NCBI GenBank assembly: GCA_007693855.1
Contig: RECU01000041.1
Coordinates: forward strand, 1-54,892
Origin: Gammaproteobacteria bacterium
GTDB taxonomy: Bacteria > Pseudomonadota > Gammaproteobacteria > Steroidobacterales > PWYM01
Reading direction: 5' to 3'
DNA length: 54,892 nt
Shown here: positions 1 through 54,892 of the stretch, one piece after another
Position numbering within the stretch: the stretch's first letter is position 1
Layout: every line of letters begins with the position of its first letter
Made by a program: the position numbers and the translations under genes
The notes under the pieces: model-generated
What the model saw: only the letters and a program-made list of their open reading frames with translations
Database searches by the model: none
What the model was told of the DNA's origin: nothing

Positions 1-34
1 GACATCATTTCTACATCACTGTAATTTATGCGTC

Positions 35-262
35 ATGATCCGCACCCAAATCCAACTCCCCGATGAGCTCTACCGCGAAGCCAAGCGGATTGCGGCCGAG
101 CAGGAAATCAGCCTGGCCGAAGTCCTGCGCCGCGGGCTGGAACACATGCAGCGGCTTTACCCGCCGGGACGCAGCCATCACCCATGGCACCCGCCCCCGG
201 CGGACGCGCTGGGCGCTTTCCGGGCCCCGAAAGAGCGCTGGCGCGAACTGGGCAATGCCTGA
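35..262 (+). CDS. VapB-like antitoxin, ribbon-helix-helix type
   Basis: A 75-residue protein whose first 40 residues look like a ribbon-helix-helix (CopG/Arc/VapB) DNA-binding fold: a short beta strand ([11 protein letters not shown]) followed by two helices ([10 protein letters not shown] and [12 protein letters not shown]). The Pro/His-rich C-terminal half would be the toxin-binding tail. Its TGA is followed directly by the GTG start of a PIN-domain gene, the usual antitoxin-then-toxin order. By analogy with VapBC it would neutralise the toxin and repress its own promoter. Family inferred from motif and context only; the promoter lies mostly outside the window. Confidence 0.8.
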
Positions 263-718
263 GTGCTGTCACTCGACACCAACATCCTGTTGTATGCGCA
301 CAATCGCGATTGTGCGGAGCATCAACGCGCCAGGCCCTTCATCGAACATTGCGCCGCGAGAGATGACCTGGCCATCTGCGAGCTGGTGCTGGTCGAGCTG
401 TACCAACTGCTGCGCAATCCAGCCGTGCTGACCCATCCGCTGAACGCGCCGGACGCCGCGGCCGTGTGCACGGCCTGGCGCAGCAATCCGCGCTGGGCCC
501 TGGTCGAAAATGCGCCGGTCATGGATCAGGTCTGGGCTATCGCCCAACGCCCCGGCATCGCCCGTCGGGCCGTATTCGACGCCCGCATCGCCCTGACCTT
601 GCGTCATCACGGCATCACCGAGTTCGCCACTCGCAACGTGCCCGACTTCGAAGGCTTCGGATTTACCCGCCTGATCAACCCTATCGATAACGTCGACTGG
701 GCCGTCCACGACGCCTGA
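263..718 (+). CDS. VapC-like PIN-domain ribonuclease toxin
   Basis: A 151-residue PIN-domain protein. The N-terminal LSLDTNILLYAHN carries the first catalytic aspartate. A conserved acidic position lies in CELVLVELYQLLRNP, and further acidic residues in FDARIALTLRHHG and FATRNVPDFEGFG complete the metal-binding set expected of VapC RNases, which cleave tRNA or rRNA. It starts with GTG immediately after the antitoxin stop (no gap), so translation is probably coupled. The target RNA cannot be told from sequence. VapBC pairs are common in integron cassettes and genomic islands, but no attC site is convincing here. Confidence 0.82.
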   Translation: MLSLDTNILLYAHNRDCAEHQRARPFIEHCAARDDLAICELVLVELYQLLRNPAVLTHPLNAPDAAAVCTAWRSNPRWALVENAPVMDQVWAIAQRPGIARRAVFDARIALTLRHHGITEFATRNVPDFEGFGFTRLINPIDNVDWAVHDA

Positions 719-903
719 TCGATCGCAAGCGTCAACACATCGCCATCGACCACTGGCGACAGGCTTACGTTGTTCAGCGATCGCCACACCGGCTTCACCA
801 GCGTGATGAGGTCACGGATGTGTGCCGCGATACCACGGCGCGGTATAGTCTGGTGGCCCCCTATCCGATCATGTCGCTGCGGCGATAAGGAGCCTGACTG
901 ACC
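719..903. other. intergenic region before the basic H1-like protein gene
   Basis: This 185-base gap holds a short inverted repeat, TCGCCA-N8-TGGCGA (740-759), just after the toxin gene. There is no T-run behind it, so it is a weak terminator candidate at most. A TATAGT hexamer at 844-849 could be a -10 element for the next gene, but no good -35 is visible. A clear Shine-Dalgarno sequence, AAGGAG, lies around 888-893. Confidence 0.3.
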
Positions 904-1494
904 ATGGCCTACAATCGCAACCACGCCCGCGTGCTGTGCACCGCTGCCGAATACGAACTCTTCGAGGCGAGTCTCTCCGATCGGGTCGGCGAGCTGACCC
1001 CCGCGCGGCTCAAATCCAAGCTTGAGCGTGCGCGTAAGCTCCGCGACAAGTATCGCGATCTGCACAAGCGTCAGCGCCTGGCCAGCCGGCAACGCACCGG
1101 CACCAAGAAGGGCGACCGCGCGGGCGGCTCGAACGAGCGCACAGCGCAGAAGGCCACGCTGTTTGACGAGACCCTGAAGCGCTTCACCACGCAGGTGGAA
1201 AAACGCGCGGCTGCGGAGAAGCGCGCGGCGGCGACGGCCGCGCGCAAGGCGGCGGCGGCCGAGCTTCTCGCCGCCAAGCAGAACTCCGCCCGTGGCCCCG
1301 TGCGGGCCCGCAGCGCCAAGGCGCCAGCAGCGGGGGCGCCGACGCCGTCCGCTGCAGGCACCGGGTTCGTCAGCGAGGGGGCGAAGGCTCAGAGCCGCAA
1401 GGCGCGGGGGCAGAAGACCCGCGCCAAGGCCGTGCAGGGACACGTCCGTGCCGCAGGCAAGCGCACCCAGGCGCGCCGCGACCGGCGGCGCTGA
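904..1494 (+). CDS. hypothetical basic protein with Ala/Lys/Arg-rich C-terminal half
   Basis: A 196-residue protein with no family I can name. Residues 1-90 look folded and mixed-charge (MAYNRNHARVLCTAAEYELF, then an L/K/R-rich helix). From about residue 95 to the end it becomes almost entirely Ala, Lys, Arg, Gly and Pro (runs such as KRAAAEKRAAATAARKAAAA), resembling histone H1 or AlgP-type tails. A nucleic-acid-binding role is an inference from composition only. The ATG is preceded by an AAGGAG ribosome binding site. It stands alone between the toxin-antitoxin pair and a leftward cluster. Confidence 0.7.
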   Translation: MAYNRNHARVLCTAAEYELFEASLSDRVGELTPARLKSKLERARKLRDKYRDLHKRQRLASRQRTGTKKGDRAGGSNERTAQKATLFDETLKRFTTQVEKRAAAEKRAAATAARKAAAAELLAAKQNSARGPVRARSAKAPAAGAPTPSAAGTGFVSEGAKAQSRKARGQKTRAKAVQGHVRAAGKRTQARRDRRR

Positions 1495-1547
1495 GGCCCG
1501 CGGGTTCTGCGCCCCCCGAGATCGGCTCGCGGTGCGCGCCCACCCAG

Positions 1548-1664
1548 TCAGTTTTCGCTGTCGGTATTGCGTATCCCACGCATCAGTACGATGGCTGCCA
1601 ACGCCAGCAGCAGAATTGCGCCGGCCTCGTACAGGATGCTGACAATGACCTGATGCGCCGTCAA
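1548..1664 (-). CDS. possible 38-residue single-span membrane protein (TTG start)
   Basis: A short open frame of 38 codons reads TAHQVIVSILYEAG, then a hydrophobic stretch of about 16 residues (AILLLALAAIVLM), then a basic and polar tail (RGIRNTDSEN). That is one transmembrane helix with a positive flank. The only start near the front is TTG, directly after an in-frame TAA, with AGGGACG about 12 bases upstream. It lies 54 bases behind an XRE-type membrane gene on the same strand and could be the last gene of that small operon. Family unknown; it could also be non-coding. Confidence 0.35.
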   Translation of the reverse strand: MTAHQVIVSILYEAGAILLLALAAIVLMRGIRNTDSEN

Positions 1665-1718
1665 TTACGCCATCGTCCCTGCAGCGGAACTTCGGCGTGG
1701 GCGCTCCGCCGCCAGCGC

Positions 1719-2042
1719 CTATCCGGACACGAACATCCGCAGGACCAGCACCGTCACTCCAGCGCCGATGATGGCCCCGACCAGCATGCCCAGGGTCAGC
1801 AGCAGCCCCATGTGACGAGCCGCGGCCTGATACTCCGGGCGCGTCGGGTCCTGCAGCAGCAGCGTCCTGCGCGGCAACTCGAGCACGGCGCTCAGCGCGG
1901 AGACGGTTTCGTTGGAGGCCACCCCCTGGTTCTCGACGCGCTGCACGGTGCGCAGACTCAAGTCGGCAAGTTCGGCGAGCTGTTGCTGGGTCCAGCCGCG
2001 CTCGACTCTGGCCTGGCGGACCCGTTCGCGCGAGATCTCCAT
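1719..2042 (-). CDS. XRE-type helix-turn-helix protein with C-terminal membrane segment
   Basis: A 107-residue protein. Residues 1-60 form a Cro/CI (XRE) helix-turn-helix: RVRQARVERGWTQQQLAELA, the recognition helix region LSLRTVQRVENQG, and a following helix. Residues about 77-103 are hydrophobic (MGLLLTLGMLVGAIIGAGV), predicting one membrane span at the C-terminus. This suggests a membrane-tethered regulator, or a small HTH protein that uses the membrane as a sensor. The start was taken at the ATG beginning MEISRERV, because upstream codons read as low-complexity sequence. It follows another tail-anchored gene by 37 bases. Confidence 0.72.
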   Translation of the reverse strand: MEISRERVRQARVERGWTQQQLAELADLSLRTVQRVENQGVASNETVSALSAVLELPRRTLLLQDPTRPEYQAAARHMGLLLTLGMLVGAIIGAGVTVLVLRMFVSG

Positions 2043-2079
2043 CAGCCGCCGCTCCTGACCGCACGCGGTTCCCAGGGAT

Positions 2080-2550
2080 TCATTTGAGCAGGCTCGCGAC
2101 CAGGTAACCGACCGCCGCACCACCCAGCCCGGCAGCCAGAATGGGCAACGCCAGGGTCTTCAGCGCCCGGCGCCAGTCCAGCCGACCCGTGACTGGATCA
2201 ATAGGAATGCCGCGGCAGTCGGCAAGGTCGGAATCGATCAATTCACCATTGCGGTACAGTCGGACATCGGCGATCCCAGGCTTGACGCGGAACTCGAGGC
2301 GGTAGCGCTGGCCGTGCAGCTCGAATTCATGTGGTGTGTTGAGCCGAAAGCTGCGCTTGTCGGAGACCACCCGTATCTCGCCACCGTTCTGGATCCGCAC
2401 GATTTCGCGGCCTGTCCAGTTTGATGCCCAGACGCTGATGGTGACGTTGTCGACGTCGAACCAGCACTCGACGCCGCGTTTCAGGCTCAGCTTCATCCGG
2501 GAACTCCCGCGATTCGGGATGACAGGGCTCTGCTCGGTATTGTCATTCAT
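2080..2550 (-). CDS. hypothetical protein with C-terminal transmembrane anchor
   Basis: About 156 residues, not recognised. After a polar N-terminus the middle is rich in short beta strands (VECWFDVDNVTISVWAS, EIRVVSDKRSFRL, QRYRLEFRVKPGIADVRLYR), like a small beta-sandwich or FHA-like domain. The end holds one hydrophobic helix (TLALPILAAGLGGAAVGYLV) before a Lys. The start is ambiguous: ATG at 2550 was taken, but ATG at 2496 has a better ribosome site (GGGAG seven bases upstream). It is the first gene of a leftward cluster with the XRE membrane protein and possibly the 38-residue peptide, so all three may act at the membrane. Confidence 0.55.
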   Translation of the reverse strand: MNDNTEQSPVIPNRGSSRMKLSLKRGVECWFDVDNVTISVWASNWTGREIVRIQNGGEIRVVSDKRSFRLNTPHEFELHGQRYRLEFRVKPGIADVRLYRNGELIDSDLADCRGIPIDPVTGRLDWRRALKTLALPILAAGLGGAAVGYLVASLLK

Positions 2551-2725
2551 TTTGGTGCCTTGGGTGACGGCGCTAGCGTGCGCGGCACCGATTACGCGTC
2601 CTTCAGCGCCTCCGGCCAACGACAGTGGTGTGCCAGTCGCCCTGTTGTCGCAGGTGACAGGAATGCGACAATTCAGCGACACTGACACCGAAGATCAGGT
2701 GGTTTCGACACGGAGCCGAGTCTCT
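2551..2725. promoter_or_regulatory. divergent intergenic region
   Basis: This 175-base stretch separates the leftward tail-anchored/XRE cluster from the rightward flavin reductase gene and must hold both promoters. I see no clear sigma-70 hexamer pair or operator repeat. An open frame runs through it in the reductase frame, but its residues are low-complexity and the conserved fold begins only at 2726. Confidence 0.3.
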
Positions 2726-3388
2726 ATGAAGTTTCTCGCTTTTCTCGGTACCGTCAGGGACAGTACGCCGCCCAGGCCCGCCCGCCTGGGCGTCCGCGTC
2801 GCCGATGCCTGTCTCGCGTATTTTCGCCGGCAACAGGCTGCGCATGAGATCGAGCTGATCGATGCGCTCGACTACCCACTCGATCCGGTGTTCAAGCCTC
2901 ACTTTGCCTATCCGAAGCGCAACGTGCCCCCGCGGCTCGACAGCCTTGCGGACAGGATAGGCTCGGCGGATGGCTTCATCATGATCAGCCCTGAATACAA
3001 TCATTCGCTGAGCCCGGCGCTGGCACATCTGCTGAACCACTTTGGCAGCTCGTTGTTCGCCTACAAGCCGAGCGCCATCGTCACCTACTCCGCCGGTCAA
3101 TGGGGCGGCATGCGCGCCGCCGTGGGCTTGCGCAGCTTTCTGTCGGAGCTTGGCTGTCTGCCGGTGTCTGCGATGATCCATGTGCCCAAGGCTCAGGAAG
3201 TGTTCTCAGCCGACGGGGACTGCCTGCCAGGCATCGACGAGGCGTCGTGGCACGACTATTTCGCGCGGACATTCAACCAGCTGGCCTGGTGGGCGCAAGC
3301 CGCCCGCGCGCAGCGTGACCGCACCGACCCGCACGCCCTGATCGGCGATTTCCAGCGGGATCCCGCCCAACGGAATGCCCCTGGATGA
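2726..3388 (+). CDS. NAD(P)H-dependent FMN reductase family flavoprotein
   Basis: A 220-residue flavodoxin-like reductase (NADPH_red/ArsH-like fold). The start MKFLAFLGTVRDSTPPRP corresponds to the first strand and phosphate-binding loop for FMN. The hallmark SPEYNHSLSPALAHLLNH (around residue 92) and YSAGQWGGMRA loop contact the flavin. Enzymes of this family pass electrons from NAD(P)H to FMN, quinones or azo dyes; the substrate here is unknown. The start was placed at 2726 because earlier in-frame codons lack the conserved fold. Its TGA overlaps the ATG of the next gene (ATGA), so the two are translationally coupled. Confidence 0.85.
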   Translation: MKFLAFLGTVRDSTPPRPARLGVRVADACLAYFRRQQAAHEIELIDALDYPLDPVFKPHFAYPKRNVPPRLDSLADRIGSADGFIMISPEYNHSLSPALAHLLNHFGSSLFAYKPSAIVTYSAGQWGGMRAAVGLRSFLSELGCLPVSAMIHVPKAQEVFSADGDCLPGIDEASWHDYFARTFNQLAWWAQAARAQRDRTDPHALIGDFQRDPAQRNAPG

Positions 3389-3573
3389 GTCTTCAGAGCG
3401 CCCGTGTGCAGTGTCCCTATTGCTGGGAGATGATCGAGGTGGTCGCGGACTGCTCCGTACCCGAGCAGGAGTACATCGAGGACTGCAGCGTCTGCTGTCG
3501 ACCGATCGTGATGACAGTGATCTGCGAGGACGGCGAGCTGTTGGAACTCGCCGTCCGCTCGGAAGACCAATGA
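3385..3573 (+). CDS. CPXCG-motif cysteine-rich small protein
   Basis: A 62-residue protein with paired cysteines, VQCPYCWEM near residue 10 and EDCSVCCRP near residue 34, the pattern of the Cys_rich_CPXG family. The four cysteines probably bind one zinc ion as a small zinc ribbon. Function is unknown in the family. It overlaps the stop of the flavin reductase by four bases and so belongs to the same transcript. Confidence 0.85.
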   Translation: MSLQSARVQCPYCWEMIEVVADCSVPEQEYIEDCSVCCRPIVMTVICEDGELLELAVRSEDQ

Positions 3574-3646
3574 GGGTCGACCCGTGCAGGGCTGTTCGCT
3601 TCACGGTATCTTTATCCGTCCATGCACTTCACAGGGAGCTGTGATC

Positions 3647-4837
3647 ATGAGCATTTCGCTTCGTAACTCGTTGGTTCCACTGGCAGCCCTCGCGCTGCTG
3701 GCCGGCTGCTCCGGGGAACCCACGACGTCCACGCCGATCAATACGGCCGGCGCAGCGGATTCGTCCAATGGTTTCGAGCCGCGTGAACTGCGCAGTGAGT
3801 ATCACCGCCTGAACGTCGCGCGCGTCGCCGGCGGCCTGTCGCATCCCTGGGGGCTGGCCTTTCTGCCGGATGGCGACTATCTCGTGACCGAGCGCACGGG
3901 TGACCTGCTGCGTATCAGCCCGGACGGCAGCCGCCAGCGCATCGAAGGCGTGCCGGAGGTGGCCGCGTTCCGCCAGGGGGGGCTGCTGGACGTGATCCTG
4001 CATCCGCAGTTCAGCGAGAACGGCTGGGTGTATCTCAGTTACTCGCGTGGTGACAGCGAGCTGACCACCACCGCGGTCGTACGCGGCCGGCTCGAGGACA
4101 ACCGCCTGGTCGACGTCGAGGATATCTTCGAGCAGGACCGGCGCTCCGAGCCAGGGCGCCACTATGGTTCGCGTTTCGCCTGGATGGCGGACGGTACCCT
4201 GCTGGTCTCGATTGGCGATCGCGGTGCCGAGCCGCCGCGTGCCCAGGATCTCGGCGATCACGCGGGCACGGTGCTGCGTCTGCACGCCGACGGCAGCGTG
4301 CCTGAAGACAACCCCTTCGTCGGCCATGAGGGCGCGCTGCCCGAAATCTGGGCCTACGGCTCGCGCAACATCCAGGGGATGGTGATCGATCCGGTCAGCG
4401 GCAAGGTCTGGGCGACCGAACATGGCCCGCGCGGGGGTGACGAACTGAACCTGATCGAGCCGGGTAACAACTACGGCTGGCCGGACGCCGGCCTCGGCCG
4501 CGACTACCGCACCGAGGAACAGTACGGTGAGGCGCGCAGTCTCCCCGGCATGGTGGATCCGATCTACGAGATCCTGCCGACGCTGGGGCCATCAGGGCTC
4601 GCGCTGGTCACCAGCGACCGGTTCCCGCGCTGGCAGGGCAACCTGCTGGCCGGTGGCCTGCGCGCCGAGCGCCTGCGCCGGCTGGTGATCGAGAACGACG
4701 TGGTGGTCCATGACGAGGAACTGCTGACGTTCGAGGTGGGGCGTATTCGCGATGTGCGCGAAGGGCCGGACGGCGCGATCTACGTGCTCACCGACCACGA
4801 CGACGGCGGCCTCTATCGCGTGGACATCGCCGACTGA
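3647..4837 (+). CDS. PQQ-dependent aldose-sugar dehydrogenase-like lipoprotein
   Basis: A 396-residue beta-propeller of the soluble glucose/aldose dehydrogenase (GSDH, YliI/Asd-like) family, which oxidises sugars with pyrroloquinoline quinone. Signs are GLSHPWGLAFLPDGDYLVTE at the start of the propeller, GLLDVILHPQFSENGWVYLS, GSRNIQGMVIDPVSGKVWAT, EHGPRGGDELNLIEPGNNYG and the C-terminal IRDVREGPDGAIYVLTD. Residues 1-22 are a signal peptide ending in a lipobox (LLAGC), so it should be a periplasm-facing lipoprotein. The ATG at 3647 has an AGGGAG ribosome site. Its last 25 bases overlap the 3' end of the opposing HD gene. The real substrate is unknown. Confidence 0.88.
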   Translation: MSISLRNSLVPLAALALLAGCSGEPTTSTPINTAGAADSSNGFEPRELRSEYHRLNVARVAGGLSHPWGLAFLPDGDYLVTERTGDLLRISPDGSRQRIEGVPEVAAFRQGGLLDVILHPQFSENGWVYLSYSRGDSELTTTAVVRGRLEDNRLVDVEDIFEQDRRSEPGRHYGSRFAWMADGTLLVSIGDRGAEPPRAQDLGDHAGTVLRLHADGSVPEDNPFVGHEGALPEIWAYGSRNIQGMVIDPVSGKVWATEHGPRGGDELNLIEPGNNYGWPDAGLGRDYRTEEQYGEARSLPGMVDPIYEILPTLGPSGLALVTSDRFPRWQGNLLAGGLRAERLRRLVIENDVVVHDEELLTFEVGRIRDVREGPDGAIYVLTDHDDGGLYRVDIAD

Positions 4838-5922
4838 GCGCTGACGCGTCGCGGGCCCAATCGGATCAGACCGCTCGCCTCCAGGCTGCGTAGCCGCCTG
4901 GAGGCGAGCACCTGCAGCCGCCGGTCCGCGGCGGGCACCGCCGCGAAGCAGGGCGGTTGGCGCCTGAGCAGGTGCCAGGCGTCCTCGCGCAATACCCGCG
5001 CAAGATGCTCCAGGTTGTGCTGGATGAATTCCATGTACGGGTTGTGCCCGTCGAACACCAGTTCGAGGTAGCGGTACGCGCGGCTGAAGGTCACCACCAG
5101 CCGATGCTTGGCCGATTCCTCGTAGAATTCGAAGGTCCGGCGAAGCAGATCGCGCCCTGAGCGATACGCGATTTCGACGCCACCGTGCGCGTCCTGGCGA
5201 ACCGCCACGCCGCCCAGCACGAATTCCGGAAACAGCCGGTCCCGACACTTTTCGAGATAGCCGCGGTCGGCCATCTGCGCGATCAGGTCGGCCGTGCCGA
5301 GCAGATGGCCGGTGAGGCAGTCACGCGGATCGTCCAGCTCGATCTGGTCGAGATTCATCTCATAACCGGTGTAATGGACGATTTGCGCGGCAATGTCCGC
5401 CTGCGCACCGAGACCGATCGAGGGCAGATACCCGCGCAGGAACTGTGCGCTGCGGGAGACGTGGTTGACCGTGAACTCGGCGCCGGTCTCCGCCAGGGCA
5501 TCGCGCTCGAGGTGGCGGACATAACCGGCATCGTGGAACAGCGCTGTGATCAGCCCCATGGTGGCGCGCTCCGGGCCGAGACACTCATCAGGCGAGCAGG
5601 CGCGTTCGTAGCCGACCAGCAGCCGCGCCATGGCCAGCACCATGTCCAGCGTGTGCTGGCGATCGTGATAGCTGGTGTCGCAGCCGGCGTAGCCCGCGGT
5701 CTCGCCATCGAACAGTCGCTGGAAGTCATGGAAGGCCAGCCACAACCCATCGATCGGTGTCTTCGGCCAGTGTTGGCTGAACAGCGCCAGCACCGCGTCG
5801 CGAACCTCGGCGACGTCGCTGACGCGCACCGTGTTGGTGACGTCGTACTCGCTGCGTCGTTCCTGTAGACGCTCGGCCGCACCGGGCGCGAGCCTGGGGC
5901 TGGCCGCGCGGACGATGGTCAC
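4813..5922 (-). CDS. HD-domain metal-dependent hydrolase resembling class I cyclic-nucleotide phosphodiesterases
   Basis: A 369-residue HD-superfamily protein. [13 protein letters not shown] (H86, H90) resembles the YHNxxHAxDV signature of class I 3',5'-cyclic nucleotide phosphodiesterases. [13 protein letters not shown] supplies the H130-D131 pair, and a further aspartate lies in [12 protein letters not shown] (D212), together forming a two-metal site. No membrane segment or sensor domain is visible. Cyclic-nucleotide cleavage is an inference from motif spacing. It starts with GTG overlapping the stop of exonuclease III (GTGA) behind a GAGGGGGG ribosome site, so it is the last gene of prlC-xth-HD. 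Its 3' end overlaps the sugar dehydrogenase gene and contains a perfect 12-bp inverted repeat. Confidence 0.78.
4874..4908. repeat. perfect 12-bp inverted repeat (strong hairpin)
   Basis: CTCGCCTCCAGG at 4874-4885 is repeated inverted at 4897-4908 with an 11-base loop. It lies 37 bases after the sugar dehydrogenase stop and inside the last 100 bases of the opposing HD gene. No T-run follows on either strand. It may stop transcription in a factor-assisted way or protect the 3' end of the dehydrogenase mRNA. Confidence 0.5.
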
Positions 5923-6692
5923 GCGCCCCCCTCGAACTCGGCCATCACGGGCGCATGGTCGGAAGGCCGCTCCCACGCCCGTGGTGCGCGATCGACCACA
6001 CAGGTGGTGCATGTGTCGGCCATGGCCGCGGTGCCGAGGATCAGATCGATCCGCAGGCCATGGTTGCGCCGGAACCCGCCGGCACGGTAATCCCACCAGC
6101 TGAAGGTGTCTTCAGCCTGGTCGAAGCGCCTGAACAGGTCTTCCAGTCCGAGGTCGAGCAGCGAGGTCAGTGCGCTGCGCTCAGGCTCGCTGCACAACAC
6201 CTTGCCGGCCCAGGCGGCCGGGTCGTGGACATCGCGGTCGTCCGGCGCGATGTTGAAATCCCCCATCACGATGACCCGCTCATGTTTCTCCAGCTCCGCG
6301 GCCAAGGTCTCGCGCAGCGCTGCCAGCCAGCCAAGCTTGTAGGTGTATTTGTCCGAGTCTACCGACTGGCCGTTGGGGACGTACAGGTTCCAGATCCGCA
6401 CGCCGCCGACAGTCCCCGCCATCACGCGTCGTTGCGGGTCCTCGAAGCCGACCAGCTCGGTCACCGGATCCTCCGGCAGTTCCCGCGCGAGCAGCGCCAC
6501 GCCGTTATAGGTCTTCTGACCGGCGAAGACGGCCTGGTAGCCGGCCGCCGCGAGCGCTTCGATCGGAAACTCGCCGTCGGTGAGCTTGGTCTCCTGCAGG
6601 CCAAGCACGTCGGGTGAGGCCAGCGTCAGCCACTCCAGGACCTGTGGCAGGCGCACGCGCAGCGAATTGACGTTCCAGGTGGCGACTCTCAT
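5919..6692 (-). CDS. xth: exodeoxyribonuclease III (AP endonuclease)
   Basis: A 257-residue exonuclease III of the EEP (endonuclease/exonuclease/phosphatase) superfamily, which cuts DNA at abasic sites and trims 3' ends in base excision repair. Motifs: [19 protein letters not shown] at the start, [14 protein letters not shown] with the catalytic glutamate, [52 protein letters not shown] and the final [10 protein letters not shown] with the catalytic Asp-His. Its ATG overlaps the prlC stop (ATGA), and its stop overlaps the GTG of the HD gene, making a tight three-gene operon. Confidence 0.95.
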
Positions 6693-8710
6693 GCCGCGAT
6701 GCCGCTCTGGCGCAGCAGCGCGCTGGCATCGGGCCGGCGCCCCCGGAAGGCGATGAAGGCCTCCATGGCGTCGCGGCTGCCGCCGACGGCGAGAATGCTG
6801 TCGCGGAACCGTCGTGCCGTCTCGTCGTGAAAGGCGCCGGCTTCCTCGAACGCGGCAAAGGCATCGGCCGCGAGCACCTCGGCCCACTTGTAGCTGTAGT
6901 AGCCGGCCGCGTAACCGCCGCCGAAGATATGTGAAAAGCTGTGCGCGAAACGGTTCCAGTCGGGGGCCGGAGTCACCGCCACCTCACGGCGCACCTCGGC
7001 CAGCAGGGCATCCACGCGGCTGCCCGCCTGCGGGTCATAGCCGGCGTGCAGGCGGAAATCGAACAGCGCGAACTCGATCTGGCGCAGGGTCTGCAGGCCG
7101 GCATGGAAGGCGCGTGAGGCCCGCAGTCTCCCGAGCAGCTCGCCGGGCAGAGGCTCGCCGGTGGCATGATGGCCGGAAATCAACGGCAGGGTTTCGTCGA
7201 GCCAGGCGTAGTTTTCGAAGAACTGGCTGGGCAGCTCGACCGCATCCCAGGCGACGCCGTTGATGCCCGCCAGCGATGGATAGTCGACGCGGGTCAGCAG
7301 ATGGTGCAGCGTGTGGCCGAATTCGTGGAACAGGGTGACCACGTCCTGGTGACCCAGCAGTGAGGGCTGGTCGTCCTCGGGTGGCGTGAAGTTGCAGACC
7401 AGGTAGGCCACGGGGTGGCTGATGTCCTCGCCCAGGGCCGCGCGCACCACGCACTCGTCCATCCAGGCCCCGGTGCGTTTCCCCGGGCGGGCATACAGAT
7501 CGACATAAAACCCGCCGATACGCTCGCCCTCCGCGCTGTCGACAGTGTAATGCTCGACTGCTGGATGCCAGCTCGCCACGCCGTCGCTGTGTCTGATCTT
7601 GAGACCGTACAGGCGCTCGGCGATACCGAACATTCCGGTGAGCACGCGCGGCACCGGGAACCACGGCTTGAGTTGCTCGTCGGACAGGGAAAAACGCTGC
7701 TCGCGGAGCTTCTCCGCAAAATAGCCGATGTCCCAGGCCGCCAGCGGCCGGCCGGCCAGTGCTTCGAGCTCGGCGAATTCCCGGGCGGCCTGGGGTCGAC
7801 AACGGGCGGCGAGTTCGTCGAGGAAGCCCACGACTTCATCGACGGAGCCGGCCATCTTGCGCGCCAGTGACAGCTCGGCGTAACTGTCGAAGCCGAGCAG
7901 GGTCGCGGCCTCGTGGCGGCAGGCCAGGAGCCGCTCGATCACCCGGCTGTTGTCGAGTTCAGCCTCATGCCGACCCTGGTCCGAGGCCCGCGTCACCCAG
8001 CCGCGGTAGAACGTCTCGCGCAGGCCGGCATCATCGGCGTGGGTCATGACGGCGACATAGGTGGGTGCATCGAGGCCGAACAGCCAGCCGTCCTGCCCGG
8101 CCTCGCGCGCGGCGCGCGCGGCGCTGCGACGGGTGCTCTCAGGCAGTCCGGCCACCTCGGTTTCGCGGGTGGCGTGATGCCGCCAGCTGTCGGTGGCGTC
8201 GAGCACGTTCTGCTGGAAAGTGGCCTGCAGCATCGAGATTTCCTGCATCAGCTGCCCGAAGCGCTGCTGCTGCGGCGGCGGCAGGTCAACGCCGGCCAGC
8301 CGGAAATCCCGCAAGGCCTGAGCGAGCAGCATGCGCTGGCTGGCGTCCAGTGGCTCGTCCGACTGCTCGATCTGCTGCATGGCCGTACACAGCGCCCGAT
8401 TCTGTCCGAGCTCCGTAGCGTATTCCGAGAGCAGCGGCAGGCAGTGGTTGTACGCGTCACGCAGTTCAGGGGTGCTGGTCACGCCATTGAGATGTGAGAC
8501 CGGCGACCAGACCCGTGCGAGCCGGTGTCCCAGTCGTTCCAGCGCGAGTACGAGACGCGCGAAGCTGGGCGGCTCCGGTGCCGCAAGCAGCGCGGCCAGC
8601 GCCGCCCGATTGTCCGCCAGCACGCGCTCCACGGCGGGCTGCACGTGCTCCGGACGGATTTCGCCGAAGCGTGGCAAGCCGGAGAGATCGAGGAGAGGGT
8701 TGTCATCCAT
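6689..8710 (-). CDS. prlC: oligopeptidase A, M3 zinc metallopeptidase
   Basis: A 673-residue thimet-type M3 metallopeptidase that degrades short cytoplasmic peptides, including cleaved signal peptides. The zinc site is [13 protein letters not shown] with the third ligand in [19 protein letters not shown]. The C-terminal block [19 protein letters not shown] is typical of the family. There is no signal peptide, unlike the second M3 enzyme at 46.9 kb. The start was taken at the ATG beginning [15 protein letters not shown]; an ATG seven codons earlier (8731) is possible. It is the first gene of prlC-xth-HD and diverges from gorA. Confidence 0.93.
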
Positions 8711-8787
8711 GGCCTGGTTCCTGCGCTCCATATGCGTCTCGATGATACCCTGATCGGCTGGAACTCACCCATGTCAAGGAGGACGCC

Positions 8788-11192
<2,405 letters not shown>

Positions 11193-11200
11193 GCGCACGC

Positions 11201-12046
11201 GTGGACCGCTATGCCGTCATCGGCCATCCGGTCGCCCACAGCCGCTCGCCGTGGATTCACGCTGAATTCGCCCGTCAGACCGGTGAGCGCCTCAGCTACG
11301 ATCGCATCGATGTGCCCGCGGAAGGGTTTGCCGCGGCGGTGCAACGGTTTTTCGCCGAGGGCGGGTGCGGGCTGAACGTCACGGTGCCGCACAAGGAGAC
11401 TGCCTTCGCACTGGCGGCAGTGCATGGGCTCGAAGCCGCGGCCGCGCATGCGGTCAACACCCTGTCCCGGGGCCCCGCCGGTGCACTTCGCGGTGACAAC
11501 ACCGACGGCCGGGGACTGGTGCGTGATCTGACCGCGAACCTGGGCTGGCCGATTGCCGGCCAGCGGGTGCTGCTGGTCGGTGCTGGCGGTGCGGCGCGTG
11601 GTGTCCTGGCGCCGCTGCTCGCCCAGGCGCCGGCCGCCCTCTGGCTGGTGAACCGCACGCCGGCGCGTGCGCAGGCGCTGGTGGCCCAGGCCGGGCGGTC
11701 GGCGGCGGTCACGGCCGGCGGCTTCGACCTGCTGGCCGGTGCGGCGCCCTTCGACCTGATCATCAATGCCACTTCAGCCGGCCTGGATGCGGCCGCCCCT
11801 GCTCTTCCGGACAGCTGCATCGACCGGCGCAGCCGCTGCTATGACATGCTCTACGGGCCAGGGGTGACCGCGTTCCAGTACTGGGCCCAGGCCCGCGGTG
11901 TGCACACGCCAGCGGCGCAGGGTCTCGGCATGCTGGTCGAGCAGGCCGCCGAGTCGTTTGCGATCTGGCGCGGCGTGCGGCCCGAGACCGGCCCGGTGCT
12001 TGCCCGGCTGCGCGCCCAGCTGGGTGGGGCGCCCGTCAGCGGCTGA
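11201..12046 (+). CDS. aroE: shikimate dehydrogenase (NADP+)
   Basis: A 281-residue AroE that reduces 3-dehydroshikimate to shikimate in aromatic amino acid synthesis. Evidence: VIGHPVAHSRSPWIHAEFA (substrate-binding Ser pair), LNVTVPHKETAFA (catalytic lysine), GDNTDGRGLVRDL (catalytic aspartate), VLLVGAGGAARGVLAPLL (Rossmann loop), VNRTPARAQALVA (NADP-selecting Arg), INATSAGL and GLGMLVEQAAESF. The GTG at 11201 was chosen because it starts directly at the conserved DRYAVIGHP. Its last 11 bases overlap the 3' end of the opposing lipoprotein gene. Confidence 0.94.
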   Translation: MDRYAVIGHPVAHSRSPWIHAEFARQTGERLSYDRIDVPAEGFAAAVQRFFAEGGCGLNVTVPHKETAFALAAVHGLEAAAAHAVNTLSRGPAGALRGDNTDGRGLVRDLTANLGWPIAGQRVLLVGAGGAARGVLAPLLAQAPAALWLVNRTPARAQALVAQAGRSAAVTAGGFDLLAGAAPFDLIINATSAGLDAAAPALPDSCIDRRSRCYDMLYGPGVTAFQYWAQARGVHTPAAQGLGMLVEQAAESFAIWRGVRPETGPVLARLRAQLGGAPVSG

Positions 12047-12401
12047 CGCTCTGGACCTCGATCCGCCGGCCCCGGTCGCGCGCAAAGCTGAACCGGCCGA
12101 CGACCTCCACTTCCTCGCCGACGTAGTCGCTGACCGCCGCCGCGGGTGCCAGGCCAACCCGGTTCAGGGCAGCGTCTTCGAGCCAGTAGTGCCTGGGGTC
12201 CGGATGGCCGCGAACCACGCCCCGGGTGCGCACCAGCCGGCCCTCGAAGTTCGCCTGCTGTTCGACCAGCAGCTCGAGTTCCAACCCGACCACGAGCTCC
12301 TCGCGGCCGCAGCCGGTCAGGGTCGCCGTCAGGACCACGAGACTGGCGGCGAGCGCGGGAACCAGGGCGTGGGCGGTGCGGAAGACAGCTGTGCAGGTCA
12401 T
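12036..12401 (-). CDS. small lipoprotein with OB-fold-like domain
   Basis: A 121-residue predicted lipoprotein: signal peptide with hydrophobic core (ALVPALAASLVVLTATLTG) ending in the lipobox LTGC at about residue 31. The mature part (NFEGRLVRTRGVVRGHPDPR, EVEVVGRFSFARD) looks like a small beta-barrel of the tRNA_anti-like/OB type, judged by eye only. Its ATG overlaps the stop of the Lpd-like flavoprotein gene by one base (TGATG), so the two are probably co-translated. Function unknown. Confidence 0.65.
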   Translation of the reverse strand: MTCTAVFRTAHALVPALAASLVVLTATLTGCGREELVVGLELELLVEQQANFEGRLVRTRGVVRGHPDPRHYWLEDAALNRVGLAPAAAVSDYVGEEVEVVGRFSFARDRGRRIEVQSVSR

Positions 12402-13828
12402 CAGTCGAGGGCCTCGATGTCAAAGGAGGGGCAGTTGGCGAGATCGGAGGCGGGCCGACGGCTGTCGAGCTTGCCGGCCGCGTCCCGGAGCGCGGAGCGC
12501 AGGCCTTCCTCGAGCACCGGATGATAGAACGGCATGCCGAGCAGGTCGTGCACGCTGAGCTGACGGTGAATGGCCAGTCCCAGCAGATGGACCAGGTGTT
12601 CGCCCGCCGGGACACACATCTCGGCGCCGTGCAGTCGGCCGGTCTTCGGCTCCGCATAGACCCGCAGGCGGCCGTAGGCATGTTGGGCTGCGCGCGCGCG
12701 GCCCTGACGGCTGAAGTCGACTTCGCCGATCACCACACCCTGATCCGCATCCTGCGGCACCTCGCCGACTCGGGCGAGGTTGGGATCGGTAAAGACGATG
12801 CTCATCGGCGTCCGGCGGCAGAAGGCCTCGGGGCTGTCGCTGGCGGCATTGATGCCGGCGATGTGGCCCTCATCGGCCGCCTCATGAAGGATGGCCCGCG
12901 CGGCGTTGGCGTCGCCGGCGAGGAACACCGGCAGATTCGCCACCTGCAACGTCTCTGGGTGGACCGGCGGGAGGCCGTGTTCATCGAGCGGCACGCCAAG
13001 CGTCTCGAGCCCCAGACCATCGATGGCTGGCCGACGGCCGACGGCGACCAGTGCCCGTTCCACCGCCACGTCGACGGTGCCGTTGGTCACGCGCAGCGCG
13101 TCTGCGGTGGGCGTGAGTTCGGCCTCGGCGCCGAGGTGCAGGCGCAGCTCCTGACCGAGGCAGGCCAGCAGGCTTTCGCCGATAACCGGGTCGACGACCG
13201 CTGGCAGGGCGGGAGCGAGATCGAAGACATGGATCTCGATCCCCAGTCGCGCCAGGGCCTGGGCGAGTTCGAGGCCGATGGCGCCGGCGCCGAGCACCGC
13301 CATGCGCTCCGGCAGATCGCGCTGCTCGAACAGCGTGTCCGTGGTCAGCAGCCGTGAAGCCGCCAGCGCTCGCCACGGGCCGGGGATGATCGGCCGCGAG
13401 CCTGGCGCCAGCACGATACGCCGCGCATGGACTTCGCAATCACCCACGGCCAGGCGATCCGGACCGAGCAGACTGGCGCGCTCGCGCAGCAGGGCGGCCC
13501 CGACCGCCTCGGTGCTGCGCCGCGTCCCCGCCACGAACCCGTCGCGCAGGCGCCGCACCCGCGCGAGCGCTGTGGGCAGGTCAATGTTCAGCGACGTGCC
13601 CCCCTGGATCCCGAATTCATCGAGGACGAGCCGCCGGTGGAAGGCGTTGGCCGCCTCGATCAGCAGTTTCGAGGGCATGCAGCCGACCCGCGCGCAGGTG
13701 GTCCCCAGCGGGCCGGGATCGATCAGCAGTGCCTCGCGACCGCGCTTGCGGACCTCGCGCCAGGCAGCGAGGCCGGCGGTGCCTGCGCCGACGATCGCCA
13801 CGTCCGTAGTCAGGCGGCGTCGTGCCAT
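12401..13828 (-). CDS. dihydrolipoamide dehydrogenase-like FAD disulfide oxidoreductase
   Basis: A 475-residue flavoprotein disulfide reductase. N-terminal FAD site DVAIVGAGTAGLAAWREV, redox-active cysteine pair TTCARVGCMPSK (C45/C50), second nucleotide loop AVLGAGAIGLELAQALARL followed by an acidic residue (IHVFD), which favours NADH, FLAGDANAARAILHEAADEG, and the C-terminal FYHPVLEEGLRSALRDA with the catalytic His-Glu. It belongs to the stand-alone Lpd-like group not linked to pyruvate dehydrogenase genes; none are near. Physiological substrate unknown. AGGAG precedes the ATG. The lipoprotein gene downstream overlaps its stop. Confidence 0.85.
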   Translation of the reverse strand: MARRRLTTDVAIVGAGTAGLAAWREVRKRGREALLIDPGPLGTTCARVGCMPSKLLIEAANAFHRRLVLDEFGIQGGTSLNIDLPTALARVRRLRDGFVAGTRRSTEAVGAALLRERASLLGPDRLAVGDCEVHARRIVLAPGSRPIIPGPWRALAASRLLTTDTLFEQRDLPERMAVLGAGAIGLELAQALARLGIEIHVFDLAPALPAVVDPVIGESLLACLGQELRLHLGAEAELTPTADALRVTNGTVDVAVERALVAVGRRPAIDGLGLETLGVPLDEHGLPPVHPETLQVANLPVFLAGDANAARAILHEAADEGHIAGINAASDSPEAFCRRTPMSIVFTDPNLARVGEVPQDADQGVVIGEVDFSRQGRARAAQHAYGRLRVYAEPKTGRLHGAEMCVPAGEHLVHLLGLAIHRQLSVHDLLGMPFYHPVLEEGLRSALRDAAGKLDSRRPASDLANCPSFDIEALD

Positions 13829-13875
13829 GTCTGCTCCTGTGGTTGCGGGCTGCCGTGGCGCGGAAACCGCGCCGC

Positions 13876-16800
13876 TCACGGCTCGCGTGTATCGATCTCC
13901 AGGATGGTCAGTGCCTGCAGTCCGTCGGGTGTCGTGTGCGAGACCCCGCCAAGATACAGGCTGTCCGGGGCCAGGTCCCGCCAGCGCAGTTCGACCTCGT
14001 GCTCGGCACCTGTGCTGAGGGTGCCCGGCCCCAGCACGCGCAGGTTGCCGACGTCGTCGTCCAGACCGAAGGACCAGGCCAGCAGCAGGTAACGCGCGCC
14101 AGGCGCTGTCGACGGGTCGGTGGCGAAGCCATGGACCAGCGCGGCGTAACGGCCCGGGGCGGGCAGCAGCACGCTGACCTGTTCGTCGCTACCCGGCTCG
14201 GCGCTCAAGCCCACCTGGGTGCACACGTCGCCGGGACAGTAAAACAGGTAGAGATCGAGATCGTCGCGACCATCGGTCAGCTCGTTGCGCAACGCGAAGC
14301 GCGCATAGGCCTGGCCTGGCGGGATATCGATCAGGTGCTGGGTGACGCCCCGGCCGTCGCGGAAGCTGAAGCGCTGGTCGGGGTCCTGTTCCACCAGGCC
14401 CTCGACCAGCAGTGGCTGACGCAGGCCATGGGCACCGGGCTGGTAGGGGCCGTCATAGCCGCCACGCAGCACGAGCACCGCCTCACCCTCGGAGCCGGCC
14501 AGCGACAGCTCCGCGGGCGCTGCGAGGGCCCGCGCCCGCGCGGCCAGCGGGCTGCGTACGAGGTGGTCGTCGCTGCGCCAGCGCAGTTCGCCGAAGCGCC
14601 AGGTGTTGAGCGGCAGCGCGGCCTCACGGAGGATCTCGAGGCTGAAGCGCGCGGTCTCACCGGCGGCGAGATTCAGCACCGACGGCGTCACGCTGACGCT
14701 CGCGCCCGGCGGTGCGTCGATCTCCACGGTATAGCGCCCAGGGTCTACCGCCGTCAGACGCCGGTCGAGACGCTCGACCCCGACCAGTTCGGCGACCCCG
14801 ATCGAGGGGAGGTTGAGATCGATGGGGCGCAGCGACAGTCCGCTTGCCGCCAGTGTGGCGCAGTCCGCCGTGCTGAAACCGCCGCTGCCGACGCCGCAGC
14901 TGAACGCGGCGTAGTCGAGCAGCTCGGCGTCGTAGACGGCACCGGGGGCGATCGCGCGCTGCGGATCCACCTGGCCGGCACCGCGGGCGAAGGGATCGGC
15001 CGGCGTCTCGCCATCCTCGAGCACCAGGTCCTGCCAGGCGCTGGTCATCATCGCCGACTTCAGCATTGCCGGCCGCCAGTCCGGGTGGCGCTCCCGCAGC
15101 AGGGCGGCCACGCCTGCGATCACCGGCGCGGACTGGGAGGTCCCCGACAGCACCTGGAAGCGCTCGCCGGGCTCGCCGCTCGCGGGTGTCGGCGTGTGGG
15201 CCCCCAGCAGGTCGATGCCCGGTGCGGTGATGTCGGGCTTGATGAGGTCCGGTGCCGCGAGATTCGGGCCGCGCGAGGAGAACTCACCCATCACGTTGCC
15301 GGTGACCACCTCCTCGCGCAGCCGACCCTTGCGCAGGTCGACCTCCACACGGGTACCTTCGCCGAGGGCAGTCACCAGTCGCTGGCCATCGGCCGACGAG
15401 ATCATCACCGCGGGCAGGTCGATGTCCTCGCCGTCACTGACCATGGTGATCGGGGGGCCCGAGGTATTGTAGACGATGGCGCCAATCGCGCCGGCGTTGC
15501 GCACCCGCTCGAGCTTGCTGGCGAAGCTGCAGCCGCCGCGCCGCAGCAGCGCGATGCGTCCGGATATTTCGCTGGCATTGATCAGCGGCTGACAGGCATC
15601 GTCCCGGGTCCCGGCAGTACCGTCAGGCAGGGTCGTTACGCCGTCATCCACGCGCCTGAGCTCCCCGGCCACCGGGCCACTGGCGGACAGCCGGGCCGTG
15701 AAGCCGGCCTCCCGCATGACCAGGTCGCCGGCCAGCGTCGCCGGCGCGGTGATGCGGATGACTTCCTCGAAGCGCCGGCCCGGTCGGCTGTTGGCGGCGA
15801 CGGTGATCACCCAGGGCGAATCGGCCGGCGAACCGATCGTGCCGGCCATGGGGCCCTCGTTGCCGGCAGCGACCGCGGTGAACACCCCGGCGTCCGCGGC
15901 AAACAGCAGGGCCAGATCGTCCGGGCCGGTGAACCCGGGTTCCGGATTGCCGATCGAATAGTTGATGACATGGACGCCATCGGCGACCGCGTCGTCGATG
16001 GCGCGGGCGAGGTCCGAGGTGTTGCAGGTCGCACGTGTCTCACCGGGCCTGAGCCAGCAGGCCTTGTACACGGCCACCCGGGCCCGCGGCGCAACACCCC
16101 TGACGCGGCCGACGCGGGTGCCGAACAGGCTGGCCTCGACCTCATTACCCGCCGCAAGGCTGGCGATATGGGTGCCGTGACCGTCCGCGTCGCGCGGTGA
16201 CAGGAACTCTCCCTCATCGAGTGCGTTGCTGGCCAGGAAGCCCTCGCTGTAGAAGCGCGCGCCGATCAGCTTGTTGTTGCAGTCGCTGGCGGAGAAGGCC
16301 TCGCCGGCCTGGCACACGCCCTGCCAGTCCAGCGGCGGCGCATAGGCCAGGGTCCGGCGGGCCTCGCGATGCGTCCGGCACAGCCAGCGCCCGAGCAGCG
16401 AGACGCGGGCCCACTCACTGCGGCACAGCCGCGGCAGCGGCCGCAGATCGCGATCCGACAGCGAGGGGTGGCCGGGCGCCACGCCGCTGTCGATGATACC
16501 GATGATGATGTCCTCGCCACGCAGCCCCTCCGCGATGTCGAGTCCGCCTGCAGCTCCCAGCCCCAGGAAGCGTATGGTCTCGCCGCCGGCGAGCGGTCGG
16601 CTGCGGTCCTGCCAGAGGCCACGGACCTCTGGATGGGCGCGCAGGGCGTCGACCTGCTCGGGCGTCAGCCGCGCGGCAAAGCCGTTGAACACGTGGCGAT
16701 AGCTGTAGAGTTTTTCCTGCCCTGCTCCGATCTCATCCAGCACGGCCGCATGGTGGTTCTCGAGACGCTGGGCGTGGGCCAGGGATGCGCCGGCCTCGCG

Positions 16801-17037
16801 CACCCGGCGCATCTCGGGCACACCCCGACCGGCCGCGGCGCGGCGCTCGAGGCTGCCCTGGGCCATCGCCATCGCCGGTGGCTCTGCCAGTTGCACGATG
16901 TACACCTGGCGGGCCTGCCGCGGACTCTCCAGCGGTCCTGCCAATCGCAGCTCGCCACCGGGTAACGCCGGCGTCGGGCCCTGCGCCAGTGCCGGCATCG
17001 CCAGCAGGCACACAATAGCGAGCCATCGGTGAGTCAT
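13876..17037 (-). CDS. secreted subtilisin-like serine protease with PA domain
   Basis: A 1053-residue S8 protease with an N-terminal signal peptide (LAIVCLLAMPALAQ). An I9-type propeptide follows (VYIVQLAEPPAMAMA to FNGFAARLTPEQVDALRAHP). The catalytic triad is D183 in IIGIIDSGVAPGHP, H287 in DADGHGTHIASLAAG and S634 in LSGTSQSAPVIAGVAALL; oxyanion Asn is in AVAAGNEGP. A PA (protease-associated) domain is inserted around 465-565 (GRIALLRRGGCSFASKLERV), as in plant cucumisin-like subtilases. The last 350 residues are beta-rich, probably Fn3-like. Several cysteines suit an extracytoplasmic protein. It is likely secreted and degrades environmental protein. Confidence 0.9.
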   Translation of the reverse strand: MTHRWLAIVCLLAMPALAQGPTPALPGGELRLAGPLESPRQARQVYIVQLAEPPAMAMAQGSLERRAAAGRGVPEMRRVREAGASLAHAQRLENHHAAVLDEIGAGQEKLYSYRHVFNGFAARLTPEQVDALRAHPEVRGLWQDRSRPLAGGETIRFLGLGAAGGLDIAEGLRGEDIIIGIIDSGVAPGHPSLSDRDLRPLPRLCRSEWARVSLLGRWLCRTHREARRTLAYAPPLDWQGVCQAGEAFSASDCNNKLIGARFYSEGFLASNALDEGEFLSPRDADGHGTHIASLAAGNEVEASLFGTRVGRVRGVAPRARVAVYKACWLRPGETRATCNTSDLARAIDDAVADGVHVINYSIGNPEPGFTGPDDLALLFAADAGVFTAVAAGNEGPMAGTIGSPADSPWVITVAANSRPGRRFEEVIRITAPATLAGDLVMREAGFTARLSASGPVAGELRRVDDGVTTLPDGTAGTRDDACQPLINASEISGRIALLRRGGCSFASKLERVRNAGAIGAIVYNTSGPPITMVSDGEDIDLPAVMISSADGQRLVTALGEGTRVEVDLRKGRLREEVVTGNVMGEFSSRGPNLAAPDLIKPDITAPGIDLLGAHTPTPASGEPGERFQVLSGTSQSAPVIAGVAALLRERHPDWRPAMLKSAMMTSAWQDLVLEDGETPADPFARGAGQVDPQRAIAPGAVYDAELLDYAAFSCGVGSGGFSTADCATLAASGLSLRPIDLNLPSIGVAELVGVERLDRRLTAVDPGRYTVEIDAPPGASVSVTPSVLNLAAGETARFSLEILREAALPLNTWRFGELRWRSDDHLVRSPLAARARALAAPAELSLAGSEGEAVLVLRGGYDGPYQPGAHGLRQPLLVEGLVEQDPDQRFSFRDGRGVTQHLIDIPPGQAYARFALRNELTDGRDDLDLYLFYCPGDVCTQVGLSAEPGSDEQVSVLLPAPGRYAALVHGFATDPSTAPGARYLLLAWSFGLDDDVGNLRVLGPGTLSTGAEHEVELRWRDLAPDSLYLGGVSHTTPDGLQALTILEIDTREP

Positions 17038-17141
17038 GTCGCGTCCGCGCTGATCGTCGGTTGCCAGGACAGGGACTTGCCCAGGGCTTTTAACGTAACG
17101 CTACCACAGGCCCCGGCCGGTCTACAGTCTGTGCGATGGCC

Positions 17142-18071
17142 TCAGGTCCGGGCGGACAGTTCCGCGAGCCAGTCGCGCGGGCGGAGGTAATCAGCCAGCC
17201 CGGCCTCACGGCTGCCTGGCGGCGGCTGCCAGTCGTAGCTCCAGCGCACCAGCGGAGGCAATGACATCAGGATCGACTCGGTGCGCCCCCCGGACTGCAG
17301 ACCGAACAGCGTGCCACGGTCGAACGCCAGGTTGAACTCGGCATAGCGCCCGCGACGGTGCAGCTGGAATTCGCGTTCCCGCTCACCATAGCCAAGATCC
17401 CGCCGACGCTGGACGATCGGCAGGTAGGCGCGCATGTAGTGGTCGCCGACGCTGCGCATCAGCCCGAAACAGTGTGCGAAGCCACCCTCGTTCATGTCGT
17501 CGAAAAACAGCCCGCCGACGCCGCGGGTCTCCTGGCGATGGGGCAGAAAGAAGTAGTCGTCGCACCAGGCCTTGAACCGCGGGTACAGGGCTGTACCGAA
17601 GGGCTCGCAGGCGGCGCGAGCGGTGTCGTGCCAGTGCCGCACGTCGTCATCGTAAGGATAGTAGGGCGTGAGATCGAAGCCACCACCGAACCACCAGACC
17701 GGGACGCTGTCGGGCGCCTCGGCGACAAAAAAACGCACGTTGGCATGGCTGGTCGGTACGTAGGGATTGTGGGGGTGGATGACCACCGACACGCCCATGG
17801 CGCGGAAACCGCGCCCGGCAAGTTCCGGCCGCGCCCGGGTCGCGCTGGGCGGGAGCGTGTCGCCCTGGACGTCCGAGAAGCCGACACCGGCTTTCTCGAA
17901 CACGCCGCCCTCGCTCAGGATCCGGCTTTCCCCGCCGCCGCCCCCGGGACGTTCCCAGCGGTCGGCCTGGAAGCGTCCTGGGCCATCGGCCGATTCGAGC
18001 GCGGTGCAGATGTCATTCTGCAGGCCCTGCAGGTAGCTCTGCACGGCGCTGATGGAAACCTCGTCGTTCAT
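17142..18071 (-). CDS. hemF: coproporphyrinogen III oxidase, oxygen-dependent
   Basis: A 309-residue HemF, which uses O2 to convert coproporphyrinogen III to protoporphyrinogen IX. Conserved blocks: [20 protein letters not shown] (start of the active-site cleft), [53 protein letters not shown] and [20 protein letters not shown]. The ATG at 18071 follows a good ribosome site (GGAGGGAGG) and gives the usual family length. tsaC lies 55 bases upstream on the same strand. Haem genes hemB and hemH are elsewhere in the window. Confidence 0.95.
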
Positions 18072-18126
18072 GCCTCCCTCCTGGGGTCGACCTGTGGCCG
18101 CCTCGACGGACGCCAGGCACTGCCCG

Positions 18127-18684
18127 TCAGTGCCGCAACCATCGGCCGCTGACGGCATCGCGGATGGGTGTCGGTCGGGCCAGGCCACCGGTGGGCCCGC
18201 CGAGCAGGCCGTCGAGCCCACTGCGAAAATATACCCGGGTGCGCAGGGCGCTGCGGGCGGGCGGCTTCCCGGAGGGATTGGCGCTGGTGGAGACCAGCAG
18301 CCCGCCGGCCAGGCGACACAGCGCAGCTGCTGGAGCGAATGCCGTGATCCGGGCGGCCAGGGTGTCGCGACCGCCGGTGATCCACGGCGGCACCCAGGGG
18401 GCGGCCGGAACGATCCAGGTGAGCGGGCCGGGCCAGCTCGCCGTGATTTCCGCCCAGCGGTCGGCGGGCAGCGGCACGCACAGCGCCTGCAGGGTATCCA
18501 CCGACTCGGCAAGCACGATGAATCCAGCGTCAAAGGCACGTCCCTTGAGCCTCAGGATACGCTCGACGGCCCCCGCATCGAACGGATCGCAGGCCAGGCC
18601 GTACACCCCTTCGGTGGGATGGGCGATGACACCGCCGTCACGCAGCACGCGCGCGGCGGTGCGCAGCTGATGGGCGCTGCTCAT
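18127..18684 (-). CDS. tsaC: threonylcarbamoyl-AMP synthase (Sua5/YrdC family)
   Basis: A 185-residue YrdC-domain protein that makes threonylcarbamoyl-AMP for the t6A modification of ANN-decoding tRNAs. Seen: [18 protein letters not shown], the nucleotide-binding [31 protein letters not shown], and [15 protein letters not shown] near the C-terminus. The short length, without the Sua5 extension, fits TsaC. It starts 17 bases after the topA stop and precedes hemF, a common gammaproteobacterial order (smg-topA-tsaC-hemF). Confidence 0.92.
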
Positions 18685-18701
18685 GACCGGTTCCGGGTGG
18701 G

Positions 18702-21362
18702 CTAACCGACCCCGGCGCCCGCGCCGCCGGTGCGTGCACCGCTGCCGGCGCCGCCGTCCTGTTTGGCGGTGGCTGCCTCGCCGGCCGTCTTACGGGTGCT
18801 CGGCTTGCTCGCGGCTTTCTTGGCCGCGGCCTTTTTCCCGGTGGCTTTCTTGGCGACGGTTTTTTTCCCGGTGGCTTTCTTCCGTACGGCCTTCTTTTTC
18901 GACGCCTTCTTTGACGTAGCCTTTTTGGCGGTTGCCTTTTTCTTCGCCGCGGTTTTCTTCGCCGCCGCGGGCGTAGCGCCAGCCCCCTTGCGTGCCGCAC
19001 CGCGGCCGCGTCGCTCCGGTGCCTCCGCCAGGAGTTTCTCGCAATCGGCCAGTCCGAGGCTGGCGGGTTCGACATCCTTGGGGATCTTGGCGTTTTTCTT
19101 GCCGTCGGTGACGTAAGGGCCGTAGCGACCGTTCAGCACCGAGATGCCACTGTCGAACTCGCGGATGATGCGATTGGCGTCGGCCTGTTTTTTCTCGGCC
19201 ACCAGTTCCAGCGCGCGCGGCAGGCTGATCGTGTAGGGATCATCATCCGCCGGGATGGACACATACTTCGAGCCATACTTTACGTACGGCCCGAAGCGGC
19301 CGATGTTCACCAGCACGGGCTCACCCTCCGGCGTCTCGCCGAGATCCCGTGGGAGCCGGAACAGCACCAGTGCCTCGGCAAGGTCGATGTCGTCCATTTT
19401 CTGGCCCGGACGCAGGCCGGCGAACAGGGGTTTTTCCTCGTCTTCGCGGGTGCCGATCTGGACGATCGGCCCGAAGCGGCCCATGCGCACACTGACCGGC
19501 CGGCCGGTCTTGGGATCGGTGCCAAGCGCCCGCGCCTGTACCGCCTCGGCGCGCGTGACCGAGACTTCCTTGTGCTCGACGAGCTTGTGGAAATCCTCCC
19601 AGAACTCCCGCATCAGCGGCACCCAGTCGCGCTCGCCACGGAAGACCTCGTCCAGTGAGTCCTCCAGCCTGGCGGTGAACTCGTAGTCGACGTACTGGGA
19701 GAAGTGCTGGGTCAGGAATTTGTTGACGATCTTGCCCACATCGGTCGGGATGAATCGTCGGGCGTCCATCTCCACGTACTCGCGCTGCTGCAGCGTCGAG
19801 ATGATGCTGGCGTAGGTCGAGGGACGGCCAATGCCATATTCTTCAAGGGCCTTGACCAGCGAGGCCTCGCTGAACCGCGGCGGCGGCTCGGTGAAGTGCT
19901 GGTCGGCACGTACGTCGCGCAGCTGGATCTCGTCGCCCTCGGCCATGTCCGGGAGGATGCGATCGCCGTCCTCGCCGCTCTTGGCATCGTCCTGACCCTC
20001 CTGGTAGACGGCCATGAAGCCCGGATGACGGAGTACCGAACCGGTCGCGCGGAAAGAGGATCGCCCGTCGCCATCGCGCCCGGCCAGCAGGTCGACCGCG
20101 ACCGTGTCGAAGGTCGCATGGATCATCTGGCAGGCGACCGTCCGCTTCCAGATCAGCGTGTAGAGCTTGAGCTGGTCGGAGGTCAGCCGGCCCTGCAGGG
20201 CTTCGGGGGTGCGCTTGAGCGAGGTCGGCCGGATCGCCTCGTGGGCTTCCTGGGCGTTCTTCGCCGTGGTCTTGTATACCCGCGGCTGTTCCGGCAGGTT
20301 TTCGGCGCCGTAGCGTGACTCGATGAGTTCGCGCGCCTGGGCGAGCGCCTCGTTCGACAGGCTGACCGAATCGGTACGCATGTAGGTGATCAGGCCGACC
20401 GCGCCCTCGTCGGTATCGATACCCTCGTAGAGCCGTTGCGCCACGCTCATCGTCCGGCTGGCTGAAAAGCCGAGCTTGCGCGACGCTTCCTGCTGCAGGG
20501 TCGAGGTGGTGAACGGCGCTGCCGGATTGCGCCGTCGCTGCTTGCGCTCGACGCGCACGACCTTGAGCGTGCCCGGCCGGCCCGGCGCCGGCGCACCTTG
20601 CAGCTCGCCACCATCGCCAGGCAGGTCACCCGCGCCGGCGGCCGCCAGCAGATGCTCGCGCGCCGCGCGTGCGCCGTCGATATCGCCGAAGCTGAACTGT
20701 TCGACACGCTCGCCGCGGTATTCCCAGAGCCGCGCGGTGAAGGCGTGGTCTTCGCGCAGGGTATCGGCTTCCAGCGTCCAGTATTCGCGCGGAATGAAGG
20801 CGTCGATTTCCGCCTCACGTTCACAGATCATCCGCAGCGCGGGACTCTGGACCCGACCTGCCGACAGACCCCGACGGACCTTTTTCCAGAGCAGCGGCGA
20901 GAGGTTGAAGCCGACCAGGTAGTCGAGTGCCCGCCGGGCCTGCTGCGCATTCACGCGTTCCGTGGAGATGTCGCGCGGCTCGGCGATGGCGCGGCGCACG
21001 GCATCGCGGGTGATTTCGTAGAACACCACCCGATGCACCGGCTTGCCGTTCAGGAGATTGCGCTCACGCAGAATCTCGTAGAGATGCCAGGAGATCGCCT
21101 CGCCCTCGCGGTCGGGGTCGGTCGCGAGATAGATCGTGTCGCATTTCTTCACCGCCCGTGCGATGGCGTCGACATGTTTCTGGTTGCGCTCGATCACCTC
21201 GTAGCGCATCTCGAAATCATGCTCCGTGTCGACCGCGCCGCCCTTGGGGACGAGGTCTCGCACGTGGCCATAGGAGGCCATGACCTGGAAATCCTGTCCC
21301 AGGTATTTTTCTATGGTCTTCGCCTTGGCAGGCGACTCGACGATGACTAGATTTTTGCTCAT
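18702..21362 (-). CDS. topA: DNA topoisomerase I with histone H1-like tail
   Basis: An 886-residue type IA topoisomerase that relaxes negative supercoils. The Toprim domain starts at once (SKNLVIVESPAKAKTIEKYL) and continues through YLATDPDREGEAISWHLYEI. The active-site tyrosine is in LITYMRTDSVSLSNEAL. Instead of four-cysteine zinc fingers, the C-terminal part has repeated Toprim_Crpt-like units (GRFGPIVQIGTREDEEKPLF, GRFGPYVKYGSKYVSI, GRYGPYVTDGKKNAKIPKD). The last 85 or so residues are almost all Ala, Lys and Thr (AAKKKATAKKATSKK type), as in mycobacterial TopA and histone H1. The start codon has no purine-rich ribosome site: a terminator-like hairpin and T-run end four bases upstream. Confidence 0.95.
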   Translation of the reverse strand: MSKNLVIVESPAKAKTIEKYLGQDFQVMASYGHVRDLVPKGGAVDTEHDFEMRYEVIERNQKHVDAIARAVKKCDTIYLATDPDREGEAISWHLYEILRERNLLNGKPVHRVVFYEITRDAVRRAIAEPRDISTERVNAQQARRALDYLVGFNLSPLLWKKVRRGLSAGRVQSPALRMICEREAEIDAFIPREYWTLEADTLREDHAFTARLWEYRGERVEQFSFGDIDGARAAREHLLAAAGAGDLPGDGGELQGAPAPGRPGTLKVVRVERKQRRRNPAAPFTTSTLQQEASRKLGFSASRTMSVAQRLYEGIDTDEGAVGLITYMRTDSVSLSNEALAQARELIESRYGAENLPEQPRVYKTTAKNAQEAHEAIRPTSLKRTPEALQGRLTSDQLKLYTLIWKRTVACQMIHATFDTVAVDLLAGRDGDGRSSFRATGSVLRHPGFMAVYQEGQDDAKSGEDGDRILPDMAEGDEIQLRDVRADQHFTEPPPRFSEASLVKALEEYGIGRPSTYASIISTLQQREYVEMDARRFIPTDVGKIVNKFLTQHFSQYVDYEFTARLEDSLDEVFRGERDWVPLMREFWEDFHKLVEHKEVSVTRAEAVQARALGTDPKTGRPVSVRMGRFGPIVQIGTREDEEKPLFAGLRPGQKMDDIDLAEALVLFRLPRDLGETPEGEPVLVNIGRFGPYVKYGSKYVSIPADDDPYTISLPRALELVAEKKQADANRIIREFDSGISVLNGRYGPYVTDGKKNAKIPKDVEPASLGLADCEKLLAEAPERRGRGAARKGAGATPAAAKKTAAKKKATAKKATSKKASKKKAVRKKATGKKTVAKKATGKKAAAKKAASKPSTRKTAGEAATAKQDGGAGSGARTGGAGAGVG

Positions 21363-21366
21363 ATCG

Positions 21367-21393
21367 AAAAAAAACCGCAGCAACGGGCTGCGG
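21367..21393 (-). terminator. intrinsic terminator directly before topA
   Basis: On the minus strand a hairpin with stem CCGCAG/CTGCGG and a seven-base loop (21375-21393) is followed by eight T residues (21374 down to 21367). That is a textbook Rho-independent terminator. It lies 30 bases after the smg stop and its T-run ends only four bases before the topA ATG, so it can end the dprA-smg message and also sits in the topA leader. Confidence 0.75.
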
Positions 21394-21423
21394 TAACCTC
21401 AACTTGCGACACTGGCCGGCGCG

Positions 21424-21897
21424 TCAGTGAATGGCGCCGGGACCCTCGGCGAACACCAGGTCTTCCATCCTGGCATACGCGCTTTCCTGGCCTGGCTGGC
21501 TGAACAGTACCATCAGTACGACCCATTTGATGTGGTCGATATCGATGTCCACCGTGTCCAGTGCGAGCAGGCGGTCAATCAACAGTTCGCGCTGCGCCGG
21601 ATTGAGGATGCCCACCTGCTCCAGGTAGAGAATGTACCCGCGGCAGCCGGCGTCGAGGCGAGAGTGTTCATGCACATCGAAGACCCGCAGCGCGTGATCG
21701 GTCGGGGCGCTCGGATGGCTGTCCTCGCCGTCGTTGAGTCCGTCCAGCCACACCAGCGCGCGGTCGATCTCGCGGTCCCCGAACCCCGCACGCTCAAGCT
21801 CCAGACGCAGCTCGTTGCGGTCCGGTTCGGGTTCCTCGTCGGCGTCCACATAGGTTTCGAACAGATACATGAGGACGTCGAGCACGTTTTCGGTCAT
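21424..21897 (-). CDS. smg: Smg family protein (DUF494)
   Basis: A 157-residue Smg/DUF494 protein. Seen: TENVLDVLMYLFETYVDAD at the start, an acidic middle, RGYILYLEQVGILNPAQREL and the C-terminal IDHIKWVVLMVLFSQPGQES. Function is unclear, though it is nearly always found between dprA and topA in Gammaproteobacteria, as here. Two starts are possible: ATG at 21912, which overlaps the dprA stop (ATGA), or ATG at 21897 with an AAAGAG ribosome site. The latter fits family members better and was used. Confidence 0.9.
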   Translation of the reverse strand: MTENVLDVLMYLFETYVDADEEPEPDRNELRLELERAGFGDREIDRALVWLDGLNDGEDSHPSAPTDHALRVFDVHEHSRLDAGCRGYILYLEQVGILNPAQRELLIDRLLALDTVDIDIDHIKWVVLMVLFSQPGQESAYARMEDLVFAEGPGAIH

Positions 21898-21908
21898 CGG
21901 GATCTCTT

Positions 21909-23054
21909 TCATGGCGCGCGACGATGTGCCGCGAAGCGCCCTCCGGGCCGTGCTTCCACCGCCCCTTGTAATTCCAGGATCAGCAGCATGGAGGAAACGG
22001 ACTCGGGCGTCAATCCAGTGCGGGCCGCGAGGACGTCCACGCTCTGCGGAGAAAATTCCATAGCATTCATAAGCTTGAGATAGTCCGGATCAGTGTCCTC
22101 GAAGCCATGCTGCGGTGCCGACGATGCCTCGTCACCGCTCGGCAGCTGCGGCCCGGGGCGGAGCAGATCGCCCAGCAAGGGCTGAAGCTCTGTGAGAATG
22201 TCCTCGCAGGTCTCCACCAGTCGTGCGCCGTCGCGAATCAGGCGATGACAGCCTCGAGCCATGGGATTGTGGATGGATCCGGGGATGGCGAAGACCTCGC
22301 GGCCCTGCTCTGCGGCCAGACGTGCGGTGATCAGCGAGCCGCTTCGCAGCGCCGCCTCGACCACCAGCACGCCCAGCGCCAGGGCGCTGATCAGGCGATT
22401 GCGGGCGGGAAAGTGCCCGCGTCGCGGCGGTGTGCCGGGCGGGTATTCGGAGACCAGCAGGCCGGATGCGGCGATGCGCTCACCAAGACCGCGGTGGTCA
22501 GCCGGGTAAATCGTGTCCAGTCCGCCGCCAAGCACAGCAAGCGTATCGCCGCCCGCGGCCAGCGCACCCTCGTGCGCGGCGGCATCGACGCCCCGGGCCA
22601 GCCCGCTGGTGATGACCAGGCCGACCTTGGTGAGTGCCGCGGCGAAAGCGCGCGCGATATCCCGGCCGTCATGGGTCGGGTTGCGGCTGCCGACGATGGC
22701 CAGTTGCGGCTCGGACAGCAGTTCGCGGCGACCGAGCAGCCACAGTGCCGGCGGCGCGTCGGAGAGATCGCGCAGCCTTGCCGGATAGTCGGCATCCTCG
22801 AGGGTGATGAGTCCGGCCCCCGGCTGCGCGAGCCAGGCCTGATCGCTGGCCAGCTGCGCCGCATCCGGGGTGCGCAGCCCGGCAAGGGCTGTCGACGGAA
22901 TGCCGAGCGCCGCCAGCTGCCCGGCCGGTGCGTTGACGAGCGCCGCGATGTCGCCACAGGTCTCAAGGGCATGGCGCAGCTGGCGGGGTGTCAGCCCAGG
23001 TGCCCTGAGTGCAGCCAACCAGAGCGACTGCCGTTCGATCCGCCCGGCGCTCAC
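21909..23054 (-). CDS. dprA: DNA-processing protein DprA
   Basis: A 381-residue DprA, which loads RecA on incoming single-stranded DNA during natural transformation. The N-terminal SAM-like part is followed by the Rossmann-like core: LAIVGSRNPTHDGRDIARAF, VITSGLARGVDAAAHEGAL, AVLGGGLDTIYPADHRGL, RRGHFPARNRLISALALGVL, EAALRSGSLITARLAAEQGR and FAIPGSIHNPMARGCHRLI. A C-terminal winged helix (residues about 315-375) ends with LQGAVEARPGGRF. Its stop overlaps the alternative smg start. The LysM gene lies 51 bases upstream on the same strand. Confidence 0.95.
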   Translation of the reverse strand: MSAGRIERQSLWLAALRAPGLTPRQLRHALETCGDIAALVNAPAGQLAALGIPSTALAGLRTPDAAQLASDQAWLAQPGAGLITLEDADYPARLRDLSDAPPALWLLGRRELLSEPQLAIVGSRNPTHDGRDIARAFAAALTKVGLVITSGLARGVDAAAHEGALAAGGDTLAVLGGGLDTIYPADHRGLGERIAASGLLVSEYPPGTPPRRGHFPARNRLISALALGVLVVEAALRSGSLITARLAAEQGREVFAIPGSIHNPMARGCHRLIRDGARLVETCEDILTELQPLLGDLLRPGPQLPSGDEASSAPQHGFEDTDPDYLKLMNAMEFSPQSVDVLAARTGLTPESVSSMLLILELQGAVEARPGGRFAAHRRAP

Positions 23055-23105
23055 CCGGCAGCGCCGCTCACCCGGCGCCGTTGGCCGGGCGCATGGGGTG
23101 CGGGC

Positions 23106-24245
23106 TCAGGTGCCGGCGTTGCGAACGGTATCGAGCACGCGGAATTCGTTGACCGACTGCATGACCAGTGCATAACTGATGCGATCGAAACTGCGGAACA
23201 CCATGATGGTGGCCGCGAGCTCTTCGGGCAAGGTCACTTTTTCGCCGAACAGCCGCGATCCACCGATGGTGTCGCGCACCTCGGCGCCGGCCTGGTGGAC
23301 CTGCAGCACATGCCCTGGCTCCAGGCCGTCGCGCGCGCCGCGGTTGACGACCACCACCATCCACGGCCCGATGAGAGAGAGGCCTTCCGTGACCGCGATC
23401 ACCCGCCCCTCGACGGCACGCTCGGGCGTTCGCGGCAGGAAGTTCAGGGAGGGTATCCGTTCCTCGGGCAGCAGGCGGTCCCCACGCAGCGTCTCCCGGT
23501 CGGAATCGGTGAGGACAAGGGTGGCCGGATCGCCGCCGCGGCGGAGGCGGCCCCGTCCGGTGTAGCGGCCCTGGTAACCGACCACCTCACCGTCGTCGGG
23601 GTCGACCAGCGGGTCGCCGACATTGACGACACTGAAAAATTCGCCGGTGGCCGCATCGACGCCGCGCACGTAGACGTCATCGCCCGCGGCCGCCATCAGC
23701 TTGCCTTCACGGAAGGTCAGCACGTAGGGCAGGTTCTCGGCCTGGTCGCGGGTCAATACGGAGGGGCGCGACAGGAAAGCCCTGATCGCGTCGAAGGGAA
23801 TCGTCGGGATGGCGTCGTCGAGGCGCTGCTCGCGGATCTGGGGGGAGCGGCGCTCCACCCTGCCACGTTCCAGGATGAGTCGCGGCTCACCGTCGATATA
23901 GACGAGCGAGATGACGTCCCCGGGGTAGATCAGATGCGGATTGGCGATCTGGGGATTGACCTGCCAGATTTCCGGCCAGACCCATGGCTCACGAAGGAAG
24001 CGCGAGGCGATGTCCCACAGGGTATCGCCTCGCTGCACGACGTAGCGTTCCGGGTGGCGGGGGTTCAGGGCGGCCGTGCCGCCGAGTTGCCCGGTCGCGG
24101 CAATCACCGCGAGCGCGCCAACGCCAGACGGGCCGCCGAGCATGGCTGGGTTGAATGGGCTGGCCTCCCGGGCCAGGCCCGGTGCCGCGGCGAGGCTGGC
24201 GGCAACGAGGACGAATGCCGGCAGTCGGGACATGACAGATCGCAT
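23106..24245 (-). CDS. secreted LysM-domain protein
   Basis: A 379-residue protein with a signal peptide (RLPAFVLVAASLAAAPGLA) and one LysM peptidoglycan-binding motif at about residues 67-116 (YVVQRGDTLWDIASRFL to HLIYPGDVISLVYID). The remaining part, rich in beta strands and GD or GY turns, matches the LysM proteins regularly encoded beside dprA and opposite def in Gammaproteobacteria. A cell-wall-associated role is likely; no catalytic motif is visible. ATG at 24245 was chosen; ATG at 24233 also keeps the signal peptide. Confidence 0.85.
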   Translation of the reverse strand: MRSVMSRLPAFVLVAASLAAAPGLAREASPFNPAMLGGPSGVGALAVIAATGQLGGTAALNPRHPERYVVQRGDTLWDIASRFLREPWVWPEIWQVNPQIANPHLIYPGDVISLVYIDGEPRLILERGRVERRSPQIREQRLDDAIPTIPFDAIRAFLSRPSVLTRDQAENLPYVLTFREGKLMAAAGDDVYVRGVDAATGEFFSVVNVGDPLVDPDDGEVVGYQGRYTGRGRLRRGGDPATLVLTDSDRETLRGDRLLPEERIPSLNFLPRTPERAVEGRVIAVTEGLSLIGPWMVVVVNRGARDGLEPGHVLQVHQAGAEVRDTIGGSRLFGEKVTLPEELAATIMVFRSFDRISYALVMQSVNEFRVLDTVRNAGT

Positions 24246-24323
24246 CGGTAGCAAGGCTCCCCGTGCCTGGGCTGAGTTCTGGCCGAAAGTGTGCGCCACG
24301 CTGCGGTCAGGGCCCGCCGACCA

Positions 24324-24351
24324 GTTCACAGATACTGATATACTGGTGAAC
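24324..24351. promoter_or_regulatory. inverted repeat in the LysM/def divergent promoter region
   Basis: GTTCAC at 24324-24329 is mirrored by GTGAAC at 24346-24351 with a 16-base AT-rich spacer containing TATACT (24339-24344), a good -10 hexamer for def. The 255-base gap between the divergent genes has no other obvious structure. The symmetry suggests a dimeric repressor site over the promoter; the regulator is unknown. Confidence 0.35.
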
Positions 24352-24500
24352 GCAGCAATGCCCGTGCGTGCAGGAACCCGCCGCAAGGTAGAGGGTCCAA
24401 GCCGCTCCGCAGCGCAACTCTAGCAGCATTGATCGACGCTGGGCACTGGGCATCCTCGAATGGGTGCCGTGCCTGCAGCCTGAAGGACCTGGAAGACGCC

Positions 24501-25019
24501 ATGGCCAGACTGACAATTCTCGAGTATCCCGACCCGCGGCTGCGCACGCGCGCCGAGCCCGTGGAGACGGTCAACGATGAGATCCGGCAACTTGTGGTCG
24601 ACCTGTTCGAGACCATGTACGCCGCCCCCGGCATCGGCCTTGCCGCCACCCAGGTGAACGTTCACCGGCGGGTGCTGGTGGCCGATGTCTCCGAGGAAAA
24701 GAACCAGCCGGTCGCCCTGATCAATCCTGAGATCATATCGGCCGAGGGCTGCGAGATCACCGAGGAGGGTTGCCTGTCTGTGCCCGGCTATTACGACCGT
24801 GTCGAGCGTCCGGACACCATCCGCGTGCGCGCGCTGAACGTCGATGGCGAAGCGTTCGAGATGGAGGCTGAAGGACTCCTGGCAGTCTGCATCCAGCATG
24901 AGATCGATCACCTCGACGGCAAACTGTTCGTGGACTATCTCTCCGAGCTGAAACGCACGCGCCTGCGCAAGCGTGCCAGCAAGACCCGTCGGCAGGAGCC
25001 GGCAGGCGCCGCCCTCTGA
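24501..25019 (+). CDS. def: peptide deformylase
   Basis: A 172-residue deformylase that removes the formyl group from new proteins. All three motifs are present: [15 protein letters not shown] (motif I), [16 protein letters not shown] (motif II with the metal-binding Cys) and [19 protein letters not shown] (motif III, HExxH). GGAAGA precedes the ATG, and [20 protein letters not shown] is the usual family start. It heads the rightward operon def-fmt-rsmB-DUF4390-ntrY-ntrX. Confidence 0.96.
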
Positions 25020-25097
25020 GCCCAGCCGGGGCGCGTTTTACGCTCTGCCCACACCGTCCTGCCGGGGCTGTTGCCGCGGCGATCCAAAGAGGACCCG

Positions 25098-26036
25098 ATG
25101 ACGACGAGACCCCGCGTGGTATTCGCCGGGACGCCGGAGTTCGCGGTCCCTTCGCTGCAGTCCCTGCTGGAGGACGGCTGGCCTGTCGCCGGGGTGCTCA
25201 CGCAGCCCGACCGGCCGGCGGGTCGCGGGCGCCGGCTGCTGCCGAGCCCGGTCAAGCGCGCGGCGCTGGCAGCAGGTCTGCCGGTGTTGCAGCCTGTCGG
25301 CCTGCGAGATGCTGCAAGCCGTGCGGCGGTGGCCGCTCTGGCACCGGACCTGCTGGTCGTCGCGGCCTACGGTCTGCTGTTGCCGCAGGCGCTGCTCGAT
25401 CTGCCCCGCGCGGGCTGCATCAATGTCCATGCCTCACTGCTGCCGCGCTGGCGTGGTGCCGCGCCCATCCAGCGGGCCATCCTTGCCGGGGACCGCGAAA
25501 CCGGCATCAGCATCATGCGGATGGTCCGGGCACTCGATGCCGGACCGGTCTACCTCACGCGCGCGCTGGCCATCGGCGAGGATGAGACGGCGGGTGAACT
25601 CCACGACCGGCTGGCCCGACTGGGTGGCGAGGCCCTGCTGGCGGCGCTGACGGGGATTCTCGCAGGGACGCTCGCAGCCCAGCCGCAGCCTGATGCAGGC
25701 GTGACCTATGCCAGCAAACTGGAGAAAGACGAGGCCGTGCTGGACTGGTCGCAGCCGGCCGTCGCGCTGGCCCGGCGGGTTCGCGCGTTCAATCCGTGGC
25801 CCGTGGCCGAGACTCGCCTGGACGGTGCGCGGGTGCGCATCTGGCGGGCCCGGGTGCTGAATCATGACGAGCAGGCATCCCCGGGCACGCTGCGCGTGGA
25901 CGGGGGTCGCCGGGTGCGCGCCGCCACCGGCGAGGGCTGGCTGGAACTGCTCGAGCTGCAGTGGCCTGGCAAGCGGGTGCTGGCGGCCGCCGAGGCGCTG
26001 GCCGGCCGCCATCTCGACGGCCGGCGTTGCCAGTGA
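25098..26036 (+). CDS. fmt: methionyl-tRNA formyltransferase
   Basis: A 312-residue Fmt that formylates initiator Met-tRNA using 10-formyltetrahydrofolate. Motifs: RVVFAGTPEFAVPSLQSLLE, TQPDRPAGRGRRLLPSPVK, the catalytic INVHASLLPRWRGAAPIQRA (Asn-His) and the nearby aspartate in GDRETGISIM. The C-terminal tRNA-binding part follows (VRAFNPWPVAETRLDGARVR). The ATG has GAGGA upstream. Its stop overlaps the GTG start of rsmB (GTGA). Confidence 0.96.
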   Translation: MTTRPRVVFAGTPEFAVPSLQSLLEDGWPVAGVLTQPDRPAGRGRRLLPSPVKRAALAAGLPVLQPVGLRDAASRAAVAALAPDLLVVAAYGLLLPQALLDLPRAGCINVHASLLPRWRGAAPIQRAILAGDRETGISIMRMVRALDAGPVYLTRALAIGEDETAGELHDRLARLGGEALLAALTGILAGTLAAQPQPDAGVTYASKLEKDEAVLDWSQPAVALARRVRAFNPWPVAETRLDGARVRIWRARVLNHDEQASPGTLRVDGGRRVRAATGEGWLELLELQWPGKRVLAAAEALAGRHLDGRRCQ

Positions 26037-27352
26037 CGCGGCCGGCGGCGGGCACCCTGCCCCGCGCGCAGGCGGCGCGTGCCGTCCATGCGGTGCGGGT
26101 GCACGGTCGCAGTCTGGATGACGCGTTGGCCGAAGTCGCCCCGCCGGTCGCGGCGCGCGATCAGCCGCTGCTGCGAGCGCTGGCCTATGGTGCGGTGCGC
26201 TGGCATCGTCGCCTCGCTGCCATCACCGACGGCTTGCTGGCGCGGCCCCTGAAGCCGCGCGACGCCATCCTGGCTGATCTGATCGCGGTCGGCCTGTTCC
26301 AGCTGGAGTCCATGCGCGTGCCGCCGCGCGCTGCCGTGCATGCCACGGTCGCGGCCACCGAACTTCTTGGTCGCCCGCAGGCCCGGGGGTTGGTGAACGC
26401 GGTGCTCAGGCGCTGGCAGCGCGAGCACGCGGCGTTGGCCGCGAGGATCGATGCCACGCCGGCCCTGCGCCATGCCTTTCCGGACTGGCTGTACGCGGCG
26501 CTGGCCGAAGACTGGCCGGCAGAGCATGCTGCGCTGGCGGCCGCCAGCAACGCTGCGCCGCCCATGTGGCTGCGCGTCAATACGGCCCGGACCACCCGCG
26601 AGGCCTATGCGGCGCGCCTGGCCGCGGCGGGGCTGGGCGCGACCGCCCACCCCGAGGCGCCGGCGGCCCTGTGTCTCGATCACCCTGTGGACGTCGATGT
26701 CCTGCCGGGCTGGGCCGACGGCGACGTATCGGTGCAGGACGCGGCGGCCCAGCTCGCCGCCTCCCTGCTGGCGCCGGCGCAGGGACACCGGGTACTGGAT
26801 GCCTGCGCCGCGCCGGGCGGCAAGGCTGCACACCTGCTGGAAACGACCCCGGAGATTGCCGAGCTCCTGGCGCTGGACACCTCCGCGCGCCGGCTGGCGG
26901 AACTCGAGCGCGGACTCGCCCGTCTCAACCTGCGGGCGCACTGTATCGTGGGCGATGCTGCGCGGCCCGCGGACTGGTGGGACGGCCGGCGCTTCGATCG
27001 TATTCTGATCGACGCACCCTGCTCGGCCACCGGCGTCATCCGTCGTCACCCTGACATCAAGCTGCTTCGGCGAGCGCAGGATGTCACCCGGCTGGTCGGG
27101 TTGCAGTCGGCGATTCTGGCTGCGCTGTGGCCCTTGCTGGCGCCCGGTGGCCGGCTCGTCTATGCCACCTGTTCGATCCTGCGCCGCGAGAACGATGAAC
27201 AGATTGCGGCGTTTTTACAACATACCCCCGAGGCCATGCTGGTCTCCCGGAGCTCGGCTATCTTGCCGCCCGGACGGCAGATAATGACTGGCGAGACGAA
27301 CATGGACGGCTTCTATTATGCTTGTCTGCAACACTCGCCGACGAAAGCCTGA
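26033..27352 (+). CDS. rsmB: 16S rRNA m5C967 methyltransferase RsmB
   Basis: A 439-residue protein with an N-terminal NusB-like RNA-binding domain (AARAVHAVRVHGRSLDDALA) and a C-terminal SAM-dependent Rossmann domain. VLDACAAPGGKAAHLLE binds SAM, IDAPCSATGVIRRHPDIKL and VYATCSILRRENDEQI carry the two catalytic cysteines of m5C methyltransferases. GTG at 26033 overlaps the fmt stop and begins at the first conserved residues. It follows def and fmt, the common order. Confidence 0.95.
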   Translation: MTRPAAGTLPRAQAARAVHAVRVHGRSLDDALAEVAPPVAARDQPLLRALAYGAVRWHRRLAAITDGLLARPLKPRDAILADLIAVGLFQLESMRVPPRAAVHATVAATELLGRPQARGLVNAVLRRWQREHAALAARIDATPALRHAFPDWLYAALAEDWPAEHAALAAASNAAPPMWLRVNTARTTREAYAARLAAAGLGATAHPEAPAALCLDHPVDVDVLPGWADGDVSVQDAAAQLAASLLAPAQGHRVLDACAAPGGKAAHLLETTPEIAELLALDTSARRLAELERGLARLNLRAHCIVGDAARPADWWDGRRFDRILIDAPCSATGVIRRHPDIKLLRRAQDVTRLVGLQSAILAALWPLLAPGGRLVYATCSILRRENDEQIAAFLQHTPEAMLVSRSSAILPPGRQIMTGETNMDGFYYACLQHSPTKA

Positions 27353-27358
27353 TCGCCC

Positions 27359-27964
27359 GTGACAGCTGCCCCCGACCACTGGTCCTCCGGACATGGCGCC
27401 CTGCGCGCCCTGCGGGTGATCCTGTGCCTGGCGATCGTACTGGCGCTGGGTGGCGCCCCGGCGCAGGCGGTCGAGGGACGCTTCGAGGTGCGCTCTGCCA
27501 CTCTGGATATTGTCGACGGCGTCTATTTTCTCGACGCGCGGGTGCAGTACCGGCTCAGTGCCGATGCGCTGAGCGCGCTCGAGGCCGGGGTCGCGCTCAC
27601 GATCGAGTTGCAGCTGGAAGTCGAGCGGCGCCGGCGATTCCTGCCGAATCAGACCGTCGCGGTCCTGAACCAACGCTACCAGCTGCAGTACCACGCGCTG
27701 TCCAACCGTTATGTGCTGCGCAATCTCAACAGTGGCGAACAGGAATCCTTCGCGACCCTGTTTGCGGCCCTGAATCAGCTCGGTCGCGTGGTGGACCTGC
27801 CGGTGATCGACGCCGCGCTGCTCGATCCCGACAGCCGTTATCAGTTCCGCCTGAGAGCGGTGCTCGATACCCGGGAGTTTCCCGGGCCGTTGCGGCTGCT
27901 GGCGTTCTGGGCCGACGGCTGGCGCATCGAGAGCGACTGGTATCGATGGCGGCTGGACGACTGA
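27359..27964 (+). CDS. DUF4390 domain protein, exported
   Basis: A 201-residue protein with a signal peptide (LRVILCLAIVLALGGAPAQA) and a periplasmic DUF4390 body: RFEVRSATLDIVDGVYFLD, LTIELQLEVERRRRFLPN, RYQLQYHALSNRYVLRNLNS and the final RIESDWYRWRLDD. Members of this family are almost always encoded just before ntrY-like sensor kinases, suggesting a periplasmic partner for that sensor. Function unknown. It starts with GTG six bases after rsmB and overlaps the kinase start by 19 bases. Confidence 0.85.
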   Translation: MTAAPDHWSSGHGALRALRVILCLAIVLALGGAPAQAVEGRFEVRSATLDIVDGVYFLDARVQYRLSADALSALEAGVALTIELQLEVERRRRFLPNQTVAVLNQRYQLQYHALSNRYVLRNLNSGEQESFATLFAALNQLGRVVDLPVIDAALLDPDSRYQFRLRAVLDTREFPGPLRLLAFWADGWRIESDWYRWRLDD

Positions 27965-30177
27965 GACGTCGCCTCTATGCTGCGCTGATGGTATTCGGCG
28001 CGGTCCTGTGGCTGGCTGCGCTGCTGCTGCTGGCGCAGACGGCACAGAGTTCCGCGCAGTTCGATCGTCTGCAGAACTGGATCCTGCTGGTCAACGCCGC
28101 CGGCGTGGTGGTGCTGCTGCTGCTGATCAGCGCCAGCCTGTTCAGGCTGGTGCGCGATTATCGTCAGCACGTCGCCGGGGCGCGTCTCAAGGCCCGCATG
28201 CTCGGAACGTTCATCGTGCTCGCGGTGCTGCCGCTGGTGCTGGTCTACTATTACGCCGTGCAGTTCATCAACCGCGGTATCGACAGCTGGTTCAGTGTCG
28301 ACGTCGAGCAGGGCCTGGTGAATGCCATTGAGCTCTCGCGTCTGTCGCTCGACCTGCGTACCCGCGACTACCTCGAACGCACCCAGTCCATGGCGCTGGA
28401 AATGGCGCCCATGGACAACACCGAACTCCTGCTTGAGCTCTCCCGCTTGCGACGGGACTACGGCGCGACCGACATCACCGTGTTCGGTCAGGCCAGCCGG
28501 ATCATCGGCACCAGTTCGGCGGAAGCGATGATGTCGGTGCCGGCACTGCCGACCGACGAGGTGATTTTCCAGCTGCGTCAGCGACGTCCATTCGTGAATC
28601 TCGAGCCCGTGCGCGATGGGGACTTCCAGGTGCGGGTCATCGTGCCGGTTCCCCTGGATCAGCCTGGCGGCGAGCCGCGAGTGGTCCAGACCTTCTTTCC
28701 GCTGGTCGATCGCCTCGCCGGGATGGCAGAAAGTGTCGAGCAGTCCTACACGCGCTTCAAGGAGCTGGAGTTCCTGCGCACGCCGTTGAAATACACCTTC
28801 ACCCTGACCCTGACGCTGGTGCTGTTGCTGTCGCTGCTCGGTGCCGTGTACGGCGCGCTGTTCTTTTCGCGGCGCCTGGTGGCACCCATCCAGCAGCTGG
28901 TGGCCGGCACCCGCGCGGTGGCGCGGGGGGATTTCGATACCCGTCTGCCCGTGCCTGCGCGCGATGAGATCGGTTTTCTGGTCAACTCGTTCAATGACAT
29001 GACACGCCGCCTGGCGCGCGCGCGGGAAGAGGCGCAGTTCAGCGAGCAGCGCCTGGAGAGCGAGCGCACGGGGCTCGCCATCATTCTCGCGCGCCTGTCC
29101 ACCGGCGTGCTGGCCCTGGAGCCGGACCTGACCATTCGCGTGGCGAACCAGGCGGCCGGCGCCATTCTCGATGTCGACGTGACCCGGCTGGCCGGCACGC
29201 CGCTGGCGGATGCCACGGGCAGCGAGTCGCCGCTGCTGGCGCGGTTTGCCGGGATCGTGGCCGAACGGCTGGCCGCCGGCGAGCACGAATGGCGGGAGCA
29301 GGTGGTGCTTCAGGGCGGGGGCGGGCGCCGGGTACTGATGTGCGCGTGCACGCTGCTGCCGGGCGAAGACGCGGCGCAGAGCGGCCATGTGGTCGTGTTC
29401 GATGACATCACCACCCTGCTGCAGGCGCAGCGCGACGCCGCCTGGGGCGAGGTCGCCCGCCGCCTGGCGCACGAGATCAAGAACCCGCTGACGCCCATTC
29501 AGCTGTCCGCCGAGCGCCTGCGACGGCGCTATCTGGGTCAGCTGGCGGAGGAGGAGGGACAGTTGCTGGACCGTGCGACCCACACGATCGTCCAGCAGGT
29601 AGAAGCCATGAAGCAGATGGTCAACGCCTTCAGCGAATACGCCCGGGCGCCCGACATGACCTTCGCGCCGCTCGACCTGAATGCGCTGGTCAGTGAAATC
29701 GCCGAGCTCTATCGGGCGCAGCCCGAGGCCGCTACCATCGGCCTGGAACTTGATCCTGCGGTGCCGCTGGTCGAGGCTGACGCCGGGCGCGTCCGCCAGA
29801 TTCTGCACAATCTGCTGCGCAACGCGCTTGAAGCGCTCGAAGGCCAGGACGACGCCCGGGTCTCGCTCACCACCCGCCATGTGCCGGGCCCGGCGCCAGC
29901 CGTGCAGCTGTGCGTGCGCGACAACGGCCCCGGGTTCCCGGTGGACGCGGTCGCCGAGGTGTTCGAGCCCTATGTGACCAGCAAACCCAAAGGCACCGGG
30001 CTTGGGCTTGCGATCGTCAAAAAGCTCGTCGAGGAGCACGGCGGGCGGATCGACGCACGCAACGATGAGCACGGTGGTGCGCGCGTGAGTATACTGCTGC
30101 CAGTGGACGAGACGGCGCGGGAAGCCATGATGGGCAATCAGGTGTGGCGCAAGGAACAACGACGGGAGCGGGCATGA
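27946..30177 (+). CDS. ntrY: NtrY-like membrane sensor histidine kinase
   Basis: A 743-residue sensor kinase. Membrane spans at about residues 10-32, 43-66, 85-108 and 283-305, the last two enclosing a periplasmic sensor of roughly 170 residues. HAMP follows (about 305-360), then PAS (370-480), HisKA with phospho-His 509 in ARRLAHEIKNPLTPIQLSAE, and HATPase_c with NLLRNALEALEG, VCVRDNGPGF-type N and G1 boxes and GTGLGLAIVKKLVEEHGG. The NPLTPIQLSAERLRRRY block is typical of NtrY. The signal is unknown. Its stop overlaps the ntrX start (ATGA). Confidence 0.92.
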   Translation: MAAGRLRRRLYAALMVFGAVLWLAALLLLAQTAQSSAQFDRLQNWILLVNAAGVVVLLLLISASLFRLVRDYRQHVAGARLKARMLGTFIVLAVLPLVLVYYYAVQFINRGIDSWFSVDVEQGLVNAIELSRLSLDLRTRDYLERTQSMALEMAPMDNTELLLELSRLRRDYGATDITVFGQASRIIGTSSAEAMMSVPALPTDEVIFQLRQRRPFVNLEPVRDGDFQVRVIVPVPLDQPGGEPRVVQTFFPLVDRLAGMAESVEQSYTRFKELEFLRTPLKYTFTLTLTLVLLLSLLGAVYGALFFSRRLVAPIQQLVAGTRAVARGDFDTRLPVPARDEIGFLVNSFNDMTRRLARAREEAQFSEQRLESERTGLAIILARLSTGVLALEPDLTIRVANQAAGAILDVDVTRLAGTPLADATGSESPLLARFAGIVAERLAAGEHEWREQVVLQGGGGRRVLMCACTLLPGEDAAQSGHVVVFDDITTLLQAQRDAAWGEVARRLAHEIKNPLTPIQLSAERLRRRYLGQLAEEEGQLLDRATHTIVQQVEAMKQMVNAFSEYARAPDMTFAPLDLNALVSEIAELYRAQPEAATIGLELDPAVPLVEADAGRVRQILHNLLRNALEALEGQDDARVSLTTRHVPGPAPAVQLCVRDNGPGFPVDAVAEVFEPYVTSKPKGTGLGLAIVKKLVEEHGGRIDARNDEHGGARVSILLPVDETAREAMMGNQVWRKEQRRERA

Positions 30178-31529
30178 CCGCCTCGAGGATTCTTGTCGTC
30201 GATGACGAAGCGGATATCCGTACCCTGATCCAGGAGATCCTCTCGGAGGAGGGTTACGCCGTCACGGTCGCAGCCGATGCGGCCGAGGCGCGAGCCGCCG
30301 TGGGCGCCGATGGTTTCGACCTGGTCCTGCTGGACATCTGGATGCCCGATACCGATGGCATCACCCTGCTCCGCGAGTGGGCCGAGGCGGATGCGCTCAA
30401 GTGTCCCGTGGTGATGATGTCCGGTCACGGCACCGTCGACACCGCGGTGGAGGCGACCCGCCTCGGTGCCAGCGACTTCATCGAAAAACCCTTGTCCCTG
30501 ACCAAGCTGCTGCGCACGGTCGAACGCAGTCTGGAAGAGGGATCACGCCCGCGCGGGGCCACGGCCTCCGCGCGCGCCGCCCTGCCCGAGATGCTCGTCC
30601 CGGTGGGTCGCAGCCGCACCATGCAGACGCTCCGGGATCATGCCCAGCGGATCGCGCCCCACGACGCCCCGGTCATGATCTTCGGCGAATCCGGCACTGG
30701 CCGGGAGGCGTTTGCCCGGCACATCCACGCGATCGGACCGCGGGCCAAGGGTCCCTGGGTCAGCGTCGTGGCCGCCTCCCTGACCGCCGATACCGCGGCC
30801 ACACAACTCTTCGGGACGCAGGATGCCCCCGGGCTGCTCGAGCGTGCCGCCGGCGGGGTGCTGTTCGTCAACGATATCGCCAGTCTTGGCGAGACCGCCC
30901 AGGGCCTGCTGTTCTCGGCCCTTGAACAGCAGGCCTGGACGCCTGTAGGCAGCACCCGGCCCCGCGAGATCGACCTGCGACTGCTGTGTTCGGCGCCGCC
31001 GGAATTCGAAGCCCGTCGTGAGGGCTTCCGCCAGGACCTCTACTCGCATCTGACCGTCCTGACGCTGCGGGTGCCGCCGCTGCGCGATTACGCGGAGGAC
31101 GTGCCTGACCTGTTGCGTTATTTCGTCGATCGCCTGATCGACGCCGAAGGCCTGCCACTGCGTCGCGTCAGCATTGCCGCGCAGAATCGGCTGCGCAATT
31201 ACCCGTGGCCGGGCAATGTGCGCGAGCTCAGGAATCTGGTGCACCGGCTGCTGATTCTCGGCGGCGACGAGGAGATCTCACTGGCCGAGATCGAGGCCGA
31301 ACTGGAGGTGGCCGCTTCGGCCAGCGAGCCGCTGGTCAAGCAGGACCTGCTGGCCATGCCCCTGCGCGAGGCTCGGGAGCAGTTCGAACGGGCCTACCTG
31401 CAGCAGCAGTTGCAGCTCTGCGGCGGCAAGGTTGGACAGCTCGCGAAGCGGGTCGGCATGGAGCGCACCCACCTTTACCGGAAGCTGCGCTCGCTGGGCG
31501 TCGATTTCCGTCAGTCCGCCGACGATTGA
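30174..31529 (+). CDS. ntrX: NtrX-like response regulator with degenerate AAA+ domain
   Basis: A 451-residue regulator: receiver domain (RILVVDDEADIRTLIQEIL, phospho-Asp 54 in LVLLDIWMPDTDG, SGHGTVDTAVEATRLGA, EKPLS), AAA+ domain, and a Fis-type HTH (GGKVGQLAKRVGMERTHLYR). Key ATPase residues differ from the family: Walker A reads GESGTGREAF (Arg177 instead of Lys), Walker B reads GGVLFVNDIASL (Asn-Asp instead of Asp-Glu), and GAFTGA is missing (QLFGTQDAPG). It probably cannot activate sigma-54 RNA polymerase and may act as a phosphorylation-controlled DNA-binding protein. Its 3' end overlaps the opposing cytochrome gene by 19 bases. Confidence 0.9.
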   Translation: MTASRILVVDDEADIRTLIQEILSEEGYAVTVAADAAEARAAVGADGFDLVLLDIWMPDTDGITLLREWAEADALKCPVVMMSGHGTVDTAVEATRLGASDFIEKPLSLTKLLRTVERSLEEGSRPRGATASARAALPEMLVPVGRSRTMQTLRDHAQRIAPHDAPVMIFGESGTGREAFARHIHAIGPRAKGPWVSVVAASLTADTAATQLFGTQDAPGLLERAAGGVLFVNDIASLGETAQGLLFSALEQQAWTPVGSTRPREIDLRLLCSAPPEFEARREGFRQDLYSHLTVLTLRVPPLRDYAEDVPDLLRYFVDRLIDAEGLPLRRVSIAAQNRLRNYPWPGNVRELRNLVHRLLILGGDEEISLAEIEAELEVAASASEPLVKQDLLAMPLREAREQFERAYLQQQLQLCGGKVGQLAKRVGMERTHLYRKLRSLGVDFRQSADD

Positions 31530-32890
31530 TCTTCCGCTGCGTCTGGCGCCTGCCGGACCCGCTCTATCGCCTCCGGCGGCATCGTATCCCGCTTGAGAAT
31601 GTTGAGGATCGCCGCCTGCACGGCAGGATCAGGGATCGGGCCGGAGGAGACGATCATCGAGGTGCCGGGCACGAAGCGTTGCGGATCGGCGATGTAGGCG
31701 GCGAGCGTCTCGTCGGTCCACACCAGACCTTCGCGACCGGCACGGGCCAGCGCCGCGCTGTAGTGAAAGCCCGGGACCGTACCGGCCTGCTGGCCGAAAA
31801 TGGCGTGCAGGTTCGGTCCTACCTTGAAGCGTCGGTCTCCTGCGCTGACCGTATGGCAGAACGTGCACCACTTGTAGAGTTCGTCGCGTACCTGGCGTTC
31901 AAATGCCGACTCGGGCATGACCTGCACACGCATCTGCACCTCTGCGTGCCAGACACGATCATCCTCGACCTGGACCACCTCGCCGCGTGGCCAGGGCGTC
32001 ACGCGGAACTGCTGGTAGGGGCCGAGTGCCCCGAGTGTGATCAGCGCCACCGCCGCAACCGGTGCCAGCACCCGCGCCACGGCGCCTGGCCCCGGTGCCC
32101 CAGTCTCGCGCTGCTCGAGCGCGGGCGGCACCAGCCGGTCGGGGAAGTCGCTGGGGCCGCCCCGCCGGGGCAGCTGTGCGGCGATGTCTGGTGCCCGACG
32201 ACCGCGATGCAGCAGCGCGCCGGCCAGCCAGACCACGCCGATCAGGCCCCCAAAGAGACCCAGCGCGGGCAACCCGGGTTCCGGACCCCCGAAGGTCGCC
32301 AAGGCGTATACCGTGGCGCCCACCGCGACCAGCACGAAGGCGGCGAGGCCTGGCGGCAGCAGGACGAACAGGCCGTGTCCGTGGACCAGCTTGCCCCATC
32401 CGGCCACCAGCAGCGCACCCAGCGCCAGCAGGGTGATCATGAAGCCCGCGCTGGAGTGGAAGTAGCCTGAGAATTGCCACAGGCCCCGGCTCTCGCCGAC
32501 CAGTGGCGGCAGGGGAATCGGTCCGAGGTGCAGCCGCATGCCCTCTCCCCAGCCCCAGCCCAGGCCGAGCACCGGCGCGCTGACCAGGATCAACAGGATT
32601 CCCAAGGCCACGGTTCTGCCCCACAGCCAGAACCCTGGCGGGACCCCCGTGCCAGGACGCAGTCCCCGCTCCTCGCGCCACCAGCACCACAGGCGCCAGG
32701 CCGCCAGCGCGAACAGCACCGCGCCGACCAGAAAATGCCAGCCCCGGAGTTCGTCGCGCAGCGGCAACGCCCGATCCGTGCGCGCCTTGACGATGGTCAC
32801 CCAGGAGTGGGCGAGATAGGCGGTGGCCAGCAGCCAGTCGAGGACAAGGCTCGCGCGGCTGCGCACAGCGGTGGGCGTGCGGGTGCTCAT
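31511..32890 (-). CDS. fused cytochrome b561-like / cytochrome c membrane protein
   Basis: A 459-residue membrane redox protein. Residues 1-175 form a b561-type domain with four helices and conserved histidines (H28, H52, H145, H170 or H172), able to hold two b-type haems. Two more helices follow (about 205-228 and 268-292). The C-terminal 165 residues are a class I cytochrome c with KWCTFCHTV (C342, C345, H346) and a probable axial Met in VPGTSMIVSS (M412). The design suggests electron transfer from quinol to a periplasmic acceptor. Partners unknown. It is the last gene after priA-argS-SPOR and convergent with ntrX. Confidence 0.82.
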   Translation of the reverse strand: MSTRTPTAVRSRASLVLDWLLATAYLAHSWVTIVKARTDRALPLRDELRGWHFLVGAVLFALAAWRLWCWWREERGLRPGTGVPPGFWLWGRTVALGILLILVSAPVLGLGWGWGEGMRLHLGPIPLPPLVGESRGLWQFSGYFHSSAGFMITLLALGALLVAGWGKLVHGHGLFVLLPPGLAAFVLVAVGATVYALATFGGPEPGLPALGLFGGLIGVVWLAGALLHRGRRAPDIAAQLPRRGGPSDFPDRLVPPALEQRETGAPGPGAVARVLAPVAAVALITLGALGPYQQFRVTPWPRGEVVQVEDDRVWHAEVQMRVQVMPESAFERQVRDELYKWCTFCHTVSAGDRRFKVGPNLHAIFGQQAGTVPGFHYSAALARAGREGLVWTDETLAAYIADPQRFVPGTSMIVSSGPIPDPAVQAAILNILKRDTMPPEAIERVRQAPDAAEDQSSAD

Positions 32891-33010
32891 GGGGCAGGCC
32901 TGGGTTGCTGGAAGGTCAGGAGATCTTAGCGGTCCGTCGGCAGACATGCGCTCGGACCGGGCGGTCAACAAGCCCTCTGTCCACCAGGCAGATGACCTGT
33001 TTGGCTGGCC

Positions 33011-33601
33011 TCAGTCCGGAACGCGGATCAGCAGCACCTCGATCTGGGCGTCGCGCAGCTGCTCCCTCACCCGGTTGAGTTCGGCCAGATCACCGATCGG
33101 CCCGATCCGTACCCGGTGAAACGTGTCCTGGTCGATCTGCACCCGCTGGATGGACGACTCGATGCCGCGCAGCGCGAGCGTGGCGCGCATCCGGTCTGCA
33201 TCCTCCTGGCGCCGGAAGGATCCGGCCTGCAGGACATAGCTGCCGGGGGCCTCGACCGGCGCGGGGCGGGGCTGTGCGCTGCCGTCGCGGCGCACAGGCG
33301 TCTCGGTTTCCGGCAGCACCACCTCGAATTGTGGCAACAGCTCGTAGAAATCGAAGCGACTCCGTGGCTCGGGCTCCGGTGCCGTCCGGCGCGCGGCTGC
33401 CGGCGGCGCGCTCGCAGGGGCGGTATCGTCAGCCGTGACCGGTGGTGCCCGGGTGGCCACAGGTTCGGCGCGGTCACTGGTGTGTCGCAGGTGGATGGCG
33501 GCGGCGATGGACAGGCCGACGGTGAGCCCGAACAGCATCCAGGCCCAGCCGGCCGTGCCGCCACTGCGCCGCCGCGGGCTGCGTCGCCGCCGCTGCGCCA
33601 T
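33011..33601 (-). CDS. SPOR-domain membrane protein (FtsN-like)
   Basis: A 196-residue protein: basic N-terminus (AQRRRRSPRRRSGG), one membrane helix at about residues 19-38, a Pro/Ala-rich linker, and a C-terminal SPOR domain (SYVLQAGSFRRQEDADRMRA, HRVRIGPIGDLAELNRVREQ) that binds denuded peptidoglycan at division sites. The layout matches FtsN, and its position just after argS is the usual place of this SPOR gene in Gammaproteobacteria. Whether it is the real FtsN cannot be decided here. It starts three bases after argS. Confidence 0.85.
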   Translation of the reverse strand: MAQRRRRSPRRRSGGTAGWAWMLFGLTVGLSIAAAIHLRHTSDRAEPVATRAPPVTADDTAPASAPPAAARRTAPEPEPRSRFDFYELLPQFEVVLPETETPVRRDGSAQPRPAPVEAPGSYVLQAGSFRRQEDADRMRATLALRGIESSIQRVQIDQDTFHRVRIGPIGDLAELNRVREQLRDAQIEVLLIRVPD

Positions 33602-33604
33602 ACG

Positions 33605-35365
33605 TTACATGCGCTCCGGCGCCGACACCCCGAGCAGCGTCAGGCCGTTGACGATCACCTGCCGCGCCGCCACGCACAGCGTGAGCCGCGCGTCGCGAAG
33701 TACCGCGTCATCGACCAGGAAGGGCTGGGCGTTGTACCAGGTGTGGAAATCATGCGCCAGGTCGCGCAGGTAGAACACCAGGGTCTGTGGCGCGCGGTTG
33801 AGCGCCGCCAGTTCGAGCACTTCGGGATAGCGGGACAGTGCGCGGATCAGGGCCTTCGCCTGCGGCTCCTCGACCCGCTCCAGCGCGGCCAATCCCTGCT
33901 CACGGTCCCACGCCTGGCCGCGCTCGGCGAGCTGCTGCATGACGCTGCACACGCGCGCATGCGCGTACTGGATGTAGTAGACCGGGTTGTCACTGGAGCT
34001 GGATTTGGCGAGCTCGAGATCGAACTCCAGGTGCTGGTCATTGGAGCGCATCACATAGAACAGCCGGGCGGCGTCGCGGCCGACCTCCTCGCGCAGTTCA
34101 CGCAGCGTGACGAACTCGCCGGAGCGGGTCGACATCTGCACCTTCTCGCCACCGCGGTACAGCGTGACGAACTGCACCAGACGCACCTCAAGACTCTCCG
34201 GGTCCTCGCCCATGGCCTCGAGGCCCGCCCGCACGCGTGCGATATAGCCGTGGTGATCGGCGCCCAGCACGTCGAGCAGCAGATCGAAGCCGCGGGTCCG
34301 CTTCTCGTGGTGATAGGCGATATCAGAGGCGAAATAGGTTCTGACCCCGTTTTCACGGATGACCACGCGATCCTTCTCGTCGCCATACTCGCTGGCGCGG
34401 AACCAGGTTGCGCCGTCCTGGACATAGAGCCGATCGCGCGCCGTCAGCTGCTCGAGTGCGGTGTCGATGGTGCCATGGGTGGTGAGGCTGCGCTCGGAGT
34501 ACCAGCGGTCGTAGCTGACCCCGAAGGCTTCGAGATCGTCGCGGATGTCGTCGAGGACCGCATTCAGTCCCTGGTCGAATATCTCCCGGAAGCCGTCCTC
34601 CCCGAGGAGTTCGCGCGCCCGGCCAACCACGGCATCGACATAGCTCTCCTGGTCACCGCCGTCCGGCGCATCCGGCGGCAGGCCGTCACGGAAGTCCTCG
34701 GCGCTGACGCGGAAGCGTTCCCCGTAGGCCGCGCTGACGGTGGTGGCGATATCGCGGACATAGTCGCCGCGGTAGCCGTTGGCCGGCATGGCGACGTCGA
34801 CACCCTGCGCCTGCAGGTAGCGCACCCAGACGCTGATGGCAAGAATTTCCATCTGGCGGCCGGCATCGTTGACGTAATACTCGCGGTGGACCTGATGGCC
34901 GGTGGCGGAGAGCAGATTGCCCAGGGTCGCGCCGTAGGCCGCATGCCGGCCATGGCCGACATGCAATGGCCCGGTGGGGTTGGCCGAGACGAATTCGAGC
35001 AGCACCTTCGTGCCCTTGCCGATGTCGCTGCAGCCGTAGGCCTGGCCACGATCCAGGATTTCTGCGATCTGGCTGCGCCCCGCCGCTTCGCTCAGCGTGA
35101 AATTGATGAAGCCCGGCCCGGCGATCTCCACGGCCGCGATCTGCTCGGATGCAGGCAGCGCCGCCACCAGGGCCTCGGCGAGTTCGCGCGGCCGTCGTCC
35201 CAGCGGCTTGGCCAGCCGCATCGCCACGTTGGTGGTGAAATCCCCATGACGGGGGTCGCGCGTCCGTTCCACGTGTGGATCGATCGCGGACTCCCCGGCT
35301 GATGCACCGGCGAGATCGAGACTGTCGAGGGCGTGGCGAACAAGCGTGGTGACGTGTGACTTCAC
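33605..35365 (-). CDS. argS: arginyl-tRNA synthetase
   Basis: A 586-residue class I synthetase. The N-terminal Add-1 domain (DPRHGDFTTNVAMRLAKPLG) is followed by the HIGH signature in PTGPLHVGHGRHAAYG, the aminoacylation core (DHHGYIARVRAGLEAMG), the KMSKS-like loop in GEKVQMSTRSGEFVTLRE and the DALR anticodon-binding domain (YYIQYAHARVCSVMQQLAE). GTG at 35365 was chosen since it begins the conserved domain (KSHVTTLVRHAL). Located between priA and the SPOR gene on the same strand. Confidence 0.95.
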   Translation of the reverse strand: MKSHVTTLVRHALDSLDLAGASAGESAIDPHVERTRDPRHGDFTTNVAMRLAKPLGRRPRELAEALVAALPASEQIAAVEIAGPGFINFTLSEAAGRSQIAEILDRGQAYGCSDIGKGTKVLLEFVSANPTGPLHVGHGRHAAYGATLGNLLSATGHQVHREYYVNDAGRQMEILAISVWVRYLQAQGVDVAMPANGYRGDYVRDIATTVSAAYGERFRVSAEDFRDGLPPDAPDGGDQESYVDAVVGRARELLGEDGFREIFDQGLNAVLDDIRDDLEAFGVSYDRWYSERSLTTHGTIDTALEQLTARDRLYVQDGATWFRASEYGDEKDRVVIRENGVRTYFASDIAYHHEKRTRGFDLLLDVLGADHHGYIARVRAGLEAMGEDPESLEVRLVQFVTLYRGGEKVQMSTRSGEFVTLRELREEVGRDAARLFYVMRSNDQHLEFDLELAKSSSSDNPVYYIQYAHARVCSVMQQLAERGQAWDREQGLAALERVEEPQAKALIRALSRYPEVLELAALNRAPQTLVFYLRDLAHDFHTWYNAQPFLVDDAVLRDARLTLCVAARQVIVNGLTLLGVSAPERM

Positions 35366-35502
35366 GGCGAATGGATCGTCCGGGTGAGCGGGAGGTCGCG
35401 AGGCCTGCGCAGCCGATCGCGCGGCCGCGCATTGTACCGCCCGGCCCGCGGCTTTGGGAAACGCCACACGGCCCACCGGCACCCCGTGGCGGGTGCGATC
35501 GG
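35366..35502. other. priA-argS intergenic region
   Basis: 137 bases between priA and argS on the same strand, strongly GC-rich. I see no terminator, operator repeat or small gene in it. Confidence 0.4.
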
Positions 35503-37704
35503 CTAGATCAGGTCGGGTGGATCAACGTCGATCACCCAGCGCACGCGCCGGGCCTCGGGCAATGCGGCGAGGCGTGTCGGCAGCTGGCCGAGCAGACGCT
35601 GCAACGGCCGGTGATCGGCGGCGAGGAACAACAGCTGCTGGCGATAGCGGCCCGCGCGGCGCTCCATGCCCGCGGGTGCGGGCCCGAGCACCTCGGTGCC
35701 GGCGATCCCGAAGCCCCGTGCCAGTTCGCGGGCGGCTTCAAGAAACGCCTGGGGTGGACGCCGCCCGGGCGCCTCCGCGCGCAGCAGGGCCAGCCGTGTA
35801 TACGGCGGCCATCCCGCCGCCTCGCGCTCTGCGAGCAGGGCGGCCGCGAATCCGCGGTAGCCCTCGTCGCACAGCCGCCTGAGCAGGGGGTGCGCTGGGA
35901 ACCGCGTTTGGATCAGCACCTCGCCCGGGCGCTCACCACGACCGCAGCGTCCCGCCACCTGGACGATGGTCTGGGCCAGACGCTCGCTTGCGCGGTAGTC
36001 GCTGGAGAACAGCCCCTGGTCGGCATCGAGGATGCCCACCAGGCTGATCCCCGGAAAGTCGTGGCCCTTGGTGAGCATCTGCGTACCCACGAGGATGCGC
36101 ACCTCGCCGCGACGCACCGCATCGAGGTGGCGCTCCAGGCTGTCCCGCCGCCGGGTGGTGTCGCGATCGATGCGCACGCCGCGGACGTCCGGGAACAGGC
36201 GTGCCAGCGTCTGCTCGATGCGCTCGGTGCCCTGGCCGACCGGCGCGAGCTCGGCGGACCCGCAGGCCGGGCAGCTGTCGGGCACGGCGCGCTCCGTGCC
36301 GCAGTGATGACAGCGCAGCCGTCGGTCGTGCTGATGGACGGTCATGCGTGCGTCGCAGCGGGGACAGTCGACGACGTGCCCGCAGTCCGTACACCATAAC
36401 GCCGGTGCGAATCCCCGGCGGTTGAGGAACAGCAGCACCTGGCCATCGCTGTCGAGGTGGCGGCGCATCGCGGCGAGCAGCGGTGTCGAGAGGCCCTGCT
36501 GCTGACGGTGATGGCTCAGATCGACCAGCGACAGCGCCGGCTCTTTGCCGCCCCCGATCCGCCGCGGCATCTCCAGCAGCTGGTAACGACCGTCCCGGGC
36601 GTGGCGCAGCGATTCCAGCGAGGGTGTGGCCGAGCCCAGCACCAGTGGGACCCCGAGTTCCCGTGCTCGCACCACCGCCAGGTCGCGCGCGGAATAGCGT
36701 ACGCCTTCCTGCTGGCGGAACGAGCTGTCATGTTCTTCATCGAGGATGATCAGACCCGGTCGGGCTAGCGGCACGAACAGCGCGGAGCGGGTGCCGACAA
36801 GGATTGCAGCGCGCCCGGAGCGCGCGGCCCGCCAGGCGGCGAGTCGTTCTGCATCGCCAAGCCCGGAGTGCAGCGCGCAGACGGCGTCGCCGAACCGTGA
36901 CCGCAAGTGCGCCAGCAGTTGTGGTGTCAGGCCGATTTCCGGCACCAGGACCAGCGACTGCTGGCCCGCCAGCAGTCGCTCGGCCATCAGCCGCAGATAG
37001 ACTTCGGTCTTGCCGCTGCCGGTAACCCCGTGCAGCAGGTGCACGGCGAACCCAGCCTCAGCATGCACGCCTGCGACGGCCGCCGCCTGGTCCGCTGTCA
37101 GCTCGGGTCCAGTGTCCGGTGTGGGCCAGTCCGGGTCCGCTGCCAATGCACCGAGCTCGCAGCGCGTGGCCCAGCCGCGGCCGCATAGCGCCGCCGCAGC
37201 GCGCCGCGCTGCGGTATCGAGCTCGGCCATCCGCAGCGGACTGTCGTTCTGGAGCCGCGCCAGCAGCTCGGCCTGCCGCGGCGCACGCCGAAGGCTATCT
37301 GCTGGCGCCGCGGCGCCAGCCGGCGTCAGTGCAAGGCCGGGTTCATGGGCCTGCGCAGCGGCGCCCTGGCGCAGGCCCGCTGGCAGCATGCTCCAGAACA
37401 TCTCTCCGGGAGGCTGGCGGTAATAGTCGGCACCCCATCGCAGCAACGCCAGCAGATCCGGGGGCAGCACGGCCGTCTGGTCGAGCACCCGAAGCGCGTG
37501 GCGCAGTCGGGCGGGAGGCACCTCGCTTGCGGTGGTGGTGCCCACCAGCAGGCCGAGACGTCTGCCGCGCCCGAAAGGCACCTCGATACGGATCCCGGGG
37601 GCCAGGTTGGAGGCCTGCACGCCCGCAGGCGGCAGGTAATCGAAGTAACCGTGGATCGGCGCCGGAATGGCCAGACGCAGGATCGTGGCGTCAGCAGCCG
37701 CCAT
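35503..37704 (-). CDS. priA: primosomal protein N', replication restart helicase
   Basis: A 733-residue superfamily 2 helicase that reloads the replisome at stalled forks. The N-terminal 3'-end-binding domain (LRLAIPAPIHGYFDYLPPAG, GIRIEVPFGRGRRLGLLVG) precedes Walker A in LLHGVTGSGKTEVYLRLMAE and the DEEH box (LIILDEEHDSSFRQQEG). Eight cysteines form two zinc sites (CTDCGHVVDCPRCDARM and CHHCGTERAVPDSCPACG). Late helicase motifs read VRILVGTQMLTKGHDFPG and AGRCGRGERPGEVLIQT. ATG at 37704 was used; a GTG at 37734 would add ten residues. Confidence 0.95.
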   Translation of the reverse strand: MAAADATILRLAIPAPIHGYFDYLPPAGVQASNLAPGIRIEVPFGRGRRLGLLVGTTTASEVPPARLRHALRVLDQTAVLPPDLLALLRWGADYYRQPPGEMFWSMLPAGLRQGAAAQAHEPGLALTPAGAAAPADSLRRAPRQAELLARLQNDSPLRMAELDTAARRAAAALCGRGWATRCELGALAADPDWPTPDTGPELTADQAAAVAGVHAEAGFAVHLLHGVTGSGKTEVYLRLMAERLLAGQQSLVLVPEIGLTPQLLAHLRSRFGDAVCALHSGLGDAERLAAWRAARSGRAAILVGTRSALFVPLARPGLIILDEEHDSSFRQQEGVRYSARDLAVVRARELGVPLVLGSATPSLESLRHARDGRYQLLEMPRRIGGGKEPALSLVDLSHHRQQQGLSTPLLAAMRRHLDSDGQVLLFLNRRGFAPALWCTDCGHVVDCPRCDARMTVHQHDRRLRCHHCGTERAVPDSCPACGSAELAPVGQGTERIEQTLARLFPDVRGVRIDRDTTRRRDSLERHLDAVRRGEVRILVGTQMLTKGHDFPGISLVGILDADQGLFSSDYRASERLAQTIVQVAGRCGRGERPGEVLIQTRFPAHPLLRRLCDEGYRGFAAALLAEREAAGWPPYTRLALLRAEAPGRRPPQAFLEAARELARGFGIAGTEVLGPAPAGMERRAGRYRQQLLFLAADHRPLQRLLGQLPTRLAALPEARRVRWVIDVDPPDLI

Positions 37705-38032
37705 CGTGGCCTGTTCCGCGCGGCGCTTGTCCACAGAACCTGTGGATAAGTCTGTGGGTTAAGCGGGGCAAACCCTTGCCAGTCCAGCCCGTCATGCGGT
37801 CGCCGTCAAAATGATCATTTTTTGATCGATACACTAATAATCATATTTTTCAATATCTTAAGATGTTTCACTTCGATGACATGTGAGCAAAGCGGTCTAG
37901 GAGCCTGACGCTTGCCCTGGGTGTGCATAAATCTGAGGTGGCCCGCGTTGTCAACCTGTCGTGGGGTTACTGCGTTATTGCGGTCAGGACCCGGGCTGTC
38001 TGGCTGGCGGCGGACCACTGTTGGAAGTGACT
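37705..38032. promoter_or_regulatory. AT-rich intergenic region with DnaA-box-like sites
   Basis: This 328-base gap between priA (leftward) and the ECF sigma gene (rightward) holds an inverted pair of DnaA-box-like 9-mers, TTGTCCACA at 37727-37735 and TGTGGATAA at 37741-37749 (the latter a perfect box on the minus strand). A second perfect minus-strand box, TGTGCATAA, is at 37922-37930. Between them lies an AT-rich block (37807-37872) with two GATC sites (37813, 37824), very unlike the GC-rich surroundings. It may bind DnaA, act as a replication-linked control element, or simply be a promoter. Confidence 0.45.
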
Positions 38033-38632
38033 ATGATGCACCTTGGTCTGTGCGACATGGCAAGTGAGGAATGCGCCCTGCAACCGACAGCCGATCTCGA
38101 TGGCTTCCTGGCGGACGTCGAACGCTCGGCGTTCAGAATTGCGCGTCATTACACGGGGGGCGAAGACGAGGCGCTCGACCTCGTGCAGGATGCCATGTTG
38201 CGTTTCGTTCGACGTTACGCCGCCACCTCCAGCGAGCAGTGGCGACCGCTGTTCTTCAGCGTGCTGCGTAACCGGCTGCACGACTGGCACCGACGGACCC
38301 GCGTCCGCCGGCGTGTCCTGGTCTGGTGGCCAGGCGGTAGATCGGCGGCTGACGATACCGTGGTGGAGACGTCAGTCGACCTGTTTCCGGGGCCGGCCAC
38401 CGAGACGCCCGACCGCCAGGTGCAGTCATCCGCTGCCCTGGCCGCGTTGGAAACCGCACTGGCGACGCTGCCGGCACGACAGCGAGAGGCGTTCCTGCTG
38501 CGCTCGCTGGACGGCATGGACGTTGCCGATACGGCACGCGCCATGGGCGTCAGCGTCGGCAGCGTGAAGACTCATTACCACCGCGCCGTGCAACGGTTGC
38601 GGATGTTGCTTGGAGACCATTGGCATGACTGA
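38033..38632 (+). CDS. ECF-type RNA polymerase sigma factor
   Basis: A 199-residue sigma-70 family factor of the extracytoplasmic function type. Region 2 (FRIARHYTGGEDEALDLVQD, AMLRFVRRYA) and FFSVLRNRLHDWHRRTR bind core polymerase and the -10 element. Region 4 (LATLPARQREAFLLRSLDGM, DVADTARAMGVSVGSVKTHY) binds the -35. The ATG at 38033 has GGAAGTGA upstream; ATG at 38057 is an alternative. Three downstream genes overlap one after another and probably include its regulator. Target promoters unknown. Confidence 0.88.
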   Translation: MMHLGLCDMASEECALQPTADLDGFLADVERSAFRIARHYTGGEDEALDLVQDAMLRFVRRYAATSSEQWRPLFFSVLRNRLHDWHRRTRVRRRVLVWWPGGRSAADDTVVETSVDLFPGPATETPDRQVQSSAALAALETALATLPARQREAFLLRSLDGMDVADTARAMGVSVGSVKTHYHRAVQRLRMLLGDHWHD

Positions 38633-38993
38633 ACGCGACGACGAGGCTTTCCTGCTGCGTGCGCGCCAGCTTTTTCGCGAGCAGGAAAATGCCCTTGCGC
38701 CCGGGACGCGCAAGGCCCTGGCAGAGCGTCGGCAGCTCGCTGTGGCGGCGGTCAACTGGCGCACCAGACGATCTGCAGCCGTCAGCGTCCTCGGCCCGGC
38801 ATTGGCTGCGGCGCTGGTGCTGGCGGTCTGGATCTGGCCCGGTGGGCCTGGCGAGCCGCCCACGGTGCACCCTGATGCGATGGCACTGACGGAACTGGAG
38901 TTGCTGCTGTCTGCGGAAGACTGGGAGCTGGTCGATGACCTTGATTTCTACCTGATGCTCGGCGAACTCGATGAGACGCTTGGGCATGGCTGA
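38625..38993 (+). CDS. DUF3619-like membrane protein, possible anti-sigma factor
   Basis: A 122-residue protein overlapping the sigma gene end by eight bases. Its N-terminus is helical and charged (RDDEAFLLRARQLFREQE, then ALAPGTRKALAERRQLA). One membrane helix lies at about residues 50-67 (SVLGPALAAALVLAVWIW). A short tail ends in EDWELVDDLDFYLMLGELDE. This matches the DUF3619-type partners found after similar sigma factors in Betaproteobacteria. A cytoplasmic N-terminus and single span are what a membrane-bound anti-sigma factor needs; that role is inferred. Confidence 0.65.
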   Translation: MTERDDEAFLLRARQLFREQENALAPGTRKALAERRQLAVAAVNWRTRRSAAVSVLGPALAAALVLAVWIWPGGPGEPPTVHPDAMALTELELLLSAEDWELVDDLDFYLMLGELDETLGHG

Positions 38994-39252
38994 TGGTCGG
39001 GCAGTCCATACGACCAGGCTGGCAGCCTGGGTGCTCGCCGGTCTGCTCCCGGCCGCGGTGGCGTTCGCAGGTGGTCTCGAGGCGCCGGAAGATGCGCTCG
39101 ATGAGACATTTCTGGCCTTCCTGGCTGATTGGGATGCGGTGGTTGGGGATGCTGAACGACTGGCGGATGGCGCGGTTTCGGGGGAGAGCGGACCTGCTGC
39201 GGTCCGTGAACAGCCCGGAGAGCAGGATGATGATGACAATGAGCGCACGTGA
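38986..39252 (+). CDS. hypothetical exported or membrane protein in sigma operon
   Basis: An 88-residue protein, not recognised. A hydrophobic stretch (LAAWVLAGLLPAAVAFAGG, about residues 12-30) looks like a signal peptide or single span, and the rest is acidic (EAPEDALDETFLAFLADWDA, ending EQDDDDNERT). It overlaps the upstream gene by eight bases and the following gene by 26. The nested overlaps suggest coupled translation with the sigma factor. Confidence 0.55.
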   Translation: MADGRAVHTTRLAAWVLAGLLPAAVAFAGGLEAPEDALDETFLAFLADWDAVVGDAERLADGAVSGESGPAAVREQPGEQDDDDNERT

Positions 39253-39826
39253 CATGGGCTGCAGGATCGTCTCTGGATGGGTACTGGCTGTGGCGGTCTG
39301 CGCGCCCGTCTTCGCGGGCGAAGCCCCTGCCTGGAACGAACTGACAGGCGCGCAGCAGCGGGTCTTGCAGCAGGTCGAGACGGAGTGGAATGACTTCGAG
39401 CCCGAGCGCAGGCAGCGCCTGGTGGCCGGCGCGGAGCGCTGGCTGCAGCTGGACCCGGAAGAGCGCGCCGCAGCGCGGGCGCGTTTCGAGCGCTGGCAGG
39501 CCATGAGTCCGGCGGAGCGTGATGATCTGCGCAACCGTGCCGAGCGGTATCGCGCTTTGAGCCCCGAGGAACGGCAGCTGTTGCGGGAGAACCGGCAACG
39601 CTATCGGGAGATGAACGAGGCGCGTCGGGAGGCGCTGCGGGAGCGCTGGCAGAACATGTCGCCTGAAGAGCGCGAGACGCTGCGCCAGCGGCGCCAGGAG
39701 CGTCGCCCCGACATCGGCCGCCCGGATAGACCGGCCGAACGGCCTGCCGAGCGTCCCGGCAGGCCGGCGGACCGACCGCCGGTGCAGCGGCCGGTCCCAC
39801 CCCGCCCTGGAGCTAGAGCTCCTTGA
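39227..39826 (+). CDS. DUF3106-like periplasmic repeat protein
   Basis: About 199 residues: a signal peptide (GWVLAVAVCAPVFAGEAP), then five or six helical units of roughly 18 residues each built around P-E-E-R (LDPEERAAARARFERWQAM, SPAERDDLRNRAERYRAL, SPEERQLLRENRQRYREM, SPEERETLRQRRQER). A Pro/Arg-rich tail follows. This is the DUF3106 pattern, resembling Spy/CpxP-like periplasmic helical proteins. GGAGAGCAGG precedes the ATG at 39227. It ends a sigma/DUF3619/DUF3106 unit and may be its envelope-side output. Its 3' end overlaps the pntB end by 14 bases. Confidence 0.7.
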   Translation: MMMTMSARDMGCRIVSGWVLAVAVCAPVFAGEAPAWNELTGAQQRVLQQVETEWNDFEPERRQRLVAGAERWLQLDPEERAAARARFERWQAMSPAERDDLRNRAERYRALSPEERQLLRENRQRYREMNEARREALRERWQNMSPEERETLRQRRQERRPDIGRPDRPAERPAERPGRPADRPPVQRPVPPRPGARAP

Positions 39827-41186
39827 CCGCCTGGATCAGCTCGGCGGCGGCCGCCTGGCCGTCGCCGTAGAGCATCCGGGTCTGGTCCAGGAAGAACAGC
39901 GCGTTCTCGATCCCAGAGAAGCCCGCGCCCTTGCCGCGTTTGACTACGATCACGTTCTTGGCCTTGTCGGCATTGAGGATCGGCATGCCATAGATCGGGC
40001 TTGACGGATCCGTGCGCGCCACCGGGTTGACCACGTCATTGGCGCCGATGATCAGCGCGACATCAGCGGTTTCGAACTCCTGATTGATCTCGTCGAGGTC
40101 GTAGATCATGTCGTAGGGCACACCTGCCTCGGCCAGCAGCACGTTCATGTGCCCGGGCATCCGTCCCGCCACCGGGTGAATGGCGAACTTCACCTTGACG
40201 TCACGCTCGCCGAGCAGCTGACAGAGTTCCCAGACCTTGTGCTGCGCCTGCGCCACCGCCATGCCATAACCGGGCACCACGATGACCTTGTTGGCGAAGG
40301 CCATCATCACGCCCACGTCCGACGCCTCGATTTCCTTCATGCTGCCGCCGGTCTCGCTGGTCTCTGCAGCAGCCGTATCGCCGAAGCCGCTGAACAGCAC
40401 GCTGCCGAGCGAGCGGTTCATGGCCTTGGCCATGAGCTGGGTCAGCAGCGTACCGGCTGCGCCCACGACCACACCCGCGATCATCAGCGCCGGGTTGTCC
40501 AGAACCAGACCCTTGAAGCCCACGGCCAGCCCGGTCAGTGCGTTGTACAGGGAGATGACCACCGGCATGTCCGCGCCGCCGATCGGCAGGGTCATGAGCA
40601 CCCCGAACACCAGCGAGAGCACCACGAACCAGAGCAGCACGTTGTTGTTGACGTCGTTGCCACTGAAGGTCACCCAGAGGCCCAGCAGCACCGTGACCGC
40701 GAACAGCACGATGTTGAGCTTCTGCTGGCCGCTGAAGCGCAGCGTCTTGTTCATCAGCCCCTGCAGCTTGGCGTAGGCGATCAGCGAACCGGAAAATGCC
40801 ACCGCACCGATGAGCACGCCAAGCGCGGCAATGCTCTGGATCAGCAGCGACATGTCCTTGCCCTGGAGCAGCGCGACGATACCGATGCCGGCCGCGGCAC
40901 CGCCGCCCATGCCGTTGTACAGCGCGATCATCTGCGGCATGTCGGTCATGGCCACCCGCTTGGCGCTCCACCAGGCGAGCCCGCCACCGACAGCGATGCC
41001 GAGGATGATCAGGAAGTAGTTCAGGAAGCCCTTGAGCTCCGGGTGGAAGAAGGTCACGACCGTGGCGAGCACCATGCCGTAACCCGCCCAGATGATGCCG
41101 CGCCTCGCCGTGACCGGCGAAGCCATCTGTTTCAGGCCCAGAATGAACAGGACCGCGGCGACGAAGTAGGAGAGGTTGATGATCAT
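39813..41186 (-). CDS. pntB: NAD(P) transhydrogenase subunit beta
   Basis: A 457-residue PntB. The N-terminal half holds about nine membrane helices of the proton channel (NLSYFVAAVLFILGLKQM, VALYNGMGG-type loop, MTLPIGGADMPVVISLYNAL). The C-terminal domain III binds NADP(H): VIVVPGYGMAVAQAQHKVWE, FAIHPVAGRMPGHMNVLLAE, LIIGANDVVNPVARTDPSSP and VVKRGKGAGFSGIENALFF. The enzyme uses the proton gradient to reduce NADP+ with NADH. It is the last gene of the leftward operon pntA1-pntA2-pntB and directly abuts pntA2. Confidence 0.96.
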   Translation of the reverse strand: MIINLSYFVAAVLFILGLKQMASPVTARRGIIWAGYGMVLATVVTFFHPELKGFLNYFLIILGIAVGGGLAWWSAKRVAMTDMPQMIALYNGMGGGAAAGIGIVALLQGKDMSLLIQSIAALGVLIGAVAFSGSLIAYAKLQGLMNKTLRFSGQQKLNIVLFAVTVLLGLWVTFSGNDVNNNVLLWFVVLSLVFGVLMTLPIGGADMPVVISLYNALTGLAVGFKGLVLDNPALMIAGVVVGAAGTLLTQLMAKAMNRSLGSVLFSGFGDTAAAETSETGGSMKEIEASDVGVMMAFANKVIVVPGYGMAVAQAQHKVWELCQLLGERDVKVKFAIHPVAGRMPGHMNVLLAEAGVPYDMIYDLDEINQEFETADVALIIGANDVVNPVARTDPSSPIYGMPILNADKAKNVIVVKRGKGAGFSGIENALFFLDQTRMLYGDGQAAAAELIQAVKEL

Positions 41187-41477
41187 TTAGCCACCCCGCT
41201 TGCTGGACTTGAACATTTCCAGCATCCGCTCGGTGACCACGTAGCCGCCGACGGCGTTACCCGCGCCCAGCACCACGGCGATGAACCCCACCCAGCGCTC
41301 GACCGAGGTCTCGGCGTGGCCCAGCGCCACCATCGCGCCGATCAGCACGATGCCGTGCACAAAGTTCGACCCTGACATCAGCGGGGTATGCAGGATCACC
41401 GGCACGCGTGCGATCACTTCGTAGCCGGTGAACGCCGCGAGCATGAAGATATACAGTGCTATGAAACCTTCGATCAT
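41187..41477 (-). CDS. pntA2: NAD(P) transhydrogenase subunit alpha 2 (membrane part)
   Basis: A 96-residue membrane subunit with three predicted helices (EGFIALYIFMLAAFTGYEVI, NFVHGIVLIGAMVAL, VGFIAVVLGAGNAVGGYVV) and the conserved HTPLMSGSNFVHGIV loop. It corresponds to the membrane end of single-chain PntA in E. coli; here PntA is split in two, as in Rhodospirillum. Its ATG overlaps the pntA1 stop (ATGA) and its stop touches pntB. Confidence 0.93.
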   Translation of the reverse strand: MIEGFIALYIFMLAAFTGYEVIARVPVILHTPLMSGSNFVHGIVLIGAMVALGHAETSVERWVGFIAVVLGAGNAVGGYVVTERMLEMFKSSKRGG

Positions 41478-42607
41478 GATGTCGCCCCTTCAATGGCCTT
41501 GGCGGTCGGCGCGTGACGGATATCGCCCTCATGGGTGAGTACCGCACCGGCGAACACCTCGTCGTCCCAGTCGATCGACAGCACACCGTCCTTGATCGCC
41601 GGCTGCAGGAAGTTCAGCAGGTTGCGCGCGTACATGGCGCTCGCGTGCGTGGCGAGCGAGGAGGGGATGTTGACCGGACCGACGATGCTCACGCCGTTGT
41701 GCACGACAGTCTCCCCCGCCTGGGTCAGTTCGCAGTTGCCGCCGGTTTCCGCAGCGATGTCGACGATCACCGCGCCGGTTTTCATGCGCTCGACCGCGGC
41801 CCTGGAGATGATCCGCGGCGCCGGCCGTCCGGGAATGGCGGCGGTGGTGATCACGGCGTCCATCACGGCAATCCGCGCATCCAGCGCCTCCTGCTGCTTG
41901 GCCTTTTCCTCGTCGGTGAGCTCGCGGGCATATCCGCCCTCGCCCTCGGCCGAGACGCCGGTGTCCACGAACTTCGCACCGAGCGACTGCACCTGCTCGC
42001 GGGTCGCGCTGCGCACGTCATAGGCTTCGACCACCGCGCCGAGCCGCTTCACGGTGGCGATCGCCTGCAGGCCGGCGACACCGGCGCCAATCACCAGGAC
42101 CTGGGCCGGGCGGATGGTGCCCGCAGCGGTGGTCAGCATGGGCATGAACTTGTCCATGGTGTTGGCGGCGATGAGTGCAGCCTTGTAGCCGGCGATGGCG
42201 CCCTGGGAGGACAGCGCATCCATGGACTGGGCGCGCGAGATCCGCGGGATAAGCTCCATCGCGAAGCTGGTGAGTTTTTTCTCGCGCAGCGCCTTGACCA
42301 GTTCGTGCTGTGCATGGGGCTGCATGTAGCCAGTGAGTACCGCGCCTGGTTTGAGATGCTCCAGCAGCTCGATGCCAGGCGGCTGCACGGTGAGCACGAC
42401 ATCGGCGTCCTTCACGGCGGCTGCAGCGTCTGCAACGATTTCGCAACCCTTGAACTCGTCGTCCGGAATCTGCGCGCCCTTGCCGGCGCCGGCCTCGATG
42501 CGGATGGTGGCGCCAAGCTTGATCAGCCGCGCCGCCACCTCCGGCACGAGGGCCAGGCGTCGTTCACCGGGCGCGCGCTCCGCTGGCACGCCTATGGTCA
42601 CTGGCAT
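41474..42607 (-). CDS. pntA1: NAD(P) transhydrogenase subunit alpha 1 (NAD-binding)
   Basis: A 377-residue soluble domain I of proton-translocating transhydrogenase, which binds NAD(H). Evidence: TIGVPAERAPGERRLALVPE, MELIPRISRAQSMDALSSQG, the Rossmann loop VLVIGAGVAGLQAIATVKRL followed by the acidic YDVRSATREQVQSLGA, AAIPGRPAPRIISRAAV and VDIAAETGGNCELTQAGE. AAGGGAG precedes the ATG. A promoter-like hexamer pair and an inverted repeat lie 45-75 bases upstream. Confidence 0.95.
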   Translation of the reverse strand: MPVTIGVPAERAPGERRLALVPEVAARLIKLGATIRIEAGAGKGAQIPDDEFKGCEIVADAAAAVKDADVVLTVQPPGIELLEHLKPGAVLTGYMQPHAQHELVKALREKKLTSFAMELIPRISRAQSMDALSSQGAIAGYKAALIAANTMDKFMPMLTTAAGTIRPAQVLVIGAGVAGLQAIATVKRLGAVVEAYDVRSATREQVQSLGAKFVDTGVSAEGEGGYARELTDEEKAKQQEALDARIAVMDAVITTAAIPGRPAPRIISRAAVERMKTGAVIVDIAAETGGNCELTQAGETVVHNGVSIVGPVNIPSSLATHASAMYARNLLNFLQPAIKDGVLSIDWDDEVFAGAVLTHEGDIRHAPTAKAIEGATS

Positions 42608-42646
42608 GTAACTCTCCCTTGAATATGTGTCGTGCCCGGCAGGGCA

Positions 42647-42683
42647 GGCGGCAACATAAGCCAGATTGCCGCCGAGTGTCCAA
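42647..42683 (-). promoter_or_regulatory. putative pnt promoter with overlapping inverted repeat
   Basis: On the minus strand TTGGAC (42683 to 42678) and TTATGT (42659 to 42654) are spaced by 18 bases, a plausible sigma-70 promoter for pntA1. An inverted repeat, GGCGGCAA at 42647-42654 and TTGCCGCC at 42666-42673, covers the spacer and -10. That placement fits a repressor site. The regulator is unknown. Confidence 0.4.
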
Positions 42684-42722
42684 TTGCCGTTTGTATCGTA
42701 ACGGGACTCATGATAAGACAGA

Positions 42723-43424
42723 ATGGGCATTGACGGCATGGATGGCGGCATGCAGGACCTCCCCGGCAGACCCTGGCAGGCACTTCGGCAAGAGACGGCG
42801 CTGCTCGCGCAGCAGGTGCTGCGCACGGACGTGGCCGGCATGCCGTTGGAGTGGATCGACTACCGCGAGGCGGCCCGGTTGTACCATACCCAACAGGTGG
42901 CCTACGCCTGCGGGACGTTGCTGTTCTGCGTCCGCGGCGGCGTCAACGCGCATTCCGGCCGCCGCAGCCGCATCGAAGTCAATTCGATCATTGCCACCCA
43001 GGGTGGGGTACTTTCGCTGGATCGCAATTCCGCGAGTTATTCGCCGCCCCTGAACAACCGCACCCTGTTCCGGCGGGATGCGCATATCTGCCTGTATTGC
43101 GGCAATCGGTTTCGTACCTCGGAACTCACCCGCGACCACGTCACGCCGATCAGCCAGGGCGGCCTGGACCGCTGGATGAACGTGGTGACCGCCTGTCGGC
43201 GCTGCAACAATCACAAGGGTGGGCGGACGCCCGAGCAGGCCGGCATGCAGCTGCTCGCCGTGCCCTTCAAGCCGAGCTACGCGGAGTACATTTTCCTCAA
43301 GGGCCGACGCGTGCTCACCGACCAGATGGCCTACCTGCTGGCGCACTTCCCGCGCTCGAGCCCGCTGCACCAGCGGCTCAGCGATCATCTCGCGCGTGGA
43401 GAGGGTTGGCAGGACCCGCCGTGA
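42723..43424 (+). CDS. HNH endonuclease family protein
   Basis: A 233-residue protein with a central HNH nuclease: CLYCGNRF (C123, C126), the catalytic ELTRDHVTPISQGG (D138, H139), N153 in RWMNVVTACRRCNN and a second Cys pair (C158, C161), which together form a zinc-bound beta-beta-alpha-metal fold. The N- and C-terminal parts (EWIDYREAARLYHTQQVAYA, KPSYAEYIFLKGRRVL) are those of a stand-alone proteobacterial HNH group of unknown role. Its stop overlaps the GTG of a 5'-3' exonuclease gene (GTGA), linking two nucleases. A repair role is possible. Confidence 0.85.
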   Translation: MGIDGMDGGMQDLPGRPWQALRQETALLAQQVLRTDVAGMPLEWIDYREAARLYHTQQVAYACGTLLFCVRGGVNAHSGRRSRIEVNSIIATQGGVLSLDRNSASYSPPLNNRTLFRRDAHICLYCGNRFRTSELTRDHVTPISQGGLDRWMNVVTACRRCNNHKGGRTPEQAGMQLLAVPFKPSYAEYIFLKGRRVLTDQMAYLLAHFPRSSPLHQRLSDHLARGEGWQDPP

Positions 43425-44296
43425 GCCGGCGGGTGCTGCTGGTCGATGCCAGTGTCTACGTTTTCCGTGCCTGGTTCTCGCTACCCGCGAGTCTGACCGA
43501 TCCCGCAGGCCGACCCGTCAATGCCTTCTACGGCTTCGCGCGCTTTCTGCTGGAGCTGCTCGCGGCCGAGCGGCCGGTCGCCATTGCCTGTGCCTTCGAC
43601 GAAAGCCTGACCACCTCCTTCCGCAACGAGGTCTACCCCGACTACAAGGCCAACCGCGACCCTGCCCCCGAGGAACTGAAGCACCAGTTCGCGCTGTGTC
43701 GGCGCCTGTGCCGGGCGCTGGGCGTGCTGGAACTCGGTGATCCTCGCTTCGAGGCCGACGACCTGATCGGTAGCCTGATGCACCACCACCGTGGGGCGTA
43801 CCCAGGGTTCGCGATCCTCACCCGCGACAAGGATCTTGCCCAGCTGCTCGGGCCGGGCGACGTGTTCTGGGACTATGCCGCGGGCGTGTCTCTGGACGCG
43901 GCCGGGGTCGAGCGACGTTTTGGCCTGCCGCCCGAGCGCATCGCCGAGCTGCTGGCGCTGACCGGCGATGCCGTCGACAACATCCCCGGCGTCCCCGGCA
44001 TCGGCCCGAAGACCGCCACCGCCCTGCTGGCGCACTTCGGCGGGCTCGATGCCCTGATGGCGGGGCTGGATGCCCTGCCGGACTCCGGATTGCGCGGCGC
44101 AAAGCGCCTGGCGGCACTGTTGGCCGAGCATGCCGACACCGTCGCCCTGGCCCGGCAGCTGACGGTGATCTCCACCGACGCGCCCATTCCGCGGGATCCG
44201 GCCGCGCTCCGACGCAGTGCTTCCGACCCGGCAGCCCTGGCCGCGCTGTTCGACGAGGCCGGTGTTGGCACGCGCCTGCGCGCCCTGGTCGTGTGA
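43421..44296 (+). CDS. 5'-3' exonuclease, FEN/PolA N-terminal type
   Basis: A 291-residue structure-specific 5' nuclease like the N-terminal domain of DNA polymerase I or ExoIX (Xni). Acidic metal ligands are seen in VLLVDASVYVFRAWFS, IACAFDESLTTSFRNEVYPD, RFEADDLIGSLMH, FAILTRDKDLAQLLG and LTGDAVDNIPGVPGIGPKTA, the last starting the helix-three-turn-helix DNA clamp. No polymerase domain is attached. GTG at 43421 overlaps the HNH gene stop and starts directly at the first beta strand. It may process flaps or primer ends in repair. Confidence 0.88.
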   Translation: MSRRVLLVDASVYVFRAWFSLPASLTDPAGRPVNAFYGFARFLLELLAAERPVAIACAFDESLTTSFRNEVYPDYKANRDPAPEELKHQFALCRRLCRALGVLELGDPRFEADDLIGSLMHHHRGAYPGFAILTRDKDLAQLLGPGDVFWDYAAGVSLDAAGVERRFGLPPERIAELLALTGDAVDNIPGVPGIGPKTATALLAHFGGLDALMAGLDALPDSGLRGAKRLAALLAEHADTVALARQLTVISTDAPIPRDPAALRRSASDPAALAALFDEAGVGTRLRALVV

Positions 44297-44369
44297 CCAC
44301 GCCTCAATTTCCGGGCACGCCGGTCGATAGAACGCCTGGAGGGCTGCCTGGGGCGGCTCGGGAACAGGT

Positions 44370-46835
44370 GTGTCCGCGATGCAAGAACCGACTCTCCCCG
44401 ACAACGAGGTGCGGCGCCAGCAGGCGCTCGAGCGGCTGCGGATCCTGGATACGGGTCCGGAGGAACGCTTCGATCGCCTGACGCGCCTGGCCAGCGCGGT
44501 GTTCGATATGCCGATTGCGCTGGTCAGCCTGGTCGATCGGGAGCGCCAGTGGTTCAAATCCTCCCAAGGCCTCGATGTCCGCGAAACCCCCAGGAACGTC
44601 TCGTTCTGCGGCCACACTATTCTCGAAGAACGCTGTCTGGTCGTCGAGGACGCGACTGTCGACCCGCGTTTCGCCGACAATCCCCTGGTCACCGGAGCGC
44701 CGGACATCCGGTTCTATGCCGGCTGGCCGATCACCGCGCCCGGGGGTGGACGTATCGGCACGCTGTGTGTGATCGATCGCAAGGCGCGGAAGTTTGGCGC
44801 CCGCGAGCTTGCGCTGCTGGAGCAGCTCGCCGTGATGGTCGAGCATGAACTCTCCGGCTGGGATCGCGATCTCCTCTACCAGGACATTCTGGATGCCGCA
44901 CCTGATGCCGTGTTCATGATCGGTGCCGAGGGCGTCGAGGCCGGCAGGATTCTCTGGGCCAATGCCCTCGCCCACACGATGCATGGTGCCCCGCCGGGCA
45001 GCCTCGTCGGCCAGCCGATCGCGGCGCTGAACGATCCCGACACGGCCGAGCGGGTCCCCGAGCGCGTGGCCCGGCTTCTCGCCGGCGACATCGTCCGCTT
45101 TACCGGCCGTCACCGCCACGCCGATGGCACGCTGTTCCCGGTCGAGGTCTGCGCCCGCCGGGTGATGTTCGAGGGACGCCCGGTCATCCTCGGTTTCGAC
45201 CGCGACATCTCGGTGCAGGCGCAACAGCAGGCATCTCTGGCGCGGGCCGAGCAGCGCCTGTCGCTGGCCATGGAGGGTGCTCGGATCGGTTTGTGGGATG
45301 CCGATCTCGACACTCGGGAGGTCTACTGCTCGGAGACCTATTTCACCCTCCGCGGCGAGCAGCCTCGGCCTGGCGGGGTGGCGGTTTCCTACGCCTACGA
45401 TTCCTGCCACCCGGACGACCTGCCGACATTTCGTCGCGAGGCCGAGCGGGTGATCCGGCATGGCGCCGATCGCTTCGTCAGCGAGCGGCGAACCCGCACG
45501 GCCGACGGCTGGCTGTGGATTCGTGACATCGCCACCGTGGTGGAGCGCCGCGCGGATGGCTCACCGCGCCGCCTCGTCGGCGTGAACATCGACATCCAGG
45601 CGATGCGCGAGGCGATGGAGCAGGCCGCGGCCGCCAGCCAGGCCAAGAGCGAGTTCCTGGCGAACATGAGCCATGAGATCCGCACGCCGATGACGGCGAT
45701 TCTCGGCTACACCGAACTCCTCGGTGGTGATGACGCACTCGACGAGCCCGGCGAGCTGCGCGCCGCGATCGGCACCATCCAGCGCAATGCCCGGCACCTG
45801 CTGGCCGTCATCAACGACATCCTCGACATGTCCAAGATCGAGGCTGGCTGCATGCACGTGGAGTGTATCGACACTGAACCCCTGGGGATCCTCGCCGATC
45901 TGGTGTCGCTGATGGCGCCGGCGGCACGCGAGCGCGGCCTCGAGCTGCGCCTGGTCCAGGAGAGCCCCATCCCGGCGCTGATCCGCTCGGATCCCACGCG
46001 CCTGCGCCAGGTCGTTCTCAACCTGCTCAGCAATGCCGTGAAGTTCACCGAGCAGGGGGGTGTCCGGGTCGAGGTGGCGCACGATCCGGAGCGCCAGCGC
46101 CTGGAGGTGCGGGTGGTGGATACCGGCATCGGCATGACGCCGGAGCAGTGCGAGCGGATTTCCCGTTTCGAGGTGTTCGCGCAGGGCGATGCGAGCATGG
46201 CACGGCGGTTTGGCGGCACCGGCCTTGGCCTGCGGATTTCCAGTGCGCTGGCCGATATGCTTGGCGGTGGGCTCGAGCTCATCTCGACCCCGGCGGCAGG
46301 GACGACCGTCATCCTCGAGCTCCCCACAGGCGCGATCGACGGGGTCCCCCTGCTCGTGCCCGGTGCCGAAGCTTCACGGCTGCAGGCCGCCACTCCAGCG
46401 TCTACCGTGCCCGGCCTGGTCTCGGACGTGCTCGCCGGTACCCGCATCCTGCTGGCCGAGGACGGTCTCGACAACCAGCGCCTGGTCAGTTTCCATCTCC
46501 GGCGCGCGGGCGCCGAGGTGCTGCTGGCCGAGAACGGGCGCGAGGTGCTCGACCTGTTCGAGGCCGGCGAGCTTGCAGACGTCGCCCTTATCCTGATGGA
46601 CATGCAGATGCCGGCGCTGGACGGTTACGAGGCCAGCCGGCAACTGCGTGCACGGGCGTGCCGGCTGCCGATTATTGCCCTGACGGCGCATGCGATGAGC
46701 GGCGACCGCGAGAAATGTCTCGGCGCAGGCTGCGACGGCTACCTGACCAAGCCGATTGCGGCCGCCGGGCTGGTCGAGGCCTGCCGGGGAGCGCTGGGCG
46801 AGCCACCGGGGACGGCGATCGCCCGCCAGGCCTGA
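44370..46835 (+). CDS. orphan hybrid sensor histidine kinase (GAF-PAS-PAS-HK-REC)
   Basis: An 821-residue soluble kinase: GAF at about 20-165 (RLASAVFDMPIALVSLVDRE), PAS at 170-285 (LDAAPDAVFMIG), second PAS with PAC at 295-410 (GARIGLWDADLDTREVYC), HisKA with phospho-His 435 in FLANMSHEIRTPMTAILGYT, HATPase_c (NLLSNAVKFTEQGG, RRFGGTGLGLRIS) and a C-terminal receiver with D744 in LILMDMQMPALDGYE. No membrane span, so it should sense a cytoplasmic signal. No HPt or response regulator gene is adjacent. Start GTG at 44370 or ATG at 44379. Confidence 0.9.
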   Translation: MSAMQEPTLPDNEVRRQQALERLRILDTGPEERFDRLTRLASAVFDMPIALVSLVDRERQWFKSSQGLDVRETPRNVSFCGHTILEERCLVVEDATVDPRFADNPLVTGAPDIRFYAGWPITAPGGGRIGTLCVIDRKARKFGARELALLEQLAVMVEHELSGWDRDLLYQDILDAAPDAVFMIGAEGVEAGRILWANALAHTMHGAPPGSLVGQPIAALNDPDTAERVPERVARLLAGDIVRFTGRHRHADGTLFPVEVCARRVMFEGRPVILGFDRDISVQAQQQASLARAEQRLSLAMEGARIGLWDADLDTREVYCSETYFTLRGEQPRPGGVAVSYAYDSCHPDDLPTFRREAERVIRHGADRFVSERRTRTADGWLWIRDIATVVERRADGSPRRLVGVNIDIQAMREAMEQAAAASQAKSEFLANMSHEIRTPMTAILGYTELLGGDDALDEPGELRAAIGTIQRNARHLLAVINDILDMSKIEAGCMHVECIDTEPLGILADLVSLMAPAARERGLELRLVQESPIPALIRSDPTRLRQVVLNLLSNAVKFTEQGGVRVEVAHDPERQRLEVRVVDTGIGMTPEQCERISRFEVFAQGDASMARRFGGTGLGLRISSALADMLGGGLELISTPAAGTTVILELPTGAIDGVPLLVPGAEASRLQAATPASTVPGLVSDVLAGTRILLAEDGLDNQRLVSFHLRRAGAEVLLAENGREVLDLFEAGELADVALILMDMQMPALDGYEASRQLRARACRLPIIALTAHAMSGDREKCLGAGCDGYLTKPIAAAGLVEACRGALGEPPGTAIARQA

Positions 46836-46849
46836 ACAGCCAGTGATCA

Positions 46850-46900
46850 GGGGATGCGCGCCAGGGGCTCGCGCCCCCTGCTAACATATCTGGCATCCCC
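46850..46900. terminator. nested inverted repeats between hybrid kinase and dcp
   Basis: GGGGATGC at 46850-46857 pairs with GCATCCCC at 46893-46900, and inside it CAGGGG at 46862-46867 pairs with CCCCTG at 46875-46880. The kinase stop is 15 bases upstream and the dcp start 41 bases downstream. There is no T-run, so a Rho-type or structured leader function is as likely as an intrinsic terminator. Confidence 0.35.
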
Positions 46901-46940
46901 GCAGACCGCCGTCTGCCCCCGATACCTCTCCGGAGTTTCC

Positions 46941-49112
46941 ATGACCCTGACCAGGCTTCTGTTTCTTGTCGTCTTTGGTTTCGCCAGTGCCGCCTGCGCA
47001 CCACCGACCGAGCCGCCATCCGCGGACGGGGCGGAGCGCACGGAGACTGCCACCGCAGCCGGCGGCAACCCCCTGCTGGCGGCCTCGACACTGCCTTACG
47101 GTGCGCCGGATTTCGCACGGCTGCGCGACGAGCACCTGTTACCCGCCATCGAGCAGGGCATACGTGAGGCCCGCGAGGAGATCCGCACGATCACCGACAA
47201 CCCCGAGCCGCCGACCTTCGAGAACACCCTCGAGGCCTGGGAGCGTAGTGGTCAACTGCTGTCGCGCGCCCGGCGCGTGTTCTCGCAGCTCAACTCGGCC
47301 GACGGCAACGAGGCCCGTCGGGCGATCGCGCGCGAGACCGCGCCGCTGCTGGCCGCTCACGACGATGCGATCCTGCTGGATCCGGCCCTGTTCGCCCGCG
47401 TGGCGGCGCTGTACCAGGCGCGGGAATCGCTGGCACTGACCGCGGAACAGGCGCGCCTGCTCGAGCGGCGCCATACCCAGATGCTGCGCGCCGGTGCGGG
47501 GTTGCCGGAGAGTGACCAGGCGCGGCTGCGTGAAATCAACCAGGCATTGGCCACCCTGCGAAATCAGTTTCAGGATAACTTCCGGGATGACGGGGCGGCT
47601 TTCGTACACGTGGTGCGCGATCGCCATGCGCTCGCGGGGCTGTCGGCGGACCTGGTGTCACGGGCGGCCACCGAGGCGCGCGAGCGCGACCGGGAAGATG
47701 CCTGGGCCTTCACGCTGGCCGAGCCGGTGGTCTTCGGCGTGCTTCGCGAGGCGAATGATCGCGGTCTGCGCGAGACGCTCTATCGCGCCTACAAGAACCG
47801 CGGCAACAACGGCAACGAGTTCGACAACAACGCGCTGGCCGGCAGAATCGTCAGCTTGCGGGCCGAGCGGGCCGCACTGCTCGACCACCCCTCCCACGCG
47901 CACTTCATCGCCGAGGACAACATGGCCGGCCACCCGGACGCGGTCATGGAGATGCTGGAGCGGTTGTGGACACCGGCGCTGGCAAATGCCCGGCGTGAAG
48001 CCGAGCGGCTGCAGCAGCAGATCGACGCCGAGGGCGGCGACTTCGAACTCGCCCCGTGGGACTGGTGGTACTACGCCGAGCGCGTGCGCGCTACCGAATA
48101 CGCCTTCGACGAGGATCAGCTGCGCCCGTATCTGGAGCTCGGCCGCGTGCGTGACGGGGCGTTCGAGCTCGCAACCGAGCTCTGGGGGGTCAGCTTCCGC
48201 CGCCGCGACGATATCCCCGGCTACCATCCCGAGGTGCAGGTCTTCGAGATGCTCGACGGCGAGGGCCGCGGCATGGGGCTGTTGTACATGGACTTCCTGG
48301 CGCGCCCCTCGAAACGCTTCGGTGCCTGGATGAGTGCTTTCCAGGTCCAGTCCAGCCTGCTCGATACCGCGCCGATCGTGACCAATACGAGCAATTTCGG
48401 TCCGGCCACCGAGGGCGAACCCGTGCTGCTGTCGTTCAGCCAGGCGCGGACGCTGTTCCACGAGTTCGGTCATGCGATCCATGGGTTGTTTTCCGACGTC
48501 CGCTACCCAAGCCTCAGCGGCACGGCTGTCGCGCGCGACTTCGTGGAGCTGCCGGCACAGCTGCTGGAGAACTGGGTGCCGGAGCCCGAGATGCTGGCGC
48601 GTTTCGCGGTGCATCACGAGACCGGTGAGCCGATGCCGCTGGCACTGGTGGACGCGCTGCGCGCGGCGCGGCGCTTCAACGAAGGGTTCGCAGCCACCGA
48701 GTACCTGGCCTCTTCGCTGGTTGACATGGCCTGGCACCTGCGCGGTTCGGCCGCGCCGCCCATCGAGGATGCGATCGCCTTCGAGGACGAGGTGATGCGC
48801 GACTACGGACTCATCCCGCAGATCCTGCCGCGGCACCGCAGCACGCACTTCAGCCACATTTTCCCCGGCGGCTATTCGGCCGCCTACTACAGCTACATCT
48901 GGGCCCAGGTGCTCGACGCCGATGCTTTCGAGGCCTTCCGCGAGCAGGGCCTGTTCGATCGGGAACTCGGCGAGCGGTTGCGCCAGACCATTCTCTCGGT
49001 GGGGGGCAGTCGCGATCCGATGGAGGCCTACCTCGAGTTCCGCGGTGCGCCGCCTGCGATCGAGCCGCTGCTCGAGCGCCGCGGACTGCAGCCGGTTGAC
49101 CAGGGCGATTGA
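46941..49112 (+). CDS. dcp: M3 family peptidyl-dipeptidase, lipoprotein
   Basis: A 723-residue M3 zinc peptidase similar to peptidyl-dipeptidase Dcp. The zinc motif is LFHEFGHAIHGLFSDVRYPS with the third ligand in VARDFVELPAQLLENWV. FSHIFPGGYSAAYYSYIWAQ closes the active site. A signal peptide with lipobox (FGFASAACAPP) replaces the cytoplasmic start of E. coli Dcp, so this copy should be anchored in the envelope and act on periplasmic peptides. prlC at 6.7 kb is the cytoplasmic counterpart. The following hydrolase gene overlaps its stop (TGATG). Confidence 0.9.
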   Translation: MTLTRLLFLVVFGFASAACAPPTEPPSADGAERTETATAAGGNPLLAASTLPYGAPDFARLRDEHLLPAIEQGIREAREEIRTITDNPEPPTFENTLEAWERSGQLLSRARRVFSQLNSADGNEARRAIARETAPLLAAHDDAILLDPALFARVAALYQARESLALTAEQARLLERRHTQMLRAGAGLPESDQARLREINQALATLRNQFQDNFRDDGAAFVHVVRDRHALAGLSADLVSRAATEARERDREDAWAFTLAEPVVFGVLREANDRGLRETLYRAYKNRGNNGNEFDNNALAGRIVSLRAERAALLDHPSHAHFIAEDNMAGHPDAVMEMLERLWTPALANARREAERLQQQIDAEGGDFELAPWDWWYYAERVRATEYAFDEDQLRPYLELGRVRDGAFELATELWGVSFRRRDDIPGYHPEVQVFEMLDGEGRGMGLLYMDFLARPSKRFGAWMSAFQVQSSLLDTAPIVTNTSNFGPATEGEPVLLSFSQARTLFHEFGHAIHGLFSDVRYPSLSGTAVARDFVELPAQLLENWVPEPEMLARFAVHHETGEPMPLALVDALRAARRFNEGFAATEYLASSLVDMAWHLRGSAAPPIEDAIAFEDEVMRDYGLIPQILPRHRSTHFSHIFPGGYSAAYYSYIWAQVLDADAFEAFREQGLFDRELGERLRQTILSVGGSRDPMEAYLEFRGAPPAIEPLLERRGLQPVDQGD

Positions 49113-50017
49113 TGACGACACCTGCCGGGCGCGCCACGGCGATCGATGGCGGTGAGGTCGGCGGGCAGGTACGGGAACTTTGCGCCGCCGATGGCTATCG
49201 CCTCGGCGCACGGTTTTTTCCGGCGGCTGAACATGAGCGTGGCCGGCTGGTGGTGGCCGCTGCCACCGCCGTGCCGCAGGGATTCTACGCCCGCTTTGCC
49301 CGTTATGCCGCCGCGCGTGGCTTCAGTACGCTGACGTTCGACTACCGGGGGACCGGTGCCTCCCGCCCGGACCGCCTGCGGGGGTTTGCGGCGAGCTTTC
49401 TCGACTGGGCTGAACTCGATCTCGCCGCCGCCGTGGCGGCGATGCAGGGCGGCAAGGGGCCTGTGCTGGTGGTCGGCCACTCCTTCGGCGGCCAGGCCTA
49501 CGGCCTGCTGCCAAACCCCGACCAGGTGCAGGGTCTCTACACCTTCGGCACGGGCGCCGGCTGGCACGGCTGGATGCCAAGGCTGGAATCGCTGAGGGTC
49601 CGCGCCCTGTGGCACGTGGTCATTCCGGTGCTCACCCGCAGCCGTGGCTATCTGCCCATGTCCTGGGCGGGCATGGGCGAGGACCTGCCCCTGGGCGTGG
49701 CTCGGCAGTGGCGGCGCTGGTGCAGCTTTCCCCGGTATTTTTTCGATGATCCCGAGCTTGCCGATGCCATGCACGCACGCTTCAGCGCCGTGCGCACCCC
49801 GGTTGTGGCGGCCAATGCGCTGGACGATCGCTGGATTCCGCCGCCCGCCCGCGAGGCCTTCATGGCCGGCTACCAGCAGGCCCCTTACCGGGCTGTGGAC
49901 ATCGATCCCGCGCCCTACGGTGGGCTGGGACACATGGGCTATTTCCGCGCGCGGGCCGAGCCGTTGTGGTGCGATGTGATCGACTGGGCGGGCGCGTTGG
50001 CCGGAGATGCGCGCTGA
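49112..50017 (+). CDS. alpha/beta hydrolase (serine aminopeptidase S33-like)
   Basis: A 301-residue alpha/beta hydrolase. The nucleophile elbow is VLVVGHSFGGQAYGL; the acid is probably in VVAANALDDRWIPPPAREAF and the histidine in YGGLGHMGYFR. FSTLTFDYRGTGASRPDRLR is the usual strand before the nucleophile. No signal peptide is seen. Substrate unknown: esterase, lipase or peptidase are all possible. The ATG shares one base with the dcp stop, so both are probably translated together. Confidence 0.82.
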   Translation: MTTPAGRATAIDGGEVGGQVRELCAADGYRLGARFFPAAEHERGRLVVAAATAVPQGFYARFARYAAARGFSTLTFDYRGTGASRPDRLRGFAASFLDWAELDLAAAVAAMQGGKGPVLVVGHSFGGQAYGLLPNPDQVQGLYTFGTGAGWHGWMPRLESLRVRALWHVVIPVLTRSRGYLPMSWAGMGEDLPLGVARQWRRWCSFPRYFFDDPELADAMHARFSAVRTPVVAANALDDRWIPPPAREAFMAGYQQAPYRAVDIDPAPYGGLGHMGYFRARAEPLWCDVIDWAGALAGDAR

Positions 50018-50048
50018 CCCCGCCCGGAAGGCTTGGCCACCGCGGGCG

Positions 50049-50768
50049 TCAGTCCTGCCAGCCCGCCTCATCGCAGAGATACAGCACCGTGCCTTCCGGG
50101 GCTTCCAGCATGCCCAGACAGTGCGCCAGCGTCTGACGACGGCCCGGCCGGCGCACCGGGTGGCCGTCGCGCAGCAGTGCCTCGATGCGGCCCGCCATAT
50201 CATCCTCGTAGAAGGCGAGGCCCGGGAGCACGGTCGCGCTCTCGTGCAGGCCGAGGCTGATCTCGCTCCCCGTGAAGCGCGACCACGGCTGGGGGGTCTC
50301 CCCCTGCCAGCCCTCCATCAGGCCCAGCGCATCCCAGAAGCGCCGCGCGGCGGCGAGATCGTGGGTGGGCAGCACGTAGTCGCCAAAGAACCCCAGACGA
50401 GAGCGCACGGGATCGCCTGGCGGCGGGGAGTAGGTGCGCGCCTCGACCAGCAGCACCGGGCCACCGTCCGTGTCGCGCAGCAGTACGCGGTTCAGGCTGT
50501 CGGCATCGAGCTGGGCCTCCTCGGCGCGCAGGCCCAGGCGTGCGAGCTCGCGGTGCCAGGCGCGCAGCCCCGTGTGCACGAATACCGGGGTGATGTCCTC
50601 GAACACACCCCCGTGCAGCCCCAGCAGCAGCCGGCCGTCGGAGACGACCGCGTAGCTGTGGCCCCAGGTTTCACCGACCCGCGCCTGGGTGAACCCCAAG
50701 GTCTCATAGAAGGCCAGTGAAGCCTGGATGTCGGGGGCCGGCACGGCCAGTTCGAGGAATCGCTGCAT
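50049..50768 (-). CDS. VOC (glyoxalase-fold) protein with two modules
   Basis: A 239-residue protein with two vicinal-oxygen-chelate halves. The first starts RFLELAVPAPDIQASLAFYE and ends near LLRDTDGGPVLLVEA. The second begins DYVLPTHDLAAARRFWDALG and ends EAPEGTVLYLCDEAGW. The spacing matches glyoxalase/dioxygenase relatives, but metal ligands are not all evident and the substrate is unknown. It lies 39 bases after hemH on the same strand and is convergent with the hydrolase gene (31-base gap). Confidence 0.78.
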   Translation of the reverse strand: MQRFLELAVPAPDIQASLAFYETLGFTQARVGETWGHSYAVVSDGRLLLGLHGGVFEDITPVFVHTGLRAWHRELARLGLRAEEAQLDADSLNRVLLRDTDGGPVLLVEARTYSPPPGDPVRSRLGFFGDYVLPTHDLAAARRFWDALGLMEGWQGETPQPWSRFTGSEISLGLHESATVLPGLAFYEDDMAGRIEALLRDGHPVRRPGRRQTLAHCLGMLEAPEGTVLYLCDEAGWQD

Positions 50769-50807
50769 GGCCCGGTCCCTCCTGCGCGCCGCGCCTGCGG
50801 CCTTGAC

Positions 50808-51917
50808 TCAGCGTGGCGCGCCCATCTCCAGAGCGCGTTCGCGACTGGCCTGGGCATCGGCCTCCCGGGCCGTCTCATCATACTGCGCCGAGGCTTCTGG
50901 CCAGCCGGCGACATGCCGTCGTGCCAGGGTGGCCAGCAGGGCGATGTGGTCCGCGCCGTCATTGAGCGCCGGGATGTAGCGCAGGGTGCCGCCGCCGTGC
51001 TCCGCGAACCGCTCGGCGTTTTCCATCGCAATCTCCTCGAGCGTCTCCAGACAGTCGGCGGCAAAGCCCGGACAGACCACGTCGATATCCCCCAGTCCGT
51101 CGGCGCCCCACTGCTCCAGTGTCTCGTCGGTATAGGGACGCAGCCATTCCTCGCGGCCCACCCGCGACTGGAAGGCGACGTGCCACTGGTCCTGCGCCAG
51201 GCCCAGGCGCTCGGCCACCTGCCGGGCCGTCTTGTGGCATTGGCAGTGATAGGGATCGCCATTGAGGAGGTAGCGGCGCGGGATGCCGTGGAAGGAGAAC
51301 AGCAGCCGTTCGCCGCGGCCGTGCGTCTGCCAGTGTTGCTCGATCCGCGAGGCCAGTGCCTCTATGTACAGCGGCTCGTCATGATAGGTGGTGATGAAGC
51401 GCAGCTCCGGCAGCCAGCGTGTCCGCATCAGACAACTCGCCAGCCGATCGAACACCGAACCGGTGGTGGTGGCGCTGTACTGGGGGTAGAGCGGCAGCAC
51501 CAGCAGGCGCCGACAGCCGGCTTCGCGCAGCGTCGCCAGCGCGCTGGCGATGGAGGGATTGCCGTAGGTCATGCCCACGGCCACGCGTACCGGGCCGGGC
51601 AGGGCGGTGGCGAGCTCCTGCTCAAGCCGCTCGGCCACGCGCCGGGTGTAGACCAGCAGCGGCGAGCCCTCGTCGGTCCAGACCTCGCGATAGGCGCGGG
51701 CGGACCGGCGCGGCCGGATGTTCAGGATCACCAGGTTCAGAATCGCCCACCACAGTGGCCGGGGCAGCTCGATGATCCGCGGGTCCCACAGGAACTCCTT
51801 CAGGTATCGGCGTACCGGTCCGGGTTCCGGCGCATCAGGGGTACCCAGGTTGACCACCAGCACACCTAGCCGCTCGGGGCTGCCGTGGTGGTAGTCCTTC
51901 TCGCCCAGATAGGTCAT
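50808..51917 (-). CDS. hemH: ferrochelatase
   Basis: A 369-residue ferrochelatase that inserts Fe2+ into protoporphyrin IX. Evidence: GVLVVNLGTPDAPEPGPVRR, VGMTYGNPSIASALATL, LPLYPQYSATTTGSVFD, the catalytic histidine in LLFSFHGIPRRYLLNGDPYH, AFQSRVGREEWLRPYTDETL and VVCPGFAADCLETLEEIAME. ATG at 51917 follows GAGGGCAAGG; an in-frame ATG at 51929 is possible. It precedes the VOC gene and diverges from the cupin gene. Confidence 0.95.
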   Translation of the reverse strand: MTYLGEKDYHHGSPERLGVLVVNLGTPDAPEPGPVRRYLKEFLWDPRIIELPRPLWWAILNLVILNIRPRRSARAYREVWTDEGSPLLVYTRRVAERLEQELATALPGPVRVAVGMTYGNPSIASALATLREAGCRRLLVLPLYPQYSATTTGSVFDRLASCLMRTRWLPELRFITTYHDEPLYIEALASRIEQHWQTHGRGERLLFSFHGIPRRYLLNGDPYHCQCHKTARQVAERLGLAQDQWHVAFQSRVGREEWLRPYTDETLEQWGADGLGDIDVVCPGFAADCLETLEEIAMENAERFAEHGGGTLRYIPALNDGADHIALLATLARRHVAGWPEASAQYDETAREADAQASRERALEMGAPR

Positions 51918-52014
51918 CCTTGCCCTCATCCGTCATGCCTGTCCAGCAGGCATCATACTGCTTCGCCGGGCGGCTTTGTCTGCCCGGCGCTCTGAACCCT
52001 TCGCGAGGATGCGT

Positions 52015-52377
52015 ATGCCCAGACTGATCGAGGCGCCGGCGCTGGTCGAGGCCGCCGGCACCAAGCCGAAGAAGATCGAGGAGTTCGTCGGCCGGGTGAA
52101 CACCGGCACGGCCGAGGTCAGCATCGCCCGCATGACCAGCCCCCAGGGCTGGCTCGAGCCGGCGCAGACGCCCGCGTTCGACGAGTACACCGTGGTGCTC
52201 ACGGGAATGCTGCGCGTGGAGTGCAACGGCGAGCTCATCGACGTTCAGGCCGGCCAGGCGGTGCTGGTTGCCGCCGGCGAGACGGTGCGCTACAGCACGC
52301 CCGCACCGGGCGGTGCGCACTACCTCGCCGTCTGCCTGCCGGCGTTCTCGCCAGAGACCGTCCACCGCGAGGCCTGA
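52015..52377 (+). CDS. cupin-domain protein
   Basis: A 120-residue single cupin barrel: TAEVSIARMTSPQGWLEPAQ, PAFDEYTVVLTGMLRVECNG, ELIDVQAGQAVLVAAGETVR, YSTPAPGGAHYLAVCLPAFS. The metal-binding histidines of classical cupins are largely missing (only an acidic EYT site remains), so a binding rather than catalytic role is possible. The start at 52015 has GAGG seven bases upstream. It heads a four-gene rightward cluster. Confidence 0.78.
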   Translation: MPRLIEAPALVEAAGTKPKKIEEFVGRVNTGTAEVSIARMTSPQGWLEPAQTPAFDEYTVVLTGMLRVECNGELIDVQAGQAVLVAAGETVRYSTPAPGGAHYLAVCLPAFSPETVHREA

Positions 52378-52389
52378 GGGCGCGGCGCC

Positions 52390-52785
52390 ATGACACTCGA
52401 CCCGCTGCTCCTCAGCCGGGTGCTGGTGGTCATTCACTTTGCGTTCCTGATGTTCGTGATCTTCGGCGGCTTTCTGGTGATGTGGCGTCTGTGGATCGCC
52501 TGGCTGCATATCCCGTGCGCGGCGTGGGGGGTGATGATCGTGGCGTTTGGCTGGATCTGCCCGCTCACGCCACTGGAGAACCGCTTCCGCGCCGAGGCCG
52601 GTCTTGCCGCCTATGAGGGCGGCTTCATCGAGACCTACCTGCTGGCGGTGATCTACCCCCCGGGGCTGACCCGCGAACTCCAGATCATTCTTGCGGCAGC
52701 GCTGGCGCTGCTTCTGGTGTTGCAGTACGGTGGCGCGTGGTGGCTGCATCGGCGCCGCCAGGCACGAGCGAGGGAACGCACGTGA
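52390..52785 (+). CDS. DUF2784 membrane protein
   Basis: A 131-residue protein with three or four membrane helices (VLVVIHFAFLMFVIFGGFLV, LHIPCAAWGVMIVAFGW, IILAAALALLLVLQYGGAWW) and the DUF2784 signature ICPLTPLENRFRAEAGLAAY followed by GGFIETYLLAVIYPPGL. Function unknown. It begins 12 bases after the cupin gene, and its stop overlaps the GTG of the next membrane gene. Confidence 0.85.
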   Translation: MTLDPLLLSRVLVVIHFAFLMFVIFGGFLVMWRLWIAWLHIPCAAWGVMIVAFGWICPLTPLENRFRAEAGLAAYEGGFIETYLLAVIYPPGLTRELQIILAAALALLLVLQYGGAWWLHRRRQARARERT

Positions 52786-53195
52786 TCGCACTCGGACTGG
52801 CCCTGTCCATCTTCGGAATTTTCGTGGCGCTGACGGCGATCATGGTCGTGTTCATGGGCACTGAGGGCGCGGCCGTGCCTGCGCTGCTGTCGCCATTGGT
52901 GCTGGGCCTGCCCGCCGTGGTGCTGGTGGCGGTCGCCGTCCTCCGCCGCCACCGCCACCTCGGCGGTCCACTCGCCGCTCTGCGTGCCTGCCCCGGCTGG
53001 CTGATTGCCGCCCTGGCGCTGCTGATGGCCGTGGTGCTGATCGCGGTCCTGGCGATCTGGCTGGCGATCCACTTCAGCGGCGAGCCGCTGCCGCCCCGCT
53101 TCCATCTGCCGGTGCTCGCGCTGGCCGCATTCGTGCTGACCACGGGCCTGTTCTCGGGCCTGATCCAGCTCAAACAACGACAGGACTACGCATGA
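52782..53195 (+). CDS. hypothetical four-span membrane protein
   Basis: A 137-residue protein with about four hydrophobic helices (ALGLALSIFGIFVALTAIMV, LSPLVLGLPAVVLVAVAVL, WLIAALALLMAVVLIAVLAI, LPVLALAAFVLTTGLFSGLI). No family recognised. GTG at 52782 overlaps the DUF2784 stop (GTGA), and its own stop overlaps the DUF427 start (ATGA), so the three are a coupled unit. Confidence 0.65.
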   Translation: MIALGLALSIFGIFVALTAIMVVFMGTEGAAVPALLSPLVLGLPAVVLVAVAVLRRHRHLGGPLAALRACPGWLIAALALLMAVVLIAVLAIWLAIHFSGEPLPPRFHLPVLALAAFVLTTGLFSGLIQLKQRQDYA

Positions 53196-53737
53196 GCCTT
53201 CATCCCCCCGACAGGTTGCGGCGGCTGCTCAGTGCCGGCCTGAAGCCCGACGAGGTGCCAGTGCCCGGCCCCGGGCAGGTCTCGGTATGGGACTATCTAC
53301 GCCCGCCGAAGCTGGTGCCTGAGCCGCGGCGCTTGCGCGTGCAGTTCGCCGGGCAGGTGATCGCCGATACTGCTGAAGGTCTGCAACTTTGCGAGACCGC
53401 CAGCCCGCCCACGTATTATTTCCCGCCGCAGGCCATCGCCGCGGGCGTGCTCGAACCCAGCCGGCACCGCAGCTTGTGCGAATGGAAGGGCCAGGCACGC
53501 TACTTCGATGTGGTGGTGGGCGGTGCCCGCGCACCGAATGCCGCCTGGTGCTACCCGGGTGCCCGTGCGCCGTTCGAGGCCCTCGCCGGCTGGCTCGCCT
53601 TCATGCCCGGCATGATGGAGGCGTGCTACGTCGACGAGGAACAGGCCCGGCCTCAGCCCGGCGGGTTCTACGGTGGCTGGATCACCGATGAGCTGACGGG
53701 GCCGTTCAAGGGAGAGCCGGGGACCCTGCACTGGTAG
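53192..53737 (+). CDS. DUF427 domain protein
   Basis: A 181-residue DUF427 protein. Seen: RRLRVQFAGQVIADTAEGLQ, ASPPTYYFPPQAIAAGVLEP, HRSLCEWKGQARYFDVVVGG, NAAWCYPGARAPFEALAGWL and FMPGMMEACYVDEEQARPQP. Members form a small beta-barrel whose role is not established. The short C-terminal extension ends in GGWITDELTGPFKGEPGTLH. It ends 10 bases before the convergent integron integrase gene, leaving no room for an intrinsic terminator. Confidence 0.85.
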   Translation: MSLHPPDRLRRLLSAGLKPDEVPVPGPGQVSVWDYLRPPKLVPEPRRLRVQFAGQVIADTAEGLQLCETASPPTYYFPPQAIAAGVLEPSRHRSLCEWKGQARYFDVVVGGARAPNAAWCYPGARAPFEALAGWLAFMPGMMEACYVDEEQARPQPGGFYGGWITDELTGPFKGEPGTLHW

Positions 53738-53747
53738 CCTTAACCGC

Positions 53748-54707
53748 TCAGTCTAGGGGGCTGCGCACGCCACGACCGCCGCGATTGAGGACATGGGTGT
53801 AAATCATGGTGGTGGACACGTCGGTATGCCCAAGCAGTTCCTGCACCGTACGGATGTCGTAGCCCGCCTCGAGCAGGTGCGTGGCGAAGCAATGCCGTAA
53901 GGTGTGGCACGATACGGGCTTCGCGATGCCGGCCGCCCGCACGGCTCGCTTTACGGCCCTCTGGATGCCGTCTGGCATGACGTGATGTCGTATCGGCAGG
54001 CCGGTATAGGGTGAGCGACACAGTTTTCTTGCCGGGAAAACGAACTGCCACGGCCACTGACGCGGTGCCTGCGGATACTTTCGGGCCAGCGCGAAGGGCA
54101 GCGACACGCCGGGCTGGTGTTCTTCCAGGTCTTTCTCATGGAGCAGCTTTACCCGGCTCAGCTGGGTACGCAGCGGTGCTTCCATCGACTGCGGCAGGAC
54201 CGTGCGACGATCCTTGTGGCCCTTTCCGTCGCGCACGGTGATCTCGCCGTAACCGAAGTCGATATCCTTTACCCGGAGACGGAGACACTCCGTGACCCGG
54301 AGCCCGGCCCCGTAGAGCAGTCCGCCGATCAGTGCATGCACACCTTCCAGGTTCGCAAGTACCCGCGCGACCTCATCACGCGTGAGCACGACTGGGAGTT
54401 TCTCTGGCCGCTTGGCACGTACCAGATCGTCCAGCCACGGCAGCTCCACCGCCAGTACGTCCCGGTAGAGGAACAGGATGGCCGCCAGCGCCTGATTCTG
54501 CGTTGACGCGGCCACCTTCCTCTCCGTCGCCAGATGATTCAGGAAGGCCTGAACTTCCGGTCCGGACATTTCGCGAGGGTGCCTGCCTTTGTGGTGGCCA
54601 ATGAAACGTCGTATCCAGCCGAGATAGGCCTGCTCGGTACGATAGCTGTAATGTTTGACGCGAATACGCTCCCGCACTGCGTCAACCAGCCGACGTTTTC
54701 GCTGCAT
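53748..54707 (-). CDS. intI: integron integrase, tyrosine recombinase
   Basis: A 319-residue integron integrase. The core-binding domain ([20 protein letters not shown]) precedes the catalytic domain with R137 in [21 protein letters not shown]268 and R271 in [21 protein letters not shown]294 in [14 protein letters not shown] and nucleophile Y303. The integron-specific insert lies between patches II and III (residues about 190-238; [20 protein letters not shown]). It captures and excises cassettes at attI/attC sites. All catalytic residues are intact, so it may be active. A cassette array, if present, lies beyond the right edge. Confidence 0.95.
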
Positions 54708-54713
54708 AACACC

Positions 54714-54760
54714 ACCACATCCTTGTGTGGTATATCAAATGCCGCGATCAGGTTATTCAA
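54714..54760 (-). promoter_or_regulatory. putative intI promoter and leader hairpin
   Basis: On the minus strand TTGAAT (54760 to 54755) and TGATAT (54737 to 54732) are separated by 17 bases and could drive intI. Directly downstream an inverted repeat, ACCACA-N6-TGTGGT (54714-54731), carries AAGGA, the best ribosome site, in its loop, 13 bases from the ATG. The hairpin could affect start or translation. No clear LexA box (CTGT-N8-ACAG) was found. Confidence 0.35.
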
Positions 54761-54837
54761 AGCGTTCCGGATGTCTCAACCGTCTTATCCCGCAAAAGTG
54801 CAGCAAAACATCACGGCGTTTCGGCCGTCTAATTGTA

Positions 54838-54844
54838 GTTAGCT
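54838..54844 (+). other. possible attI core recombination site
   Basis: GTTAGCT, reading rightwards, resembles the GTTRRRY core where cassettes are inserted, with one deviating base. It lies 131 bases upstream of the intI start and points away from it, as attI does. The window ends 48 bases later, so the first attC cannot be seen. Confidence 0.35.
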
Positions 54845-54892
54845 TTCAGGGTGCTTGCATTGCACGCAGTGCCACTTTAGTATCACTGTATG

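Follow-up and report, generated by a model that had tools for sequence, protein, structure and literature searches.

A contig-end integrase best read as the platform of a toxin–antitoxin-rich sedentary chromosomal integron in a gammaproteobacterial genome

Introduction

Integrons capture, store, and reshuffle gene cassettes. An integrase gene that lies close to the end of a contig raises the question of whether it belongs to an integron with a cassette array, and of where that array would begin. The window analyzed here is a stretch of 54,892 nucleotides that makes up one entire contig (C79) of a gammaproteobacterial genome (G000; 3.28 Mb in 114 contigs), so that the rest of the array is lost at the assembly break. 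We compared it with genus-mates (G001, G002, and G004, and reportedly also G003), and our reading, to which we give a probability of roughly 0.93, is that the end of the window is one half, the platform, of a sedentary chromosomal integron, with an array that would continue through the assembly gap, most likely to a second contig (C52).

Results

An intact integron integrase in a conserved chromosomal place

53192-53737, plus strand: DUF427 gene beside intI, chromosomal flank (PF04248, 104.9 bits)
53748-54707, minus strand: intI, integron integrase of 319 amino acids in an intact frame (TIGR02249, catalytic residues, match to 2a3v)

The preliminary description of this DNA had claimed an intact integron integrase with its catalytic residues and the integron-specific insert, and all three points are confirmed: the frame scores 477.4 bits against the TIGR02249 integron integrase model (cut-off 265), the catalytic residues R137, H268, R271, H294, and Y303 are in place at those numbers (5/5), and the alignment to the closest solved relative, 2a3v (308.3 bits; a structure we take to be VchIntIA of Vibrio cholerae), spans residues 10 to 318 with one single-residue gap and covers the integron-specific stretch. 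The XerC (143.7 bits) and XerD (139.9 bits) models also match, as they would if this were a Xer-type or phage tyrosine recombinase instead, but both scores are far under those models' own cut-offs and weaker than that of the integron model. The XerA, XerC, and XerD matches are each split into two pieces, as expected with the integron insert, and integron arrays adjoin the nearest relatives of IntI; we give a Xer or phage identity next to no credence.

Among 55 integrases placed in a tree, that of the window pairs with that of G004 (99/81; 95% identity over the 222 residues present in G004), and the pair is joined by G001 (100/99) and then by G058 and G027 (98/92). The integrase of G003, which is reportedly of the same genus, groups with those of Nitrococcus mobilis and another gammaproteobacterium (98/89), which means that vertical inheritance does not account for all integrases of the genus.

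The genes left of intI are DUF427, DUF2784, and ferrochelatase, and the rightmost 4.8 kb of the window, including the DUF427 gene and intI, matches contig C79 of G001 at 83%. The neighbors of the locus are syntenic with those in G001 on either side and, on the far side, where an amino-acid permease gene lies (see below), also with those in G004. By gene order, the locus shares its chromosomal place with related genomes, as a sedentary chromosomal integron should. A mobile integron, recently brought into G000 on a transposon or plasmid, could have its second boundary in the part hidden by the contig end, and the clade of the G003 integrase makes platform exchange within the genus possible; against this, the 4.8 kb to the left and the permease flank both keep their synteny with G001, and G000, G004, and G001 have integrases of a single clade, making a recent arrival extremely unlikely.

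The attI site and its crossover point

54788-54838, plus strand: attI left half, conserved in the genus
54829-54842, plus strand: inverted repeat CTAA-N5-GTTAG, candidate simple site for IntI binding
54838-54844, plus strand: attI core GTTAGCT, crossover 54838/54839, where similarity breaks in relatives

A GTTAGCT core upstream of intI, with cassettes to its right, had been put forward as the attI candidate. Its position and orientation are borne out, but the 7-base core alone is at chance level: it agrees with GTTRRRY, a motif already known (PMC10127599), at 6/7 positions with one mismatch, and matches of that quality number 873 in the window versus a mean of 884 in shuffles. The repeat CTAA-N5-GTTAG has its sole copy in the window here and none in 100 shuffles, for a pattern picked post hoc, after the site had been seen.

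The decisive evidence for the attI is the comparison with relatives. Over 51 gap-free bases to the left of and including G54838, the window is identical to G001 at 46, to contig C1 of G004 at 49, and to contig C217 of G002 at 44 positions; over the 54 bases to the right, the corresponding counts are 51, 15, and 17, and with gaps freely allowed the last two become 30/46 and 28/51 aligned bases. The left halves are alike in all three and the right halves differ in two of them, which places the crossover at G54838/T54839 (G|TTA). The right half of the window recurs in G004 away from that genome's attI, on contig C13, at 41/52 aligned bases with gaps (16/54 without gaps, the lengths being different), with 13/51 identical on the left side. 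As judged from these alignments, the four genomes show three different sequences to the right of one attI, and an attI adjoining intI with a G|TT crossover, as is characteristic of integrons, is seen in the conserved left half and differing right halves. Different cassettes at one attI in related genomes show past recombination activity.

No match to Rfam was found at gathering thresholds in 50000-54892. A consensus promoter scan of 54600-54892, covering the canonical promoter type, found no promoter for intI or the cassettes, and a cassette 1 promoter made of TTGCAT/TAGTAT hexamers was rejected as unsupported by that scan. LexA control of intI was likewise unsupported: CTG-N10-CAG does not occur in 54501-54892, nor does CTGT-N8-ACAG in 54001-54892. 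A short inverted repeat, CCACA ... TGTGG (54715-54730), lies just before the intI start codon, is kept in G001 and G004, and could affect intI translation. Within the attI region, a terminator-like hairpin on the minus strand (54813-54828; 1 found versus 0.3 expected) is conserved in G001.

The first cassette at the contig end

54839-54892, plus strand: start of cassette 1 (54 bases), with the leader of a Phd/ParE-type toxin–antitoxin module, cut by the contig end
54890-54892, plus strand: predicted ATG of the cassette 1 antitoxin gene, from G001 and contig C13 of G004

The preliminary description had an array of unknown genes starting just right of 54892. The array is real as far as it is visible, but its start lies at 54838/54839, 54 bases inside the window. 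In G001 (L026, PWZL01000017.1), the aligned ATG opens MRTELVTTLKRKATDLLSELAK (translated by eye), in a reading frame that is Phd-like antitoxin, and then that contig ends too. The homologous unit on contig C13 of G004, where the aligned ATG opens MRTELVTT as it does in G001, carries genes for an 85-aa PhdYeFM antitoxin (49.1 bits) and a 105-aa ParE toxin (72.1 bits). The remainder of cassette 1 was not found in the G000 assembly in a search with the Phd/ParE cassette.

A model of attC sites

A strict pattern for attC (RYYYAAC ... GTTRRRY, 6/7 or more paired) was rejected, as it missed most true sites. A relaxed pattern, applied to 80 loci, gave 79 candidates on the array strand and 62 on the other upstream of intI (264 kb), and 14 and 10, respectively, downstream (661 kb); it matches on both strands because attC sites are near-palindromes. 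From the 79 candidates, 59 were kept by length, with two removed by hand, and 8 longer sites were added for a total of 67, of which 50 were retained for the model, MAFFT having misplaced some long sites. The resulting model (50 sites, 69 positions, 20 pairs) gives rough E-values, and its pairing is satisfied in 86.3% of cells, versus 69.3% in shuffled sequences and 22-48% with partners slid, for a structure drawn on the same alignment. Two sites left out of training (L106:4203-4300 and L109:11836-11933) are still recovered.

In 67 chosen integrase loci, the model finds 172 sites at E <= 0.01 in 50 loci (48 training and 124 non-training), every one of them upstream of intI and in array orientation; among the 17 loci with no site at this threshold, at least 8 had short flanking sequence. 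The window, used as a control, has a best match of only 11.7 bits (E 3). A whole-genome search of G000 scored 150 of 4479 first-look candidates and may have missed other attC sites.

Cassette arrays in the genus-mates

Contig C1 of G004 starts within intI and continues through the array, which begins at the same attI as in the window, on the same contig as intI, with attC sites in array orientation. It holds about 6 cassettes, encoding first HigB with an HTH protein, Unstab_antitox with ParE, and DUF433 with DUF5615 (presumably a toxin–antitoxin pair), and later a GNAT, an open reading frame of no family with ParE, and a second GNAT. With filters off, four attC sites are found in L106:1454-4300, two of them training sites of the model (48.8 and 43.4 bits) and two not (39.1 and 23.2 bits); the search found none between the first GNAT and the next pair and none after the last GNAT. 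Beyond the array lie a CYTH gene and then the amino-acid permease on the opposite strand.

In G001, whose record we take to be from a soda lake, contig C61 carries the permease (90%), the CYTH gene, attC sites (35.9 and 22.9 bits), a gene of the choloylglycine-hydrolase family, and a HigB/HTH pair. The choloylglycine-hydrolase-family protein (L131:9857-10984; PF02275, 231 bits), at 375 aa, is large for this array and is encoded between the two attC sites. On contig C217 of G002 (L132:3086-3552), the conserved attI half precedes one cassette, after which an attC begins at the contig end, and this attI half has a DUF222 gene as its left neighbor; no integrase was found in the G002 genome at E <= 1e-60.

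The preliminary description had named two outcomes that would speak against an array, namely no attC to the right and the same integrase in relatives without cassettes, and neither is seen in the closest relatives, G004 and G001. Its expectation of unknown genes was partly right; the majority of visible cassettes are toxin–antitoxin pairs and GNATs.

The probable far end of the array

The permease ortholog of G000 (92%) sits on contig C52 (5364 bp), where the order from the contig end to the permease is half an attC, HicA (40.5 bits), HicB (53.9 bits), a whole attC, a GNAT gene, CYTH, and the permease. The whole attC (4672-4767) scores 20.0 bits (E 0.0004, filters off), and the half site, truncated where the contig stops, 15.0 bits (E 0.1; unlisted with filters off). 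These sites were unlisted in the whole-genome search and were found later on C52 itself. These are low scores, and taken alone the half site would be unconvincing, but position, strand, and gene content agree in suggesting an array end, and C52 is probably the far end of the window's array. The order C79, array, C52 is inferred because intI, array, and permease lie on one contig in G004. Searches of G000 for the missing middle cassettes found none, whether the query was the end of the window, the end of C52, the Phd/ParE cassette, or a motif from the attC loop, and the assembly holds no sequence joining C79 and C52.

These data also bear on an In0-like state, in which the intact integrase and attI would be followed by a fixed neighboring gene with no cassettes left at the locus. 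The array is hidden by the contig end, and the near-equal first 54 bases in the window and G001 are what a fixed neighbor would give; yet G004 and G002 carry other sequence at the same attI, the same first unit occurs elsewhere in G004, and attC sites are present on C52, so we consider the In0-like state very unlikely.

A decayed second integron and cassettes at other sites

G000 contains a second, decayed integron on contig C55 (53271-55050; L108:5710-7500), in which a HigBA cassette and a RelE/HTH pair are closed by two attC sites (43.3 and 36.0 bits), and the integrase is reduced to an N-terminus of about 35-50 residues. The HigBA cassette is 81% identical to contig C1 of G004 over L106:798-1549, in a match bounded by the attI core and the attC end; the attI left halves of the two loci differ (20/51 identical).

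In G004, the Phd/ParE cassette on contig C13 (L134:7373-8009) lies inside a methyltransferase gene that G000 (C57) and G001 (C77) carry without interruption. Beside it, ~100 bases of the host gene are gone and the attC is reduced to its first half, as if the cassette had been captured at a secondary GTT site and had then decayed. Cassettes at secondary sites are already known (PMC10127599).

The presence of HigBA in both G004 and the decayed integron of G000, and of Phd/ParE both at the live attI and inside the G004 methyltransferase gene, raises the possibility that in this genus one integron activity moves a small pool of toxin–antitoxin cassettes among live attI, decayed integron, and off-target chromosomal sites, and that outside the integron this pool outlasts even the loss of intI; we regard this as speculative and rather doubtful.

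Discussion

The locus is best read, from sequence comparison, as a toxin–antitoxin-rich sedentary chromosomal integron. The site that IntI would bind is attI (about 54788-54844), whose G|TT it would recombine with the bottom strand of a folded attC, so that new cassettes would enter at 54838/54839, facing right. The current first cassette would be a Phd/ParE-type toxin–antitoxin module, of which the leader and start codon alone are assembled, and the array would run through the assembly gap most likely to C52, with its HicAB cassette, acetyltransferase gene, and conserved CYTH/amino-acid-permease flank. We infer that IntI is active at present, that cassettes join C79 to C52, and that the toxin–antitoxin cassettes stabilize the array.

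Comparison alone can suffice to assign an integrase stranded at the end of a contig to an integron, and the crossover base can be read from genomes with different cassettes at one attI. The locus adds a chromosomal integron rich in toxin–antitoxin cassettes from a gammaproteobacterial genus that is represented here by draft genomes, and assembly breaks of this kind may hide many arrays in metagenome-assembled genomes. Judged by titles and the starts of abstracts, the literature retrieved on integrons in soda-lake metagenome-assembled genomes held none on this topic.

The locus resembles the sedentary chromosomal integron of V. cholerae in integrase fold and length, in the divergent layout of intI and array, and in its toxin–antitoxin cassettes (PMC11023631); unlike in V. 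cholerae, the array is apparently small (about 6 cassettes in G004), the attC sites are 60-100 bases long, and a LexA box was not found in the regions searched. The V. cholerae toxin–antitoxin cassettes have their own promoters and make excision costly (PMC11023631), and by analogy those found here may play a similar role. The decayed integron on C55 is similar to a CALIN (an attC cluster without an integrase), with its two attC sites, two toxin–antitoxin cassettes, and integrase N-terminus only; the window locus differs from a CALIN in its intact integrase. In Xanthomonas, an ancestral integron platform with lineage-specific integrase loss is described (PMC12444791), and the locus resembles those integrons in occupying one chromosomal place in related genomes, with variable cassettes and some integrase loss, and differs in its flanks, which are DUF427 and CYTH/permease here and ilvD in Xanthomonas (PMC12444791).
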